Below, piece by piece: positions 1-64,000 of a DNA stretch of 64,000 bases (positions are counted from its first letter, which is position 1; every line of letters begins with the position of its first letter). The DNA lies in contig JAGTRI010000005.1 in NCBI GenBank assembly GCA_018397065.1, positions 1-64,000 on the forward strand, written 5' to 3'. Origin of the DNA: Candidatus Bathyarchaeota archaeon. GTDB taxonomy: Archaea; Thermoproteota; Bathyarchaeia; Bathyarchaeales; DTEX01. Both the position numbers and the translations under genes were made by a program. Under the pieces are notes generated by a model. It was not told where the DNA came from, did no database searches, and saw only the letters and a list, made by a program, of their open reading frames with translations.

Positions 1-646
1 GTTTCGTCTTGAAGGACAGAAAACAGCTGCGTTTGAGATTCGAGACCAACTTGGCAAGGTTCCAGACAAGTTGGTTGTGCCTGTTGGAAATGCTGGTAAT
101 ATAAGTGCAATCTGGAAAGGCTTCAAAGAGCTCCATGAATTGGGCTTAATTGAAAGGCTTCCGCAGGTGGTTGGAATACAGGCTGAAGGAGCTGCGCCCA
201 TAGTAAATTCTATTAAACGTAGCTTGAGTGAGGTTAAATTTGTTGAGAAGCCTGAAACTGTTGCAACCGCTATTCGAATTGGGTCGCCTGTTAACTGGAA
301 AAAAGCCGTAAACGCCATTAAGGAATCCAAAGGGCTTGTGGAAACTGTTTCTGACGGTGAAATTCTTGAAGCACAGAGGATGCTTGCTCAGCTGGAAGGG
401 TTATTTGTTGAACCTGCAAGCGCCGCTTCAGTTGCGGGACTCATTAAACTTATCAAGATGGGGTTGGTAGACAAAGACGAAGAGGTTGTCTGCATACTTA
501 CAGGCCACGGGCTTAAGGACCCAGAAATCGTGCTAAAAAGATTTCCGGCTCCAATCGAGGTTGAAGCTACTTTTGAGGCTGTTGAAAGGCTGATGGCGCC
601 GCCGGAACCTGAAACTCAGAAACTCAGTGCGGTGGCTGTTTGCTAG
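1..646 (+). CDS. thrC: Threonine synthase, C-terminal part (cut by window edge)
   Basis: PLP enzyme that converts O-phosphohomoserine to threonine. The reading frame is already open at base 2, starting [15 protein letters not shown], so the N-terminal part with the PLP lysine lies outside the window; about 214 residues are seen. The PVGNAGN phosphate-binding segment, the [10 protein letters not shown] segment and the GHGLKDP motif near the C-terminus separate threonine synthase from threonine deaminase. The in-frame TTG at 71 is internal, not a start. The stop lies 5 bases from the end of the convergent homoserine dehydrogenase gene, which makes the substrate precursor two steps earlier. Confidence 0.93.
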
Positions 647-651
647 TTATC

Positions 652-1653
652 TCACGCCGTTGTTTTTGCCTTTTTAAGAACTGTAAGCACATCGTTGAAA
701 ACCGCTGAGACTGTTTCTTTTCCAGCTCCGTAGCCTATAATCGTAATTTCATTTGCCAGGTCTGTTTCGACATGAACTGCGTTAAGCGTGCCGTGAACGC
801 AAAGCGGGTGATTAATTGGCACAAGTTTAGGCGCCACCTCAAGTTTTTTGTCAATTGTTCCGACAAGTTTTATGGCGAACTTCGACTTTTTTGCCAAGCT
901 TACGGCGTTTTGTGTTATACCTCGGATTCCCAGTCGTTCAACGTCTTCGAATTTCGCGTTGCGGTCCATTAGGGCGTTGGCAAGAATGACAAGTTTGCAG
1001 GCTGCGTCGATGCCGTCTACGTCGTAGGAGGGGTCTTTTTCGCTAATTTTTCTCTCTTGGGCCTCCTTTAGCGCAAGTTCGAAGCTTGTTTCCTCAAAAT
1101 ACATCTTCGAAAGAATATAGTTCGTTGTCCCATTAAGAATACCTGAAATCCGTTTAACCTTGTCGCCTTGAAGACACTCGCGGACAAGAGAAAAAATTGG
1201 CACCGCTCCAGCAACGGTCGCTTCAAAGAGAAACTCACAGTTGTTCTTTTTGGCAAGGGCAGAAAGTTCCTGGAAAGCCACTACGAGTGGCCCCTTGTTC
1301 GACGTAACCACGTGAATACCTATGTTTAAGGCTTTTTTTATATATGATAAGCCAGGTTCCCCGTCTTGTATGCGGGTGGGAGTTGCTTCAACCATAAGGT
1401 CTGCGTTGCTTTTTTGGATAAGTTCAAGCGAAGAGCCGTTATCTTTGTAGTTTTTTCCATATTCCGAGAGGTTTTTTATTTTCAATAGCTTTTCTAAGTC
1501 TAAGCCTTCTTCGTTGTAGATGTATCCTTTGCTGTTCGAGACTCCGACTAGTTTAAAGTTTCGGTCATATTTCGTGATTATGTCTCGTTTTTCGTTAATA
1601 ACTCTCACGAGATCTCTTCCGATAAAGCCGAAGCCAACAATTATGGTTTTCAT
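652..1653 (-). CDS. hom: Homoserine dehydrogenase
   Basis: NAD(P)-dependent reduction of aspartate semialdehyde to homoserine, the branch point to threonine and methionine. The 333-residue protein starts with a Rossmann fingerprint GFGFIG (residues 7-12), has TSNKGPL with K120, and the segment AGAVPIF followed by LNGTTNYIL and DPSYDVDGIDAA typical of the family. It is the short archaeal form without aspartate kinase or a C-terminal ACT domain. An ACT-only protein is encoded just upstream (12-base gap), so allosteric control may be supplied in trans. The ATG at 1653 is preceded by GGAGAGC. It is the last gene of the minus-strand group ilvD - ACT - hom. Confidence 0.95.
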   Translation of the reverse strand: MKTIIVGFGFIGRDLVRVINEKRDIITKYDRNFKLVGVSNSKGYIYNEEGLDLEKLLKIKNLSEYGKNYKDNGSSLELIQKSNADLMVEATPTRIQDGEPGLSYIKKALNIGIHVVTSNKGPLVVAFQELSALAKKNNCEFLFEATVAGAVPIFSLVRECLQGDKVKRISGILNGTTNYILSKMYFEETSFELALKEAQERKISEKDPSYDVDGIDAACKLVILANALMDRNAKFEDVERLGIRGITQNAVSLAKKSKFAIKLVGTIDKKLEVAPKLVPINHPLCVHGTLNAVHVETDLANEITIIGYGAGKETVSAVFNDVLTVLKKAKTTA

Positions 1654-1665
1654 TTCTGTGCTCTC

Positions 1666-2136
1666 CTATATTGATGATATTAGTATCACGTCTTCTTCTT
1701 TGGACACCCGTTTTAGCTGGTCGAGAACCCATTCAACACTGTCGGTGGGCACCTCTAGATCGAGTTTTATGCACGCTTCCTTTGAGCTTGGAGCAGACAC
1801 TTCAAGCCCGGAGATTCTCGTGTTTTCAAACTTGGCTTCAATAAGCCTTTTCAGGTCCATTTTGCCTATGAGGATTAATGTGACTCTCGTCGTTTCAATA
1901 ACTTCTTCAGACTTTATTATGACCACATCGATTGCTTTGAGGTCCTCAATTGTTTTTCTCAGGTTTGCTTTTGACGGGAAATCGACTACAAGGCTGACTG
2001 GGACAAATCCTTCGACATGTTTCTCGCGTTCGTGAATTATCGAAATTATGTTTCCCCCATTTTTAGCAATCGGTTCCAAAGCCTTCACAAGTTGTCCCGG
2101 TCTGTCAGCCAAAGCCAATGTGACATCGTACTTCAA
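1666..2136 (-). CDS. ACT-domain regulatory protein paired with homoserine dehydrogenase
   Basis: A 156-residue protein with an N-terminal ACT domain (about residues 1-75, VTLALADRPGQLVKALEPIAKNGG pattern) and a second, less regular half rich in beta/alpha alternation. ACT domains bind amino acids and regulate biosynthetic enzymes. The gene lies immediately upstream of hom on the same strand and 40 bases after ilvD, so the likely role is amino-acid sensing for homoserine dehydrogenase, which here has no ACT domain of its own. The partner and ligand are inferred from position; the ACT call rests on sequence pattern. Confidence 0.8.
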   Translation of the reverse strand: MKYDVTLALADRPGQLVKALEPIAKNGGNIISIIHEREKHVEGFVPVSLVVDFPSKANLRKTIEDLKAIDVVIIKSEEVIETTRVTLILIGKMDLKRLIEAKFENTRISGLEVSAPSSKEACIKLDLEVPTDSVEWVLDQLKRVSKEEDVILISSI

Positions 2137-2176
2137 AATAGATTCACCTATTCACTTGTATCTTCCTGTCCATGGT

Positions 2177-3847
2177 TTAAAAGCTTGAGTCCGAAGTCTT
2201 GAATGTTCCACCTTTGTCTGCAGATTGAACGATTGACCAGTACCTACGGAGGTAGCCCTTATGAATCTTCGGAGGCTTAGGCTTCCATTTTGCTAAACGG
2301 TTTTTCAGTTCTTCATCTTCTATCATCAAATCTAATGTCCTTTTTGGAACATCAATTTGTATGATGTCTCCGTCTTTTAGGGCTGCTATTGGGCCGCCTG
2401 CCGCTGCTTCAGGTGAAATATGGCCTATGCACAGTCCCCTTGAGGCGCCTGAGAACCTTCCATCCGTTATTAGTGCGACTGACTCGATTAAACCCATGCC
2501 TGCTATCGCGGATGTTGGGGAAAGCATTTCCCTCATTCCAGGCCCGCCTTTCGGTCCCTCGTATCGTATGACAACTACGTCTCCTTTTTTGACCTGTTTT
2601 CCAAGAATTGCCTTCATAGCTTCTTCCTCAGAGTCGAAAACTTTCGCCGGACCTTTGTGAACAAACATCTTCGGTGGAACAGCTGTTACTTTGATCACAG
2701 CTCCGTTTGGAGCTAGGTTTCCGTACATTATGCCTATGCCGCCTTGTTTGTGAATGGGATTGTCAAGCGGACGGATTACTTCCGTGCCGTAGACAACCGA
2801 GTTTTTAATGTTCTCTTTCACAGTTTTGCCAGTGACCGTTATGGCTTCTAAGTGCAGTTTTCCGCTGAGCACGTTCATTAGGGCTGGGATTCCACCAGCT
2901 GCATCTAGTTCCTGAAGATCATGCGGTCCACCTGGACGCATGTCGCACAGGTGAGGCGTCTTTCGCGCTATTTCATCGAAGATTTCGAGAGGCAAATCTA
3001 CGCCTGCTTCGGCTGCTATGGCTTTCAGATGCAGCACCGCGTTTGTTGAGCCGCCTAACGCCATGTCGACTGTTACTGCGTTCTCGAAGGCTTCGCGTGT
3101 CAAAATCCTGGAAGGCGTCAGATTCTCCTTAACCAGTCCTACTATTCTTTCTCCGCTTTTTTTGGCTATCCTAACTTTTTCCGATGAAACTGCGAGGGCT
3201 GTTGCGCATTTTGGAAGAGACATCCCGATAGATTCTGCCACGCATGCCATTGTATTAGCTGTGTACATGCCATTGCATGAGCCGCATCCTGGGAAGGCTC
3301 GGTCCTCGATTTCCTCAAGATCATTTTCTGTAATTTTGCCTGCTGAAGCTTCGCCTACGGCTTCGAAGACAGCTGTCACATCAACTTTCTTGTTTTTATA
3401 CTCGCCTGAAAGCATAGGTCCACCTGTCACGACGATTGAAGGAATGTCAAGTCGGGCTGCCGCCATCATCATCCCAGGCGTAATCTTGTCGCAATTAGTC
3501 AAAAGCACCAGACCGTCGAACCTGTGCGCCTGAACCATAACCTCGACGGAGTCAGCTATCAGCTCTCTTGACGGCAATGAGTAGTTCATTCCCTCATGGC
3601 CCATTGCTAAGCCGTCGCACACAGCAATCGTGTTAAACTCGAAGGGCACACCGCCAGCAGTGTAAACTCCATCTTTAACAGCCTCAACGAGCTTGTCCAG
3701 ATGCATGTGACCTGGAACAACTTCGCTGAAGCTGTTTGCAACCGCTATCAAAGGCTTACCGAAATCCTCATCCGTTAACCCTAAGCATCTCAATATTGCA
3801 CGGTGAGGAGCCCTCTCCAAACCACACTTGACAACATCACTTCTCAA
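2177..3847 (-). CDS. ilvD: Dihydroxy-acid dehydratase
   Basis: Iron-sulfur enzyme that dehydrates 2,3-dihydroxy-isovalerate and 2,3-dihydroxy-3-methylvalerate to the keto acids of valine and isoleucine. The 556-residue length is normal. Candidate cluster and active-site motifs are VCDGLAMGH (C77), TNCDKITPG (C119) and [15 protein letters not shown] (C188/C191), and the C-terminal half has [10 protein letters not shown] and GHISPEA. It is the first gene of the minus-strand group and is divergent from the leuA-type gene at 3983. The 135-base gap between them holds both promoters. Confidence 0.97.
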
Positions 3848-3948
3848 ACCAAAAACCCAAAACCCAATAAAACAAACAACACTTAAACCTTTTCCTTTAA
3901 TTGACTAATAAGGCTCAAAATTTTGATCTGAATCTGGGTATCGAAAGG

Positions 3949-3957
3949 CTTTTATAG
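3949..3957 (+). promoter_or_regulatory. TATA box of the first leuA-type gene
   Basis: CTTTTATAG is centred about 30 bases before the in-frame GTG at 3983. Archaeal transcription usually starts 24-27 bases after the box, so the mRNA would begin at about 3979-3981 with almost no leader. This spacing argues for the GTG at 3983 and against the earlier GTG at 3965. Confidence 0.55.
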
Positions 3958-3982
3958 TTGGTTTGTGTCGGATTTTGTTCTG

Positions 3983-5533
3983 GTGCATTTGAAATGGGGT
4001 ATTGCTTTATCCAGCGGATTTCCGCGTAAAATCCGAATTTTTGACACAACCCTGAGAGACGGCGAACAGACCCCGGGAGCTTCTTTGACAACTGAAAAGA
4101 AAATAGCGCTAGCTAAGCAGCTAGACAACTTAGGCGTCGACATAATCGAAGCAGGATTTGCAGCTGCATCTGAAGGCGAACTTGAAGCAATAAAGCTCAT
4201 AGTTAAGGAGGGACTTAAGGCTGAAATTTGCAGCTTCGCCCGAGGAGTCAAAAAAGATATTGACGCAGTCAAGGAAAGTGGGGCGAACTCGGTTTTCCTC
4301 GTAATCCCATCTTCAGACATCCACATCCAGCATAAGCTCAAGAAGACAAGAGAAGACATGCTGAAGCTAACAAAAGACATGGTTAGGTACGCGAAATCCC
4401 GTGGACTACTTGTTGAACTTGGACTTGAAGATGCCACCAGAGCAGAGAGGTCTTTCCTAAAAGATATGATAAACGCAGGCATAACAGCAGGCACAGATAG
4501 AGTAACACCATGCGACACAGTAGGCGTCTTAACGCCTGAAAAGACAACCGAGCTTTACACTGACCTGAAACAGACTTTTCCAGAGACATCCTTAGGTGTT
4601 CACTGCCACGACGACTTCGGCATGGCGGTCGCAAACTCGATAGCAGCCTTAAAAGCTGGAGCGGAAGAGGTTCACGTAACAATTAACGGTCTCGGAGAAA
4701 GAGCTGGAAACGCAGCCTTGGAAGAGGTTGTAGTTTCATTGAAGCTGCTTTACAACATTGAGACAGGAGTCAAAACCGAAAAGCTATACGACACATCTCT
4801 ACTAGCTTCGCGGCTAACAGGAATCAGTGTTCAACCGAATAAGGCGATCGTGGGCGAAAACGCCTTCGTACACGAGGCAGGAATTCATACGCACGCTGTG
4901 CTCGCTGAACCCCTAACATACGAGCCGATACCGCCCGAAATCGTAGGAAGAACAAGAAGACTGGGGGTTGGAAAACTCGCAGGATCACGTGGAATCTCCG
5001 CGGTCTTGAAAGAAATGGGACTTTCGCCAACAGAAGATCAGCTAAACGAAATTTTCAAGCGCGTAAAGTCTTTAGGTGACAAAGGAAAAAGGGTCACCGA
5101 CGCCGACCTTCAAGCAGTAGCAGAGTCCGTTATGGGATTGCCAAGCATAAGGGCCATTAAACTTGAAGAGCTAACGGTTGTAACAGGAGACCGTGTAACC
5201 CCTACAGCCTCAGTTAGGCTGAACCTTTATGGCAAGCTCTTAACCGAGGCAGCTACAGGCATAGGACCAGTCGACGCCGCAATGAATGCAATAAGAAAGG
5301 CTGTCTCCGCTGTTGAGCCTATTAGGCTTGAGGAATATCACGTTAACGCCATTACAGGAGGCACAGACGCTTTGGTGGAGGTAATTGTCAGACTTAAGAA
5401 AGGCGACCGGACGGCAACGGCGATGGGAGCCCACGGTGACATCGTCATGGCAAGCGTTGAAGCTATGCTTGGTGGAATGAACGTCCTGTTAACCAACCAT
5501 AATAAAACAGGAAACAATTCCACGACAACTTAA
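3983..5533 (+). CDS. leuA: 2-isopropylmalate synthase / (R)-citramalate synthase family enzyme 1
   Basis: Aldol-type condensation of acetyl-CoA with 2-oxoisovalerate (leucine route) or pyruvate (citramalate route to isoleucine). The TIM barrel shows IRIFDTTLRDGEQTPG, HCHDDFG with the metal-binding histidines, and NGLGERAGNAALEEV. The C-terminal LeuA dimerisation and allosteric domain (TPTASVRLNLYGK, GPVDAAMNAI, VRLKKGD) is present, so end-product control is expected. From the GTG at 3983 it is 516 residues; the frame is open back to a GTG at 3965. A second copy lies at 11879. Which copy uses which keto acid cannot be read from sequence alone. Confidence 0.93.
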   Translation: MHLKWGIALSSGFPRKIRIFDTTLRDGEQTPGASLTTEKKIALAKQLDNLGVDIIEAGFAAASEGELEAIKLIVKEGLKAEICSFARGVKKDIDAVKESGANSVFLVIPSSDIHIQHKLKKTREDMLKLTKDMVRYAKSRGLLVELGLEDATRAERSFLKDMINAGITAGTDRVTPCDTVGVLTPEKTTELYTDLKQTFPETSLGVHCHDDFGMAVANSIAALKAGAEEVHVTINGLGERAGNAALEEVVVSLKLLYNIETGVKTEKLYDTSLLASRLTGISVQPNKAIVGENAFVHEAGIHTHAVLAEPLTYEPIPPEIVGRTRRLGVGKLAGSRGISAVLKEMGLSPTEDQLNEIFKRVKSLGDKGKRVTDADLQAVAESVMGLPSIRAIKLEELTVVTGDRVTPTASVRLNLYGKLLTEAATGIGPVDAAMNAIRKAVSAVEPIRLEEYHVNAITGGTDALVEVIVRLKKGDRTATAMGAHGDIVMASVEAMLGGMNVLLTNHNKTGNNSTTT

Positions 5534-5586
5534 ATTCCAGCTAAAGAAAGATTCAGAACAAACACGAGGGCAGCTAGTTCAAAAAG

Positions 5587-5594
5587 CTTATAAG
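5587..5594 (+). promoter_or_regulatory. TATA box before the ilvB leader RNA
   Basis: CTTATAAG lies about 26 bases before base 5616, which is just ahead of the GTTCC arm that closes the predicted leader structure. This suggests the downstream genes have their own promoter independent of the upstream leuA-type gene. Confidence 0.5.
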
Positions 5595-5615
5595 TATCTT
5601 GTTGATAGTTTTGTC

Positions 5616-5720
5616 GGTTTCGTTCCTCTGGAGGACAAGGAAAGTGAGGGATACCCGGGTATGGAGGGACTGCTTCCTCCATTTCTAAACTAGGTTACCC
5701 AGCCTTATCTCTGGAACAAA
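5616..5720 (+). ncRNA. Predicted structured leader or small RNA upstream of ilvB
   Basis: No reading frame accounts for this stretch between two genes. Closing arm GTTCC (5622-5626) pairs with GGAAC (5713-5717), AAGG (5637-5640) with CCTT (5703-5706), GGGT (5657-5660) with ACCC (5697-5700), and 5661-5669 with 5674-5682 in a 9-base-pair hairpin with a CTGC loop and one G-U pair. A TATA box sits at the right distance upstream. It resembles no riboswitch that I recognise. It could be a regulatory leader of the ilv/leu genes or an independent small RNA; the fold was done by eye. Confidence 0.4.
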
Positions 5721-5825
5721 AACTTAAAATGTTCCTAAACATTTTTAGCAACATCATGCCAGTCCTAACCGAGGAGATGCCGACCGAAAAATTTTCTGGA
5801 CAATGGTTAACGAGAAGGTTCAAAA

Positions 5826-7502
5826 ATGGTAAAAATGACAGGCGCTAAAGCTCTGATAGAGTCTTTGAAAAGACAGAAAGTTGAAGTCATCTTCGGTATA
5901 CCAGGAGGTGCAGTGCTGCCGATTTACGACGTGCTTTACGACTCAGACATAAAACACATACTTATGAGACACGAGCAATGCGCAGCCCACGCGTCTGACG
6001 GGTACGCACGTGCAAGCGGAAGAGTCGGAGTATGCATGGCAACATCTGGACCTGGAGCGACGAATCTCGTTACAGGGATAGCCAACGCATATATGGACTC
6101 GTCGCCAATCGTTGCATTGACTGGTAACGTTCCAAGAGCTTTTATTGGGAAAGACGCTTTTCAAGAAACGGACATCGTAGGCGTCACTACGCCTATCACT
6201 AAATGCAACTTTCAAATTAAAAACGCAAAAGAAATTAGCAAAATAGTGAACACCGCATTTTATGTTGCATCAACAGGTAGACCTGGTCCCGTGCTTATTG
6301 ACTTGCCTAAGGACACCCAAACAGAAGTTGACGACATAGAGTTCGACAACGGAATCATCTTGAGAGGATACAAGCCGAACATCGAGCCTCATCCGTTGCA
6401 AATCGAGAAGGCTGTAAAGCTTCTAGTCCAAGCGGAAAAACCCGTTATCATCGCAGGCGGAGGCGTAATTACGTCGGGAGCACCACAGGAACTTCTCGCC
6501 TTAGCTGAGCTGCTTGTTGCACCTATAGCAACAACACTTATGGGAAAAGGAAGCGTCCCAGAGAACCATCCATTGTCACTTGGAATGCTAGGTATGCATG
6601 GAACCATAACCGCAAACAAGATCGTTCCAGAAGCCGATGTCTTACTTGCTGTTGGAACACGGTTTTCGGATAGAAGTACAGGAAAGGTTGAGACCTTCTG
6701 CAGAGACGCCAAGATAATTCACATAGACATAGACGCAGCTGAGGTTGGAAAAAACATTAGACCTCATGTGCCCATTGTTGCAGACGCGAAACTTGCATTA
6801 AAAGCCATCTATGACAGGCTGATCAAAAGTTTCAACAAGAACGAAAGGTCGCTTTGGATGAACAGAATTCAAGAACAAAAGAAACAGCAGGCAGAGATGG
6901 AGAACAAAGACGGAATGACTCCGCCACATCTGCTTGTCGAATTACGAAAGATACTTCCACAAGACGCGATAATAACAACCGAGGTTGGGCAGAACCAGAT
7001 GTGGTCAGCTTTGTACCTGAAAACCTACAAACCGAGAACATTCATCAGCTCAGGAGGCCTCGGAACAATGGGCTTCGGGTTCCCAGCGTCTTTAGGAGCC
7101 AAGGTTGCATGCCCCGATGTTCCGGTGCTGGACATTGCTGGAGATGGAAGTTTCATCATGACGGAACAGGATCTTGCCACATCGGTTTCATGGAATATTC
7201 CAGTCACTGTGATAGTGTTGAACAACTCGGTTCTAGGTATGGTTGCGCAGTGGCAAAGAATGTTTTACAACAGGCGATACTCAGCAATTGATCTGGGAAA
7301 GATACCTGATTTCGTTAAGCTGGCAGAGGCTTATGGAGCCCAAGGAGTCAGAGTTGGCTCTCCAGAAGAATTCATAAAGGCAGTGAAGATGGCGATGAAG
7401 AGCGAAGTTACAACAGTCATAGATGTGCCTATTTCTTCTGAACAAAACGTGTTTCCCATGGTGCCGCCGGGAGCTGAGATCGACAAGATTATGATTGGGT
7501 GA
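5826..7502 (+). CDS. ilvB: Acetolactate synthase, catalytic large subunit
   Basis: TPP-dependent enzyme joining two pyruvates to acetolactate, or pyruvate and 2-oxobutyrate to acetohydroxybutyrate. At 558 residues it has the usual three domains: N-terminal TPP pyrimidine domain with the catalytic glutamate E50 in MRHEQCAAHASDGYARASG, a central FAD/DHS-like domain (VIIAGGGVI, LGMLGMHGT), and the C-terminal TPP-binding motif beginning GDGSFIMTEQDLATS and ending VIVLNN. The start ATG follows GAGAAGG. The regulatory subunit starts 6 bases after the stop. Confidence 0.97.
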   Translation: MVKMTGAKALIESLKRQKVEVIFGIPGGAVLPIYDVLYDSDIKHILMRHEQCAAHASDGYARASGRVGVCMATSGPGATNLVTGIANAYMDSSPIVALTGNVPRAFIGKDAFQETDIVGVTTPITKCNFQIKNAKEISKIVNTAFYVASTGRPGPVLIDLPKDTQTEVDDIEFDNGIILRGYKPNIEPHPLQIEKAVKLLVQAEKPVIIAGGGVITSGAPQELLALAELLVAPIATTLMGKGSVPENHPLSLGMLGMHGTITANKIVPEADVLLAVGTRFSDRSTGKVETFCRDAKIIHIDIDAAEVGKNIRPHVPIVADAKLALKAIYDRLIKSFNKNERSLWMNRIQEQKKQQAEMENKDGMTPPHLLVELRKILPQDAIITTEVGQNQMWSALYLKTYKPRTFISSGGLGTMGFGFPASLGAKVACPDVPVLDIAGDGSFIMTEQDLATSVSWNIPVTVIVLNNSVLGMVAQWQRMFYNRRYSAIDLGKIPDFVKLAEAYGAQGVRVGSPEEFIKAVKMAMKSEVTTVIDVPISSEQNVFPMVPPGAEIDKIMIG

Positions 7503-7508
7503 ACGGCG

Positions 7509-8021
7509 ATGACAAGAGAAGGAAGGACGTATATTGTTTCCGCAATTGTCGAACACAAGCCAGGTGTTCTCTACAGCGTCTCCAACATGTTCAGGCGAAG
7601 AGGATTCAACATCGAAACCATCACAGTTGGAGCGTCTGAACAGAAAGACCTTGCTAGATTAACCGTGACGATAAAAGGCGATGAAAGAATGGTTGAACAA
7701 GTCGTAAAACAGCTTCAGAAACTTATAGATGTCGTAAAAGTAAGCATACTTGACCCTGAATATACCGTAACTAGAGAGCTAGCTCTTGTAAAAATAAGTA
7801 CTCTCGACACCAAAGTCAGATCAGACGTCATCAACTATACAGAAATCTTTAAAGGACACGTAGTTGACGTTGCACATGACTCGCTGGTTGTCGAAATCAC
7901 AGGCGATTCAGACAAAATAAATGCATTCATTGAGTTAATGAAACCGTTTGGCTTAAAAGAAATTGCGAGAACAGGAATAACGGCTCTTTCAAGAGGAATG
8001 AAATCTGCAAGAATGGAATAA
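7509..8021 (+). CDS. ilvN: Acetolactate synthase, regulatory small subunit
   Basis: Small subunit that activates IlvB and confers feedback inhibition by valine-type amino acids. The 170-residue protein has an N-terminal ACT domain (VSAIVEHKPGVLYSVSNMF then RRGFNIETITVG), the standard length, and the C-terminal conserved half (RTGITALSRG). It begins six bases after ilvB and ends 17 bases before ilvC, consistent with one transcript. Confidence 0.96.
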   Translation: MTREGRTYIVSAIVEHKPGVLYSVSNMFRRRGFNIETITVGASEQKDLARLTVTIKGDERMVEQVVKQLQKLIDVVKVSILDPEYTVTRELALVKISTLDTKVRSDVINYTEIFKGHVVDVAHDSLVVEITGDSDKINAFIELMKPFGLKEIARTGITALSRGMKSARME

Positions 8022-8038
8022 AAAGGTGATGTTGAAGA

Positions 8039-9028
8039 ATGGTTAAAGTATATTTTGAAAAAGATGCGAGTTTGACCCCGCTGAAAAATAAAACAATCAC
8101 TGTAATTGGCTACGGCAGCCAAGGGCACGCGCAAGCGCAGAATTTGAGAGATTCCGGTTTGAATGTCATAATAGGCTTGAGGAAAGGAGGAGAATCATGG
8201 AAAAAAGCCCAAAAAGATGGGTTCAAGGTCTACGAAATTTCGGAAGCTGCAGAAAAAGCTGATGTAATCTTCGTTCTGGTACCTGACATGGCTCAACCGG
8301 AAATTTATGCAAGAGATATTGCCCCACACCTCCATGAAGGAAAAACCTTGGACTTCGCTCACGGGTTCAACATTCACTTCAAACAAATTGTTCCTCCGAA
8401 AAACGTGGACGTAATCATGGTTGCCCCAAAAAGCCCAGGCATAAGACTTAGAGAAACCTATCAAGCCGGCTTCGGCGTGCCAGCTCTGGTTGCTGTCTAC
8501 CAGAACCCATCTGGCATGGCTATGGAAACTGCTCTAGCCGTAGCAAAGGCTCTTGGTTGCACAAGAGCGGGAGTTATTGAGACAACCTTCAAAGACGAGA
8601 CTGAAAGCGACCTAATCGGTGAACAAACAGTTCTAGTCGGCGGCTTAATTGAGCTAATTAAGAACGGCTTTGATGTTCTCGTCGAGAACGGCTACCCCCC
8701 TGAGTTAGCCTACTTCGAAGCTTGCAACGAGGCAAAGTTGATAATGGACCTTATTTACCAAAAGGGAATCATTGGCATGCTTCGAGCAGTTTCTGACACA
8801 GCCAAATACGGTGGATTGACAGTTGGTCCCAAAGTTATTGATGAGCATGTGAAAGAAAACATGCGGAAAACGGTGAAAAACGTTCAAAACGGAAGCTTCG
8901 CTAAAGAATGGGTTGAAGAACACAAATCTGGAGAAAAAAGACTCAAGGCTCTTATGGAAGAAATCGAAAAGCACCCTCTTGAGCAAGTAGGTAAATTCAT
9001 CAGGAAGACCTCAGGGATTGAAAAATAG
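8039..9028 (+). CDS. ilvC: Ketol-acid reductoisomerase (class I)
   Basis: Rearranges and reduces acetolactate and acetohydroxybutyrate to the dihydroxy acids used by IlvD. The 329-residue length is that of the short class I enzymes. The cofactor fold shows [17 protein letters not shown] (from G24) followed by LRKGGESW, a loop usual for NADPH preference, then [18 protein letters not shown], and the Mg-binding knotted C-domain with [11 protein letters not shown]. It is part of the plus-strand ilv/leu run, 29 bases before leuC. Confidence 0.97.
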
Positions 9029-9057
9029 CTAACATCTGTGATGGAAAAGCGAAAACA

Positions 9058-10320
9058 ATGAACATCGCAGAAAAAATTCTTGCTTTTGCTTCGGGAAAAG
9101 ACGAAGTTAAGCCAGGTGAGATCATAGACGCAAAAGTCGACATGGCGATGGTTAACGAAATTACTGGCCCCCTCGCCATACAAGCCTTTAAGGAAATAGG
9201 AACCCCCAAAGTTTGGGACAGAAACCGTGTAGTTATGGTGTTGGACCATCAGGTTCCAGCTGACTCTGTGAAGTCTGCTGAGCTGCACAAAATTATGAGA
9301 GCCTTTGCTAAAGAGCAGGAGATTCCGTTTTTTTATGATGTTGGCTACGGTGGTGTCTGCCATCAAGTCATGGTTGAAAAAGGTCATGTTTGCCCAGGAG
9401 AACTTGTGGTAGGAGCGGATTCTCACACATGCACATATGGAGCGGTTGGCGCGTTCGCTACAGGTATAGGCTCAACCGAGATGGCTGGCGTATTCGCAAC
9501 AGGAACAATATGGCTTAAAGTTCCTTCAACAATCAAAGTTAACATAACTGGAAAGTTCCAGAGGTTCGTAACACCAAAAGACGTTATACTTTACGTTATT
9601 GGTAAAGTTGGAGCTGATGGCGCAAACTATAGGGCTGTTGAGTTCACTGGTCCGTCTATTGGCAACGTTAGTGTAAGCGGACGGATGACTCTTTGCAACA
9701 TGACAGTTGAAATGGGAGCAAAAACAGGGTTAATCAGTCCAGATAAAGTCACATTAGAATACATTAAAGACGTTACCGACAAACAGTTCAAAATTCTAGC
9801 AAGCGATGAAAACGCGTCTTACGAAAGAGAGGTTGAGGTGAACCTAGAAAAATTAGGTCCCCAGGTTGCCTGCCCACACTCAGTTGACAACGTTAAGCCG
9901 GTCAAAGATGTTGAGGGCACACAAATTGACCAAGCGTTCATAGGCTCCTGCACAAACGGGCGGTTGGAAGACTTAGAATTGGCAGCAAAGTTTCTTTATG
10001 GAAAAAAGATTGCTAAGAACGTGAGGCTAATTATTTCTCCAGCATCGCAGGACGTTTATATGCAGGCTTTAAAACGCGGTTTATTCGAAGTGTTTCTCAA
10101 AGCCGGAGCTTTGGTCTGCAATCCTACGTGTGGTGCATGCTTTGGTGGACACATGGGGTTACTTGCTCCAGGAGAGGTTTGTGTAAGCGCTTCCAACAGA
10201 AACTTCATAGGCAGAATGGGCAGTCCTGAGGCTAAGGTATATTTGGCTTCACCAGCAACTGTTGCAGCCTCAGCTGTTGCGGGAAAAATTGTTGACCCTT
10301 CAACTTTAGGGGAGGCTTAG
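9058..10320 (+). CDS. leuC: 3-isopropylmalate / citramalate isomerase large subunit, copy 1
   Basis: Aconitase-family subunit carrying a [4Fe-4S] cluster, isomerising 2- to 3-isopropylmalate (or citramalate). The three cluster cysteines are C298 in IGSCTNGRLEDL and C358/C361 in NPTCGACFGGH. The GADSHTCTYGAVGAFATGIGS block is also intact. At 420 residues it is the short homoaconitase-like archaeal type, split from the small subunit, which starts two bases after its stop. A paralogue with the same layout is at 13399. Confidence 0.95.
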   Translation: MNIAEKILAFASGKDEVKPGEIIDAKVDMAMVNEITGPLAIQAFKEIGTPKVWDRNRVVMVLDHQVPADSVKSAELHKIMRAFAKEQEIPFFYDVGYGGVCHQVMVEKGHVCPGELVVGADSHTCTYGAVGAFATGIGSTEMAGVFATGTIWLKVPSTIKVNITGKFQRFVTPKDVILYVIGKVGADGANYRAVEFTGPSIGNVSVSGRMTLCNMTVEMGAKTGLISPDKVTLEYIKDVTDKQFKILASDENASYEREVEVNLEKLGPQVACPHSVDNVKPVKDVEGTQIDQAFIGSCTNGRLEDLELAAKFLYGKKIAKNVRLIISPASQDVYMQALKRGLFEVFLKAGALVCNPTCGACFGGHMGLLAPGEVCVSASNRNFIGRMGSPEAKVYLASPATVAASAVAGKIVDPSTLGEA

Positions 10321-10322
10321 AC

Positions 10323-10829
10323 GTGAAGGTTTCTGGCAAAGCCGTTGTCTATGGAGACGACGTGAACACAGATGTCATTATTCCAAGTAAGTTCTTAACC
10401 TTGCTTGACCCAACGGAATTATCTAAACATGCCATGGAAGGTATAGATCCGAAATTTGTTGAGAAGGCAAAGAACGGTGTTGTCTTAGTCGCTGCGAAAA
10501 ATTTTGGTTGCGGATCAAGCCGCGAACAAGCTCCACTAGCCCTAAAATATGCAGGCGTTAAATGCGTGGTTGCAGATTCTTTTGCCCGCATCTTTTACCG
10601 AAACGCAATCAACATAGGATTGCCAGTGCTTGAATGCCCAGATGCCTCAAGTCAGATTGAGGAAGGAGACCTGCTTTCAATTAACCTTGATGAAGGGCTA
10701 ATTGTGAACGAGACGAATAAACGGGTTATTAAAGCAACTAAACTTCCAGGCTTCATATTGGAAATCCTGCAGGATGGAGGGTTAATTGCTCACATTAAGA
10801 AGAAAGGAGGAAAAATACGTGACTTATAA
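10323..10829 (+). CDS. leuD: 3-isopropylmalate / citramalate isomerase small subunit, copy 1
   Basis: Swivel-domain partner of the large subunit ending just upstream. The 168-residue protein has GDDVNTDVIIPSKF, FGCGSSREQAPLALK and ARIFYRNAINIGLP, all hallmark blocks. The substrate-specificity loop after the VNTD block reads FLTLL here and YKFSI in the paralogue at 14667, so the two isomerases probably differ in substrate. Start is GTG at 10323. Its last 11 bases overlap the start of leuB. Confidence 0.95.
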   Translation: MKVSGKAVVYGDDVNTDVIIPSKFLTLLDPTELSKHAMEGIDPKFVEKAKNGVVLVAAKNFGCGSSREQAPLALKYAGVKCVVADSFARIFYRNAINIGLPVLECPDASSQIEEGDLLSINLDEGLIVNETNKRVIKATKLPGFILEILQDGGLIAHIKKKGGKIRDL

Positions 10830-11850
10830 AATCGCCTTGATTCCCGGAGATGGAATTGGCCCAGAGCTAACGGAGACAACCATGCGTGTGATGAATGCAG
10901 TTCAGGAAAAGTTTGGTCTTAAACTTAAGTTCATTGAACTGGAGGCTGGAGATACGTGCTTAGAAAAAGCTGGGGTTGCGCTTCCAGAAGAAACTGTTAA
11001 GGTCATACAGAATTCAGATGCATGTCTAAAGGGACCGGTTGGTGAGACTGCTGCGGACGTCGTTGTCAAGTTGAGAATGATGTTTGACCTTTACGCTAAT
11101 ATTCGACCAGTAAAGGCGTATCCGACGGTTCAATGTTTGAGAAACGACATAGACCTCGTTATTGTTAGGGAAAACACTGAAGGCTTGTATAAGGGTTTTG
11201 AATTCGTAATTGATGATACTGCTGTGGCATTAAGAGTTATCACACGCAAAGGAAGCGAACGAATAGCGAGGAAAGCCTTCGATTTAGCAATGCTTAGGAA
11301 CAATAAAAGAAAGGTCACAGCTGTGCACAAGTCTAACGTGCTGAAAAAGACATGTGGGCTTTTCGCCGAAGTCTGCAGAAAAGTTGCGGGAGAATACCCG
11401 AACATTAGTTTTAACGAACAGTACGTTGACGCAGCCTCGATGAGGTTGATTAAGGAGCCCCAAGAATACGACGTGATCGTAACAACTAACCTTTTTGGCG
11501 ATATCCTTTCTGATGAGGCAGCGCAGCTTGTTGGAGGACTAGGCATGGCGCCAGGCGCTAACATCGGCGACAACTTTGCCCTTTTTGAGCCAGTTCATGG
11601 CGCTGCGCCGACAAGGGTTGGTAAGCATAATGCGAACCCTTGCTCTATGATTTTAGCCTCAAAGATGATGCTTGAGTGGCTTGGTGAAAAACGCCATGAC
11701 GATGTATGCATGAAGGCAGCGAAGGCTGTTGAAGAAGGCGTGGTTAGAGCTCTGACTAAAGGCTTGACTGTTCCAGACTTTGGCGGCAACCTAACGACAA
11801 TACAGATGGGTGAGGCCATTGCTTCGGAAATATTGAAACTGAATCTCTAA
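10819..11850 (+). CDS. leuB: 3-isopropylmalate / isocitrate-family dehydrogenase
   Basis: NAD-dependent oxidative decarboxylation of 3-isopropylmalate, and probably of 3-methylmalate in the citramalate route. It has PGDGIGPE at the N-terminus, the segment RENTEGLYKG, the substrate arginines in the VVVKLRMMFDLYANIRP region, TTNLFGDILSDEA and EPVHGAAP. The GTG at 10819 is chosen because AAAGGAGG at 10803-10810 lies 8 bases upstream and the protein then starts (M)TYKIALIPGDG; this gives 343 residues, the family length. A TTG at 10786 is in frame but has no ribosome site. Only one dehydrogenase serves two isomerase pairs here. Confidence 0.95.
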   Translation: MTYKIALIPGDGIGPELTETTMRVMNAVQEKFGLKLKFIELEAGDTCLEKAGVALPEETVKVIQNSDACLKGPVGETAADVVVKLRMMFDLYANIRPVKAYPTVQCLRNDIDLVIVRENTEGLYKGFEFVIDDTAVALRVITRKGSERIARKAFDLAMLRNNKRKVTAVHKSNVLKKTCGLFAEVCRKVAGEYPNISFNEQYVDAASMRLIKEPQEYDVIVTTNLFGDILSDEAAQLVGGLGMAPGANIGDNFALFEPVHGAAPTRVGKHNANPCSMILASKMMLEWLGEKRHDDVCMKAAKAVEEGVVRALTKGLTVPDFGGNLTTIQMGEAIASEILKLNL

Positions 11851-11878
11851 ATTCCAGCTGTAATGAGGTGAAATAGGA

Positions 11879-13375
11879 ATGGAGTACATAAGAATTTTTG
11901 ATACAACATTGAGGGATGGAGAGCAAACTCCAGGTGTATCTCTTACATCTGAACAGAAATTGGAGATTGCTGTGCAGCTTGACAAGCTAGGCGTGGATGT
12001 AATTGAAGCTGGGTTTCCATCTTCATCTGAAGGCGAACAAAAAGCCGTAAAAGCCATAGTGGCGGCTGGTTTAAAGGCTGAGGTATGCTGCTTAACCCGC
12101 ACTAAAAAGGATGATTTAGACATCGCTATATCATGTAGCCCAAACTCTATTCACACTTTCATCTCAACATCGGAGGTTCAAATGAAGTATGCTTTGAACA
12201 TGACCCGCGAACAGGTTCTAAAGGCTGCTGTTGACTCTGTACAATACATAAAGGATCACGGGCTTATCTGCGAGTTTTCACCAATGGATGCAACCCGAAC
12301 AGATTTAGCCTTTTTAAGGAAAATCTGTAAAGCAGCTGAAGAAGCAGGAGCTGACAGAATTAACATTCCAGACACCGTGGGCATTATGGAGCCTTATTCG
12401 ATGGAAAAACTTATTCGAGAACTAAAAGATGTTGTAAAGACGCCGTTAAGTGTTCACTGTCACAACGATTTTGGTTTGGCTGTTGCTAATTCACTGGCTG
12501 GTGTTGTTGGAGGCGCCTCCCAGGTCCACGTAGCTGTAAATGGGCTAGGTGAGAGAGCTGGCAATGCGTCGCTTGAGGAAGTTGTGATGGGGCTTCACCT
12601 TATCTACAAGAAAAAAACCGGGGTTAACACGCAGCTTATTTACAACACGTCAAGACTTGTTTCGCGGTTAACAGGAGTTGTAATTCAGCCGAACAAGGCA
12701 ATAGTTGGCGAGAACGCGTTCTCACATGAGTCTGGAGTTCACACAAGAGGTGTAACTGTGGAGCCGTTGACGTTTGAGCCGTTCAGTCCAGAAGTTGTTG
12801 GCAGAAGAAGACGGCTGATTGCTGGCAAGCTAGCTGGTAAACATGGCATAAAAGCTGAGTTAGACGAGTTAGGGCTCCATCCAAATGAAGAACAGCTCAT
12901 GAAGATTGTCAGTCGAGTGAAGGAACTTGGTGATAAAGGCAAATCCGTAACTGACGACGATTTGTTCGCCATTGCAAGAACCATAATTGGTGAAGCTGAA
13001 GAAGAAAAAATCATCAATCTGACAGACTTAGCTGTAACAACAGGAATCCACGTTATTCCAACCGCCTCCGTTAAGTTGACGCTTGATGGAAAAGAATACA
13101 TTGCTGCTGAAACCGGCGTCGGCCCAGTGGACGCTGCCATTAGGGCAATACAGAAAATTACGGACAACCTTGCCAGTGTTAGGCTGAAGGAGTACCGTCT
13201 TGAAGCTTTGACAGGCGGTTCTAACGCCGTCGCCGAGGTCATTATTAAGGTTGAGGACAAGTACGGAAACGTTGTTTCAGCAAGAGGCGCCCGTGAAGAC
13301 ATCGTAATGGCAAGCGTTGAAGCTATGGTAAACGGCATCAACAAGCTGTTAACAAGGCAGAGACGTATGAAGTAA
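11879..13375 (+). CDS. 2-isopropylmalate synthase / (R)-citramalate synthase family enzyme 2
   Basis: Second member of the family, 498 residues, with IRIFDTTLRDGEQTPGVSL, HCHNDFGLAVANS, NGLGERAGNASLEEV and a complete C-terminal regulatory domain (IPTASVKLTLDGKEY, GPVDAAIRAI). The start ATG follows GAGGTG. It lies between leuB and a second leuC/leuD pair, which suggests this synthase and that pair work on the same substrate. By family logic one copy makes isopropylmalate and the other citramalate; homocitrate synthase is a less likely alternative because no other lysine or coenzyme B genes are nearby. Confidence 0.9.
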   Translation: MEYIRIFDTTLRDGEQTPGVSLTSEQKLEIAVQLDKLGVDVIEAGFPSSSEGEQKAVKAIVAAGLKAEVCCLTRTKKDDLDIAISCSPNSIHTFISTSEVQMKYALNMTREQVLKAAVDSVQYIKDHGLICEFSPMDATRTDLAFLRKICKAAEEAGADRINIPDTVGIMEPYSMEKLIRELKDVVKTPLSVHCHNDFGLAVANSLAGVVGGASQVHVAVNGLGERAGNASLEEVVMGLHLIYKKKTGVNTQLIYNTSRLVSRLTGVVIQPNKAIVGENAFSHESGVHTRGVTVEPLTFEPFSPEVVGRRRRLIAGKLAGKHGIKAELDELGLHPNEEQLMKIVSRVKELGDKGKSVTDDDLFAIARTIIGEAEEEKIINLTDLAVTTGIHVIPTASVKLTLDGKEYIAAETGVGPVDAAIRAIQKITDNLASVRLKEYRLEALTGGSNAVAEVIIKVEDKYGNVVSARGAREDIVMASVEAMVNGINKLLTRQRRMK

Positions 13376-13398
13376 GATGCCTGATTGAGGTCTAATTT

Positions 13399-14661
13399 AT
13401 GGGTAAGACGATTTCTGAGAAGATTTTTAGTCGTGCTTCTGGAAAAGATGCTTACAAGGGAGACATCGTTATAGCAAATGTCGACGGCGCCATGATGCAT
13501 GATGGAATGGCGAAGCTTGTATTGGACGCCTTTCACGAGATGGGTGGGAAACAACTTTGGGATCCCTCTAAAGTGGCGGCTGTCATCGATCATGTCGCAC
13601 CAAGCGCCAACGAAGCAATTTCTGTTGTTCAAAAAAACCTTAGGGAATTCGCCCTTAAACACGGAGTAAACTTTTTTGAGGTTGGCTCTGGAGTTTGTCA
13701 CCAGCTTATGATTGAGTCAGGATTAGTGTTTCCAGGCGGCTTAGTGGTTGGCTCTGACTCCCACACTTGCACTTACGGCGCGGTCGGTGCATTCGCCACG
13801 GGCATAGGCTCAACCGAGATGGCTGCTGTTTTTTTGTCTGGGAAACTGTGGTTTAAGGTTCCTGAGACGCTAAAAATCAGTGTTGAGGGTAAGCTGCCTC
13901 CTATGGTTTTTCCAAAGGACGTGATTTTGAAGATAGTTGGCACCGTGAAGGCTGATGGAGCTAACTACAAGGCTATAGAGTACTGTGGATCAACCGTGCG
14001 GGAAATGGATGTCGAGGGAAGGCTGACCCTTTCAAACATGGCCATCGAGATGGGAGCAAAAACAGGCTTGATTGAACCGGACAGAAAAACTTTGGCGTAT
14101 TTGAGGTCGCTTGGGCATACCGCACAGATGGGGTACAAAAGTGATGAGGATGCTGAATACTTTCAGAAGCTCTTCTTAGATGTTTCAGATCTTGAGCCTC
14201 AAGTTGCGTGCCCCGACTTGGTTGACAACGTAAAACCAGTTTCAGAGGTTGAGGGCAAAGAGGTCAACCAGGTTTTTCTAGGTTCGTGCACAAACGGGCG
14301 GCTTTCCGACCTTCGAGTGGCAGCGAAAATTTTGAGGGGAAATAAGGTCAAGAGGGGAGTCCGCGTGATTGTTACACCTGCGTCGCGTATGGTTTACATG
14401 CAAGCCTTGAAAGAGGGGTTGATCGAGATTTTTCTGGATGCAGGTTGTGCGGTCTGTAATCCTGGCTGTGGACCTTGCGCTGGTGGGCATCAAGGCATCT
14501 TAGCATCCGGCGAAGTGTGTGTTTCAACGTCTAACCGTAATTTTAAGGCGAGGATGGGAAGCGCAGAGTCACAAATCTTCTTGGTTTCACCTGCAACTGC
14601 GGCTGCATCGGCGGTTGAGGGTAAATTAACTGATCCTCGTAGACTGTTGAAGGAGGCTTAG
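13399..14661 (+). CDS. leuC: 3-isopropylmalate / citramalate isomerase large subunit, copy 2
   Basis: Second aconitase-family large subunit, 420 residues, with C297 (LGSCTNGRLSDL) and C357/C360 (NPGCGPCAGGH) as cluster ligands and the GSDSHTCTYGAVGAFATGIGS block. It has the same length and domain order as copy 1 but is clearly diverged, so it is not a recent duplication. It starts 23 bases after the second synthase and is followed after five bases by its own small subunit. Confidence 0.94.
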   Translation: MGKTISEKIFSRASGKDAYKGDIVIANVDGAMMHDGMAKLVLDAFHEMGGKQLWDPSKVAAVIDHVAPSANEAISVVQKNLREFALKHGVNFFEVGSGVCHQLMIESGLVFPGGLVVGSDSHTCTYGAVGAFATGIGSTEMAAVFLSGKLWFKVPETLKISVEGKLPPMVFPKDVILKIVGTVKADGANYKAIEYCGSTVREMDVEGRLTLSNMAIEMGAKTGLIEPDRKTLAYLRSLGHTAQMGYKSDEDAEYFQKLFLDVSDLEPQVACPDLVDNVKPVSEVEGKEVNQVFLGSCTNGRLSDLRVAAKILRGNKVKRGVRVIVTPASRMVYMQALKEGLIEIFLDAGCAVCNPGCGPCAGGHQGILASGEVCVSTSNRNFKARMGSAESQIFLVSPATAAASAVEGKLTDPRRLLKEA

Positions 14662-14666
14662 GCTAA

Positions 14667-15167
14667 ATGGTTAAACGTGGCAAGGCTTGGAAGTTCGGAG
14701 ACGACGTTAACACGGATATTATTATTTCAGGAAAATACAAGTTCAGCATAACGGATCTTGATCAGCTTTCTAAGCACGCTATGGAGGCTGCTAGACTCGA
14801 GTTCGCTGCGAAGGTTCAGAAAGGCGATTTTGTTGTCGGTGGCAGAAACTTTGGTTGTGGTTCAAGCAGGGAACAGGCGCCTTTGGTTCTTAAGCATCTT
14901 GGTGTTGCTGCTGTTATAGCGAAGACGTTTGCTCGAATCTTTTATAGAAACGCCATAAACATTGGGCTGCCAGCTGTCGAGTGTGACTGGGTTGACAAAA
15001 TCTGTGACGGAGATGTGCTTGAGGTTGATTTGTCAAAAGGCGTTGTCAGAAACATTTCATGCGGCGAATCCTATGTTGTTAAGCCGTTGCCACCTCAGCT
15101 TCAGTTGATTCTTGACGAGGGTGGGCTTGTCAGTTACGTGAAGAAGCATGGAAAACTGCCATGGTAA
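14667..15167 (+). CDS. leuD: 3-isopropylmalate / citramalate isomerase small subunit, copy 2
   Basis: Swivel-domain subunit of 166 residues with FGDDVNTDIIISGKY, NFGCGSSREQAPLVLK and ARIFYRNAINIGLP. The loop that sets substrate choice in this family reads YKFSI, unlike FLTLL in copy 1 and unlike the YLRT loop reported for methanogen homoaconitase. It ends the ilv/leu run. Confidence 0.94.
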   Translation: MVKRGKAWKFGDDVNTDIIISGKYKFSITDLDQLSKHAMEAARLEFAAKVQKGDFVVGGRNFGCGSSREQAPLVLKHLGVAAVIAKTFARIFYRNAINIGLPAVECDWVDKICDGDVLEVDLSKGVVRNISCGESYVVKPLPPQLQLILDEGGLVSYVKKHGKLPW

Positions 15168-15253
15168 ATATTCTTGAAGCTTGAAGCAACGTCTCTGGGT
15201 ATCCAAAAGCCTTTTTCGGCTTATATGATTCTTAATGTTTGGAGGACCAAAAA

Positions 15254-16612
15254 ATGTCAGTGAAGAAAGTTTTTAGTTACATTGACTCGCATGTTAACGA
15301 GTTTGTTGAGGACTTAAGGACGCTTTGTGTTCAGCCAAGCATATCGGCTCAAGACAAGGGCATTAGCGAATGCGTCGAGACTCTTAAAGACATGATGGCT
15401 GACGCTGGAATCTGCGTCAAAGTTGTCTCCGTCAAAGACGGCAATCCCGTTGTTTTCGGCGAGCTCAAAAGCAGAGAAGCCAATCAGACTTTAGGTTTCT
15501 ACAACCATTATGATGTGCAGCCTCCTGAGCCTTTGGATCTTTGGGATTTTCCTCCTTTTGAGGCTAGAATTAAGGACGGTAAAATTTTTGCTCGAGGTGT
15601 TGATGACAATAAGGGAAGCCTCGTAGCACGCATAGAAGCTGTAAAGGCTTTGAAGGCGGTTTACCACGACTTTCCTGTGAACCTAAAGTTTTTCGTCGAA
15701 GGCGAGGAGGAGATTGGAAGCCCGCATCTCGGATCATTCGTAAATGAAAACATGGATCTTCTGAGGGCTGACGGGTACGTGTGGGAGGGTGACGGAGTGG
15801 ATGGACAGAACAGGCCGAGCGTTAGTCTAGGAGTCAAAGGTATACTTTACGTGGAATTCAGAGCTAAGGGACCAAAAAGGGATGTGCACTCCTCCCTGGC
15901 TCCGATTGTGCCTAACCCGGCGTGGAGGCTTGTTTGGCTGCTTTCGTCATTGAAGGGGCCTGATGAAAAAATTAGGATTCCAGGATGGTACGACGAGGTT
16001 GTTCCGCCAACCGAAAAAGACATTCAACTCCTTAAGCAGGCGCCTTTCGACGAAAAAGCGGATAAAGAAGAGCTTGGACTTACGGAGTACCTTGGCGGAG
16101 TAACGGGTGTTGAAAGCCAGAGGGTTCTACGGTTTTCTCCGACGTGCAACATCGCTGGGTTTGAGGCGGGCTACACGGGTCAGGGTTCAAAGACTGTTCT
16201 TCCTTCTGAGGCGATGGTTAAGGTTGACTTTAGGCTTGTTGAGGCTCAGAAACCTGATGTTCAGTTTAGGAGGCTTAAAGAGTACTTACATAATTTAGGG
16301 TTCGGTGACGTAACTGTCGTTTATCACGGTGGTTATGAGCCTGCTAAGACCTCGCCTAATGATCCCTTTGTTGTCCGCGTGATTGAAACCGCTGAGAGGG
16401 TTTATGGCTGTAAACCCGTTGTTTGGCCAACTGTTGCTGGGACAAGTCCTTTTTACGTGATCAAGAATTGGATGGGTATCCCTGTTGCATCCGCAGGCGG
16501 CGTTGGATATCCAGGTTCCAAGGTTCATGCGCCTAACGAAAATGTGAGAATCAAGGATTATGTGAATTCAATTAAATTTACCGCTTCGTTGATTCTTTCC
16601 TACAGAATTTGA
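15254..16612 (+). CDS. M20-family metallopeptidase (dipeptidase or deacylase)
   Basis: Zinc-dependent amidohydrolase of the M20/ArgE/DapE/carnosinase family, cytosolic. Metal and catalytic residues are visible in YNHYDVQPPEP, GVDDNKGS, VEGEEEIGSPH and the C-terminal HAPNENVRI. The lid or dimerisation domain occupies roughly residues 200-330. The ATG at 15254 is chosen because GGAGG lies at 15241-15245 and a TATA box (GCTTATATGA, 15219-15228) is about 30 bases upstream; this gives 452 residues. The substrate cannot be deduced; broad dipeptidase activity is the usual finding for this subgroup. Confidence 0.88.
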   Translation: MSVKKVFSYIDSHVNEFVEDLRTLCVQPSISAQDKGISECVETLKDMMADAGICVKVVSVKDGNPVVFGELKSREANQTLGFYNHYDVQPPEPLDLWDFPPFEARIKDGKIFARGVDDNKGSLVARIEAVKALKAVYHDFPVNLKFFVEGEEEIGSPHLGSFVNENMDLLRADGYVWEGDGVDGQNRPSVSLGVKGILYVEFRAKGPKRDVHSSLAPIVPNPAWRLVWLLSSLKGPDEKIRIPGWYDEVVPPTEKDIQLLKQAPFDEKADKEELGLTEYLGGVTGVESQRVLRFSPTCNIAGFEAGYTGQGSKTVLPSEAMVKVDFRLVEAQKPDVQFRRLKEYLHNLGFGDVTVVYHGGYEPAKTSPNDPFVVRVIETAERVYGCKPVVWPTVAGTSPFYVIKNWMGIPVASAGGVGYPGSKVHAPNENVRIKDYVNSIKFTASLILSYRI

Positions 16613-16701
16613 CCGTTTACATTTTTCTTTAGAGTGTTTCGAAGGTTTTTATAGTAAAAGGTTGTAAATATTTATGTGCGTCTTTCTTTTGAGGTGGTTT
16701 T

Positions 16702-19107
16702 TTGATAAGGGAATTGGTTCCTGAGGATCTTAGGAAGGAATGTGATCCTCAGCTGATGGCGTGCGACACAACGGAGGATCTGTCGCCGCTTGAAGAGATC
16801 ATTGGTCAGGATAGGGCTGTTCGAGCATTGAGGTTTGGAATAGATATTGCTGAACGTGGATTCAACATCTTCGTGGCTGGAGTTCCTGGGACGGGAAAAA
16901 CAACGGCTGTCAAAGATTTCTTGGAGGAGGTTGCAAAGACAAAGCCTGTTCCGACCGACTGGTGCTACGTGCATAATTTCCAGAATCCCTATGAGCCTAA
17001 TGCTATTAGTCTTCCTCCAGGGATGGCTAAGATTTTTCAGAAGGATATGGCAAACTTCATTCAGGAGGTGCGTAAGAACCTTCCTAAGGTTTTTGAAAGT
17101 GATGAGTACGCTAGGAAAAGAGAAATTACGATTGGGGCTATTGAAAAAGAAAGGGAGCAGCTTTTCGCTGAGCTAAACATGAAGGCTCAGGCTGAGGGCT
17201 TCATCCTTCAAAGCAGCCCAATTGGATTATTAACTATTCCAGTTGTGAAAGGTCGACCTTTGAATGAAAAGGACTTTCTTTCATTGAGTCCCGAGGTAAG
17301 AGCTGAAATTCAGAAAAAAAGGGATGTTTTGGAAGCTGAATTAAGAAGCGCCATGAGGCAGCTCAGGGGATTAGCGAGAAAGACTGATGAGGCAATCAGG
17401 AAGATGGATCAAGAGGTTGCTTTGTACACAATTGAGTTTGCTATGAGTGAACTGAAAGAGAAATATAAGAATCATAAGGAAATCGTTGATTATTTGATCG
17501 CTGTTCAGAACGATATTTTAGAGAATCTCGAACAGTTTGTTTCGGAGCCTAAGACGCAGGCTCAGCAGCCTTTTCCTTGGGTTGAGGAGCTGCCTTTCAG
17601 GAAGTACGAGGTTAAAGTGGTGGTTGACAATTCTAGCCTTAGGGGTGCACCTGTTGTTTTGGAGCAGAACCCGACTTATCAGAATCTTTTTGGCAGAATT
17701 GAGAAAGAGGCGAGGCTTGGAGTTTTATCCACAGATTTCACTATGATTCACGGTGGTTCGCTGCATGCGGCTAACGGCGGCTATTTGGTTCTTCCAGCTG
17801 GGGAAACTTTGGGCAACATGTTTACTTGGGATAGCTTGAAGAGGGCTTTGATGAACAGGGAAATTATGATTGAGGAGGCAGGTGAAAGACTAGGGTTCAT
17901 AACAACAAAGGGGTTAAAGCCTGAGCCTATTCCTTTAAATGTTAAGGTTATTCTGATTGGTAGCCCTCTTGTTTATGAACTGCTTGTTAGGTATGACCCC
18001 CAGTTCAAAGAGCTTTTCAAGGTGAAGGCGGATTTTGATACCGTGATGGATCGTACAGAAGAGAACATGCGTAAATACGCGGCTTTCATCTGCACTTTTT
18101 GTAAAAAGGAAAAACTTAAGCATCTTGACGCTTCCGCTGTGTCCAAAATAATTGCGTATGGATCTAGGCTTGCTGAGGATCAGGCAAAGCTTTCCACAAG
18201 GTTCGCTGAAGTTGCTGACATTATCCGTGAAGCCAATTTCTACGCGGTTCAGGAAGGATCAAATTACATTACCGCCAGTCATGTAAAAAAGGCAATTGAG
18301 GAAAAAATTTACCGTTCTAACCTGATTCAAGAAAAAATCAAGGAGATGATTAAGCGCGGAGTTTTGCTTATTGACACTGAGGGCTCTGTTGTCGGGCAAG
18401 TTAACGGGTTGTCGGTCACTGGGTTTGGAGACTTTAGTTTTGGTATGCCTTCTCGTCTGACTGCGAGCATTGGTATTGGACGCGAAGGAGTCGTGGACAT
18501 TGAGAGGGAGGCGAAGCTTGGAGGCCCAATTCACACTAAGGGAGTTCTGATTCTTAGCGGCTACCTTTCGAACAAGTACGCTCAGGACAAGCCTCTAACT
18601 CTTTCTGCACGTCTCGTTTTTGAGCAGAGCTACAGCGGAGTTGAGGGAGACAGCGCCTCAAGCGCGGAGCTTTACGCTCTTCTTTCAGCTTTGTCTGGAA
18701 TACCGATTAAGCAGAGCATTGCGGTTACGGGTTCGGTGAACCAGAAGGGTGAGGTTCAAGCGATTGGCGGAGTCAACGAGAAGATCGAGGGCTTCTATGA
18801 GGTTTGCAAGGCGAAGGGGCTCACGGGCAAACAGGGGGTAATGATTCCTGAAAGCAACGTTCAGAACCTCATGTTGAAGGAAGAAATCGTTGAGGCCGTT
18901 AAAGCTGGGAAGTTCCATATTTACTCGGTTAAAACGATAGATGAAGGCATCGAAGTTCTTACAGGCGTAAAGGCAGGCAATAGAAAGTCTGATGGAACGT
19001 TCGAGGAAAACACGGTTAACAGTAAGGTTGACAAACGCCTACGGGAAATGGCTGAAAAGCTCAAAGAGTTTCCAGAGGCCGAGGCATCTAAGAGAAAAGA
19101 GGAATGA
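16702..19107 (+). CDS. Lon-like ATP-dependent protease with AAA_32-type ATPase
   Basis: Predicted ATP-dependent serine protease of 801 residues. The Walker A is at about residues 60-67 (GVPGTGKTT), followed by a long helical insertion (about 120-290). Its arrangement matches the AAA_32 / LonB-like proteins rather than classical archaeal LonB, and no transmembrane segment is visible. The C-terminal Lon proteolytic domain has the Ser-Lys dyad: S651 in EGDSASSAELYALLS and K694 in GGVNEKIEGFYEV. The start is TTG with GAGGTG at 16691-16696; a TATA box GTTTTTATAG lies at 16645-16654. Confidence 0.9.
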   Translation: MIRELVPEDLRKECDPQLMACDTTEDLSPLEEIIGQDRAVRALRFGIDIAERGFNIFVAGVPGTGKTTAVKDFLEEVAKTKPVPTDWCYVHNFQNPYEPNAISLPPGMAKIFQKDMANFIQEVRKNLPKVFESDEYARKREITIGAIEKEREQLFAELNMKAQAEGFILQSSPIGLLTIPVVKGRPLNEKDFLSLSPEVRAEIQKKRDVLEAELRSAMRQLRGLARKTDEAIRKMDQEVALYTIEFAMSELKEKYKNHKEIVDYLIAVQNDILENLEQFVSEPKTQAQQPFPWVEELPFRKYEVKVVVDNSSLRGAPVVLEQNPTYQNLFGRIEKEARLGVLSTDFTMIHGGSLHAANGGYLVLPAGETLGNMFTWDSLKRALMNREIMIEEAGERLGFITTKGLKPEPIPLNVKVILIGSPLVYELLVRYDPQFKELFKVKADFDTVMDRTEENMRKYAAFICTFCKKEKLKHLDASAVSKIIAYGSRLAEDQAKLSTRFAEVADIIREANFYAVQEGSNYITASHVKKAIEEKIYRSNLIQEKIKEMIKRGVLLIDTEGSVVGQVNGLSVTGFGDFSFGMPSRLTASIGIGREGVVDIEREAKLGGPIHTKGVLILSGYLSNKYAQDKPLTLSARLVFEQSYSGVEGDSASSAELYALLSALSGIPIKQSIAVTGSVNQKGEVQAIGGVNEKIEGFYEVCKAKGLTGKQGVMIPESNVQNLMLKEEIVEAVKAGKFHIYSVKTIDEGIEVLTGVKAGNRKSDGTFEENTVNSKVDKRLREMAEKLKEFPEAEASKRKEE

Positions 19108-19147
19108 CGTTTTTCCGAAAAAACATCTCGTCTTTAGGTTGCAAAGC

Positions 19148-19300
19148 TCAGGAGATGTAGGATGTGTAGTCTTCTTTGATTGTACCGCATTTTTGGCATT
19201 GCCTGTATCTTTTGCCTGTTTTAGGTGAGAATCCTAGTTCAAGCCAGTTGTGGCGGCACTTGTTTGCGTTTATTTTTGCGGGATTGGCTCGTTTCTTCAT
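19148..19300 (-). CDS. Small zinc-ribbon protein (50 residues)
   Basis: An ATG-to-TGA frame of 50 codons in an otherwise gene-free stretch, starting MKKRANPAKINANKCRHNW. It carries a CxH pair (C15, H17) and a CxxC knuckle (C35, C38) spaced like a treble-clef or zinc-ribbon fold, with many basic residues between. No ribosome site is obvious, and an upstream in-frame stop rules out a longer version. I do not recognise the family. Nucleic-acid binding is a guess from composition. The four well-placed metal ligands make chance unlikely. Confidence 0.5.
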   Translation of the reverse strand: MKKRANPAKINANKCRHNWLELGFSPKTGKRYRQCQKCGTIKEDYTSYIS

Positions 19301-19717
19301 AGAAGACCAGAATGTAATGAGCCTTCATTATTGACTTGTGAATCAAGTGTCCAAACTCAGTTTCCTAAGAACAGACACGTATCTTAATTGTCGGTTGATG
19401 TTTTTAGTCTAAAGTTGCGTCAAATGGTCTATGGTTGTGGAAGATCGTGCGTATCTTGGTTTTTGTTTCTGTGAAGATGTTGAGGGGAAGTGGGTATATA
19501 TATTAGGGTCACCTTTCTTGACCATCTACCCTATTCTTGTGCCTGTTTGCGGTTGTTCCATGCATGTTGAGTTTTTTCTTTATGTAGACTTGGAATTGTG
19601 GATTCCCGCATGCTTGGAGACTCTTTGATATATTGCCGAGGGATCTTTTGTGGGTTTGGCTTGATAGAAAACTTTTATTCTTTTGGTGTTTTGTTACTAT
19701 TACTAAGGAGTCGGGGC
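19301..19717. other. Gene-poor stretch with promoter of the RNase H-fold gene
   Basis: About 400 bases with no convincing gene. Short open frames here lack recognisable protein character. ACTTTTATT at 19671-19679 looks like the TATA box, and AAGGAG at 19705-19710 is the ribosome site, for the gene starting at 19718. Confidence 0.4.
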
Positions 19718-20341
19718 ATGAGCCAAAAAATAGCCGTTGCCACAGTTTCAGGTAAGGCTTACTACTTGCTGGTTAATGAACTTAAGCAGAGGAAGCTTTC
19801 TTTCTTAAGTTGTTTGCCGCAGAAGCCGATTTCGCCTTCAGTCCAAGTGGTCATAACGACGGCTAATGAGAGGCATCTTGTGGACCACCCAAATGTTTTG
19901 GTCTTTGACCCGGAAAGTGACCCTTCTGACGTAGTTACTAGGGCATTGCAGGTAATTCAAAACAAGACGGCTTACAAGGAAGTTACGGTTGGAATAGACC
20001 CTGGAAAAAACTTCGGCGTCGCAGTTCTCGGCGACGGCAAAGTCATAAAAAAGATGCAAATTTTGAGCCTGGAAAAAACTGTTGACACCGTTTTGATGGA
20101 GTTAAAAAAGACTCCAAGCCAGACGAAGCACGTTAAGATTGGGAACGGAATCCCTGAACTAGCTGAGGAAATCGCAGCTAGGCTGGATTTATCTTTGCCT
20201 AGGGACGTGTCAATTGAAATTGTAAGCGAAGCAGGCACAAGCACCCTAAGAGGCGACGGCTTCAGAAAAAAAGTGACTGACGCCGACTCAGCCACAGAAA
20301 TCGGCAGAAAGAACGGAACAATGAAGCCAAGAAGGAACTAG
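19718..20341 (+). CDS. RNase H-fold (RuvC-like) protein of archaeal type
   Basis: A 207-residue protein. The C-terminal half has the signature of a RuvC/YqgF-like RNase H fold: VTVGIDPGKNFGVAVL with the first acidic residue, a glutamate in IEIVSEAG, and DADSATEIG near the end as the third acidic site. The N-terminal 85 residues form a separate domain without recognisable motif. The ATG at 19718 follows AAGGAG by seven bases. It ends three bases before the Clp1/Grc3 gene, so the two are probably one transcript and may act on the same nucleic acid. Nuclease activity is inferred from fold residues only. Confidence 0.65.
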   Translation: MSQKIAVATVSGKAYYLLVNELKQRKLSFLSCLPQKPISPSVQVVITTANERHLVDHPNVLVFDPESDPSDVVTRALQVIQNKTAYKEVTVGIDPGKNFGVAVLGDGKVIKKMQILSLEKTVDTVLMELKKTPSQTKHVKIGNGIPELAEEIAARLDLSLPRDVSIEIVSEAGTSTLRGDGFRKKVTDADSATEIGRKNGTMKPRRN

Positions 20342-20343
20342 CG

Positions 20344-21627
20344 ATGATGCTTAAAGTTGAACGTGGAAAAACCTTACTCGTCGACGGCCCAGCTCGAATA
20401 CAGCTAAACGTAGGAAAACTATCCGTCCTTGGCACGCTAGTTGAGCCTAAAGAACAGATCGTGGTTCGCAGAGGAAAACGGATGCCTCTGGAAAGCATAG
20501 TTGACTGCGAGGTAGAACTGGCTTTAGGAGACTCAGCGTCCTACACAATCATTGAAGGAGACGCAATACCAACCTCATGGAAGCAAGCTGCAGAAAAAAT
20601 TCTTTCACGAGGTGCCCCTACAACCGTTCTTGTTGTCGGCGGAGTTGATTGTGGAAAGACGGCGTTCTGCACCTATTTAGCTAATTCGTCTTTTGCAAAA
20701 AAATTAAAGATCGCCATCGTAGACGGAGACATAGGTCAGTCAGACATAGGCCCCCCAGGAACAGTCAGCCTATGCAAGTTAAACAGCACTGTTGTCGACC
20801 TCTTCAAACTGCAGGCTGACGAATTAAGGTTCATAGGTGTCACAAGCCCAGGTCGCAAACCAAGGGCAGTCGTAGATGCGCTTCAGGCATTAAAGCAAAA
20901 AGCGCTTGAGCAATCATCTGACCTTGTTATTGTTAACACTGACGGTTGGGTAGAGGGGGAGGCAGCTGTTGACTACAAGGTTAACCTTGTGGAAAAACTT
21001 GCGCCAAACGTAATTGTCGCGGTTAAGTGTAATGGCGAGCTGACTCCAATTATTGAGGTTGTGTCTACTAATCATGAAGTTGTAGTCGTTAGCTCACCTC
21101 AGCTTATAAAGAAGCGTGACCAAGAAACCAGAAAGCTTCTGCGAGAGTCAGCGTACAAGAAGTACCTTAAAGAAACAAAGGTTCGCTCTTTCCCGTTAAG
21201 CTGGATTGCCGTCGACGGGGACTTGATGTTCAAAAAAGGCGTAGATTCTTTGCTGAAAAAGCGGATAGAGGGACTTACTGGAAAAGAGGTTCTATTCTGC
21301 CAAGAATTTCCAAACTACGTGGCTGTTATGGTTGGCAAAACGTTTTCGTTCGAAGAGGAACATGTAAAAAAGCTCGAGTCTGAACTTGGAAAACGCGTTT
21401 TCTGCCTTCGACGAGGAGACGAAGAAGGACTTTTAATATCTCTTGAGGACGCAGCTGGAAAGGTTCTGGGGTTAGGAACAATCAGCTACATCGACTTCGA
21501 TAAAGGAAACATCGTAATAAACACGGCTGTAAATGGGGAAGTGACAAAAATTGTGGTTAGCCAAATAAAACTTAACGGCGAAGGACACGAAATTGGTATG
21601 CTATTTGAAAACCTAAGTCTCAGCTGA
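20344..21627 (+). CDS. Polynucleotide 5'-hydroxyl kinase, Clp1/Grc3 family
   Basis: Predicted ATP/GTP-dependent kinase phosphorylating 5'-OH ends of RNA or DNA, homologous to Clp1 and Grc3/Nol9. Of 427 residues, the N-terminal beta-rich region precedes the Walker A GGVDCGKTAF (about 99-108). The family-specific motif DGDIGQSDIGPPGTVSL follows, and a C-terminal beta-barrel-like region completes the three-domain plan. The product could support tRNA-intron or rRNA processing, in line with the intron-bearing tRNA gene in this window. It follows the RNase H-fold gene by two bases and is convergent with nth, overlapping its 3' end by 15 bases. Confidence 0.88.
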   Translation: MMLKVERGKTLLVDGPARIQLNVGKLSVLGTLVEPKEQIVVRRGKRMPLESIVDCEVELALGDSASYTIIEGDAIPTSWKQAAEKILSRGAPTTVLVVGGVDCGKTAFCTYLANSSFAKKLKIAIVDGDIGQSDIGPPGTVSLCKLNSTVVDLFKLQADELRFIGVTSPGRKPRAVVDALQALKQKALEQSSDLVIVNTDGWVEGEAAVDYKVNLVEKLAPNVIVAVKCNGELTPIIEVVSTNHEVVVVSSPQLIKKRDQETRKLLRESAYKKYLKETKVRSFPLSWIAVDGDLMFKKGVDSLLKKRIEGLTGKEVLFCQEFPNYVAVMVGKTFSFEEEHVKKLESELGKRVFCLRRGDEEGLLISLEDAAGKVLGLGTISYIDFDKGNIVINTAVNGEVTKIVVSQIKLNGEGHEIGMLFENLSLS

Positions 21628-22314
21628 AGGACAAAGATTCCTAACTGGACAGACGGCGTGAATGGGCTTTAAAGCCTTGCAGTATTTTCGTCCCAAAGAA
21701 ATGAAGAGCAAATGAACAGTCAAGTATTCCTCAGACGGATACAGTTTTTGAAGCGTCTCCCGCACAACATCGTAACTGGCGCGCCTTGGAGCAAGATTCA
21801 GCCTTTTCGAAACCCTGTCCACATGCGTATCAACAGGTAATGTGGGCTTTTGAGCTGAAAAAAGAAGCACAACATCAGCGGTTTTCGGACCGACTCCAGG
21901 CAAGCTCATAAGCCTTGCTCTTGCCTCTTCCAAGTTCAAGTCATGGATGAAACTAAGTGAACAATTGAACTTTTCCAGAACCTGTGCTGCAACCCTTTTG
22001 AGAATCTTAGCTTTATTTCGGTAAAGGCCAGCGACTCTTAATGCTTCTTCAATTTCCGAGATTTCCGCGTTAGCCAATTCTTGGGGCGTGATTGAAAATT
22101 TTCCGGAAAGGTTCTGGTACGCTCTTCGGGTGTTTACCTCAGCTGTAGATTGGCTGATGATTGTTCTAACCAAAACCTTGAAAGGTTCATTCCCGATGTC
22201 TACGAGACGGGGAACGCCGAAATGCTCCTTAAGTGTTTCGAGAACTTGTTCAGCTCTTCTAGTTTCTTCATTCAATAAAGCAGCAGCCTCAGATACCAAT
22301 TTTCTTCGTTTCAC
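21613..22314 (-). CDS. nth: Endonuclease III-like DNA glycosylase with altered FeS motif
   Basis: Base-excision repair glycosylase/AP lyase acting on oxidised pyrimidines. The helix-hairpin-helix LPGVGPKTADVV carries catalytic K144, and VDTHVDRVSKRL supplies D162. The C-terminal cluster loop reads C212-x6-H219-x2-C222-x5-C228: three cysteines sit at canonical positions but the second ligand is histidine. Length of 233 residues is slightly longer than the bacterial enzyme through an N-terminal extension. Whether the [4Fe-4S] cluster is bound with a histidine ligand is open. Confidence 0.92.
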   Translation of the reverse strand: MKRRKLVSEAAALLNEETRRAEQVLETLKEHFGVPRLVDIGNEPFKVLVRTIISQSTAEVNTRRAYQNLSGKFSITPQELANAEISEIEEALRVAGLYRNKAKILKRVAAQVLEKFNCSLSFIHDLNLEEARARLMSLPGVGPKTADVVLLFSAQKPTLPVDTHVDRVSKRLNLAPRRASYDVVRETLQKLYPSEEYLTVHLLFISLGRKYCKALKPIHAVCPVRNLCPSAET

Positions 22315-22512
22315 TTATTTTTAGTCCTTATATGTAAAGGACACTGTTAGGGCTAAACCGCAGCCTCATACGCCATGGCAATGTGTTTCTATCAACCTCA
22401 AATCCATAGCTTTAGACCATATCAAAGTCACCTAGGTCATAAGCAAGAATTGTAAAACGCTCAAATACCTAAAACAGATATTTTGATACCGCATTCGCAA
22501 GGTGATAAGAGG

Positions 22513-23685
22513 TTGCTGAAAAGTCAGCCAACAGCTAAGATTCACAGTTTTCAGCTGCCTAAGAAGATCCTTTTTGGCGTAAAATCTTCTGAGAACGTTG
22601 GGACTGAGGCCAAAGCTCTAGGCGGAAAAAAAGCGTTTCTCGTAACTGACAAAAACCTTGAAAAGACTGGCATACCGGCAAAAATTGAGGAGTCTTTAGT
22701 CAGCCAAGGGTTCGAAGTTAACCTTTTCGATGCAGTTGAGCCTGAACCAGTTCTGGAAATTGCTGAAAACGTTGCGTCTACGGCTAGAAGAAAAAAATAC
22801 GACATCATAGTCGGCGTAGGTGGCGGAAGCGTCCTAGACATGGCGAAAGTTGCAGCGATGTCCCTGACCAACCCTGGGCCAATGCGGAACTACGTCGGCG
22901 TTGACCTTGTTAAAAATCCAAGTGTGCCAAGCATTCTTTTGCCAACCACTGCGGGTACTGGTTCGGAAGTCACTAACGTGGCGGTTCTAACGATCACCGA
23001 GGACGAGTTAAAAACCTCAATTATAAGCCCCCATATGTTTTGTAATGTAGCCATCGTTGACCCAAGCCTAACGTACAATTTACCCCCGCGACTTACGGCG
23101 TCAACAGGGCTGGATGCTTTAAGCCACGCTTTAGAAGCGCTTATATCAGTTAACGCTAATCCAATCACGGACTCACTTGCTATCAAAGCTGTTAAGCTCA
23201 TTTTTGCCAATCTGCCTAAAGCCTACGAAAGCGGAGACCCGGAAAGCAGAGAAGGCATGTGCCTCGGCTCGTTGATTGCTGGAATGTCGTTTGGGAACGC
23301 AGGCGTATGCTTGGGCCACGCGGCGGCTTACACATTCGCTGTGTCATACAAAGTCTCGCACGGAACATCATGCGGCTTGGTTCTGCCCTACGTGTTCAGA
23401 TTCTGCGCTTCATCTATTCCTTTGAAGCTTCCAAAAATCGCAGAATCACTCGAGATTGAAACTGAAAATTTAGGGCTTGAGGAAACGGGTTTAGCCATTT
23501 CAGATGCTATTCTTGGGCTGATGGATAAGTTGCAGATGCCGAAACGGCTGCGCGACTTGAACATTCCACGAAGAGACGTGCCAAAATTAGCTGAAAAGCT
23601 TCTCACATTTAGCCGTCTGATTAAGAGAACCCCGAACCCCTTGTCTTATAATGATGCGGTTAGGCTTTTCGAGACGATGTGGTAG
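22513..23685 (+). CDS. Iron-containing alcohol dehydrogenase family protein
   Basis: Group III Fe-dependent dehydrogenase, NAD(P)-linked. GVGGGSVLDMAKV is the dinucleotide-binding motif. Candidate metal ligands are D and H in TGLDALSHALEAL, then H in GVCLGHAAAY and H in YKVSHGTSCGLVLP. The TTG at 22513 is preferred because AGGTG lies eight bases upstream; an earlier in-frame TTG at 22483 lacks a site. This gives 390 residues. The substrate is unknown; relatives act on lactaldehyde, butanol, glycerol or hydroxy acids. It precedes an HpcH-type aldolase, so an aldehyde or short-chain diol product is possible. Confidence 0.88.
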   Translation: MLKSQPTAKIHSFQLPKKILFGVKSSENVGTEAKALGGKKAFLVTDKNLEKTGIPAKIEESLVSQGFEVNLFDAVEPEPVLEIAENVASTARRKKYDIIVGVGGGSVLDMAKVAAMSLTNPGPMRNYVGVDLVKNPSVPSILLPTTAGTGSEVTNVAVLTITEDELKTSIISPHMFCNVAIVDPSLTYNLPPRLTASTGLDALSHALEALISVNANPITDSLAIKAVKLIFANLPKAYESGDPESREGMCLGSLIAGMSFGNAGVCLGHAAAYTFAVSYKVSHGTSCGLVLPYVFRFCASSIPLKLPKIAESLEIETENLGLEETGLAISDAILGLMDKLQMPKRLRDLNIPRRDVPKLAEKLLTFSRLIKRTPNPLSYNDAVRLFETMW

Positions 23686-23813
23686 CGTGCAAATGGAAAA
23701 ATATTGCCAAGTTGTAGACTATAGTGACGTTCTTGCTGTTGAACAGTCGGTCTTGATTCGAAACTATTTGTAAGTTTTATATGCTTCATTTAAATGGTAC
23801 GTTCATTGGAGCA

Positions 23814-24608
23814 GTGCCGTATTTGAAGGCGAACAGACTTAGAGAGTTAATGAGAAAAGGCGAACCGACAATTGGAACCCGAATAATGATTTCGTGGCCT
23901 GGGCTGGTTGAGATTGTTGGGAACACAGGCGTCTACGACTATGTTGAGTTTCTAAGCGAGTACGGACCTTACGACCTTTACGACTTCGACAATATTGCAA
24001 GAGCAGCTGAACTAGTAGGCATCTCGTCCATGATAAAAATCGACCAAGAACCTCGAACGTACCTGGCTGGAAGAGCCTTGGCAGCTGGCATTCAAAATGT
24101 GCTTTTCGCCGACATCCGAACAGTTCAAGACGCTGAAGAGGCAGTACGCGCAGTGAGAATGGAACCAAAAGGCCTCAGCGGGTTCAGAATGGATCGAAGA
24201 GTAGGGTACGTTGGCGCCACAGGCACAGCGGCAGACGTCGTGAAAATGTGCGACGAAGCAGTTGTCGCATTGATGATAGAAAAGAAGCAGGCGGTTGAAA
24301 ACCTAGAGGAAATCCTCTCCGTTGAAGGCATAGACATGGTACAATTTGGGCCATCTGACTATTCTGTCAGCATTGGCTTGCCAGGTGACGTGACGAACCA
24401 AAAAGTGAGAGAAGCAGAGCTAAAGACCATAAAGACTGCGTTAAAGATGAACGTGGCTCCTAGAGCTGAAATCTTTAGGCCTGAAGACGCAAAAAGGTAT
24501 ATGGAACTGGGTGTGCGAAACTTCAGCTTAGGCACAGACGTAAGCATCTTAGGCTTCTACTGGAAGAACAGCGGGGCTGAACTGAAAAAGCTTCTTTCAA
24601 AACCGTAA
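23814..24608 (+). CDS. HpcH/HpaI-family aldolase
   Basis: Class II, metal-dependent pyruvate-aldolase or citrate-lyase beta family with a TIM barrel. It has the pattern GEPTIGTRIMISWPGLVEI, DFDNI, KIDQEP, GFRMDRRVGY and the C-terminal FSLGTDVSIL. A TATA box overlaps the ATG at 23781 (GTTTTATATG, 23774-23783), which puts the transcript start near 23804; the GTG at 23814 with GGAG at 23807-23810 is therefore the better start, giving 264 residues. It splits or joins a 2-keto acid and an aldehyde; the substrate is not resolved. Confidence 0.82.
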   Translation: MPYLKANRLRELMRKGEPTIGTRIMISWPGLVEIVGNTGVYDYVEFLSEYGPYDLYDFDNIARAAELVGISSMIKIDQEPRTYLAGRALAAGIQNVLFADIRTVQDAEEAVRAVRMEPKGLSGFRMDRRVGYVGATGTAADVVKMCDEAVVALMIEKKQAVENLEEILSVEGIDMVQFGPSDYSVSIGLPGDVTNQKVREAELKTIKTALKMNVAPRAEIFRPEDAKRYMELGVRNFSLGTDVSILGFYWKNSGAELKKLLSKP

Positions 24609-24687
24609 GCGTGTTCGGCGAACCGTCGGGGAACCGATAAATACCTAGAGCGACACACTAGTATCGTCGGTTAAGGGCGAAGAAACC

Positions 24688-25053
24688 ATGTCGCAGGCTC
24701 GAGTCATACGGGAAGAAACCAAAGTAGGTGACAACGTCTATTCCGTAGTACTCATCGAAGCCAAAAACGGCTACGTCGTGCTGTTAAGCGAAGGACAGGA
24801 CAGCATCGGAACCCTAGCAGTCTCAGTTCCACAAACCCCAGGAATGATTGGGCCACCATTGTCGTCCACTCTTCTAGGCGAACGAAACGTGACGCTTGCG
24901 AGGATGCTGGCGGAACGCCTCGCTAACAGCTTAAAGAAGATTGTTTTGGTCTCAGTTTTCGTTAAAACCGCAACTGAGGCAGAGGCAGGCCGCATGTTTC
25001 TAGGACTTCTTGAAAAAACCTTGAAGAAGTTGGTGAGGGAAGGTGAGTCTTAG
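24688..25053 (+). CDS. Proteasome assembly chaperone 3/4-like protein
   Basis: A 121-residue alpha/beta protein. The middle shows two beta strands, a segment SSTLLGERNVTLARMLAERL and a strand IVLVSVFVKT, followed by a C-terminal helix. The strand-(S/T)xLLG-helix layout resembles PSMG3/PSMG4 (PAC3/PAC4) of the eukaryotic 20S proteasome and their archaeal relatives. It overlaps the UbiD-family gene by 11 bases, so the two are co-transcribed. The homology is my reading of pattern and needs a profile search; the role in alpha-ring assembly is inferred from the family. Confidence 0.55.
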   Translation: MSQARVIREETKVGDNVYSVVLIEAKNGYVVLLSEGQDSIGTLAVSVPQTPGMIGPPLSSTLLGERNVTLARMLAERLANSLKKIVLVSVFVKTATEAEAGRMFLGLLEKTLKKLVREGES

Positions 25054-26389
25054 AAGTTTTCTCGAAATCTTGGAAGAGAAAAAACAGTTGGTCCACGTGA
25101 AAGAAGAGGTTTCAACAAAGCACGAAATCTCCTCAATAATGGACGCTTTTCAAGACGGCCCAGCGCTTCTTTTCGAAAACGTCAAAAGCCACTCGAAAGT
25201 TGTTGGAAACGTGTGCGGAACACGAGAAAGAATCCTCCAAGCATTAAGCGTATCAGCTGAACAACTTTACCCGAATCTTAGAGACGCGGTGTTGTCGCCT
25301 GAGACTCCCAAGGTTGTTGACGAAGGCCCAGTAAAAGAAGTCGTCGAACCGCCTAGGTTGTCAAAGATTCCCGTGCTAACACATTTCGAAAAAGACGCTG
25401 GACCCTACATAACCTCAGGCGTCGTGTCAGCCCAAAGCCCCGATGGAAAAGTTGAAAACGTCTCAATCCACAGGCTTCAGGTCTTGAACGACAAGCAGCT
25501 TGCCATCCGTTTGGTTCCTAGACACCTTTACAGGCTTTGGACCATGGCTAAAGAAAAGGGTAAAGACTTAGATGTGGCAATTTCAATTGGCGTTCACCCA
25601 GCTGTGCTATTAGCCGCGGCTTGTTCACCGCCTTTTGGAGTAAGCGAATTCGGAATTGCGAACAGGCTGCTATGCGGCTGTCTAAGATTGGTTAGGTGCG
25701 AAAAAGTTGACGCTTACGCAGTCGCTGAGGCTGAACTGGTTCTCGAAGGCAAAATCTCAGTAGCCAAAGAGGTTGATGAGGGACCATTTGTCGACATAAC
25801 GGGCACATACGACGTTCAGAGAAGCCAGCCTGTCGTAGATGTAGTTAGCGTCATGCATCGAAAAGACTACGTTTACCAGGCACTATTGCCCGGAGGCTCA
25901 GAGCACAGGATACTTATGGGACTGCCACGTGAAGCAGCCATTTACGACGCGGTCTCAAACGTCGTCCCAAATGTTAAGGCAGTGAACCTTACGCCAAGCG
26001 GTTGCGGATGGCTGCACGCTGTAATCTCGATTGAAAAACAGACTGATGGAGACGCAAAAAACGCTTTGTTAGCCGCGTTTGCTGGGCATCCAAGCCTTAA
26101 GCACGCTGTGGTAGTAGACTCCGACATCGACGTCTACAACCCTGAACAGGTGGAATGGGCAGTTGCCCTCCGATTCCAAGCAGACGAGGACTTGGTTGTG
26201 ATACCAAAAACGCGAGGATCAACCCTAGACCCGTCAGCTGACCAAGAAAGCGGGTTAACCTCAAAAATGGGCATCGACGCAACGCGACCCCTACGGGTGC
26301 CTAAAGAAAAATTTGAAAAGGCAAAGATACCGAAAACAGGTGCCAGCGAAAAAATTATTACAAAAATTCGGCGAGAACTGTTCGAGTAA
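25043..26389 (+). CDS. UbiD-family decarboxylase, probable trans-anhydromevalonate-5-phosphate decarboxylase
   Basis: Prenylated-FMN-dependent decarboxylase of the UbiD family, 448 residues, with GPALLFENVK, the VENVSIHRLQ segment, the FGVSEFGIANRL region and the C-terminal DPSADQESGLTSKMGIDAT block. In archaea one UbiD group decarboxylates trans-anhydromevalonate 5-phosphate to isopentenyl phosphate. Here the gene lies tail-to-tail (7-base gap) with both aconitase X subunits, which make that substrate, so this role is much more likely than ubiquinone or aromatic-acid decarboxylation. Start is GTG with GAGGGAAGG upstream. No UbiX (flavin prenyltransferase) gene is in the window. Confidence 0.85.
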   Translation: MSLRSFLEILEEKKQLVHVKEEVSTKHEISSIMDAFQDGPALLFENVKSHSKVVGNVCGTRERILQALSVSAEQLYPNLRDAVLSPETPKVVDEGPVKEVVEPPRLSKIPVLTHFEKDAGPYITSGVVSAQSPDGKVENVSIHRLQVLNDKQLAIRLVPRHLYRLWTMAKEKGKDLDVAISIGVHPAVLLAAACSPPFGVSEFGIANRLLCGCLRLVRCEKVDAYAVAEAELVLEGKISVAKEVDEGPFVDITGTYDVQRSQPVVDVVSVMHRKDYVYQALLPGGSEHRILMGLPREAAIYDAVSNVVPNVKAVNLTPSGCGWLHAVISIEKQTDGDAKNALLAAFAGHPSLKHAVVVDSDIDVYNPEQVEWAVALRFQADEDLVVIPKTRGSTLDPSADQESGLTSKMGIDATRPLRVPKEKFEKAKIPKTGASEKIITKIRRELFE

Positions 26390-26396
26390 TGCCTTT

Positions 26397-27575
26397 CTAT
26401 TTGTGGCAAGCTGTTTCGACGCATTGTTTTAACGTTGCTAATCTGACCTTGACCTTGTTCATGGTTGGCGCGTAGAACGCGGTTTTCGCAGAGTTCGTCA
26501 TCAAGGTGTCGACGCCGAGTTCCTTCAGCCACGTTACAACGGCGCATATGTCAGAAACAACCTTTCCGCCAGCTGCCTCAATAGTTTGAATGTGTCGTGC
26601 AGCCTTTGCCTTAACGTGGCGGGACGAGCAAACCCAGAACATAACATTTTCTTTAACCTTTCTTCCTTGAACGAGCCTCGCGACGTTTCTAACTTCGTTT
26701 AATGAGCAGTGTGGGCATCCGACAAAAACCATGTCTGGTTCCTCGCTGCATGTGGAAAGGTCTTCAAAAGCCTTTTTCAAGATTTGTCCATCAACCGCCA
26801 GTCTTTCAAGGTTCTCTGCTTTTTTTGGGCAACGGCTACAGGGATAGAAGACTGACGTCATTCCAGACGAGGCTAAGGCTGCGCTTAGCTGCTTTAAATC
26901 TGCCTCTTTTGGGTAACGTAGGCCTTCGATCACTGGTACTTTGTCCATTAAGTTTTTGCCTAAGAAGATTCCCAGCGCCCCATACCACACTTCGTTTTTC
27001 AGGTCTGTCTCAACCTTAACTAGGACGTTGGGCTCGCGGTTTTCAGGTTTATGCAGCCCGTGGTTTGGGGTTTTCCCGATCAGAGCGGATGCGAGGGCGC
27101 TTGGTCCTCCTTCACGGTTTGTCCATGAGCCTAAGACTGAGTTTGCGTAGACTACGGCTGATGATTCTGCCCACGCTAAGTGGCTGCCTTGTTTTGGCTT
27201 ACTTGCATAGTAAGGAGTGCATGTTAAAACGGGTTTTAGGCCCATGTTCTTGTAGAGTTCAACAATTTTTTCTTGTTTTTCCTTGACTGTTTCAGGCACA
27301 GCAGACCGCATTATTCCCTCGTAGTCGAGTCCTGAAGGGTTAACCGTTGAAGCAACCTTCGCTTTTGCTCCTGTCTCAGCTAAAGATTCGAGGAACTCGA
27401 TGGGAGCGTCGCCAAGAGTTTTGTATGAGACTCCTGAAACGTGAGCTGACTCGATTGGAATCAGTTTTTCCGCATCGAAAAGGTCTCCAAGCTTAACCAG
27501 TATCTTCATCGCGGTCTGGTATGCCCAGCCTTGTTCTCCCTCGTAGATTTTTTCTTCTTCAGCAGTCAAGTGCAA
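26397..27575 (-). CDS. Aconitase X catalytic subunit, probable phosphomevalonate dehydratase large subunit
   Basis: Aconitase-superfamily enzyme (DUF521 type), 392 residues, predicted to dehydrate mevalonate 5-phosphate to trans-anhydromevalonate 5-phosphate with an FeS cluster. It begins MHLTAEEEKIYEGEQGWAYQ, and has ESAHVSGVSYKTLGDAP, the CTPYY segment, NSVLGSWTNREGGPSALASA and VFVGCPHCSLNE; several conserved cysteines (CTPYY, GCPHC, WVCSSRHV) are available for cluster binding. It overlaps the small subunit gene by 10 bases. Hydroxyproline epimerase-type aconitase X is the alternative, but pairing with a UbiD-family gene favours the mevalonate role. Confidence 0.88.
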   Translation of the reverse strand: MHLTAEEEKIYEGEQGWAYQTAMKILVKLGDLFDAEKLIPIESAHVSGVSYKTLGDAPIEFLESLAETGAKAKVASTVNPSGLDYEGIMRSAVPETVKEKQEKIVELYKNMGLKPVLTCTPYYASKPKQGSHLAWAESSAVVYANSVLGSWTNREGGPSALASALIGKTPNHGLHKPENREPNVLVKVETDLKNEVWYGALGIFLGKNLMDKVPVIEGLRYPKEADLKQLSAALASSGMTSVFYPCSRCPKKAENLERLAVDGQILKKAFEDLSTCSEEPDMVFVGCPHCSLNEVRNVARLVQGRKVKENVMFWVCSSRHVKAKAARHIQTIEAAGGKVVSDICAVVTWLKELGVDTLMTNSAKTAFYAPTMNKVKVRLATLKQCVETACHK

Positions 27576-27982
27576 GCTTTTTTCCTCTCCAAGATTTTTA
27601 CTGTGCCTTTTCCGCCGTCAACCTCAACGGTGTCGCCTGTTCTTATCTGGGAAATATCGATTTTGTCAACCATGGGAACGTCTGCGATGACTGCTCCAAC
27701 GACTACAACTGGGTCAGCTGTTTCGTTCACAATCGCCTTTGGACCCACGTTCTTTTTTGCAAGCGAGTAAAGAACGTAGCTGCCAACAGTTGACCCGTGC
27801 CCGTGAGGAAAACAAAAAACAACATCTTTGATGCTTTTCCCCAAAAGATCGTGGTTTTTCTCGGTCACCAAGCCGGTCTCGGGATCCACGCCGCCTAGAA
27901 AACTTAGCGGTTTCTTGGATACCAAAGCTGTACCAGATTTAATGCCTGAGACCAGCGGGCGTCCCTTAAGTTCAAGATCCAT
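27566..27982 (-). CDS. Aconitase X swivel domain, probable phosphomevalonate dehydratase small subunit
   Basis: Small partner of the aconitase X large subunit (DUF126 type). From the ATG at 27982 it is 138 residues, starting MDLELKGRPLVSGIKSGTAL, with the GGVDPETGLV and FPHGHGSTVGSYVLY motifs typical of the family. The frame is open to 28042, but a TATA box at 28005-28013 is 27 bases before the ATG at 27982, giving a leaderless transcript and fixing the start there. The archaeal two-subunit form is seen, not the fused bacterial form. Confidence 0.88.
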   Translation of the reverse strand: MDLELKGRPLVSGIKSGTALVSKKPLSFLGGVDPETGLVTEKNHDLLGKSIKDVVFCFPHGHGSTVGSYVLYSLAKKNVGPKAIVNETADPVVVVGAVIADVPMVDKIDISQIRTGDTVEVDGGKGTVKILERKKACT

Positions 27983-28004
27983 TTTTTCTACCCTTTTTTC
28001 GAGG

Positions 28005-28013
28005 CTTATAAAA
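28005..28013 (-). promoter_or_regulatory. TATA box of the aconitase X genes
   Basis: TTTTATAAG on the minus strand, centred 27 bases before the ATG at 27982. This is the spacing of a leaderless archaeal promoter and supports that start. Confidence 0.6.
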
Positions 28014-28048
28014 TGAGAGCCAATGTTTCTTTTTTTGGGCAAAACGTT

Positions 28049-28441
28049 TTACTTATACTTAGCGTAAGTTTCTTCTTGCCTTTTTGAAGCCACATCAAGC
28101 AGAGCCTTGTAGTACTCTCCTGTTTCAATTTTTGTGCAGATGTTTCCTAAGGCTTCATGGACGTTTCGGAAGTACTCCTTGTCTGAGGCTTCAAGCCTTC
28201 CTTTTCGAATCATTGCTACGCGGTCTTGAATTCCCAGTCCTGCTTCTCTAAGCGAAACATAAAGAACGCGGTGTTCAACTCTAATAAGCTCTGGACATGT
28301 TTCGTTAGCCAGTTCAACGAGGTCTTCGCCTACTGCCTGAATGTGCGGCATGTCCCAAGACAACATGTAAACTTCGTTTCTTTTGAGGATTTCTCTTAAT
28401 CGAGTCTGAATAATGTTAAGTATCGGCAGAAACCTCTCCAT
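28049..28441 (-). CDS. Conserved-looking hypothetical protein
   Basis: A 130-residue, mostly helical, charged protein with no membrane segment and no motif I recognise; a WDMPHIQ segment and a stretch ELIRVEHRVLYVSL are the most distinctive parts. It is upstream of the aconitase X pair on the same strand, but those genes have their own promoter, so no functional link follows. It is back-to-back with the ABC exporter genes. Codon use and length look genuine. Confidence 0.6.
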   Translation of the reverse strand: MERFLPILNIIQTRLREILKRNEVYMLSWDMPHIQAVGEDLVELANETCPELIRVEHRVLYVSLREAGLGIQDRVAMIRKGRLEASDKEYFRNVHEALGNICTKIETGEYYKALLDVASKRQEETYAKYK

Positions 28442-28592
28442 ATCAGTCTCTTAATTATTAATGGATTTATGCCTTTAAAGATTGCTTAAAAAATGTTACC
28501 GATTAACTGTTCAGCCGTTTCCCTATGGGCGTTTTCTTCTTTTTTGGCACATGCTTTTAAGGTTTTATTGCGAATTTTGTTGTCGAGGAAAC

Positions 28593-29357
28593 ATGCAGCA
28601 ATATGCTGTTGAAACTTTTGACCTTACTAAAAGGTTCGGCAACTACACAGCTGTGAATGGCATAAACCTAAGAGTAGAAGCTGGAACAATTCACAGCCTA
28701 CTTGGGCCGAATGGAGCGGGAAAAACAACCGTGCTAAACATGCTTTCTGGCGTTTTGAAACCCACAAGTGGCTCAGCTAAGATTCTTGGCTTTGACGTTG
28801 AAAAGGAGCCTGAAAAGTCAAAAAGTTTGGTTGGATATTTGCCTGAAGAGCCTCAAATCTATGAAACATTGACAGTCAGAGAGTTTCTGAGGCTTGTCGG
28901 AAGAGCTTACTCGTTACCGAATGATGTTTTGGAAAACCGCATCGACGAATATTTGGAGCTTTTTGACTTAAAACGTGTTGAGCAGAATTTTTGCGGAGCC
29001 CTTTCGCACGGCATGAAACAGCGGGTAGTCGTTTGTTCAATTCTGGTTCATGATCCCAAAGTTATTTTGCTCGACGAGCCGTTCTACGGGCTGGATCCCG
29101 CCTCAAGCAGGCTTTTTAAGGAGATTCTAAGGGACAAAGCTACGAATGGATGCTCAATACTTGTTTCTACTCATATCCTCGAAATTGCTGAACGATTATG
29201 TGATAGGGTCACGATACTGAGCGAAGGGAGAATCGTTGCTGAAGGAACAATGGACGAGCTGAAAGCTAAGGCAGGCATGATTGAAAACACAACTTTGGAA
29301 GACGCTTTTCTTGCACTGACAAGGAGGAATGAACGTTCGCTGGAAAAACAGCTCTGA
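28593..29357 (+). CDS. ABC transporter ATP-binding protein (ABC-2 exporter type)
   Basis: Cytoplasmic ATPase of 254 residues that drives the permease encoded next. Walker A is LGPNGAGKTT (about residues 37-46), the signature LSHGMKQR, Walker B VILLDEPFYGLDP, and the H-loop in STHILEIAE; the order and the C-terminal tail match drug, lipid or peptide exporters of the CcmA/Nod type. The ATG at 28593 follows GAGGAA; the frame is open further upstream without a better start. The stop shares bases with the permease start. Confidence 0.92.
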   Translation: MQQYAVETFDLTKRFGNYTAVNGINLRVEAGTIHSLLGPNGAGKTTVLNMLSGVLKPTSGSAKILGFDVEKEPEKSKSLVGYLPEEPQIYETLTVREFLRLVGRAYSLPNDVLENRIDEYLELFDLKRVEQNFCGALSHGMKQRVVVCSILVHDPKVILLDEPFYGLDPASSRLFKEILRDKATNGCSILVSTHILEIAERLCDRVTILSEGRIVAEGTMDELKAKAGMIENTTLEDAFLALTRRNERSLEKQL

Positions 29358-31030
29358 TGATCAAATACGAGTTGATTATGCTTCGGACATCGCTTGCTCT
29401 AAACGTTAGAAAACCAAGCTATGTTGCCAGTCACACAGCGCTTTTTTTAACAGCACTAATAGTAGGCGTCTCAATTGCCCTTTCACCTCAATATTTAATT
29501 ATGGACAATTACCCCTCTGGTCTTTCAGGGTCAAAAGCAGACATTCAAAATATTCTTGGCATTCTTTTTGCTTTTTTGCTGCTTTATACTTTGCTTCGAG
29601 GAGTCTTCAGCCAAGGAGTGAGAAACTACATAACGACAGCGGACAACGACTTTCTCGCCTTAACGCCTATTAATGCACAGTCGCTTGTCTTTGCAAAGTG
29701 CATAAGAAACATGGTGTCTAGGCTCCCAATAGCTTTAATTGCGTTTTTCGTCATGTTTCCTTCTTCACTAGTATTGAAGACACCTTTAGTTTTATTTTTC
29801 ACTGCTTTACTGTCGCTGACTTTGTACATAGAATTTCTTCAAGCCTTAAGCGTCGCAATTCAGTCGACCTCAGACGCGGTTCGGCGCAAAGTCTCTCAAC
29901 GCGCAAGATCCTTTCTTAAAATGGCGGCCCTTATTGTGTTAGCAACCTTCGTTACTGTTGCATTGTTAAGTGCCTATTTCCCAGCTCTGATAAATGACGC
30001 CTTTATGAATGAAACAACAAGGCAAGTTTGGAGCTGCCTACCAAGCACGATAGCCGCATCATCCATTGTCGACCTTATACTATCATGTAACTTCGGCACG
30101 ACAATTTATAACCTTGGCCTTCAGACGATCTTTATCGGCGTGTCTTTAGCTGCAACTTACGCTTCCTCAAAAGTTTTGCATCCAGAACATTTATCTCCAA
30201 GTCATTTGTCTGTTGTCATCCGCCACCCATTTGGGTTTAGCATTGGACGTTTCATCGAACACAGGTTCTGCTGGAAGAGACCCTCCCACATTGTGTTTTT
30301 GAAGGATTTACACCTAACACTCAGAGGAGCATTGATTGACTTTTCAGTTTTGAACTATGTCTTCATGTACGTTGTTTCGATAGCTGTGTGGTTCATGTTG
30401 AACTCGGTTCTTCCGTTGAAGGACATTCCAAACTTTGAAGAAGCACTTAACTCGATGAGAATATTCGTGAAGGAGTTCGTCATAATTCTTGCTTTGATGC
30501 CATTTATCCCAGCACTCACTTCGTTCAGCCGCGAACACGAAAAACTCTGGATTCTGAAATCCTTTCCCTTCAAAAGCAGGGAAACATCTAACGGAAAGTT
30601 TCTTTTTGCCCTAATCATCTCAGCCGTTTCGTTGACCCCTATGGCCCTGACAGCCAGCTTGGTTTTTAACATAACATTTTCAGAGTGGATGTTCGTTGTG
30701 CTTCTTCCGTTTATCATGTTAATCGCTAATTCTTTCGGGGTTCTAGTCGGAGCCTACCTGCCACCGTACGACTTAAACAACCAGATGTCGATTAAGTCAA
30801 CAGGCACCTTTTTCATTTCGTTAGTCTTCATTCTGTCACCGTTCGCCTTGGTCGCCTCCGCAGATTCACCGATGCTTAAGACAGTGTATCTCGCAGTGCT
30901 TGCTGTATACTCGTTTTTTGTCACAAACATCTTTTTAGAAAAAGCCAGTAAGGGGTTCGAAAAAATGGAGTTGAGAAGGGTTTTACCCTGTAACCAAAAT
31001 CCTGAGCAGCCAACGTTGACAGACAATTGA
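29357..31030 (+). CDS. ABC-2 type permease
   Basis: Integral membrane protein of 557 residues with about twelve hydrophobic segments arranged in two similar halves (first half roughly residues 25-270, second 320-540). It forms the transmembrane channel for the ATPase encoded immediately upstream, whose stop overlaps this start. No substrate-binding protein is nearby, consistent with export. The substrate cannot be deduced. Confidence 0.82.
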   Translation: MIKYELIMLRTSLALNVRKPSYVASHTALFLTALIVGVSIALSPQYLIMDNYPSGLSGSKADIQNILGILFAFLLLYTLLRGVFSQGVRNYITTADNDFLALTPINAQSLVFAKCIRNMVSRLPIALIAFFVMFPSSLVLKTPLVLFFTALLSLTLYIEFLQALSVAIQSTSDAVRRKVSQRARSFLKMAALIVLATFVTVALLSAYFPALINDAFMNETTRQVWSCLPSTIAASSIVDLILSCNFGTTIYNLGLQTIFIGVSLAATYASSKVLHPEHLSPSHLSVVIRHPFGFSIGRFIEHRFCWKRPSHIVFLKDLHLTLRGALIDFSVLNYVFMYVVSIAVWFMLNSVLPLKDIPNFEEALNSMRIFVKEFVIILALMPFIPALTSFSREHEKLWILKSFPFKSRETSNGKFLFALIISAVSLTPMALTASLVFNITFSEWMFVVLLPFIMLIANSFGVLVGAYLPPYDLNNQMSIKSTGTFFISLVFILSPFALVASADSPMLKTVYLAVLAVYSFFVTNIFLEKASKGFEKMELRRVLPCNQNPEQPTLTDN

Positions 31031-31037
31031 TTCCTAT

Positions 31038-32360
31038 TTATATTGCTACTTTTTTGCCAAAAAAGGGCAACCTCTTTCTGCGCAGCGACTTCATCATTCT
31101 TTTAGCCATGTTGTATTGCTGAAGAAGGTTTTTCACGTCTTTCTCTGTTGTGCCCGAGCCTCTGGCGACACGTCTAACCCTTGAGGAGCTTAGTATTTTC
31201 GGGTCTTCCCTTTCTTCAGGCGTCATAGACTGGATGATGACACGCCACTTCTTCAACTGGTCTTCAGCCACGCTCATCTTGTCAGCCGGAATCTCGTAGC
31301 CGAAACCTGGCACCATCTTCAAAATTTTGTCCAGTGGACCCATACTTCGCATAGCCTCAAACTGCTCGTACATGTCAGCCAACGTGAACTTGCCGCTGAG
31401 AATAGCCTTAGCCTTCTTATCAGGAACCTTAACCTCGGCTTCCCTGACCCTTTCAATGAGGCTTTGCAGGTCGCCCATACCTAAGAGCCTACCTACGAAC
31501 CTCGGCGGGTCAAAAGGTTCAATTGCGTCGACTTTTTCACCTGTCCCAATGAACTTTATAGGCGCACCTGTGGCAGCAACAGCAGATAGTGCCCCACCTC
31601 CACGGGCTGAGCCGTCAAGCTTTGCGACGATGATTGAGCCTATAGGCGTGGCTTTATGGAATGCTTCGGCTTGAACAGCAGCTTGCTGACCGATTGTTCC
31701 ATCTATGACCATAATGACCTCGTCTGGTTGAACCGTCCTTTCAAGCATCTTCATTTCCTTTATCAAGCTTTCTTCGTCCTTGTGTCTACCAGCAGTGTCA
31801 ACTAGCACAATGTCAAAGTTTTGGAATCTCTTAAGCCCCTCAGCCGCAACCTTCGAGGCGTCCTTCTCCTTCATGTCCCCGTAAACTGGAACATTAATCT
31901 GCTCAGCGAGCTGCTGGAGCTGAGCGAACGCGCCAGCTCTGAAAGTGTCTGCGCAGACAACTGCTGTTTTGAAGCCTCGCTTCTGAAAGTACCTTGCCAA
32001 CTTCGCGGTTGTCGTCGTTTTTCCTGAACCTTGAATCCCGACAAGCATGAAAACGTTTCTTTTCCCAGACTTCACCGTTAACGGAACAGGTTTTTCGCCT
32101 AGAAATCGCGTTATCTCCTCGTAAACCACCTTGACAATGTGCTCTCTCCTCGGAATTCCAGGCGGAACCTTCTCCTTCAAGGCACGCTCTTCTATTCGTT
32201 TTGAAAGGTCCAAGACTAACTTGACATTCACGTCGGCTTGAAGCATCGACCTTTGAAGGTCGCGGACGAGCTCTCTGACAACGGCTTCGTCGACAACGGA
32301 GACTCTGAGAAGCTTCTTCAACGACTCGTAAAGCGATGAACCCAAACCCTCCAAAACCAA
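31038..32360 (-). CDS. srp54: Signal recognition particle 54 kDa protein
   Basis: GTPase that binds signal sequences and 7S RNA and targets ribosomes to the membrane. The N domain, the G domain (GIQGSGKTTTTAKL, DTAGRH, TKLDG-like AKLDGSARGGG) and the M domain (GKFTLADMYEQFEAMRSMGPL) are complete. The usual archaeal N-terminus (MVLxxLGSSL) is matched by TTG at 32360, giving 440 residues; the frame continues eight codons upstream to a TTG at 32384, which adds residues absent from relatives. Confidence 0.96.
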   Translation of the reverse strand: MVLEGLGSSLYESLKKLLRVSVVDEAVVRELVRDLQRSMLQADVNVKLVLDLSKRIEERALKEKVPPGIPRREHIVKVVYEEITRFLGEKPVPLTVKSGKRNVFMLVGIQGSGKTTTTAKLARYFQKRGFKTAVVCADTFRAGAFAQLQQLAEQINVPVYGDMKEKDASKVAAEGLKRFQNFDIVLVDTAGRHKDEESLIKEMKMLERTVQPDEVIMVIDGTIGQQAAVQAEAFHKATPIGSIIVAKLDGSARGGGALSAVAATGAPIKFIGTGEKVDAIEPFDPPRFVGRLLGMGDLQSLIERVREAEVKVPDKKAKAILSGKFTLADMYEQFEAMRSMGPLDKILKMVPGFGYEIPADKMSVAEDQLKKWRVIIQSMTPEEREDPKILSSSRVRRVARGSGTTEKDVKNLLQQYNMAKRMMKSLRRKRLPFFGKKVAI

Positions 32361-32584
32361 ACTTCTCAGCCAACCAACAAACAATTAACGTTAAACATTA
32401 AAGATGTTTATTAAAACACTGGTAAAGAACTTGCCCAAAAACCTATCTTTAAAAGCATTCTCAAAATGTTTAACCATAGTCGCTCGATTTTCTTTTCGTA
32501 AAGGTGCCCATTCATCTTAAAAAGAACGTAGGTTAAAGTTTATCAATACTTCAATCGTTCTATCGCTTAAGGTGAGGATTCACG

Positions 32585-33637
32585 TTGAAGATGATTGATT
32601 TGCGAAGCGACACAGTTACGTTGCCAACTGAGGAGATGCTTGAGGCTATCAGGCATGCTAAACTCGGAGACGACGTTTACGGCGAGGACCCAACCGTCAA
32701 CAGGCTTGAGGAGATGGCGGCGAAGAAGATGGGAAAAGAGGCTGCCATGCTTGTGCCAAGCGGGACGATGGCTAACCTTGTGTCGGTGATGTGCAACGCG
32801 AATCGTGGAGAAAGCGCCGTGTTAGAGGCGGATTCCCACATCTACTGGTACGAGCTAGGCGGAATCTCAGCAATCGCAGGCGTACTGCCCCTGCCAGTTA
32901 AGGGAACCTTAGGCGTAATGGATCCGGCTGATGTCGAAGCTACCATTCGACCGAAGGGTCTGCACATGGCAAAGACTACGCTTGTATGCATCGAAAACAC
33001 GCATAATAGGGCTGGAGGCACGATTGTTACGCCTTCGCAAATTGAGGCAATAAGCAAAGTGGCCAAGGAACATGGACTCAGGCTTTACATGGACGGTGCC
33101 CGAATCTTCAATGCAGCCGTCGCATTGAAGGTAGATGTGCAGCAGTTCACGCGGCACGTTGACAATCTCATGTTCTGCCTTTCAAAAGGGCTTAGCTGCC
33201 CAATAGGCTCCATCGTGGTTGGCTCCGAGGAACACATTCAGAAGGCTCGGAGAATTCGTAAAATCCTAGGTGGCGGAATGAGGCAGGCAGGAGTTATTGC
33301 TGCTCCAGGCATAATTGCTCTTGAAAAAATGATTGATCGCCTCGAGGATGATCATCACAACGCCCGTCTGCTCGCTGAAGGGCTTAACAGGATGGAGGGA
33401 ATCAAGATTGACATGAGAACGGTTCAGACTAACATGGTTATCTTCAGCGTTGAAGACTTAGGTGTTAAAGCAGACGTTTTCGTGAAGAAGCTAAGGGAAC
33501 ACGGCGTCCTCGCTGGTAACATAAGCAAAACGAGAGTTAGGATGGTCACGCATAGGGGCATCGAAAAGGAAGACATCTCGAAGGCGTTGACGGCAACTGA
33601 GGAAACAATAAGGGAACTACGTGGGAAAAAGGGTTAA
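32585..33637 (+). CDS. ltaE: Low-specificity L-threonine aldolase
   Basis: PLP enzyme cleaving threonine or allo-threonine to glycine and acetaldehyde. It begins MIDLRSDTVTLPTEEM, has the PSGTMANL phosphate-binding segment, DGARIFNA, and the PLP lysine K201 in CLSKGLSCPIGS. The TTG at 32585 lies eight bases after GGTGAGG; an ATG two codons later is an alternative. The length of about 350 residues is normal. The gene stands alone between srp54 (divergent) and the aIF5A gene. Confidence 0.94.
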   Translation: MKMIDLRSDTVTLPTEEMLEAIRHAKLGDDVYGEDPTVNRLEEMAAKKMGKEAAMLVPSGTMANLVSVMCNANRGESAVLEADSHIYWYELGGISAIAGVLPLPVKGTLGVMDPADVEATIRPKGLHMAKTTLVCIENTHNRAGGTIVTPSQIEAISKVAKEHGLRLYMDGARIFNAAVALKVDVQQFTRHVDNLMFCLSKGLSCPIGSIVVGSEEHIQKARRIRKILGGGMRQAGVIAAPGIIALEKMIDRLEDDHHNARLLAEGLNRMEGIKIDMRTVQTNMVIFSVEDLGVKADVFVKKLREHGVLAGNISKTRVRMVTHRGIEKEDISKALTATEETIRELRGKKG

Positions 33638-33655
33638 CGTGCAGATAACCTTTTG

Positions 33656-34045
33656 TCACTTCACACGCATAACTTTGGTTTTACCTAGGATGTTCCAGTA
33701 TTCAACTTCGGCGCCTTCGCTTAGCCTTGGCTTAAGCTCATCCTCTGGAAGAGGCGCCTCAAAAACTTCGTATGATTCAAGATCCATCAGCTGCAGAGAA
33801 TTTGGAAGAATCGCAATTATTTGACCCGTCTTTTTTTCAATCATAGGCATGTCGACCTTGGCGTCCACGGGTTTAACGAAGCTGCGTTTTAGGTTGTCGA
33901 AGACTCCGATGGCGACTACACGAGCTTTTGCTGCGCCGTGTTTTCCGGGTTTAGACTTCGTTATCTCCACTATTCTGCACGGAGCGTCATCTACGATTAC
34001 ATAGCTTCCAACCTTCAGGTCTCCAACATCCACAGGTTTGCTCAT
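33656..34045 (-). CDS. eif5a: Translation initiation factor aIF5A
   Basis: Factor that helps ribosomes through difficult peptide bonds. The 129-residue protein has the hypusine loop TKSKPGKHGAAKAR, with the modified lysine expected at K35, and a C-terminal OB fold. The ATG at 34045 is chosen because GAGG lies nine bases upstream; the ATG at 34054 directly abuts that site. It is divergent from NAD kinase. Confidence 0.96.
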   Translation of the reverse strand: MSKPVDVGDLKVGSYVIVDDAPCRIVEITKSKPGKHGAAKARVVAIGVFDNLKRSFVKPVDAKVDMPMIEKKTGQIIAILPNSLQLMDLESYEVFEAPLPEDELKPRLSEGAEVEYWNILGKTKVMRVK

Positions 34046-34128
34046 AGTCTTCATCCTCTATTTTTATGAAACCATAACCTTTAACATACGAAAGCTTAAT
34101 TACTATAATAAGTTTCCGCCCATCATTC

Positions 34129-34998
34129 ATGGCACGTGAGAGCTTGACCGAAACCGTTGGCGTAGTAGCCCGCATTGACCGAAAAGAAGCCTTAACCTTA
34201 GCGGCAAAACTAGCTGAAAAGTTCAAAACTGAAGGGTTTCACGTATTCATAGAGACGACGCTAGCAAAACGCCTTAGACTAACAGAAGACTCAGCGCCAA
34301 TCGAAAACATGAAGACAAACCTTATTGTCACAATCGGGGGAGACGGCACAATACTGAGAACATGCCTAAGACTTCCAAAACCCGAGCCTCCGATACTGGC
34401 AATCGACATGGGAGTAAGAGGGTTCCTCACGGAAATCCCGCCTGAAAAAGCATTTGAAGCTGTAGACAAATATTTGAAGGGAGCCTATGCGGTGGAACAG
34501 TACAGCAAACTTGCTTCATTTGTAGGCGACACAAGGCTTCCCGACGCGTTAAACGAGGTTTTCGTCACGTCCCGTCACCTGTCAAAGCTGCTTCACGTAA
34601 GAATAATGAAGGACGACAAGCCCGTTGCAGATTGCCGAGCTGACGGCGTAATCATGTCGACCCAAGTTGGATCAACAGGGTACACGTTTTCAGCAGGCGG
34701 TCCAATTCTAGACCCGGAGCTGGATGCTTTTGTTTTGACTCCGGTTTGCCCAATCACGGTTATGCGCCCAATCGTGTTTTCCGCAACCTCCGAGGTGGCA
34801 GTGGAGCTGCTCAATCCCAAGGTGGCGAAGGTTGTAATTGATGGCGACTTCCAAAAACTTATGGGCGAGAAGACACCGTCGATTCGTGTAAGAAAGTCGG
34901 AGCACAAATCGTCTTTTATTCGTTTTGAAGGCCACTTCTATCAGCGGCTGAAGGCTAGACTGCTTTTTTCGAAAGAGGAAGGCTACGAAAATGGGTAG
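34129..34998 (+). CDS. nadK: NAD kinase
   Basis: Phosphorylates NAD to NADP with ATP or polyphosphate. The diagnostic GGDGT is at residues 70-74 and the second nucleotide motif is in STQVGSTGYTFSAGGPILDP; the 289-residue length is usual for archaeal forms. The start ATG is about 24 bases after a TATA-like CTATAATAAG (34103-34112), suggesting a leaderless message. Its end overlaps the Nob1 gene by eight bases. Confidence 0.95.
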   Translation: MARESLTETVGVVARIDRKEALTLAAKLAEKFKTEGFHVFIETTLAKRLRLTEDSAPIENMKTNLIVTIGGDGTILRTCLRLPKPEPPILAIDMGVRGFLTEIPPEKAFEAVDKYLKGAYAVEQYSKLASFVGDTRLPDALNEVFVTSRHLSKLLHVRIMKDDKPVADCRADGVIMSTQVGSTGYTFSAGGPILDPELDAFVLTPVCPITVMRPIVFSATSEVAVELLNPKVAKVVIDGDFQKLMGEKTPSIRVRKSEHKSSFIRFEGHFYQRLKARLLFSKEEGYENG

Positions 34999-35527
34999 CC
35001 GTAAAATCTTCGCCCTTGACACTTCAGCCTTCATCGCAGGGTTCAACCCATCTGAAATAGACTACGATGTGTATTCGGTTCCCAATGTTGAAAAAGAACT
35101 TATCAAAGCAGGTTTACCAAAAGTTAGGTTTCAAACAGCAGTAGAGTCTGGTAAACTTAAGATTCAAACTCCACATGCCCGATATGTAGAAGCTGTTAAA
35201 GAGTCTGCTACGGAAACTGGAGATATATTTTGCCTTTCAGAGGCTGACATACTTGTTCTTGCCTTGGCAGCTCAGCTTAAAGACGAAGGAAACACGCCTA
35301 TAGTTGTTACAGACGACTATTCAATGCAGAATGTAGCATCAAAAAACAACATTAGCTTCACCTCACTAGCAACTTTTGGCATCAGATACCGCCTACAATG
35401 GCAAGTATACTGCCCAGCATGCCACAAAAAATACCCATCGAACTACAAACACAAAGACTGTGAAATCTGCGGAACCAAACTAAAAAGAAAACCCAAAACC
35501 AAAAACCCAACAAACCAACAAACATAA
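34991..35527 (+). CDS. nob1: Nob1-type PIN endonuclease (rRNA maturation)
   Basis: PIN-domain nuclease that trims the 3' end of 16S rRNA. The N-terminal PIN fold has D10 in ALDTSAFIAGF, D86 in LSEADILVLA and DD at 108-109 in VVTDDYSM. A zinc ribbon follows with C141, C144, C157 and C160, then a basic tail. At 178 residues it matches compact archaeal Nob1. It overlaps the end of the NAD kinase gene. Confidence 0.92.
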   Translation: MGSRKIFALDTSAFIAGFNPSEIDYDVYSVPNVEKELIKAGLPKVRFQTAVESGKLKIQTPHARYVEAVKESATETGDIFCLSEADILVLALAAQLKDEGNTPIVVTDDYSMQNVASKNNISFTSLATFGIRYRLQWQVYCPACHKKYPSNYKHKDCEICGTKLKRKPKTKNPTNQQT

Positions 35528-35578
35528 AAAAATACACCCCAAAAAACACCCAACAAAAACCCAATCGTTACAAAGGAA

Positions 35579-35646
35579 TACCGGGAAACCCAAGCTGCCG
35601 GGGAGATGAGAAGGGGGTATATTTAGACAGGTTGGGTTTCCCGGTA
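35579..35646. repeat. Perfect 15-base inverted repeat with structured loop
   Basis: TACCGGGAAACCCAA (35579-35593) is exactly complementary to TTGGGTTTCCCGGTA (35632-35646). One G-G mismatch and three more pairs (35595-35597 with 35628-35630) extend the stem, leaving a purine-rich 30-base loop. It is far stronger than neighbouring sequence and lies between nob1 and pelA, both on the plus strand. It may be a small RNA, a transcript 3' structure or a mobile repeat unit. Confidence 0.7.
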
Positions 35647-35787
35647 AGTTATCCTCTGCATTTTCCATGTAATAAATTTTTCGCCGTTATATTTTTTGAT
35701 TTTGTCTTTTTTTGTTTTGTGAACCTTTTTCGATAAATTTAACAATGTGTGGTGTCTTACAAGTTTTGTTGTGAAGGTAGCGGTTGA

Positions 35788-36864
35788 ATGAGGATTCTTC
35801 GTAGTGATGTTAAGCATGGCACTGTTGTTGTGTTACCTGAGGTGCTTGATGATTTTTGGGTACTTTATAATGTGATTAAGAAGGGGGACAGAGTGTACAC
35901 TAACACGTCTAGAGAGGTTAGGCTTGGTGACCGATACGATAGGCCAGAGAAAGGAAAGCGCATATCAGTTTTTCTCGGTATTTCAGCTGAAAGTGTAACG
36001 TGGGACCGCTATTTGAATCGGCTTCGGGTTCACGGAATTATCTGCGAAGCCCCGGAAGACGTTGGAGCTGGTTCTCATCACACTTTAAACGTGACCTTGA
36101 ACAAGCCCCTAACGATTGTGAAGGACAACTGGATGAAGTATGAGCTTGACCAGCTTAAGAAAGCTACTGAAACCGGAGCGCCGCCAGTTTCAGTCATAGT
36201 TGTCGATGACGAAGGATACTGCCTTGCTGTTCTCAGAGGATTCGGGTTCGACGTGAAAGCTGAGGAAACTGTTAGTTTACCTGGGAAACAAAGCGCTGAC
36301 GAAAGGACGAAAACTCTTCAAGAAATGTTTAAATCCGCAGCCAGAGCCATTGAGAGTCTTGACTCTGAATTTAGGCAATCCATTGTTGTGCTTGGGGTGG
36401 GCTTCATAAAAAACGAGTTTGTCAGGTTTCTGGAAAATTCTAAGCCTGAACTTCGAAAAGCAGTTGTTGACGTGAAAAGTGTCAACAACAGTGGCAAAGC
36501 AGGCATCGACGAAGCATTACGGTCAGGAATCCTCAACAAGGCGTTGAAGAACGTTAGAATCGCCGAAGAAGCCGAGGCTGTGGAAAAAATTTTGGAAAGA
36601 CTTGGAAAGGAACAGGCAACCGCCACCTACGGGTTAACCGAAGTTGTAAAAGCAAACAACATAGGTGCAGTTGACCAGCTGCTGCTTACAGACAGGAAGC
36701 TAAGAGAAGCCTCAGATGAGGAAAGGCGTGTACTCGAAAGCCTCATGCGAGAAGTTGAGGACAAACGTGGAAAAGTCGTCATAATCAGCACGGAACACGA
36801 GGCAGGAACAAAACTGTCCTCGCTTGGAGGAATAGCGGCGCTCCTAAGATTTCCAATAAGTTAA
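35788..36864 (+). CDS. pelA: Pelota, ribosome rescue factor
   Basis: Archaeal Dom34/pelota, which works with the ABCE1 ATPase and aEF1A to free stalled ribosomes. The 358-residue protein has the N-terminal Sm-like domain (MRILRSDVKHGTVVV, DDFWVLYNVIKKGD), the central domain and the C-terminal eRF1-3-like domain (ATYGLTEVVKANNIGAVD, EHEAGTKLSSLGGIAALLRF). It lacks a GGQ motif, as expected for pelota rather than aRF1. Confidence 0.96.
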   Translation: MRILRSDVKHGTVVVLPEVLDDFWVLYNVIKKGDRVYTNTSREVRLGDRYDRPEKGKRISVFLGISAESVTWDRYLNRLRVHGIICEAPEDVGAGSHHTLNVTLNKPLTIVKDNWMKYELDQLKKATETGAPPVSVIVVDDEGYCLAVLRGFGFDVKAEETVSLPGKQSADERTKTLQEMFKSAARAIESLDSEFRQSIVVLGVGFIKNEFVRFLENSKPELRKAVVDVKSVNNSGKAGIDEALRSGILNKALKNVRIAEEAEAVEKILERLGKEQATATYGLTEVVKANNIGAVDQLLLTDRKLREASDEERRVLESLMREVEDKRGKVVIISTEHEAGTKLSSLGGIAALLRFPIS

Positions 36865-36872
36865 CTGCGGGT

Positions 36873-38234
36873 TCACTTAGTTTCTTTTATTGCCTTGTTT
36901 ATTTTATTTTCAGCAAAACCAACCAATCTTTGAAGAGCATCTTGGGTCTTCGCTTCGACGGTAAGCCTGACAAGAGGCTGCGTGTTAGATGGTCTTATAA
37001 GGAACCAGCCTTCATCCTCGATTACTTTTACGCCGTCCAAGGTCACTGTCTCGAAGCCGGCTTCTATGAACTCTTTAGCCAGCCTTTTTACAACCAAGAA
37101 TTTTTTCTCTTCAGAGCAAACATAGTTTTTTATGGGTATCCTAGGGTACTCAGGTGTCGAATCAGCGATGTCTGAGAGTTTTATGCCTTTTTTTGAGAGA
37201 ACCTCGGCAACTTTAAGGCTTGTAAATATCGCGTCGTCGAAGCCGTAAACATCCATGAAATAGAAGTGGCCGCTTGTTTCTCCACCGAAGACCGCCTTTT
37301 CTTTCAGTATCTTGTCAACGATGTACGTGTGTCCGACCTGGCTGAGAATGGGCTTTCCGCCGTTAGCTCTGATTGTTTCTTCAACTGCCAGAGAACAACT
37401 AACCTCGTAAACCACCGCTGCACCTGGATTCTTCTTCAAATAGTGGTCAGCCAACATGATAAAGATAACAGTGCTTGAAACCATCCTGCCTTTGTCATCT
37501 ACGAACACTGCTCGATCTCCATCTGCATCGTAGCCAACGCCGAAGTCCGCCTTTTGCCTGAGAACAAGACTTTTCACATCAACCAAAGTCTCTTCACTCG
37601 GCTCAGGGGAATGAGAAGGAAAGGACCCATCAGGTTCAGCGTTAATGGCTGTAACGTTTAGCCCTGTTTTGTCGAAAATTTCTGGTATAAGAACGCAGCA
37701 TGAACCGTTTCCCGGATCTGCGATAATCTTCAGTTTCCGTTGAATTTCTATCTTGCCAGAAACATAATCAATATAGTCCGAGATGGCGGTTAGGTTACGT
37801 TTCATGCTTCCTCGACTAGCGGACCTGAACTTGCCTTCTAAGACGAGGTTTTTTAACTTTTCCATGCCCATACCCATCGAGATGAAACTGTTTCCAGCCC
37901 ATATCTTGAATCCATTCCAGTCAGATGGATTATGCGAGGCTGTAACCATGACTCCGCCGTCTTTGCCATAGTGCACTGAACAAAAATAGAGAAGCGGGGT
38001 AGTAACAACACCGATGTCTTCTACGTTAAGCCCGCCTGCAAGCATACCATCAGAAACCGCACTGCACAGGGATTCTCCACTTTTCCTTACGTCTCTGCCT
38101 ACAAGCATCGTTTTTCCTTCGCCGCCAACGTATACGGCCAATGCATTCCCGATTCTTTTGGCAATTTCATCTGTGATTTCTTTGCCGTATACTCCTCGAA
38201 TGTCATAAGCTCTGAAGATGCCTTCTGAAATCAT
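36873..38234 (-). CDS. Phosphohexomutase (phosphomannomutase/phosphoglucomutase family)
   Basis: Interconverts hexose 1- and 6-phosphates for sugar nucleotide synthesis. Phosphoserine loop TASHNPSDWNGFK, Mg loop GYDADGDRAVFVD, sugar loop GGETSGHFYF and phosphate loop RPSNTQPLVRLTVEAK are intact across 453 residues. The GETSGH loop fits phosphomannomutase/phosphoglucomutase rather than a strict GlmM. It is convergent with pelA. Confidence 0.94.
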   Translation of the reverse strand: MISEGIFRAYDIRGVYGKEITDEIAKRIGNALAVYVGGEGKTMLVGRDVRKSGESLCSAVSDGMLAGGLNVEDIGVVTTPLLYFCSVHYGKDGGVMVTASHNPSDWNGFKIWAGNSFISMGMGMEKLKNLVLEGKFRSASRGSMKRNLTAISDYIDYVSGKIEIQRKLKIIADPGNGSCCVLIPEIFDKTGLNVTAINAEPDGSFPSHSPEPSEETLVDVKSLVLRQKADFGVGYDADGDRAVFVDDKGRMVSSTVIFIMLADHYLKKNPGAAVVYEVSCSLAVEETIRANGGKPILSQVGHTYIVDKILKEKAVFGGETSGHFYFMDVYGFDDAIFTSLKVAEVLSKKGIKLSDIADSTPEYPRIPIKNYVCSEEKKFLVVKRLAKEFIEAGFETVTLDGVKVIEDEGWFLIRPSNTQPLVRLTVEAKTQDALQRLVGFAENKINKAIKETK

Positions 38235-38321
38235 GCGTAAACTTCCAGGCTATAATACTATGAGGATAATTTATTAAAATTTCTGCACATAACTGATTCT
38301 GCAAAAAATTGGTGTCAAAAA

Positions 38322-38774
38322 ATGGTTATAACCGAGGTTATCACAGCGCACGGTCACAGGAATATTCAGGCGAACCATAAAACCACTTTTGAGATAACAA
38401 AAGACGCTCACTTAACAAGTAGGGGAGACTGCATAATCGCGGTGAAAGCAGATAGAAGTCTTGTTGACTTGAGCGACGGATTCAAAGAATCAGCGAGAGA
38501 CAGTAATGCAAGAATAACGATTACAATCGAAGCTGGCAACGAAAAAGAAATTGTGAACGCCTTTGGCGACCCAAACCTTTCACTAAGCCACAAAACAGAC
38601 ATCGTTGTTCGCAAAAGCAATTACATTTGCAGCCGAACATTGGCCGTTAAGGCAGACAAAGCCGCATGTGACCTTTCAAGAAGTTTGGTGGAAAAACTCA
38701 GAAACCCAAACCAAACGGTCAAAATAACTGTGTCTGTCATCAAGTTAAATGACGAAATATGCCGTCCTATTTGA
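38322..38774 (+). CDS. DUF371 family protein
   Basis: A 150-residue archaeal conserved protein with the family pattern EVITAHGHRNIQANHKTTFE, then ITKDAHLTSRGDCIIAVKAD. No catalytic role is known. It overlaps the 3' end of the convergent trm5 gene by eight bases. Its promoter lies in the 87-base gap to the phosphohexomutase. Confidence 0.85.
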   Translation: MVITEVITAHGHRNIQANHKTTFEITKDAHLTSRGDCIIAVKADRSLVDLSDGFKESARDSNARITITIEAGNEKEIVNAFGDPNLSLSHKTDIVVRKSNYICSRTLAVKADKAACDLSRSLVEKLRNPNQTVKITVSVIKLNDEICRPI

Positions 38775-39849
38775 CAATTGCGTCTAAAACAACTTGCCAT
38801 TCAAAAGGAGCGACCTCTCGGACTATTCTTGCAGCTGAAAATTCGTGGACCTTCCGGCCAGCCTCGTTAAGAGCTTCTGCAAGATGTTTTTTCGCTGAAT
38901 CCAAGGTGTCAGGCCCCTTCGTGAACTCGTAATAGTGCAAGACTCCGCCTTCAGGTTTCAGAGCTTCACTGGCAATGTCAACGTACTCTATCGCGGTTTC
39001 TGGAAGGTTCATTATCACGCGATCAGCTGTTCCACGCAGTCTTTCCTTAACAACTTTTCTAATGTCCCCGAGAATGGGTACAACCTTTCCTAAGACACCG
39101 TTGACAATCACGTTTTTTTCCAAGAATCTTACGGCATCAGGGTTCACATCAACAGCGTAAATCTTGATGTCTTTATGCATCTTGGCCATTAGAATTGAGA
39201 ACGGTCCGACGCCTGCGAACATGTCGACAACGGTTTCTTTTTCTTTCGCTTGCGATGCAACCCTTAAGTGCTCATAGGAGAGCCTAGGTGAAAAGTAAAC
39301 CTTTTCTATGTCTAAGAAAAATTTGCAGCCGTGCTCCTTGTGAACTGTTCCTGTTTTGTGTTGTCCAGCTATGACCTCGTATTGCCTCAGTCTCCGAACT
39401 CCTTTAACAGCGCCTGACTTTGCCAGAACTGTTCGCACGTTTTTGTGAGTCTTAAGGATTATTTCGCCGACGAGGTTTCTGTAATTATTTAGCTCAGAGG
39501 GAACTTCGACTACGGCTATTTCACCTATTAAGTCTAAGGAACGTGGAAAAAGCGGAACGAGATGAGACGGAAGAGACTTAACAGCTAAGTCAAGAGCAGT
39601 TTTAGGTTGATGAGTGCGAACCGTGAATTTCTGAACGACGGTTTTTGAATCGACTAAAGATTTGCGAAATTCCTCGGCTTGCCTTGGAATGGGTTTCTGA
39701 ACCAATGGAATAAAAAGAAAATCGCCTTCTTTAATGATTCCCAGATGTTTGTCAAGCAGACCCAATCTCGAAGCTAAGCGTATAGCTTTTTCGCCCTGTT
39801 TTTTCGAAACTTTTAGGGCATAAGCTTCCGTGGCTGTTTTCCGGTTCAT
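38767..39849 (-). CDS. trm5: tRNA (guanine-37-N1)-methyltransferase Trm5
   Basis: Class I SAM methyltransferase making m1G37 and a starting point for wyosine in tRNA-Phe. The 360-residue protein has an N-terminal recognition domain, then FFLDIEKVYFSPRLSYEHLR, the SAM motif VVDMFAGVGPFSILMAK, VDVNPDAV and the NLPE active-site motif. Distinction between Trm5a, b and c needs phylogeny. It is followed on the same strand, upstream, by a PfkB kinase. Confidence 0.93.
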   Translation of the reverse strand: MNRKTATEAYALKVSKKQGEKAIRLASRLGLLDKHLGIIKEGDFLFIPLVQKPIPRQAEEFRKSLVDSKTVVQKFTVRTHQPKTALDLAVKSLPSHLVPLFPRSLDLIGEIAVVEVPSELNNYRNLVGEIILKTHKNVRTVLAKSGAVKGVRRLRQYEVIAGQHKTGTVHKEHGCKFFLDIEKVYFSPRLSYEHLRVASQAKEKETVVDMFAGVGPFSILMAKMHKDIKIYAVDVNPDAVRFLEKNVIVNGVLGKVVPILGDIRKVVKERLRGTADRVIMNLPETAIEYVDIASEALKPEGGVLHYYEFTKGPDTLDSAKKHLAEALNEAGRKVHEFSAARIVREVAPFEWQVVLDAIVK

Positions 39850-39898
39850 GAACTGTTTTCATTTCTCCGACGTTTTTCTTAACAAGCATTTTTACTTT

Positions 39899-40936
39899 CT
39901 AATCGATTCTTTGGACTTTTATTCGGTTCAGAATTTCCTGTCCTTGTTCGTCGAGAATCTTTTTCACGTTGCGTTCTGTTACAGCTGTGGTTGTTCCCAC
40001 CATTGTTACGCAAGCTGCGCCTGCGGCTTCGCCCTCCAAAAGAACGATTGGCAAATCCTCGACCGGGATGTCAGAGATTTCAAACCTTTTTTTGCCTATT
40101 GTTTTAAGTAGTCCACTAATTATGCCTGCGCACATAGCGTCGCCTGCACCCGTAGGATCGACTACTTGAACCTTGAAAGACGGCATCTCAAAAAGCAAGT
40201 TCTGCGACATAGCAACCAGCCCTTTTTCTCCCATACTTATAACTACGAAATTTGCACCTTTCTCAATCAAAACCTGGGCTGCCTTTCTAGGGTCATCCTT
40301 ACCCGTCATACCTTTAGCTTCATCCTGGTTACAATGAAATATGTCCGTAAACTTGAGCGAAGGAAAAATTAGGTCCCACCCTCGTTTGTAAGGCTTAACT
40401 ATGTCTAAGAAAGTTAAACAGTTCATGTCCTTCGCCTTTTGGAGAACCATCGGTAGATCCTCGTCGAACCTTCCGGTGAATCCGATTCCGCCGGTATACA
40501 GCACAGCTGGTTCTTCGTCCTCTAAAACTGAGAGTACATATTCTGGGCTTAAATGCCAGTTTGCTCCAATGTCTACGTGAAACCTTCTGTCTTCTCCTGA
40601 AACCACGAGAACCATATCTTTTGATGTACCAGCGTTCTTTACTCTTTGAAGATGCGTGACCAAACTGTGACTTTTTAGCAAGTTTTCCAGAAAGTCGCCG
40701 AAAACGTCTTCTCCCACTGCGCCCACGCAGCTGACCTCTCCTTGTTGCAATCCCAGTTTCCTAAGGTCTATTGAAACGTTTCCTGCGTGTCCACCCATGT
40801 GTACCTCAATTCCGCGCGAAGCAAAAGTCAGTTCACCTGGGCTTGAAATTTTAGGCAAATCAGCAGCGATTATGTCAACCACAAGAATTCCTGCGCATGT
40901 AACCTGCAACCTAACATTACTCCAAACAGTTCTCAA
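39899..40936 (-). CDS. PfkB-family carbohydrate or nucleoside kinase
   Basis: Ribokinase-superfamily kinase of about 345 residues. It has GELTFASRGIEVHMGGHAGNV (substrate glycine pair) and the catalytic signature DPTGAGDAMCAG with the base aspartate. The frame starts with TTG at 40936; a TTG at 40909, with GGAG ten bases before, is an alternative. The gene lies downstream of an aldo/keto reductase on the same strand; a fucose-isomerase-like gene is nearby, so a sugar or polyol route is possible. The substrate is unresolved. Confidence 0.87.
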   Translation of the reverse strand: MRTVWSNVRLQVTCAGILVVDIIAADLPKISSPGELTFASRGIEVHMGGHAGNVSIDLRKLGLQQGEVSCVGAVGEDVFGDFLENLLKSHSLVTHLQRVKNAGTSKDMVLVVSGEDRRFHVDIGANWHLSPEYVLSVLEDEEPAVLYTGGIGFTGRFDEDLPMVLQKAKDMNCLTFLDIVKPYKRGWDLIFPSLKFTDIFHCNQDEAKGMTGKDDPRKAAQVLIEKGANFVVISMGEKGLVAMSQNLLFEMPSFKVQVVDPTGAGDAMCAGIISGLLKTIGKKRFEISDIPVEDLPIVLLEGEAAGAACVTMVGTTTAVTERNVKKILDEQGQEILNRIKVQRID

Positions 40937-40983
40937 TAGTTAGTAGACACAAAATCATTTATTGTTTTCTGGAACCTTCTTTT

Positions 40984-42009
40984 TCAGTATTCCGACCAGC
41001 CTTCAAGCGCCCTTTTTGCGTAGCCTCGTATGTATTCACGTGCGCGAGCTACCTCCTCTTTCTTTGTAAGTTCTCTGAGTTTTTCTTTGCCCGCTGGGCT
41101 TTGAGCCGTTTTGAGGCACTTTGTAAGCAGTTCCTCATTTACTTCGCCGTCCTTTGTTGTGACTGCGATGTTTTCCTCAAGTTCAGACATTGTGTTGGTT
41201 CCAGGGACAATTGTGCTGACTTCAGGAGACTTAAGTATCCACTTAAGGGCGGTTTGGGCTGGCGTAAAAACGCCTTTTTCGTAGTTGTCTGGAACAAAAT
41301 TTGTAAACGGAATTCCGTAGTACGGCCAACAAAAAGGTTTCATGACGACTACGCCGACTTCTAAGGCTTTACACAATGGAAACAATGTTTGCTTAGCGTC
41401 GTTGCGGTGAAAGTTGTAGGGAACCATAGCCGAGTCGAAGCAGTCAAACTTCCTTATTAACTCGGCGACGAAGCCTGTTTGGTGGTCAGCAACGCCTATA
41501 GCTTTGATTTTCCCTTGTTCTTTAATTTCTCTAAGCACGTTGATGACAAATTCGAATCTTTCACGCGAATAGCCCGCTGACGGTATGTGAACATTGTAGA
41601 CATCTATGTACCCTGTGTTCAGAATCTTAAGTCTCTGCTCAACTCCACTAATAAGGGTGTCTCTCCACCTAGCTTTTGGAGTCGACTGCAACCTCGCCAA
41701 AGGAGTCATCATCTCCGCAGCCACGTAGACCTTGTTTCTCAGACCAAGAGTCTTAAGAGCCAAGCCTAGAGACTGGCATTCTTCAATGACGCCTGTGTCA
41801 AAATAGTTTACCCCAGCCTCGATGGCGCGTTTAATGAGGTTGTTTCTCGGAGCTTGCGTGCTAATCATCTCCTCCTCTTCTATAAGCTGTTCAGGCTCCC
41901 TTTTTCCAGGAAAGTGGTATGGGTTAAGAAAACGTGCGTATTCGTGTCCTCCAAGCCCAATTTCTGAAACCTTGAATCCTGTTCTGCCTAAAATGTGATA
42001 CCTCATCAT
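40984..42009 (-). CDS. Aldo/keto reductase family protein
   Basis: NADPH-dependent oxidoreductase with a TIM barrel, about 341 residues. It has GRTGFKVSEIGLGG, the catalytic FDTGVIEE region (D with a tyrosine-type site altered), IGVADHQ, and the C-terminal STIVPGTNTMSELEENIAV. Candidate starts are ATG at 42009 or 42006, four to seven bases after GGTG. It precedes the PfkB kinase on the same strand. Substrate unknown. Confidence 0.85.
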   Translation of the reverse strand: MMRYHILGRTGFKVSEIGLGGHEYARFLNPYHFPGKREPEQLIEEEEMISTQAPRNNLIKRAIEAGVNYFDTGVIEECQSLGLALKTLGLRNKVYVAAEMMTPLARLQSTPKARWRDTLISGVEQRLKILNTGYIDVYNVHIPSAGYSRERFEFVINVLREIKEQGKIKAIGVADHQTGFVAELIRKFDCFDSAMVPYNFHRNDAKQTLFPLCKALEVGVVVMKPFCWPYYGIPFTNFVPDNYEKGVFTPAQTALKWILKSPEVSTIVPGTNTMSELEENIAVTTKDGEVNEELLTKCLKTAQSPAGKEKLRELTKKEEVARAREYIRGYAKRALEGWSEY

Positions 42010-42109
42010 GTTCACCGCAATTTCGCACTGAAATTGTAAAATTAGTAGACACTTATAATAAACTCTTTCACTCTATATTCAAACCATTTCCATTCAAGGA
42101 ACCTAAGAA

Positions 42110-42927
42110 ATGCCTGAGCTTCCTGAATTACTGTGATAGCCTCACAGGTGCACAGGAAACTTTATGGGGAAACGGTTGCTGAAGCTGAATCGAGGCAGCC
42201 GAAAAACCTTAACATGCCTGTGGCACAGTTTGTTGAAACCATTAAAGGTAAAACTGTTCGTGAAGTGACAAGCAAGGGTAAATGGATGTTTCTTAAGCTT
42301 GAGCCCTCGCTCTTTTTGCTTATTAACCTCGGGATGTACGGTGAACTTCTCTACTATGTCAACAGGCAAAAACTGCCTGAACGCTACCAGTTTAAACTGA
42401 AATTTTCTGATGGAAGCGGGTTCACGATATTCTTTTCGTGGTTTGGATACGTTCACCTTGTCGCTGAAAAGGATTTGAAAAAGCATAGGTTGACGGCTAA
42501 TCTTGGAGCTAATCCTTTAAGCAGCGATTTTTGTTTTGAACGGTTAGAGGACTTGCTCTCGTCGAAGAAGAAGACGAGGATAAGAAAATTCTTGCTGGAT
42601 CAAAAGAGCATATCAGGTATCGGAAACGTGTACGTGCAAGACATACTCTTTCAAAGCAGATTGCATTCAAACCGCGAAATCTCAACTTTGCCACAAAAGG
42701 AGAAACAAGACATAAATAACGCAATAAGAGATGTGTTGAACCTCAGCATCCAGCATGGCGGTTTAGCTTACGAGAAAGACTTCTACGGGCAGAAAGGCAA
42801 GTTTGACAGAACAAAATTTCTAGTCGGCTACAAAGAAGGTAGATCTTGCCCTGTTTGTGGAACGATAATTAAAAAAATTAAGGCTGGCAGCACCTCGTCA
42901 TATATTTGCCCGAGCTGCCAACGATGA
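42110..42927 (+). CDS. mutM: Formamidopyrimidine-DNA glycosylase, frameshifted after codon 6
   Basis: Fpg/Nei base-excision glycosylase for oxidised purines. The canonical start MPELPE, which holds the catalytic N-terminal proline and glutamate, is encoded at 42110-42127, but that frame stops at TGA 42134. The rest of the protein (TVIASQVHRKLYGETV onward) continues in the neighbouring frame from 42130. Adding one base near 42128 restores MPELPEVTVIAS and a normal length of about 272 residues. The body is intact: SISGIGNVYVQDILFQSRLH and the zinc finger CPVC-x16-CPSC. Either a sequencing error, a real mutation, or recoding. Confidence 0.85.
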
Positions 42928-43003
42928 ACTGGCCTGAGTGCTTGGCTATTTCGACCTAGGAAGGCTGAACACAATTTATATCGCGAGTGGCAATCGTTCT
43001 TAC

Positions 43004-44506
43004 TTACTGTACCCTTTCCCATATTGGCGGAATTCTTTTCTGAGCTTCAGAACCGAGGATTATGGGTTTTACGCCGCTTAGTTCGCAGAGGTACTCAAGC
43101 CTGCGAAGGTGGTTTCCTGCAACTGCAAGTATGTGGTTGCTTGGGAACAGCTTAATGAATTCGTCGAACCCGCAATGCAGCCGCGCGTGAACGTGAGGCC
43201 AGGTTGGGTTAGTTTCCTCGTTTAGGACTTTCCTCTCTTCAGGAGGCAGGTCTAAAGCCTCGCCTAAAACGATAACCATGTAAAGCTTGTCGTCCCATAA
43301 GCCGAGACGGGCAAACGTTAACTCGCCTGGCGCAGCGTCAAACTCCACTGAGGCTCCACCTGCCTTAAAGTAGTACTCTAAAGCTGGGTGAAACGTGACC
43401 TTTCTAAAGTTCTCTTCAGGTTTCATGCTTCTCGCTGCGTACCAGCTCGCGTGATTTCCAGAATTGCAGAAGTCCCAAATGTCCTTGTCAGAGTGGTAAA
43501 GCCGAACGTCCATGAAGAGTACAGGCAGCCCTCCAGTTACGTATTTAAGCAGCTGCATTGTTACCGCAGCAAGGGAGTCAGCCTCAGTTGCGCAGACCGT
43601 TGTTTCTTTTGGCCCATTCCAGTCGTAAGGGTCGTTCATAAGCATCTCGGGAACGTCTCCAAGGCAAACGTGCTCTGTTAGTTCACGCTGCCCCTTCAGT
43701 CCACAAAAATCGAATCCTTTCTCTTTATTAACCATCTTCATAGCTAAGTACAGCTTAATCTGGGTCTTCAGGGTTTCTTTGGTAAGCATTTTTCCGTCGT
43801 ACTTCAGCCGCGGTCCAAGGAGGTGTTCGAACCACCTGAGCCCTTTCTCAACCTCGTTTGGGTCAACCTCTTCCATCTTCTTCACGAGGAGAAGCTGGTC
43901 AATCTGGCGAACCGTTACGCCAAAGGCCTTAATAGTCGGGACAAGGTGGAAATAGCCGGTTTCCATGCCCATCGAGTGACCTCCGTACATGCCGTAAACC
44001 TCGTTCTGTATGGTTGTGTAAGCCTGAGAAGCATAGACCCAGTCGATGACCTTCGCCTGAGTTTCAGGGTCATCCATACCACCAACTATGCGTTGGGTCC
44101 TTATTCCAGCCTGCCTTAAAGCGCCGTCTGTAGCGAGAAGACCAACGTTTCCAGGAAACTTTCCGCTGTTATTCGAAAGGCACAGTATAGGCTTGTCTCG
44201 GCCTAGGCTGTTTATGAAGGGCCACACTAGGAAAGGAAAGTTCCACACATAAAAGCAGAGAATAACCTGTTTACAGTTTGCCTTTGAAAGTTCAGCTCCG
44301 ACTTTTTGCGCAGACCTGACTGAGGTTATAGTTTCAGAGCCTGTGACCACTTCAGGAGATGAACCGTCGACGCTTTTTACGCCTTTTCGGATTATTTCAG
44401 CCCATTTTTCAACAACTTCCATGCATTCACGGTTGTTCGCTTTCCAAACGTGCTCCCTTTCGTCGTTCAACATGGCAATGCCAATAGCCGTGTTCTTCAT
44501 ATTCAT
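43004..44506 (-). CDS. L-fucose / L-arabinose isomerase-like protein
   Basis: A 500-residue protein of the FucI/AraA fold, with repeated alpha/beta segments, QVILCFYVWNFPFLVWPF, NEVYGMYGGHSMGMETGY and TVCATEADSLAAVTMQLL. The C-terminal part has FNSG-like NSGNHASWYAAR and the segment HPALEYYFKAGGASVEF. Family members interconvert aldoses and ketoses with a divalent metal. The actual sugar is not clear, and many archaeal relatives are uncharacterised. The ATG at 44506 follows TTAGG. Confidence 0.8.
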   Translation of the reverse strand: MNMKNTAIGIAMLNDEREHVWKANNRECMEVVEKWAEIIRKGVKSVDGSSPEVVTGSETITSVRSAQKVGAELSKANCKQVILCFYVWNFPFLVWPFINSLGRDKPILCLSNNSGKFPGNVGLLATDGALRQAGIRTQRIVGGMDDPETQAKVIDWVYASQAYTTIQNEVYGMYGGHSMGMETGYFHLVPTIKAFGVTVRQIDQLLLVKKMEEVDPNEVEKGLRWFEHLLGPRLKYDGKMLTKETLKTQIKLYLAMKMVNKEKGFDFCGLKGQRELTEHVCLGDVPEMLMNDPYDWNGPKETTVCATEADSLAAVTMQLLKYVTGGLPVLFMDVRLYHSDKDIWDFCNSGNHASWYAARSMKPEENFRKVTFHPALEYYFKAGGASVEFDAAPGELTFARLGLWDDKLYMVIVLGEALDLPPEERKVLNEETNPTWPHVHARLHCGFDEFIKLFPSNHILAVAGNHLRRLEYLCELSGVKPIILGSEAQKRIPPIWERVQ

Positions 44507-44617
44507 CACTATACCTAATAGTTAAGGCAAACACAATTAAAGCGTTACGTGAACAAAACAAAGATCTACGAGAAAGAAACTTGATTTTTTTCTTCTTGTC
44601 AAAAATGTTGTTTTTAG

Positions 44618-44747
44618 CGGGCCCGGAGGGAATTGAACCCTCGACCTACGGGTTTCTCTGCAGGTTGCGGCTAGATGCTTAAGAGCTTCAGCCCAGCATT
44701 TCCTGTCTTCGCTGGTCCGCCGCTCTACCTTGCTAAGCTACGGGCCC
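44618..44747 (-). tRNA. tRNA-Lys(CTT) with two introns
   Basis: The acceptor stem GGGCCCG/CGGGCCC (44741-44747 with 44619-44625), D arm, T arm (GAGGG TTCAATT CCCTC) and discriminator G73 are clear; CCA is not encoded. Direct reading gives no anticodon loop because two introns interrupt the gene. Intron 1, 30 bases (44687-44716), splits positions 30/31; intron 2, 26 bases (44654-44679), is at the usual 37/38. After removal the anticodon arm is GCGGG CTCTTAA CCCGT, anticodon CTT, in a 74-base tRNA. Both introns have bulge-helix-bulge splice sites. Confidence 0.92.
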
Positions 44748-44870
44748 ATTTTGGTTCGACGATTAGGTAACTTGCAATAATTGCTAAATAACTTTTTCCT
44801 TACGTGCGCATGCAAAAATATTCGTGTTGAATGAATTTGTCGATTTTGTCTGGGGAAGAGGCATATTTCC

Positions 44871-44879
44871 ATATAAATA
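44871..44879 (+). promoter_or_regulatory. TATA box of dph5
   Basis: ATATAAATA lies about 40 bases before the TTG start of dph5, giving a predicted transcript start near 44901 and a short leader. Confidence 0.5.
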
Positions 44880-44915
44880 GGGTCTAACAAAAGGAGTTGT
44901 TGGTGGTGTTTAGGT

Positions 44916-45722
44916 TTGGGTGAGCTCGTGTTTGTCGGAATGGGGCTTTATGACGAGAAAGGCGTCTCTTTTTGTGGACTGGAGGAGGCTAAAACCTCAG
45001 ATTTTGTTTTCGCCGAGTTTTATACAAGCCTCATGACTGGACTGTCCTTGGAGAGGCTTGAGAGGATGCTTGGGAAAGAGGTCCTTGTTGTTTCACGTAA
45101 AACCTTGGAAGACGACAACGGTGAACCCATTCTGCAGAAAGCCGAGAAACTTAAGGTCGTCTTTCTAGTTCCAGGAGACCCGTTAATCGCGACCACTCAT
45201 GTTGACCTTAGAATTAGAGCTGAGAAGCGTGGAATAAAAACCAGAATTGTGCACGGCGCGTCAATCGTTTCAGCAGCCATGGGGCTTTCGGGGCTTCAAA
45301 ACTACAGGTTTGGGCGAAGCGTCACGGTTCCGTTTTCCGAACCTGGCGGCGTCTATGAGACGCCTTACAATGTTGTCGCGGAGAACAAGTCGCGAGACCT
45401 GCACACCTTGTGTTTTTTGGACATAAGGGTTGAGGAGGAAAGGTTCATGACCGCTCAGGAGGCTCTTAGGATTCTTTTGCTGCTTGAGGAAAAAAACAAG
45501 ATGCATGCTGTAACCCTAGACAGCTTAGCTGTGGGCATAGCTAGAGCTGGAGCTGAGAACGCGGTAGTGAAAGCTGACAGTGTAAAGTCGCTTCTAAACT
45601 ACAATTTCGGCAGCCCGCCGCACACGCTTGTTTTCCCAGCGGAAAGGCTTCACTTCGTGGAAGCAGATGCTCTTGTAAAACTGGCAGGTGCTCCTGAAAG
45701 GGTAAAGAAGATGGCTAGGTGA
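44916..45722 (+). CDS. dphB: Diphthine synthase
   Basis: SAM-dependent methyltransferase in diphthamide synthesis on elongation factor 2. The 268-residue tetrapyrrole-methylase-type fold shows GELVFVGMGLYD, LVPGDPLIATTHVDLRI, HGASIVSAAMGLSGLQNYRFG and the C-terminal PHTLVFPAERLHFVEADAL. The TTG at 44916 is the best start; there is no clear ribosome site. It is followed after three bases by the DUF357 gene, a combination common in archaea. Confidence 0.95.
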   Translation: MGELVFVGMGLYDEKGVSFCGLEEAKTSDFVFAEFYTSLMTGLSLERLERMLGKEVLVVSRKTLEDDNGEPILQKAEKLKVVFLVPGDPLIATTHVDLRIRAEKRGIKTRIVHGASIVSAAMGLSGLQNYRFGRSVTVPFSEPGGVYETPYNVVAENKSRDLHTLCFLDIRVEEERFMTAQEALRILLLLEEKNKMHAVTLDSLAVGIARAGAENAVVKADSVKSLLNYNFGSPPHTLVFPAERLHFVEADALVKLAGAPERVKKMAR

Positions 45723-45725
45723 AGA

Positions 45726-45986
45726 ATGTTGGCACTTGAGGAACTAGCTGCGAAATACATTCAAAAGACTGAGCGGGTTTTAAGTCTGCTTAAGTCAGTT
45801 AATGTTTCTGTTTTTCCTGATGAAAAGAAAGTTTACGCAGTTGTTGACGAGGCGAAAAGATATCTTGAGGACGCGAAGTATTATTACGAGGAGAAGCGGT
45901 TCGAAACAAGCCTGGTTTCAGTGGCCTACTGCGAGGGGCTGCTGGACTCCTTAAGGATGCTTGGATACGTCGAGTTCACGTGGTAG
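45726..45986 (+). CDS. DUF357 family protein
   Basis: An 86-residue helical protein with the HEPN-like DUF357 pattern, AKRYLEDAKYYYEEKRFETSL then VAYCEGLLDSLRML. It sits between dph5 and the FAD synthase gene, and DUF357 genes are regularly found next to RibL-type nucleotidyltransferases, which suggests a shared role. No activity is established. Confidence 0.85.
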   Translation: MLALEELAAKYIQKTERVLSLLKSVNVSVFPDEKKVYAVVDEAKRYLEDAKYYYEEKRFETSLVSVAYCEGLLDSLRMLGYVEFTW

Positions 45987-45999
45987 GAGAAACAGAGAA

Positions 46000-46467
46000 A
46001 TGGCGGAGGAAAAAAAGGGAAAGGTTGTCTTAGCCTCAGGAGCGTTTGATCTGCTGCATTACGGCCACGTTTATTACTTGACCGAAGCAAAAAAGGCTGG
46101 AGGAGAAAATGCCAAGCTAGTCGTCATCGTTGCGAAAGACAAGACGGTTGAAAAGTTAAAGGGTAACAAGCCCATCATTCCAGAGGACCAGCGGAGGGCC
46201 GTGGTAGAGTCTTTGAAAGTCGTCGACGAGGCGATCCTAGGCTATGAGGACATGGACATGCTTCGGGTTATAGAAAAGGTTAAGCCCGACATCATCGCCC
46301 TAGGCTACGACGAGGAAAGAATCGAAAGAGATCTCAAAAAACTTTTAGAAGAAAAGAAGATCAACATCAAAGTTGTGAGGATCAACCAGTTCACAGAAAA
46401 AGACCTCGTTAGCTCATCGAAAATAAAGCGGAAAATAATCGAAAACTACCACGCGAACGTGACCTAG
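46000..46467 (+). CDS. ribL: RibL-type FAD synthase (nucleotidyltransferase)
   Basis: Predicted archaeal FMN adenylyltransferase, 155 residues, of the glycerol-3-phosphate cytidylyltransferase fold. The HxGH motif is HYGH (residues 20-23) in GAFDLLHYGHVYYL, and the family block GNKPIIPEDQRRAVVESL and DIIALGYDEE follow. The C-terminal ISSTxI-type motif appears as SSSKIKRKI. The ATG at 46000 follows GTAGGAGA; an upstream in-frame ATG at 45961 would extend into the DUF357 gene. Confidence 0.9.
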   Translation: MAEEKKGKVVLASGAFDLLHYGHVYYLTEAKKAGGENAKLVVIVAKDKTVEKLKGNKPIIPEDQRRAVVESLKVVDEAILGYEDMDMLRVIEKVKPDIIALGYDEERIERDLKKLLEEKKINIKVVRINQFTEKDLVSSSKIKRKIIENYHANVT

Positions 46468-46537
46468 TTCTGTTTATACTAAGATTCCATTATGGAAATA
46501 AGAAAAAAGAAGAATATTGATTGACGGAATTACGTGT

Positions 46538-49500
46538 TTACTTGTGGATTACTATGCTGCCGCCTGAAATAACAGTTGACAAGTCTGCAGTGTCTGGATC
46601 GCCAAGTTGGTTGTCGTAGACTGTCACGCCTGTTTCTATGTCCCAAATTCTTATTCTAAACATGTCTCCATCCTTGGATCCGCCGTCGATGATTGATAGA
46701 ATGAAGCCGTAGTCTCCCGCGCCATTAACTGTGCCTGATCCCTTGCATATTGCTTTGTTTCCTGAAACCACCAGCCAATCGTAGCATGCGCCCTTAAATT
46801 TAAAGCCTGCAACAGGAAGGAGGAACTCGATGTTTCCTGTTGGAACACTTGCGCCTTTATGATAATTTGAAACAAAGGCGAAGGTTGCTTTACCTTTAAG
46901 CGCAGGGTCAGCTGCGTATGCGCCTGCTGGTGACTGTATCCAGCCGCCTCCTGTGATGAAACCTGCACTTGGATTGTAAACTATAACGTACTCAAACTTT
47001 GCTGTGCCAAAATCGCCATAATCATCCATAACAGTAAGCGTCACAGTGTAAACGCCGGCTGCGGTGTAAGCATGTTGACCTTTGACTAGGCCACTTCCCT
47101 CCGTCTCTAATATGGTACCAGCGGAACTTGTTCCGTCGCCCCAATCCCAAATAGCCGTGTGGCTGTCAAGGAACCCTTGGTCAGTGAAATTTGCGTTGGC
47201 AGTTATTTGTGTGTTTATCAACAAGGGGTCTGCTGAGGCAACTACTTGGCTAAGGACTGGTGCCACGTTCCTCACGGTGACAATGAAAGAATCCGAGGAT
47301 GATCCTCCGTCGTCATCTGTGACTGTTAGTGTAACCGTGTAGGTGCCTTCATTGTCGTACTTGTGGGTAGGTGTTAATGATCCGGTGCAGGTTGATCCGT
47401 CGCCGAAGCTCCATGTGACGGTATGAGTGTCTGCTGTTCCTGGATCCGAGAAGTTGCCCGCAAAGTTTACAAGTTCTCCTTCATTGACAAGATGGTTCTC
47501 ACCTGCCTCCACGTTTGGAGCTACGTTGAGTACTGAGACGGTTACTGTCGCGGTGTCTGTTGAGCTGTAAAGGTCTATGACTTTAACTGAGGCAGTGACA
47601 ACTCCGTCGTCTATTGCAGGTATAGAAACAATAGATCCGTGAGCGTCATCATATTCTCCGTCGGAATCCAGATCCCAGTCGTAGGCAGTGATTGTTCCGT
47701 CAGGGTCATATGATCCTGTTGCGTCTAGCTGTATTTGTTCTCCTTCGTTGACGCTCTCTGGACAAGATATGGAGGCTACGGGAGGTTTGTTGATGCTGAA
47801 GGTTATTGTTGACGGGGCTTCCTGGTTTCCTGCTATATCTGTGGAGTAGAAAGAAACTGTGTGGTCTCCTGCTGTTGATACTGTTAATGTAGTTCCCTCT
47901 GTGGAGGTTGCTCCGTTAAGTGAATAATAGGTGCGGTTAACTCCTGAAGTTTCGTCGACGGCCTGTAAGTTGACCACAACGTCTGAGATGTATATTCCGC
48001 TGGGCGCCTGCTCGCCTACTAAGATAGCGGTCGTTTGAGGTGGCGTTTTATCAATCTTGATTGTTGTCTGCTTTGTTGACTCTATGTTTCCAGCCTTGTC
48101 TATTGAGTAGTACATGATTGTGTTGACTCCATCTTGGCTTACTGTCAATGCACCCATGCTGATTTCTTGACGTACGCTTCTCTGTATTGTAACGTTGTCG
48201 AATTGAACAATAGCACTTTGACCATAATCTGCCCAAGCGATTAGACCAAATTTGCCATTTGTTGCTTCAGGATCAAAAAACAGCATTCCTTCCAGCCAGT
48301 AAGTATCTAGCGACTTTACAGTTATTTGGAATATGCCGCCAACTTTTTTCACCGAAAGTGCATACCATTTATTAGGCCGCATTGAACCGGAAAAATACCG
48401 CCGTAGTACAATCACACCGTTCTTGACAACTAACAGATATGATTCCCCGTAGTTTATACGAACTGCATAGTAGCTATTTGTTGATTGGTCGTACCCGAAA
48501 ATTAGTCCCCCTCCCTGCATATTCCAACCTTGAAACTTCACATAGGCGGTTAAATTCCAATCGTCAAGCAAATCCGAGCCTGAAATTAGAGACTTAGCTA
48601 CGACACCTGCGCCTGAACTTACATTGTAAATGCCATTGTTGATTGTCCATGCTCCGCTCTCAACGATCCACTCCTGCTTTGCAGATGAGAAATCATCGTA
48701 GAACAGGGTCTGCGGTTGATAGCCAAGGTCTTTGTAGTAAGTCTGCCATTCGCCTCCATTAACTGCAACCTTGGTTTCCACAGTGGCTCCATCTGTAAGG
48801 TCGTTTGTCAAGTCACTACCGTGCAGTGAAATTTGGACGTCTGAGGTGTACCAGCCATTCTGACCTAAAACGCCATCGTCTATGTTGACTTCTGTTTCTG
48901 GGCTTTGGTTGTCTCTGTTATAAAGAGAGACATAGTAACTGGCTGCATAGTATTTACTGATCCACATTCCGCCTTTTGGATTAGGCTTGACTTGCGAAGG
49001 TACAAATGGGTACAAGTTGATTTCATGGATTACTGTTTTGGTGCTGGGGTCGAAGAGAAGTATCCTTCTATTGCCTGAATGGGTGTCGGTTATCCATATT
49101 ATGCCTTGTTGGTCTACGTCTAACATATGGTCGCTTTGGTCTTGTATTGGAAAAATGTTGATTTGTTCTATTCTGTTGGTTTTGGGGTCATATTTTACGA
49201 ATGGGTAAATGCCCCATGAATGACCATTTGCCAGAATCATCCAAACCATTCCAGAGTTGTCGACGCACAGGCTTCGTGGAAAAAGTGAGGCTTCAATAAG
49301 AGGTATTTTATATCTTGTATATTTCTTGGTGGCAATGTCGAACTTGTAGATGTACTGAAATCCTGCTCTTATCCAAATATTACCTTGACCGTCCACATAT
49401 TTTGCTTCGATATTGCAGACATCTGGTGTTGGATACACCATCAAAGCGTTAGTTACAGGATTGTATTCGTAAAGACATCTATAATCACCGTAGCCAGGAG

Positions 49501-49960
49501 TTGGATTATTATTTTCAAGGTAAACTAATCCGTTTTTGCCAACTACAATATTACTTAGCCAAATAGGTCCTCCGACATAATAAGGCTTCCTCGTAATAGC
49601 TCCGGTAGCTGTGTCAAATGAATAGATCTCCAAGTGTGTAGAATTACAACGAGCCGTCCATATCTTCAGATTCGAATCGATATCCCATTTGTCGAAATAA
49701 ATGTTCGGTGGAAGAGGATAAGTCAACTGGTTTCCTGTTTCAGCTTCAACCATTAAAAATCTAAGTTGATTGGTAGTTGAGCAGAGTATCCACACATTGC
49801 CGTTTACATCGACCTTCCAATTGCTAGACGGAACGAGATAATCTTCATAATGGAACATGTAAGGCTGTATTTCAGCTTTAACTGTCACAAGCATGATGGA
49901 GACTTCAAGAGCAAACAATAACATGACAAAAGACAGGTTTCTTATGAACTTCTTCAACAT
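46538..49960 (-). CDS. Large secreted multidomain PKD protein
   Basis: An 1140-residue surface or secreted protein. A signal peptide (about 1-29) precedes a beta-propeller of the virginiamycin-lyase/SMP-30 kind (about 40-350). Next are an Ig-like segment, a LamG/DUF1080-like jelly roll (about 420-590, DDFSSAKQEW to QFDNVTIQ), one or two Ig-like repeats with IDKTPPQTTA, three PKD domains (about 725-1000, with FGDGSTCTG and WGDGTSSAG), and a C-terminal post-COAP-type domain (GGGWIQSPAGAY onward). No transmembrane anchor is seen. Likely carbohydrate binding or adhesion; no catalytic site is evident. Confidence 0.85.
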   Translation of the reverse strand: MLKKFIRNLSFVMLLFALEVSIMLVTVKAEIQPYMFHYEDYLVPSSNWKVDVNGNVWILCSTTNQLRFLMVEAETGNQLTYPLPPNIYFDKWDIDSNLKIWTARCNSTHLEIYSFDTATGAITRKPYYVGGPIWLSNIVVGKNGLVYLENNNPTPGYGDYRCLYEYNPVTNALMVYPTPDVCNIEAKYVDGQGNIWIRAGFQYIYKFDIATKKYTRYKIPLIEASLFPRSLCVDNSGMVWMILANGHSWGIYPFVKYDPKTNRIEQINIFPIQDQSDHMLDVDQQGIIWITDTHSGNRRILLFDPSTKTVIHEINLYPFVPSQVKPNPKGGMWISKYYAASYYVSLYNRDNQSPETEVNIDDGVLGQNGWYTSDVQISLHGSDLTNDLTDGATVETKVAVNGGEWQTYYKDLGYQPQTLFYDDFSSAKQEWIVESGAWTINNGIYNVSSGAGVVAKSLISGSDLLDDWNLTAYVKFQGWNMQGGGLIFGYDQSTNSYYAVRINYGESYLLVVKNGVIVLRRYFSGSMRPNKWYALSVKKVGGIFQITVKSLDTYWLEGMLFFDPEATNGKFGLIAWADYGQSAIVQFDNVTIQRSVRQEISMGALTVSQDGVNTIMYYSIDKAGNIESTKQTTIKIDKTPPQTTAILVGEQAPSGIYISDVVVNLQAVDETSGVNRTYYSLNGATSTEGTTLTVSTAGDHTVSFYSTDIAGNQEAPSTITFSINKPPVASISCPESVNEGEQIQLDATGSYDPDGTITAYDWDLDSDGEYDDAHGSIVSIPAIDDGVVTASVKVIDLYSSTDTATVTVSVLNVAPNVEAGENHLVNEGELVNFAGNFSDPGTADTHTVTWSFGDGSTCTGSLTPTHKYDNEGTYTVTLTVTDDDGGSSSDSFIVTVRNVAPVLSQVVASADPLLINTQITANANFTDQGFLDSHTAIWDWGDGTSSAGTILETEGSGLVKGQHAYTAAGVYTVTLTVMDDYGDFGTAKFEYVIVYNPSAGFITGGGWIQSPAGAYAADPALKGKATFAFVSNYHKGASVPTGNIEFLLPVAGFKFKGACYDWLVVSGNKAICKGSGTVNGAGDYGFILSIIDGGSKDGDMFRIRIWDIETGVTVYDNQLGDPDTADLSTVISGGSIVIHK

Positions 49961-50061
49961 TCATTCCTCTTTTTTCTTCCATTTCTTCAAAGGTATGTGT
50001 TTAGCTGACTTGTTCAGTCAATTCTCTTTTCCCAGTTATAAATTTTATTTTAAAAAATTCA

Positions 50062-50427
50062 ATATTGTCAAGTTTTTGTTCTGAGTAGTGTGTTGTACCA
50101 TGCTATAAAGGTTTCCATGAATGTTTTTGCGGTTTGGATGGTTGAGTTGTTTGGGAAGTTGTTGCTGAAGCGTTTTGTTCTGGCTTTGAGTGTGCCGAAC
50201 CAACGTTCGATTCGATTGCGCATTCCGAAGGTTACGTGCTTCCACCTTAAGCCTAGGCTTGTTAGGGCTTCAGGGTACCATGGTTCCTTATCCACCAAGA
50301 TGAGGGGCTTACGGTTCCAACAGAACACTCCGGACCATTCAACCCTACCTACCAAAACAGAAAACGGGTTCAACACAAATCACCGACAGACTAATACGAA
50401 GAACCCACAGAAAAACTTGACAATATC
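50062..50427. mobile_element. Internally deleted IS6/IS240-like element with target duplication
   Basis: Perfect 16-base terminal inverted repeats ATATTGTCAAGTTTTT at 50062-50077 and, inverted, 50411-50426 enclose about 365 bases. The sequence AAAAATTCA is repeated directly on both outer flanks (50053-50061 and 50428-50436), as expected for the 8-base duplication made by IS6-family transposition. Inside is only the C-terminal part of a transposase on the minus strand. The element is therefore a short, non-autonomous derivative. Confidence 0.8.
50068..50376 (-). pseudogene. Transposase remnant, C-terminal part of IS6/IS240-type DDE enzyme
   Basis: About 100 codons retain the second catalytic aspartate (LILVDKEPWYPEAL) and the catalytic glutamate (RNRIERWFGTLKARTKRF). 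The N-terminal half with the helix-turn-helix and first aspartate is gone. The remaining frame lies wholly inside the two terminal repeats, so the deletion happened within the element. It is not expected to be active. Confidence 0.75.
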
Positions 50428-50837
50428 AAAAATTCATACGCGCACTAAAGTATATTTATTAAGAGACTGTTACTGCGATGAGCATTGACATTTTTGTTGC
50501 GTCTACAAGTTTAAATGATATAAAACTTAGAAAAACCCAAAAAAGAGACAAAAACATTTAAACTTGCTTGTTGCATTGGACCTTTCAACAAAAAGAGACA
50601 GATTGAATTTACTATGACTCAGAGAACAGCTTGATCAGATTAAAGTAGAAATGCGGTATTCGAAACTAAAGGTGAATTACTGAACAGAAAAAATTTGGTC
50701 CCAATCATTATTCGACTTTTTGTTAAAATCTATTTCATATTCTTTTGAAGAAATTACATTCTTGATTCGTTGCATGCCATTTTTCTTATAATGTCAGTTT
50801 ATATCTGGCGTTTCACCTAAAAATCGAGGTGAACCCC
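50428..50837. other. AT-rich gene-free stretch with inverted repeat
   Basis: No convincing gene. A 12-base perfect inverted repeat CAAGTTTAAATG / CATTTAAACTTG occupies 50506-50517 and 50555-50566, and AAAAAGAGACA recurs as a direct repeat. GAGGTG at 50826-50831 is the ribosome site of the HTH gene that starts at 50838. Confidence 0.45.
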
Positions 50838-51779
50838 ATGGAGCGTACTGAGGCACTTGATATTGCTGAAGCTACACTTCATAATTCTGGTTTCATGGTA
50901 TCTCGGAGATGCAATTCTAAAATAAGTTGCTTCGATTTTGCTGCTCGTAAAGAAGAAAACATTGTTTTCGTCAAGGTTCTTATCGACATTAAAGACATTT
51001 CGCCAAGCGATGCAATTGGGCTTCGAGAAGCAGCAAAATGCTTTGACTGTACATCGCTTATTATTTCAGATATGAATGGTAACGAAAAACTAAGCGACGA
51101 CACACTTTATTCCAGATACGATGTCTATGTTGTGACATTCAAGACACTTGACGATATTGTAAGGGGCACTTACCCAATGATAGAGGCGACTCCCGGCGGG
51201 TACTTCGTGAGATTAGATGGAGACGAGATTAGGGCGCGAAGGCACGATCTTGGGTTGTCAATTGGAAAACTTGCTGGAATGGTAGGAATCTCGAGGAGAG
51301 CATTATATGGTTACGAAAGAGAACTTACTAGAGCTTCTGTCTCCATAGCTTACAAGCTAACAGAAATACTGGGTGTTCCGCTTGTTAAGACAATAAACAT
51401 TCTTAGAAACAGCCAAAATAACCACGAAACAGACGAAAATTCTCAACAACCAAGCTACATCAAAAATAAGATCCATAAATTAATCATTGATAAGTTTACT
51501 CAACTTGGATTTAGGGTTACTCAATTGAGGCGAGTACCCTTCGATTTTGTTGCTAGCTGCCCAAAGACGAACCTGAGAATAATTGGAAGTTTTTTAAAGA
51601 AAAAAAGGAAAGACATCGACAGCCAAGTAGAGGAAATGACGAGTCTAGGCGAAGTAATAAAGGCAAAACCAGTCTTTTTTGGCATTAGCCAAAGTAATAC
51701 GCAGATAAACATCCCTTTTTTGGGATTAGAAGACCTTACAAAGTTGTCAAAAATAGAAGAACTTACGTCTCTACTTTAA
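50838..51779 (+). CDS. HTH-type transcriptional regulator, archaeal conserved family
   Basis: A 313-residue protein whose first 115 residues form an alpha/beta domain resembling a restriction-endonuclease-like or nucleotide-sensing fold (ENIVFVKVLID, TSLIISD). A Xre/Cro-type helix-turn-helix follows at about 135-185 (EIRARRHDLGLSIGKLAG then ISRRALYGYE). The C-terminal half repeats the N-terminal pattern (FDFVASCPKTNLRIIGSFLK). This matches a widespread archaeal putative regulator of unknown target. The ATG at 50838 follows GAGGTG by six bases; the GTG at 50829 would lie inside that site. It is convergent with rnhB, overlapping by four bases. Confidence 0.8.
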   Translation: MERTEALDIAEATLHNSGFMVSRRCNSKISCFDFAARKEENIVFVKVLIDIKDISPSDAIGLREAAKCFDCTSLIISDMNGNEKLSDDTLYSRYDVYVVTFKTLDDIVRGTYPMIEATPGGYFVRLDGDEIRARRHDLGLSIGKLAGMVGISRRALYGYERELTRASVSIAYKLTEILGVPLVKTINILRNSQNNHETDENSQQPSYIKNKIHKLIIDKFTQLGFRVTQLRRVPFDFVASCPKTNLRIIGSFLKKKRKDIDSQVEEMTSLGEVIKAKPVFFGISQSNTQINIPFLGLEDLTKLSKIEELTSLL

Positions 51780-52438
51780 ACCAAGCTTCCCTGAAAAGGG
51801 TTGTTAGCATCTATAATTTTCTTTGCTGTAATCCAAGACCTTCGAACATGCTCAGGATAAAATCCATAGGTCTTAACCCAATTTTTTAAAAAAGATATTG
51901 TTTTTGGGTCAGAACAGTAGCCGGAGCCTATGTTCCCAAAAATTTTGTTGAGTTCAGCGATTGCTTTGTCGCGTTCAACCTTCGCGATAATTGAGGCAGC
52001 GGAAACTACGGGATAGGTTCGGTCAGCTTTATGTTCTGAGATTATCTTAACCTTGAATGGAACCTTTTCTGCAATGTGCTCTGCGTATCTCTCTGGAAGG
52101 ACATCTGAAGCATCGACGTAGGCAACATCTGGTTTAAGATTGGTTATCACTTCCGCCATAGCATGTGCTTCCAGACGGTTCAAACGATGAAGTTTGCTAC
52201 CGTTTTCAACAACCACGTCGATTTCAGAAGGTGACAGTTTTACAATGTAATGGTCTTTGACAAGTTTAACGATTTCCGTTGCTAGTTTAATCCTTTTTAT
52301 AGGAGAGAGAAGTTTGGAGTCCTTAACGCCAAGGTTTACGAGTTCATGGATTTCATTTTGGTTAACCAGTACTCCAGCTATGACTAGCGGACCTATGATT
52401 GACCCTCTTCCCGCGTCGTCGACTCCGCATACAAACAT
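51776..52438 (-). CDS. rnhB: Ribonuclease HII with DD in place of DE motif
   Basis: Removes RNA primers and single ribonucleotides from DNA. The family blocks GVKDSKLLSPIKR, AYVDASDVLPERY and SEHKADRTYPVVSAASIIAKVERD are intact, along with the C-terminal helix. The N-terminal metal-binding motif, normally DEAGRG, is D7-D8-AGRG (codons GAC GAC). The change keeps an acidic residue at the second metal position, so activity is probably retained. Length of 220 residues is normal. Confidence 0.94.
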   Translation of the reverse strand: MFVCGVDDAGRGSIIGPLVIAGVLVNQNEIHELVNLGVKDSKLLSPIKRIKLATEIVKLVKDHYIVKLSPSEIDVVVENGSKLHRLNRLEAHAMAEVITNLKPDVAYVDASDVLPERYAEHIAEKVPFKVKIISEHKADRTYPVVSAASIIAKVERDKAIAELNKIFGNIGSGYCSDPKTISFLKNWVKTYGFYPEHVRRSWITAKKIIDANNPFQGSLV

Positions 52439-52466
52439 GTTTTAGACCTAAACTCATTTAAATAAA

Positions 52467-53033
52467 TTAAAAGTATAACATTTTTCCTAAATTCTCCGAT
52501 AATCCTTTCAGAATTTCTTTAGCAATCAAATTAGGAAGTTCGCATCGGTTGATCGCTGTAACCTCAAAAATTTTGGCGTTTTCTTTGTTCCTTATTGAAT
52601 GAATCAGTGGATGCGCTGCTCGATAGTGGATTGTACCTAAGACCAGTCTATTAGAATCCAACGCTCTTAGCACAGCGTTACAAAAACGAACAGAAAGCAA
52701 CTCCATAGGGCCAACCTCGTCAATAACAACAACATCGGTGGTGGCAACAGCATCCAAAATCGCGTTTACACCAATTGATTCAAGATCATTTAAACAGACA
52801 TAATACTTACCTATTTGGGGACCATGACCTAACTTTTTTCTGGCCAGCCAACCTTTCGACTCGCTACCTAAGTCGTAAATTATGAAGCCATCTCTTTCTC
52901 CGTTTGTTCTTGATTCTTTTGTGATCATGCCTCCAACTTTAACGCCTTTAAATTTGAGTTCATCAATTACCTTAGTCAATACAGTCGTTTTTCCCACACC
53001 GGGACGGCCAGTTATAAAGTAGGCTTTACCCAG
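52467..53033 (-). CDS. THEP1-family nucleoside-triphosphatase
   Basis: P-loop NTPase of the THEP1/cancer-related NTPase family. The full Walker A GRPGVGKTT begins four codons before the GTG at 52997, so that GTG cannot be the real start. The frame upstream is open without ATG, GTG or TTG; the best candidate is CTG at 53033, preceded by AGGGG, giving 188 residues starting (M)GKAYFITGRPGVGKT. Walker B is VVVIDEVGPMEL. Its cellular role is unclear. The 5' end is close to the pyrI stop. Confidence 0.85.
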   Translation of the reverse strand: MGKAYFITGRPGVGKTTVLTKVIDELKFKGVKVGGMITKESRTNGERDGFIIYDLGSESKGWLARKKLGHGPQIGKYYVCLNDLESIGVNAILDAVATTDVVVIDEVGPMELLSVRFCNAVLRALDSNRLVLGTIHYRAAHPLIHSIRNKENAKIFEVTAINRCELPNLIAKEILKGLSENLGKMLYF

Positions 53034-53100
53034 TTTAACCCCTGCTTTATTGTCGTATGACGCAAAATAAAGGTATTCAGTGTACTTTAATCCTTTCGTT

Positions 53101-53568
53101 TCAGAACTGCTGAAGGATATCTTTTTCTTCCATGATATTGTTGCAGTAGTGGCACCTTAACTTTAACGGGTCAGCTTCCTCTAGATAGAAAATTGATTTG
53201 ATCGGTTCGCTGCTGTTGTTCGAAATACAAGAAGGCTTAATGCACTTAACTATTCCTCTAACCACAGACGGCAGCTTGACAGTAAGTTTTTCGGCAACGC
53301 GATAATTTCTTATGATGTTGATTGTGGCGTGAGGAGCAATAAGGGCAATCTTGTCAACCTCCTCAGAGTTGAGCTCACGACCTTCTATCTTAACAATGTC
53401 TTTAACTCCAAGTTTACTGCTTTGAACGTTCATCGCAATCGTCACGGTTCCGCCAGAACGTCCATTTATTCCAAGAATTTTGATGACATCTAAAGCATGC
53501 CCTTTCGTAATATGGTCAATCACTGTGCCGTTTCTAATTTTTGAAACTCTTAAAGATCCAGGCGACAT
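53101..53568 (-). CDS. pyrI: Aspartate carbamoyltransferase regulatory chain
   Basis: Binds the nucleotide effectors of the first committed step in pyrimidine synthesis. The allosteric domain starts LRVSKIRNGTVIDHI, and the zinc domain has two pairs, C-x5-C (KCIKPSCI) and C-x2-C (RCHYC). At 155 residues it is full length. It is divergent from pyrB rather than downstream of it. Confidence 0.95.
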   Translation of the reverse strand: MSPGSLRVSKIRNGTVIDHITKGHALDVIKILGINGRSGGTVTIAMNVQSSKLGVKDIVKIEGRELNSEEVDKIALIAPHATINIIRNYRVAEKLTVKLPSVVRGIVKCIKPSCISNNSSEPIKSIFYLEEADPLKLRCHYCNNIMEEKDILQQF

Positions 53569-53648
53569 AACAATCGAACCGTCAGAAACTATCTATTCCG
53601 TCAACAGCATAAAAAATTAACCTTTTGAAGTCACAAGTTTTTAATTAA

Positions 53649-54677
<1,029 letters not shown>

Positions 54678-54686
54678 TTTCATTTT

Positions 54687-57566
54687 TTAGGCTTTAACGC
54701 CTTTGTCGTCCCAATATTGCCTAGTTTTAAGGAATTGAATCTTCGCTTTAAGAAGGTCCATGTAAAAGTCATCTTCATTCACATGCATTTTACCGAGGAT
54801 TCTCGATGCAGTTTCAGGCCCGACACCCTTAACTTGGAGGGCTATTACTGCTGTTTTTCCATAGCTAAGTATTAGATCTGCTTCGCGTCGGGTGGTACTT
54901 AGCTCTTTAAGCTCCTCTTCGGTAAAATGCTCTTTTCTAACTCGTCTGTTGAGGAGCCATTTTATTTTTTCGACTTCGTCTTGTTTTCTGAGGCAAGCTA
55001 AAAGCAAATTTCCGCATTTTCCACAGATAGGTTTTTCGGGAATGTCACGAACTCTTGTTTCTAAACTCCAGTCTCCGCATGAGAGACAGAAAAGCACCAC
55101 TTTTCGTGCCTCTATTGATTTTTTCATTCGTTCAATGTCATTAACTATGATTTGTGTCGAAGCCATGAGTTCAGGGACATCGGCGTATTTTGCCAATATG
55201 TGATAACCAATCGGTGATGGAGATTCGTGAGAAAGAACTGTCTTCACCTCTATTTCTCCTGACTTGATTGAATTCATTATCTTTTTCACTGACGAAAGGT
55301 CTATCCGTTCAGCCAGGACCTCTCTGATGGTTTCTTCATAAATAGGAGTGTCTTTGAACCTTTGCGGCAACTTAAAAAGAGTTTGGGGACCAGCTAGTTT
55401 TCCCCTTGGAAGAGCTCCAAATCTTTGGGCTATAAACTTCATTCTTTCCGTGAACGGGAAATGAGCTTTAAGGTATTCGTCAAATGCTTTTTCAACTTTT
55501 CCACCATCTAAACTAAATAAAATTGTTGGAAGTTTTTCTAGGTCTCGGTTCTCAACTTTTCGAGGCGTCTCGATTAGAATACGGTACGCGTCATGCCACC
55601 ATCCTGTGATCAAATCATGCTCGGAAAGAATAGCGTCAAAAATACATCCTAACGTCACATTTGCGGTTTCGCCAAAACAAGAGTGTACAATAACAAAGTT
55701 CTTGTAGCCCTCAATAAGGATAAGATTATTCGTCGGAACAGGAAAACCGCGTTTAAGTTGCTCATTTATCTCATTCACTATGTCTCTTACAACCTCAGGC
55801 GCGACAGAAAGTTTCGCTGCCACATTTCTTAATGCCTCCTCAAAATCTTTGGTTTCATTTAATTCGCTCGCAACTTCCTGTCTCAACCTTCCTGACTCTT
55901 CGGCAATCTCGATGGGTAATGGAAGTAGCTCCCCGTCCCATCCTGGATCAGACGCAAATGGATCTTCTGCAGGAACCACGTAGACCTTGCCTGTCTCATC
56001 TTCGATTTGTACAATGCGCCAGACTCGTCCAGAGCACAGAAAGTTCAGCCCAATTCTAGCTCTTAGAGCCATGAATTCCTCGCCAACAACACCTATTTTG
56101 TGGTCGGAAACAACGTCGATTACGGGATAGCGTCTTTCGTCTGGGATCATAGAAAGATTCTCGTAATAATATCGCCTTGTCCTTTCTGTTTTGCCCAAAA
56201 TGTCTCCTTCCATCCACAATTCCCTAAGCGTATAGAGATACTTAACTACTTCGAGAAAACTGGTTTTCGAAAGGTTACGGTAAGGATAAGCCCTTTTAAC
56301 AATTCTATATGCTTCGTCAACTGTGACTTTACCTTTGTCAAGCAAAATACCTATAATCTGATGCGCCAAAACGTCCAAAGCACCGTCATGAAAACGTATC
56401 GGCTCAGAAAGGTTTCTGTATGCCCGTCGAACTGAAGCTATGGCTTCTAAGGTGTCGTCTGGAAAAGCCGTTATTATGATACCCTGCGAGGTTCTATCCA
56501 GTCTATGTCCGCTTCTTCCTACCCTTTGAATTAGGCTTGAAACACGTCTTGGCGAAAGGTATTGTATTGCCAACTCAATGTTACCTACGTCGATGCCAAG
56601 TTCCAAAGTGCTGGTGCAGATGAGAGCCTTCAGAATTCCATCTTTAAACTTGTCCTCTATTGCCATCCTTTCTTCTCTAGACAAAGATCCATGATGAACA
56701 GCGATGTCTCTGGATAACTGTCTAAGCTTATGTCCAAGCAATTCCGCATTAGTACGGCTGTTGACAAAGACTAATGTTGAAACATGATTATCTATGAGGT
56801 CTAAAATTCGCCTGATTCGAGCTGCAGCTTCAGGAGCGAGGTTCAGGTCTCCGGCTAAATCGTAGTCCTTTTGGTTAGGCATGGGATACTCGATGTTGTA
56901 GACGTAGCTTTTTGGTGGATTAACTTCGATTACTGTCATTTGGCGCTGAGTTCCAGCTACAAAGGAAGCTACTTCCTTCGGGTTTCCAACCGTTGCGGAC
57001 AATCCTATTCTCTGAAAATCGCTGTTTGTTATTTCTCTTAGCCTTTCCAGCGCTACGGTTAGCTGAACCCCCCGTTTATCTTCAGCTAGTTCATGAATTT
57101 CGTCTACAATAACAAACCGAACATTGCTGAGATGTTTTCTCATAAGTCCGCCTGGAAGTATAGCTTGAAGGGTTTCTGGAGTTGTCAAAAGCATGTTTGG
57201 GGGTTTTAAGGCCTGTTTTCGGCGAACCTTTGTCGCTGTATCTCCGTGTCTTACCTCAACAGTTAAGCCGAGAAGATTCGCCCATTCCGTAATTCTTTTC
57301 AACATGTCCCTGTTTAGAGCCCTAAGAGGCGTAATGTACAGAATCATTATTCCTTCTTTATTCCCTATTTCGAGAAATCTTGAGAAAACAGGTAGTAAAG
57401 CTGCTTCTGTCTTGCCGCTTCCCGTTGGCGCAACAATAAGAACGTTTTTTCCCTCTAGAATCTGAGGAATGGCTTTGGCTTGCGGCTCCGTAGGTTCATG
57501 AAGCCCTATCTCTAAAAGTGTCGAATAAACTTTATCGTTTAATAGAGAAAATACACTATTTTTCAC
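54687..57566 (-). CDS. Lhr-type superfamily 2 helicase (aLhr2-like)
   Basis: A 959-residue DNA/RNA helicase. The motor core has APTGSGKTEAALL (Walker A), VDEIHELAEDKRG (motif II), SATVGN and QRVGRSGHR (motif VI). A winged-helix and Lhr core domain follow. A C-terminal zinc ribbon (CLSC ... CGKC, about residues 825-855) and a helix-hairpin-helix (GVGPETASRILGKM) are extra compared with bacterial Lhr. The set-up fits the archaeal aLhr2/ASH-Ski2-like subgroup used in DNA repair or recombination. The 3' end abuts pyrB. Confidence 0.88.
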   Translation of the reverse strand: MKNSVFSLLNDKVYSTLLEIGLHEPTEPQAKAIPQILEGKNVLIVAPTGSGKTEAALLPVFSRFLEIGNKEGIMILYITPLRALNRDMLKRITEWANLLGLTVEVRHGDTATKVRRKQALKPPNMLLTTPETLQAILPGGLMRKHLSNVRFVIVDEIHELAEDKRGVQLTVALERLREITNSDFQRIGLSATVGNPKEVASFVAGTQRQMTVIEVNPPKSYVYNIEYPMPNQKDYDLAGDLNLAPEAAARIRRILDLIDNHVSTLVFVNSRTNAELLGHKLRQLSRDIAVHHGSLSREERMAIEDKFKDGILKALICTSTLELGIDVGNIELAIQYLSPRRVSSLIQRVGRSGHRLDRTSQGIIITAFPDDTLEAIASVRRAYRNLSEPIRFHDGALDVLAHQIIGILLDKGKVTVDEAYRIVKRAYPYRNLSKTSFLEVVKYLYTLRELWMEGDILGKTERTRRYYYENLSMIPDERRYPVIDVVSDHKIGVVGEEFMALRARIGLNFLCSGRVWRIVQIEDETGKVYVVPAEDPFASDPGWDGELLPLPIEIAEESGRLRQEVASELNETKDFEEALRNVAAKLSVAPEVVRDIVNEINEQLKRGFPVPTNNLILIEGYKNFVIVHSCFGETANVTLGCIFDAILSEHDLITGWWHDAYRILIETPRKVENRDLEKLPTILFSLDGGKVEKAFDEYLKAHFPFTERMKFIAQRFGALPRGKLAGPQTLFKLPQRFKDTPIYEETIREVLAERIDLSSVKKIMNSIKSGEIEVKTVLSHESPSPIGYHILAKYADVPELMASTQIIVNDIERMKKSIEARKVVLFCLSCGDWSLETRVRDIPEKPICGKCGNLLLACLRKQDEVEKIKWLLNRRVRKEHFTEEELKELSTTRREADLILSYGKTAVIALQVKGVGPETASRILGKMHVNEDDFYMDLLKAKIQFLKTRQYWDDKGVKA

Positions 57567-57633
57567 AAACTTTCTACCTAAATACGCTTATGCATGCTTA
57601 TTAGGTTACAGACCTTCTTTAGCCTTTAGTTTG

Positions 57634-58188
57634 TTAATGCATTTTCATATAATTTAGAAATTCGGCGAACGCTATTCTAAATCCATCCGCAAACTTTTTT
57701 TCTCCTTTTCTAAGGCTTTTTTCTATTTTATCTATGCTAAAGAAACCTCCTTTAGCTATCTCTTTTCGGTTGACCGTTATTCGTCCATCAAAGTGGCATA
57801 CATAAAGCATCGAGATTTCACGTTCATCTTCCGTGAAACTGTTAACTTTACCTAGCCTCAACAAAGGAGCATCGATTCCAAGTTCTTCATCGAGTTCTCT
57901 TTTGGCAGCTCCATCATAATCTTCGCCGTACTCTACGTGTCCAGTTGCTGATGCGGTAAAAAACCCTGGATAAAGGTCTTTAGACATTGATCTTTTCTGA
58001 AGAAAGACCTCGTTTCTGCTGTTTACAACGAAAATGTAAACTGATCGATGTATCAAATTACGGTTCAAGTGGCACTCCTTTCTCGTGGCCTTTCCAATAA
58101 CACGGTCATTTTCGTCAACAACGGCAAAAAACTCGCTCATGTCCTTAAACATCCTTAGCACATTATAGCAGTTCTTTATTATGACCAT
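57634..58188 (-). CDS. Nudix hydrolase, isopentenyl-diphosphate isomerase-like
   Basis: A 184-residue Nudix protein with a complete box beginning GHVEYGEDYDGAAKRELDEE (G-x5-E-x7-REL-x-EE-x-G). The fold around it, VVDENDRVIGKATRKECH and ASATGHVEYGE, resembles type 1 isopentenyl-diphosphate isomerase and the YfcD group. It overlaps the stop of the upstream dihydrolipoyl dehydrogenase gene at TAATG, so translation is probably coupled. A link to isoprenoid synthesis is possible but not shown. Confidence 0.8.
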   Translation of the reverse strand: MVIIKNCYNVLRMFKDMSEFFAVVDENDRVIGKATRKECHLNRNLIHRSVYIFVVNSRNEVFLQKRSMSKDLYPGFFTASATGHVEYGEDYDGAAKRELDEELGIDAPLLRLGKVNSFTEDEREISMLYVCHFDGRITVNRKEIAKGGFFSIDKIEKSLRKGEKKFADGFRIAFAEFLNYMKMH

Positions 58189-59588
58189 TAGATATGAACC
58201 GTTTTGTTGGAGACTGCCCTTGCTGCCTCCATAAGAGCTTCGCTTATAGCTGGATGAGGATGAATTAATTCACCTATTTCATCGAAAGTACATTCTAGTT
58301 TCATCGCTAAGGCAGCCTCGCCAATCAATTCAGTTACATGCGGACCAATTAAATGTACACCAAGGATCTCTCCTGTTTCTTGGTCGCAGACAACCTTTGC
58401 AAACCCATCTGTTTCTCCCAAAGTAATCGCTCTGCCGCTTGCTTGTAACGGAAATTTTCCGGCAGCCACATTATACCCTTGCTGCCTAGCTTCATCTTCA
58501 GATAATCCTACGCATGCAACTTCAGGTTCACAGTACATACAAACGGGAACTGTTTTGTAGTCCATAATTGATTCGTGTCCAGCGATGTTTTCTGCTGCTA
58601 TTATGCCTTCAGCAAAAGCAGCATGGGCGAACATTTTTTTCCCTGTTACGTCGCCAACAGCATATATATTTGGAATATTCGTTTTTTGCCTATTGTCCAC
58701 AACGACGAATCCGTTTTCGAGCTTTACGCCCACTTTTTCTAAACCTAAACCACTGGACAAAGGAAGTCTAGCGTCAGAAATAAGCACTTTTTCAGTGTTA
58801 ACGTGAACTTCAGTCTCTTTTATTGACACATATGTGCCAACCATCCCATCTGGTTCAATTCTGACAGACTTGATATTGGCATTAGTGTGGATTTCGATTC
58901 CCTTTTTCTTTAGAATCCTTTCATAGTTTCTACTAACCTCAGCATCAAATGTTGGCAGAATATTTGAGGCGGACTCAAAGATTTTTACGTCGGCGCCCAA
59001 TGCCTTGAAAATTGTTGCAAACTCTACTCCATAGATGTTGCTACCTATTACTGCTAAGCTGCTTGGACGCTCCCTGAGGCTTAGAGCTCCTTTTGTGGTT
59101 AAGATTTTTTCTTCATCGATTACTGCGTAGGAAACTTTTGGCTCCTCTGACCCTGTTGCTATAATTATATTCTCAGCGTCAACGAATTCTTCTTCGCCGG
59201 TTTGTTTTTTAACACGAATTTGGTTTCTAGAAACAAGAGATGCCCTTCCTTTAATCAAAGTAATTTTATTCTTCTTTATCAAATATTCCACGCCTTGAGT
59301 TAAGCGGTTAACAACGGCGTCCTTGCGAGCCATCATCTTTTCGAAATCCACTTTAATCTCGCTTATATTCACGCCATGTTCTTGAGCTTTGGATATTTTA
59401 CCTAAAAGGGATGTTGTCGCAAGAAGAGTTTTAGTTGGAATACAGCCCCTATTCGTACACGTTCCGCCTAAAGCTTCTTTCTCAATCAGTACAACCTTTT
59501 TTCCAAGCTGCGCTGAACGGATCGCTGAAACGTAGCCTCCGATGCCAGCGCCTATTACTGCAACATCATAACGCGTTGACCCAATCAT
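58188..59588 (-). CDS. lpdA: Dihydrolipoyl dehydrogenase
   Basis: FAD-dependent flavoprotein reoxidising dihydrolipoamide with NAD. GAGIGG (13-18) binds FAD, the redox disulfide is C44/C49 in GGTCTNRGCIP, and the C-terminal HPHPAISEALMEA holds the catalytic histidine. The ATG at 59588 gives 466 residues; the frame extends upstream to 59618 without gain. It starts a minus-strand pair with the Nudix gene. No E1/E2 genes are in the window, but a lipoate ligase is close by, so glycine cleavage or a 2-oxoacid complex may lie elsewhere. Confidence 0.94.
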   Translation of the reverse strand: MIGSTRYDVAVIGAGIGGYVSAIRSAQLGKKVVLIEKEALGGTCTNRGCIPTKTLLATTSLLGKISKAQEHGVNISEIKVDFEKMMARKDAVVNRLTQGVEYLIKKNKITLIKGRASLVSRNQIRVKKQTGEEEFVDAENIIIATGSEEPKVSYAVIDEEKILTTKGALSLRERPSSLAVIGSNIYGVEFATIFKALGADVKIFESASNILPTFDAEVSRNYERILKKKGIEIHTNANIKSVRIEPDGMVGTYVSIKETEVHVNTEKVLISDARLPLSSGLGLEKVGVKLENGFVVVDNRQKTNIPNIYAVGDVTGKKMFAHAAFAEGIIAAENIAGHESIMDYKTVPVCMYCEPEVACVGLSEDEARQQGYNVAAGKFPLQASGRAITLGETDGFAKVVCDQETGEILGVHLIGPHVTELIGEAALAMKLECTFDEIGELIHPHPAISEALMEAARAVSNKTVHI

Positions 59589-59720
59589 GGTTTCATCACG
59601 TGAAACAAACAAATACATAAACCTTATTCGTTGATTTTACATAGTTTTTGATGTTTATCTAGATTCTGCAAATCTTATACTGGTTGGTATAATAAACCAA
59701 AAATCCTGCAAGCAAAATAT

Positions 59721-60758
59721 TTATGAGGGGATCAAAAGTACCTTCAAGGCTTTTCGTTCTTCCATAAGTTTGAATCCGTCCTGCCATTTTTCAAGCGGCA
59801 GCTTAGCAGATATCAGTGGCGAGACCCGTATTAGGCCTGAACTAAGAAGGTTCAAGGTTCGTTTCCAGCTTGTCCACACAGTCCCCCATGAACCTTTCAC
59901 GTCAAGTTCTCCTTCAACAATAGAGTCCAGATTGATGTCAGTTGGCTTTCCCGTAAGGCCTAGCAAGCCTACTTTTCCACACCTTCTAACCATTTCAAAA
60001 GCCTGTTTTCGAGCAGCAGAGGAACCGCTTGCCTCAAACACAACGTCGGCCCCTAATCCTTCAGTAAGGTTTTTTACAACCTCAACAGGATTTTCCTTCT
60101 CAACATCGATTATCACGTCAGCTCCGAACTCTTTTGCGACACTGAACCTTTCCTTGTCTGCGCTTACTCCTGTAAGAATTATCTGTTTGGCTCCAGCGAT
60201 TCGGGCTGCCTGCACTGTTAATAGACCCATTGGGCCTGGTCCTAGCACGGCCACTACGTCTCCTGGTTCAACGCTGACTCGTTCAAACGCAGCGCGGACA
60301 ACACATGCAACTAGCTCAGCGACAGAAGCCTCTTGCAATGAAAGTTTTTCTGGTATTTTGTGCAAAATCATTTTTGGAACCGCGACATATTTCGCAAAGG
60401 TCCCATTAGCTTTGTGAGCGCCGAGAATTCGTTTTTCTTCTCCAAGACATCGATTCGCACGGTTTGTTCTACACATCAAACATTGTCCACACGGGATAGT
60501 CGCTGGGGATGTTACGCAGTCTCCTTTTTCGAAACCATCCACGTCTGAACCTTTTTCGACTATAACGCCGGAGTACTCGTGTCCTAAGACGACTGGCGGA
60601 GTATAAAAAGCCAAATCATGGTAAATGTGAATGTCCGTTCCACAGATTCCCGTGAATTTAACTTCAACCAGCACCTCGTCCGGTTTGATCTTTGGAACTT
60701 CAATGTCTCTTAGTTCAACATTTCCTGGTCCACGATCTGTTTTCATGATTGCCTTCAT
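59721..60758 (-). CDS. Zinc-dependent alcohol dehydrogenase, MDR family (copy 1)
   Basis: A 345-residue medium-chain dehydrogenase. The catalytic zinc site is in FTGICGTDIHIYHD and LGHEYSG, the structural zinc in CGQCLMCRTNRANRC, and the Rossmann motif is VLGPGPMGLL. It resembles threonine 3-dehydrogenase, sorbitol dehydrogenase and other polyol dehydrogenases. It is divergent from lipoate ligase. A paralogue at 61783 shares the zinc motifs but is clearly different. Confidence 0.9.
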   Translation of the reverse strand: MKAIMKTDRGPGNVELRDIEVPKIKPDEVLVEVKFTGICGTDIHIYHDLAFYTPPVVLGHEYSGVIVEKGSDVDGFEKGDCVTSPATIPCGQCLMCRTNRANRCLGEEKRILGAHKANGTFAKYVAVPKMILHKIPEKLSLQEASVAELVACVVRAAFERVSVEPGDVVAVLGPGPMGLLTVQAARIAGAKQIILTGVSADKERFSVAKEFGADVIIDVEKENPVEVVKNLTEGLGADVVFEASGSSAARKQAFEMVRRCGKVGLLGLTGKPTDINLDSIVEGELDVKGSWGTVWTSWKRTLNLLSSGLIRVSPLISAKLPLEKWQDGFKLMEERKALKVLLIPS

Positions 60759-60931
60759 ATCGTTTTTCCTTCAGAAAACAAATAACGAAATTTAAGAATT
60801 TAAGACTAAGGAATAAGAAAAATTCATATGGTTCTCTGTGGTTGAGCTTGTATTGATACTTGGCGGAAAATGCTACGAACCAAAATTGTACTATGGCGAC
60901 ATGGAAACAAATCTTAGGTTTGAGAAACAAT

Positions 60932-61699
60932 ATGGAAAATTGGAGATTTATAGACGACCAAGAGACATTTGAAGGTGCCAGAAACTTAGCTATCGATGAA
61001 GCTATATTCATCAATAAAATCGTGAACAACACTCCTACCACGGTGCGCTTCTGGAGAAACCAAAAAACCGTTAATGTAGGTTACTCGCAGACCGTAAAGG
61101 CTGAAGTTAATCTTGACGTTTGTAAAAAAGAAAAAATTGAGGTTGTTCGAAGATTCAGTGGAGGAGGAACAGTTTACCAAGACCTTGGAACCCTTAACTA
61201 TACTGTGGTAATTGACTTTAATCATCCCTTAGTTAGTGGGCTTGATGTTGAGCAGACACTAAAAAAATTGTGTAAAGGAATTATTACTTCGTTAAAAATT
61301 TTAGGCTTAGACCCGATTTTTAAGCCTCCAAGCGATGTTTTAGTCAAAAACAAGAAGGTTTCTGGAAATGCTCAAGCAAGAAGGAAAAACGTGGTTCTGC
61401 AGCATGGAACCCTTTTGGTTAATACAAACTTGGGCTTACTAAACGAGGTGCTTAATGTTCCAAATTTTTGCAGAGCAATAAAAGGTGTAGCAAGCAGAAG
61501 AAGTCCTGTAACTAATTTGTTGGGTGAACTAAACATGCAGACATCTATGGAAACGGTACGGGAAGCTCTTAGACAAGGGTTCGAACGTTCATTTTCCATA
61601 CGTCTCATAGAAGGTGACCTTAACGAAGAGGAAAGAAGACTGGCAAAAAAGCTTTATGAAGAAAAATATTCAAAAAAAGAGTGGACTTTTTGGCGATAA
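60932..61699 (+). CDS. lplA: Lipoate-protein ligase A / lipoyltransferase family
   Basis: Attaches lipoate or octanoate to acceptor lysines of lipoyl domains. RRFSGGGTVYQDLGTLNYT and the lysine in KVSGNAQARRKNVV are the substrate-binding and catalytic segments; the C-terminal helical extension is short. The ATG at 60932 is preferred since the protein then starts MENWRFIDDQETFEGARN like relatives; an ATG at 60893 and the frame start at 60860 are alternatives. It supports a lipoate-dependent system together with the nearby dihydrolipoyl dehydrogenase. Confidence 0.9.
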   Translation: MENWRFIDDQETFEGARNLAIDEAIFINKIVNNTPTTVRFWRNQKTVNVGYSQTVKAEVNLDVCKKEKIEVVRRFSGGGTVYQDLGTLNYTVVIDFNHPLVSGLDVEQTLKKLCKGIITSLKILGLDPIFKPPSDVLVKNKKVSGNAQARRKNVVLQHGTLLVNTNLGLLNEVLNVPNFCRAIKGVASRRSPVTNLLGELNMQTSMETVREALRQGFERSFSIRLIEGDLNEEERRLAKKLYEEKYSKKEWTFWR

Positions 61700-61782
61700 C
61701 TGCTCAGATGTCATCTAACAAAAGATTGATGGGTTCTTAATTAATAAAGGTCATATCACATTGAAAGTATGAAGGTGATTGC

Positions 61783-62835
61783 GTGGTCGGTAAAATGAAG
61801 GCTGCAAGGTTTCATGCTCCTGGAAAAATTAGGATTGAAGACATAGACATTCCTCAGATTAGTTCTGAAGAAATTTTGGTCAAAGTGAAAGTTGCTTTGA
61901 CTTGCGGAACAGACGTAAAAATGTATAAACGCGGTCATCCTAAAGTTGTTCCACCAATCACTTTGGGTCACGAATTTTCGGGAACTGTGGAAGAAACAGG
62001 GCAAAAAGTGGCAAACAAATTTAGAGTCGGAGACCGCGTTGCTGTCGCAAATTCAGCGCCTTGCAATGATTGTTTTTTCTGTAAAACTGGCAAACCTAAC
62101 CTTTGCGAGCACCTTTTGGAAACTCTTATTGGATTCAGTGTTGATGGCGCTTACGCTGAGTACATTCGTGTTCCTGCACCAATTGTTAGACAAAATACTT
62201 ACGTTTTGCCTGAAAACATTTCTTTTGAAGAAGCCGCATTGCTTGAGCCTCTAGCCTGTGCAATCAACGGAATCGACGCTGCAAATATTGGCTTAGGAGA
62301 CACCGTCCTAATTGTTGGAAGTGGACCTATAGGTTTAATTCATCTTCAACTAGCCAAGCTCAAGGGGGCAGCGAAAGTTATCGTTACTGACCTTCAGCCG
62401 GAACGCCTCAAAATTGCCTGTAAACTGGGCGCTGATGTAGTTATTGACGCTTCGAAAGAGGATCAGTTGAGCCGTGTTAAAGAAATCACAGGTGGACTTG
62501 GTGCAGACAAGGTTATTGAAGCTGTTGGTCTACCACAGACTTGGGAGCTTGCCTTTCAAATGACTCGCAAAGCTGGGACTACGCTGTTTTTTGGAGGATG
62601 CCCTTCTGGCGCGAAAATATCGTTAGATACTGAGAGGATACATTACGAGGATTTAACGGTTAAGGGCATCTTTCACCACACGCCTGTTTCTGTACTTAAA
62701 GCCTTTAAGCTTATTTCAAGCGGAAGGTTTAATGGTGAACCCCTTATTTCCGAGGAGATGTCACTTTCAGAGCTCGAAAACGCATTGATAAAAATGAGTA
62801 AAGGCGAATGCGTTAAAATAGCCATAAAACCTTAA
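61783..62835 (+). CDS. Zinc-dependent alcohol dehydrogenase, MDR family (copy 2)
   Basis: A 350-residue medium-chain dehydrogenase with catalytic zinc residues in TCGTDVKMYKRGH and LGHEFSG, four structural-zinc cysteines in CNDCFFCKTGKPNLC, and VGSGPIGLIHLQLAK for NAD binding. GTG at 61783 follows AAGGTGAT; ATG at 61795 is an alternative. It is 14 bases ahead of a corrinoid protein gene, so the product may belong to the same pathway, for example oxidation of a methylated or alcohol substrate. The substrate is unknown. Confidence 0.9.
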   Translation: MVGKMKAARFHAPGKIRIEDIDIPQISSEEILVKVKVALTCGTDVKMYKRGHPKVVPPITLGHEFSGTVEETGQKVANKFRVGDRVAVANSAPCNDCFFCKTGKPNLCEHLLETLIGFSVDGAYAEYIRVPAPIVRQNTYVLPENISFEEAALLEPLACAINGIDAANIGLGDTVLIVGSGPIGLIHLQLAKLKGAAKVIVTDLQPERLKIACKLGADVVIDASKEDQLSRVKEITGGLGADKVIEAVGLPQTWELAFQMTRKAGTTLFFGGCPSGAKISLDTERIHYEDLTVKGIFHHTPVSVLKAFKLISSGRFNGEPLISEEMSLSELENALIKMSKGECVKIAIKP

Positions 62836-62849
62836 AATAAGTTTCATCA

Positions 62850-63560
62850 ATGGAAAAGCAATTAAGCAAGCTTGTAAGTAAATTGGGAAAAAGTGGATGG
62901 TTGAATAAAATGCCGAGCGAAAAAGAAATATTAGGTAAGTTAAGAGACGCAATTGTTAACCTCGACATTGAAGGCGTGAAAAAAGCTTCAGAAGAAGCAA
63001 TATCTTCAGGAATACCAGCTTACAAAGCAGTTATCGAGGGAATGGCCAAGGGAATGGAAATTGTGGGCCAAAAATATGAGAACGGCGAATACTTCCTTGC
63101 AGAGCTAATTATGGCCGGAGAAACAATGAAAGAAGGAATGACGGTTCTTGAGCCGCATCTCAAAACAGGCGACATCAAATCAGCAGGCAAAGTTGTCATT
63201 GGAACAGTGAAAGGCGACCTTCACGACATAGGCAAAAACGTTGTCGTTACACTTTTAAAAGCCGCAAACTTCGACATTGTTGACCTCGGTGTTGATGTAT
63301 CAGCAGAACAATTTGTCGAAGCGGTGAAGAAAAACTCTCCGGACATCGTTGCGATGTCGGCGTTGCTTACAACAACAATGATAGAGATGGAAGGCATAAT
63401 CAAAGCACTTCAAAAGGCAGGACTGAGGAAAAAAGTTAAAATCATCATAGGCGGTGCACCAATAACTCCTGAATACGCAAAGAAAATAGGGGCAGACGCA
63501 GCAGCAAAAGACGCAGTTGAAGGCGTCCGAATCTGCACAGAATGGATGAAAAACAAATAA
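62850..63560 (+). CDS. Methyltransferase-cognate corrinoid protein (MtbC/MttC type)
   Basis: A 236-residue methyl-carrier protein. The helical cap domain (about 28-110) precedes the Rossmann B12-binding domain, whose signature is GDLHDIGKNVV, the histidine of D-x-H-x-x-G being the cobalt lower ligand. SALLTTTMIEM and IIGGAPITPEYA complete it. Such proteins shuttle methyl groups from methylamines, methanol or methoxylated compounds. No methyltransferase is within the window. ATG at 62850 or 62910 could be the start; neither has a strong ribosome site. Confidence 0.9.
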   Translation: MEKQLSKLVSKLGKSGWLNKMPSEKEILGKLRDAIVNLDIEGVKKASEEAISSGIPAYKAVIEGMAKGMEIVGQKYENGEYFLAELIMAGETMKEGMTVLEPHLKTGDIKSAGKVVIGTVKGDLHDIGKNVVVTLLKAANFDIVDLGVDVSAEQFVEAVKKNSPDIVAMSALLTTTMIEMEGIIKALQKAGLRKKVKIIIGGAPITPEYAKKIGADAAAKDAVEGVRICTEWMKNK

Positions 63561-64000
63561 ACACAAAACCTTTCTAATCGAAGGTTCTTAATGCGTACAG
63601 AACAACTACTGCTTTATCAGTAAATTTACTACCTGCTGAATAATTAGTCGTTACTTCTGAATCCTACATTAAGGCTAGGTCTGTTGCTAGTGATTATGTA
63701 ATTAGAAAATATTCTGTCTAGTAGCCTTTCTACTTTTTTATTTGGATCAAATGAGACCCCATTATATCTGTAGCACACTTTCCTGCATTTTTAAACTAAA
63801 ATAAAGCTAAAACGTGGGTGTTGCGCTCGATGACACCTTTCCCTTCACCTTTTCTGTTACTGTTTTCTTTTTTAGAGTCTTTAAATAGGATTTTTGTTTT
63901 GTTGTTTTGGTTTTTCAACAAAAAAATAACTTTAGCCGACTATTTTCTTTATGTATTGGAACTTAAGCCTGACCATGTGTACATGGTTAGGGTCTTCTAA
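63561..64000. other. Gene-free 3' end of the window
   Basis: Just after the corrinoid gene a short hairpin (AACCTT 63567-63572 / AAGGTT 63581-63586) may help end transcription. The rest is AT-rich and holds only a 60-codon hydrophobic frame that ends at the last base, which I do not accept as a gene. Confidence 0.4.

Follow-up and report, generated by a model that had tools for sequence, protein, structure and literature searches.

A mevalonate-pathway gene module of Candidatus Bathyarchaeota and its linked PAC4/LpdD-fold protein, a candidate prenylated FMN chaperone

Gene organisation of the locus

A locus in the genome (MAG) of a Candidatus Bathyarchaeota archaeon almost certainly encodes phosphomevalonate dehydratase (PMDh, a pair of AcnX subunits) and anhydromevalonate phosphate decarboxylase (AMPD, a UbiD-family enzyme), with the catalytic activities assigned from proven homologues. 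It also carries a small gene for a protein with the predicted PAC4/LpdD fold. The combined explanation, in which the locus provides PMDh and AMPD plus a chaperone for prenylated FMN (prFMN), is considered probable. What the analysis supports directly is the identity of the genes, their conserved residues, their placement in trees, their linkage in an operon and the predicted fold. The PMDh/AMPD route itself is an already known pathway, and the mevalonate module has been textbook knowledge for archaea since 2018; the novelty lies in a conserved, putative helper gene at the AMPD step, the least understood of the pathway.

The DNA analysed (the window) comprises 64,000 nt of contig JAGTRI010000005.1 (assembly GCA_018397065.1), and the MAG is 71.6% complete. 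The gene for the UbiD-family decarboxylase (25043–26389, forward strand; 448 aa, GTG start) faces that of the AcnX large subunit (26397–27575, reverse strand; 392 aa, TTG start), with 7 bases (26390–26396) separating the two stop codons. The large-subunit gene overlaps that of the small (swivel) subunit (27566–27982, reverse strand; 138 aa), which is read from an ATG at 27982 within a mechanical ORF extending to 28042. On the other side, the UbiD start shares 11 nt with the end of an ORF for a 121 aa protein (24688–25053, forward strand).

A tail-to-tail arrangement of both AcnX genes with UbiD across a 7-base gap had been described in a first-pass annotation, and the coordinates and Pfam domains (far above cut-off) agree with it. 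The same order is found throughout the same GTDB family (e.g., genomes G001, G002, G003 and G016) and in G028, from another family, so it is not an effect of chance or of assembly. The first-pass annotation also counted three enzymes; the three genes stand, but they make up two enzymes. In the proposed scheme, PMDh, a [4Fe-4S] dehydratase of AcnX large and small subunits, would convert mevalonate 5-phosphate (MVA5P) to trans-anhydromevalonate phosphate, which AMPD with prFMN would decarboxylate to isopentenyl phosphate; IPK, encoded elsewhere, would then phosphorylate this to IPP.

Phosphomevalonate dehydratase

The large and small subunits scored 469.5 bits (Pfam AcnX) and 116.1 bits (AcnX_swivel), respectively, far over the cut-offs, and PF04412 and PF01989 lie in two adjacent, overlapping genes, i.e., the subunits are separate, as in type IIb AcnX. 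The top PDB match of the large subunit is PMDh of T. kodakarensis (TkPMDh; 7cnr, 306 bits), compared with 178 bits for the type I enzyme 7d2r, and the small subunit matches that of TkPMDh with 142 bits. Cys119, Cys287 and Cys344 of the large subunit (motifs TCTPYY, GCPHC and DIC) align with the cluster cysteines, which in the [4Fe-4S] enzyme of A. pernix are Cys122, Cys297 and Cys356 (PMC10040528). By alignment, the MVA5P contacts of TkPMDh are retained at Gly48, Val49, Ser50, Asn79, Glu129, Ser130 and Lys361 of the large subunit and Thr63 of the small. The sole aligned contact not kept is Asn53 (Tk numbering), replaced by Thr; this residue seemed odd at first beside T. kodakarensis, but the proven A. 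pernix enzyme also has Thr.

The type IIb enzymes of A. pernix (Ape_2087.1/Ape_2089) and T. kodakarensis (7CNR/7CNS) share with the window proteins the two-subunit form, the three cluster cysteines, the Ser-Ser-containing WAESSA and Lys-containing TNSAK motifs, and the GSTVGSYV substrate loop of the small subunit. Identity to the A. pernix subunits is 38.9% and 42.1%, the A. pernix K1 reference locus (L182) having been recognised because the two published Ape_2089 primers both match it exactly (PMC10040528). Most of the window lineage carries an extra cysteine after the second cluster cysteine (GCPHC in place of GCPHA).

In a maximum likelihood mixture-model tree, type I AcnX falls outside the clade that holds the T. 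kodakarensis, A. pernix and window-type proteins. A first FastTree reconstruction had placed type I AcnX beside long-branched crenarchaeal rows, a placement that is gone in the mixture-model tree. Clustering with hydroxyproline-type dehydratases, which would speak against PMDh, was seen neither in the structure matches (306 versus 178 bits) nor in the tree. The window AcnX was also considered as a divergent paralogue with another function, and this was rejected on finding that near-complete genomes, e.g., G002, carry the window type alone over the cut-off. Some sister families carry another AcnX type as well, with about 41% identity.

Anhydromevalonate phosphate decarboxylase

The window decarboxylase contains the Pfam domains UbiD (207 bits), UbiD_N (75.5 bits) and UbiD_C (137 bits). 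It is 46.5% identical to A. pernix AMPD over 417 residues, and the two fall in one clade (support 99/94) and share the catalytic arginine and paired glutamates. Residues of the E(D)-R-E network are retained, R144 aligning with R155 of AnInD, and E229 and E235 with its Asp and Glu. Phylogenetic placement against proven archaeal proteins had been proposed as a check in the first-pass annotation, and its outcome for both UbiD and AcnX (with T. kodakarensis and A. pernix), together with the TkPMDh matches, upholds the suggested conversion of mevalonate 5-phosphate to isopentenyl phosphate. The A. pernix AMPD gene differs in having no PAC4/LpdD-fold gene upstream, whereas in the window such a gene precedes and overlaps UbiD, and the window MAG has no detectable UbiX.

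Remainder of the mevalonate pathway

HMG-CoA reductase was found in the window MAG. MVK and IPK were not, which is uninformative because the MAG is only 71.6% complete. The module had been called complete: this holds for the PMDh and AMPD genes, but the completeness of the pathway rests on relatives, in which MVK and IPK both occur, IPK in 36 of 41. A classical pathway was not encountered, as the GHMP kinases of the MAG are homoserine and shikimate kinases only and diphosphomevalonate decarboxylase exceeds the cut-off in just 1 of the 41 relatives. Sister families have a single cluster, MVK-UbiD-AcnXL-AcnXS-IPK, indicating a functional tie among the pathway genes. G002, a 98%-complete genome from the same family, has MVK and IPK side by side at a different place, which contradicts a genus-level loss as the reason for IPK absence in G000 and G001; in G001, the expected IPK site is missing because a contig end cuts the MVK gene.

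A PAC4/LpdD-fold protein encoded with UbiD

The ORF at 24688–25053 had been passed over in the first-pass annotation. Its product scores 32.1 bits against Pfam PAC4 (cut-off 31), and all 17 homologues tested match PAC4 at E ≤ 0.1. Sequence similarity to human PAC4 is significant (E values of 1.6e-6 and, in another search, 8.2e-9), while LpdD was reached by no profile search with the small protein; a tblastn search against plasmids gave no match. The AF2 model (pLDDT 89.4, pTM 0.83) had Foldseek matches of probability 1.0 to PAC3/PAC4/Pba3-4 and LpdD only, the match to LpdD 8pzo having an E value of 2.3e-5 and a TM of 0.68.

LpdD (8PO5, 8PZO), a Pba3/4-fold protein from Lactobacillus plantarum, binds prFMNH2 and activates apo-UbiD (PMC10865409). 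It resembles the window protein in predicted fold, in length (about 120 aa) and in the linkage of its gene to UbiD-type decarboxylases, to which the small protein adds a link to UbiX in Asgard archaea. The two differ in sequence and in partner, which for LpdD is a gallate decarboxylase and for the small protein would be the AMPD of lipid synthesis. The metal (Mn) site of LpdD, H35-H61-D63, is not kept, as histidine is missing altogether from the window protein; in LpdD itself the bound metal is dispensable (PMC10865409). Eukaryotic PAC4 (PSMG4) and yeast Pba3-Pba4 share the fold, but the archaeal gene stands with UbiD/UbiX rather than with proteasome genes, and no PAC3-like partner was seen beside it.

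Linkage to UbiD is consistent across genomes. The PAC4-like gene lies directly upstream of UbiD in all 17 relatives with visible upstream DNA, five of which have UbiD away from AcnX. Among related archaeal loci, gathered using the UbiD alignment, it occurs at 46 of 77 named UbiD loci; at 43 of the 46 it immediately precedes UbiD, the two genes overlapping by 4 nt (ATGA) in 22 cases, and the other three, all Asgard genomes, have the order PAC4-like-UbiX-UbiD-AcnX. At 26 of the 46 there is no AcnX within the stretch examined. It was not found with AMPD in type-A Bathyarchaeota, Thermococcus, Methanomethylicota or A. pernix, so the small protein is not needed by every AMPD.

Loading and maturation of prFMN in strict anaerobes have been described as unclear (PMC13040415). 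From its fold and its linkage to UbiD, and to UbiX in Asgard archaea, the small protein is given a somewhat better than even chance of being an archaeal prFMN chaperone for AMPD. It would be made just ahead of AMPD, probably via coupled translation, and most likely would bind reduced prFMN and pass it on to apo-AMPD. Counting against this role are the closer sequence similarity to human PAC4 than to LpdD, the lost metal site, the AMPD-bearing archaea that lack the small protein and the many bearers without recognisable UbiX. That gene order predicts a single candidate family across dozens of archaeal genomes, with an Asgard tie to UbiX, makes the proposal directly testable, and active AMPD for low-ATP isoprenoid production could become possible.

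Alternative explanations

The small protein might instead be an archaeal proteasome-assembly chaperone, a PAC4 orthologue with no tie to UbiD beyond a common operon, in an otherwise genuine PMDh/AMPD module. In favour are the Pfam score above cut-off and human PAC4, which is both the nearest solved sequence and the first-ranked Foldseek match. However, the gene tracks UbiD (43 of 46 loci, the remainder being upstream of UbiX-UbiD), no proteasome gene was found among its typed neighbours, and a full search of one genome gave a single family member, located at UbiD. Archaeal proteasome core particles also assemble without help (PMC13022661), and this alternative is regarded as unlikely. Slightly less likely still is that the small protein serves AMPD as a structural or regulatory subunit and takes no part in cofactor handling. 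VdcD is such an integral subunit in VdcCD (PMC10865409), and a gene paired one-to-one with UbiD and overlapping it in translation would suit this role, but the fold is that of the prFMNH2-binding LpdD (PMC10865409) and the three Asgard genomes place the gene next to UbiX, not UbiD.

That AcnX and UbiD serve some other pathway (hydroxyproline or aromatic-acid metabolism) rather than isoprenoid synthesis appears very improbable. The closest solved structure to the window UbiD is 6h6v (350 bits), presumed here to be HmfF, a furan-dicarboxylate decarboxylase, and the lack of MVK and IPK in the incomplete MAG points the same way. Against this, a single clade unites the archaeal UbiD sequences, A. 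pernix AMPD among them, to the exclusion of HmfF/AnInD/AroY (99/89), the tree and best structure match of AcnX indicate PMDh, window-type AcnX is the only one over the cut-off in near-complete relatives such as G002, and MVK and IPK cluster with these genes in sister families.

Source of the cofactor

The first-pass annotation had remarked that no flavin prenyltransferase is nearby, and none was found in the whole 71.6%-complete MAG; UbiX was likewise not found in the 98%-complete relative G002, searched in full. Many bearers of the PAC4-like gene are without recognisable UbiX. Of 50 genomes of the order that are near-complete and carry UbiD, 12 have UbiX and 38 have none that is recognisable. 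This suggests an unfound flavin prenyltransferase or cofactor sharing in an essential pathway. The fold shared with PAC3/PAC4 also raises a possible non-proteasomal origin for those proteins. A broader scenario, offered as speculation and doubtful at present, makes the PAC4/LpdD-fold protein a prFMN chaperone of ancient origin in the archaeal mevalonate pathway, its gene standing beside those of UbiX and AMPD in Asgard archaea. Eukaryotic PAC3/PAC4 would have been recruited from this protein when eukaryotes lost the archaeal-type pathway, and UbiX-less Bathyarchaeota would draw prFMN either from neighbours or from a flavin prenyltransferase that has escaped recognition. The PAC4-like protein was rejected as a UbiX replacement, as its fold is unrelated and its gene also occurs beside UbiX. 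Flavoprotein-family proteins (roughly 200–250 aa) of the UbiX-less genomes were considered as UbiX candidates, and those typed proved to be AfpA and MJ0208-type dihydromethanopterin reductases.

Organisation of the locus

The UbiD gene (25043-26389, plus strand) and the genes for the large (26397-27575) and small (27566-27982) subunits of aconitase X (AcnX), both on the minus strand, carry full Pfam domains and lie where the first-pass annotation had placed them, with 7 bases separating the two stop codons. A further ORF (24688-25053, plus strand), overlooked by the first-pass annotation and encoding a 121 aa protein with a Pfam PAC4 match, overlaps the start of UbiD by 11 bases. As contig C42, the window belongs to a 1.20 Mb MAG (46 contigs, 71.6% complete); the closest named records are Candidatus Bathyarchaeota MAGs, and its UbiD is 89% identical to that of isolate QZM_B1_bin_12_1.

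Upstream of the PAC4-like gene and in the same direction are an iron-containing alcohol dehydrogenase and an HpcH/HpaI-family aldolase (22483-24608, plus strand); a CLP1-type kinase and an HhH-GPD glycosylase are likewise found upstream, both in the window and at locus L241. Upstream of the small AcnX gene, a 130 aa ORF without significant Pfam match (28049-28441, minus strand) is kept at the same place in relatives G001 (92%), G009 (69%) and G011 (61%).

Phosphomevalonate dehydratase and anhydromevalonate phosphate decarboxylase

The AcnX proteins are predicted to form phosphomevalonate dehydratase (PMDh). Their top solved relatives are the large (306 bits) and small (142 bits) subunits of T. 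kodakarensis PMDh, compared with 178 bits for the type I (hydroxyproline) dehydratase. Cys119, Cys287 and Cys344 align with the cluster cysteines, and the mevalonate 5-phosphate contacts listed for the T. kodakarensis complex (PMC8184944) are conserved in the alignment except for Asn53, replaced by a Thr that also occurs in the proven A. pernix enzyme. The A. pernix K1 locus was anchored by both published Ape_2089 primers (PMC10040528), whose gene-specific parts match it exactly. A mixture-model tree placed the window type in one clade (25 rows, support 100/100), nested with the T. kodakarensis and A. pernix PMDh; type I, the hydroxyproline type, fell outside this group. Near the cluster region, the large subunit carries additional cysteines, in CSRC (Cys246, Cys249) and GCPHC (Cys290); CPHC is common in the window's lineage, whereas T. 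kodakarensis and A. pernix PMDh have CPHA. Further AcnX copies in three relatives (L034 in G012, L225 in G027, L193 in G060) branch outside the PMDh group, and the GVSY and TCTPYY motifs are missing from that of L034.

By sequence, the window UbiD is likewise assigned as anhydromevalonate phosphate decarboxylase (AMPD). It is 46.5% identical to A. pernix AMPD; we infer that the A. pernix UbiD used (locus L214) is the assayed enzyme because it lies some nine gene numbers ahead of Ape_2087.1 and because of the record number in PMC8184944. The UbiD tree groups the archaeal sequences in one clade (99/89), separate from HmfF, AnInD and AroY, and within it the window clade (100/100) joins that of A. 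pernix (99/94). In the alignment R144 occupies the position of AnInD's catalytic Arg155, and the E(D)-R-E network retains both its acidic residues.

A PAC4-like partner of UbiD

A mevalonate pathway of this type is already known; what is new is a conserved PAC4/LpdD-fold partner of AMPD, together with a gap in UbiX (flavin prenyltransferase), both identified bioinformatically. A PAC4-like homologue lies directly upstream of window-type UbiD in all 17 relatives with visible upstream DNA, including five (G021, G023, G027, G029 and G030) in which UbiD is distant from AcnX. The PAC4-linked UbiDs form a single clade, and the gene was never found beside type-A UbiDs. A scan of named genomes, partly the same genomes as the 17 relatives and thus not an independent count, found it at 46 of the 77 UbiD loci whose upstream DNA could be seen. 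It immediately preceded UbiD at 43 of these 46 (22 with a 4-base ATGA overlap), and 26 of the 46 had no AcnX within the visible stretch. Two Baldrarchaeota records and one from Odinarchaeia have the order PAC4-like, UbiX, UbiD, AcnX large.

The AlphaFold2 model of the window protein (pLDDT 89.4, pTM 0.83) had 18 PDB matches at probability 1.0, all PAC3, PAC4, Pba3-Pba4 or LpdD, and the Baldrarchaeota protein returned the same set. By sequence profile, human PAC4 was the only significant solved match (1.6e-6; 8.2e-9 with Asgard members). To our knowledge, LpdD, a Lactobacillus plantarum chaperone, is the sole protein of this fold linked to UbiD; the fold is otherwise known for a role in proteasome assembly. 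LpdD binds only reduced prenylated FMN (prFMN) and activates apo-UbiD (PMC10865409), which was the only paper in the literature searched to mention UbiD together with a proteasome assembly chaperone. Because of this link, because archaeal core particles need no help to assemble (PMC13022661), and because no proteasome genes occur among the typed neighbours of the PAC4-like gene, we favour a putative role as prFMN chaperone for AMPD over one in proteasome assembly. The protein cannot be claimed as an LpdD orthologue, since it has no sequence match to LpdD and lacks the metal-binding histidines.

The UbiX gap

Among 81 relatives, 53 of them near-complete, UbiD occurs in 50 of the 53, and 12 of those 50 have a Flavoprotein-family match at UbiX level (TIGR00421 concurs for the first 41 genomes). 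Eight members of the window's family with UbiD (G002, G004, G006, G008, G010, G012, G014 and G017; 92-99% complete) have no Flavoprotein-family (PF02441) match at all, and therefore also lack the usual CoaC (phosphopantothenoylcysteine decarboxylase) domain. A six-frame search of the whole of G002 (98% complete, 1.42 Mb, 0.8% N) with a profile of relatives' UbiX at maximum sensitivity gave a best E of 1. Those smaller flavoproteins of other genomes that were typed are AfpA or MJ0208-type reductases rather than UbiX. The gap may reflect an unrecognised flavin prenyltransferase, supply of the cofactor by neighbours, or systematic loss of the gene during binning.

Mevalonate pathway context

Sister families of the order carry mevalonate kinase (MVK), UbiD, both AcnX genes and isopentenyl phosphate kinase (IPK) in a single direction (MVK-UbiD-AcnXL-AcnXS-IPK); the full cluster lacks the PAC4-like gene at five such loci (L219, L220, L221, L222 and L228). 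The cluster is split in the window's family, where UbiD and AcnX converge and, as seen in G002, MVK and IPK sit next to each other at a separate site. Among 41 relatives, IPK scored above cut-off in 36 and diphosphomevalonate decarboxylase in a single genome. The first-pass annotation was right in recognising an archaeal mevalonate module, and its proposal that isoprenoid lipids are made by this route is well supported for the lineage by the sister clusters and these counts. For the MAG itself the route is presumed from its relatives, as MVK and IPK were not found there, an absence that is uninformative at 71.6% completeness; the MVK gene of sister species G001 is truncated by a contig edge. 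HMG-CoA reductase is present in the MAG (contig C1, 119867-120964, locus L007). It scores 510 bits against TIGR00532, the 'degradative' class II model, far above the NADPH class, and its sequence suggests a bacterial-type enzyme feeding the archaeal pathway.
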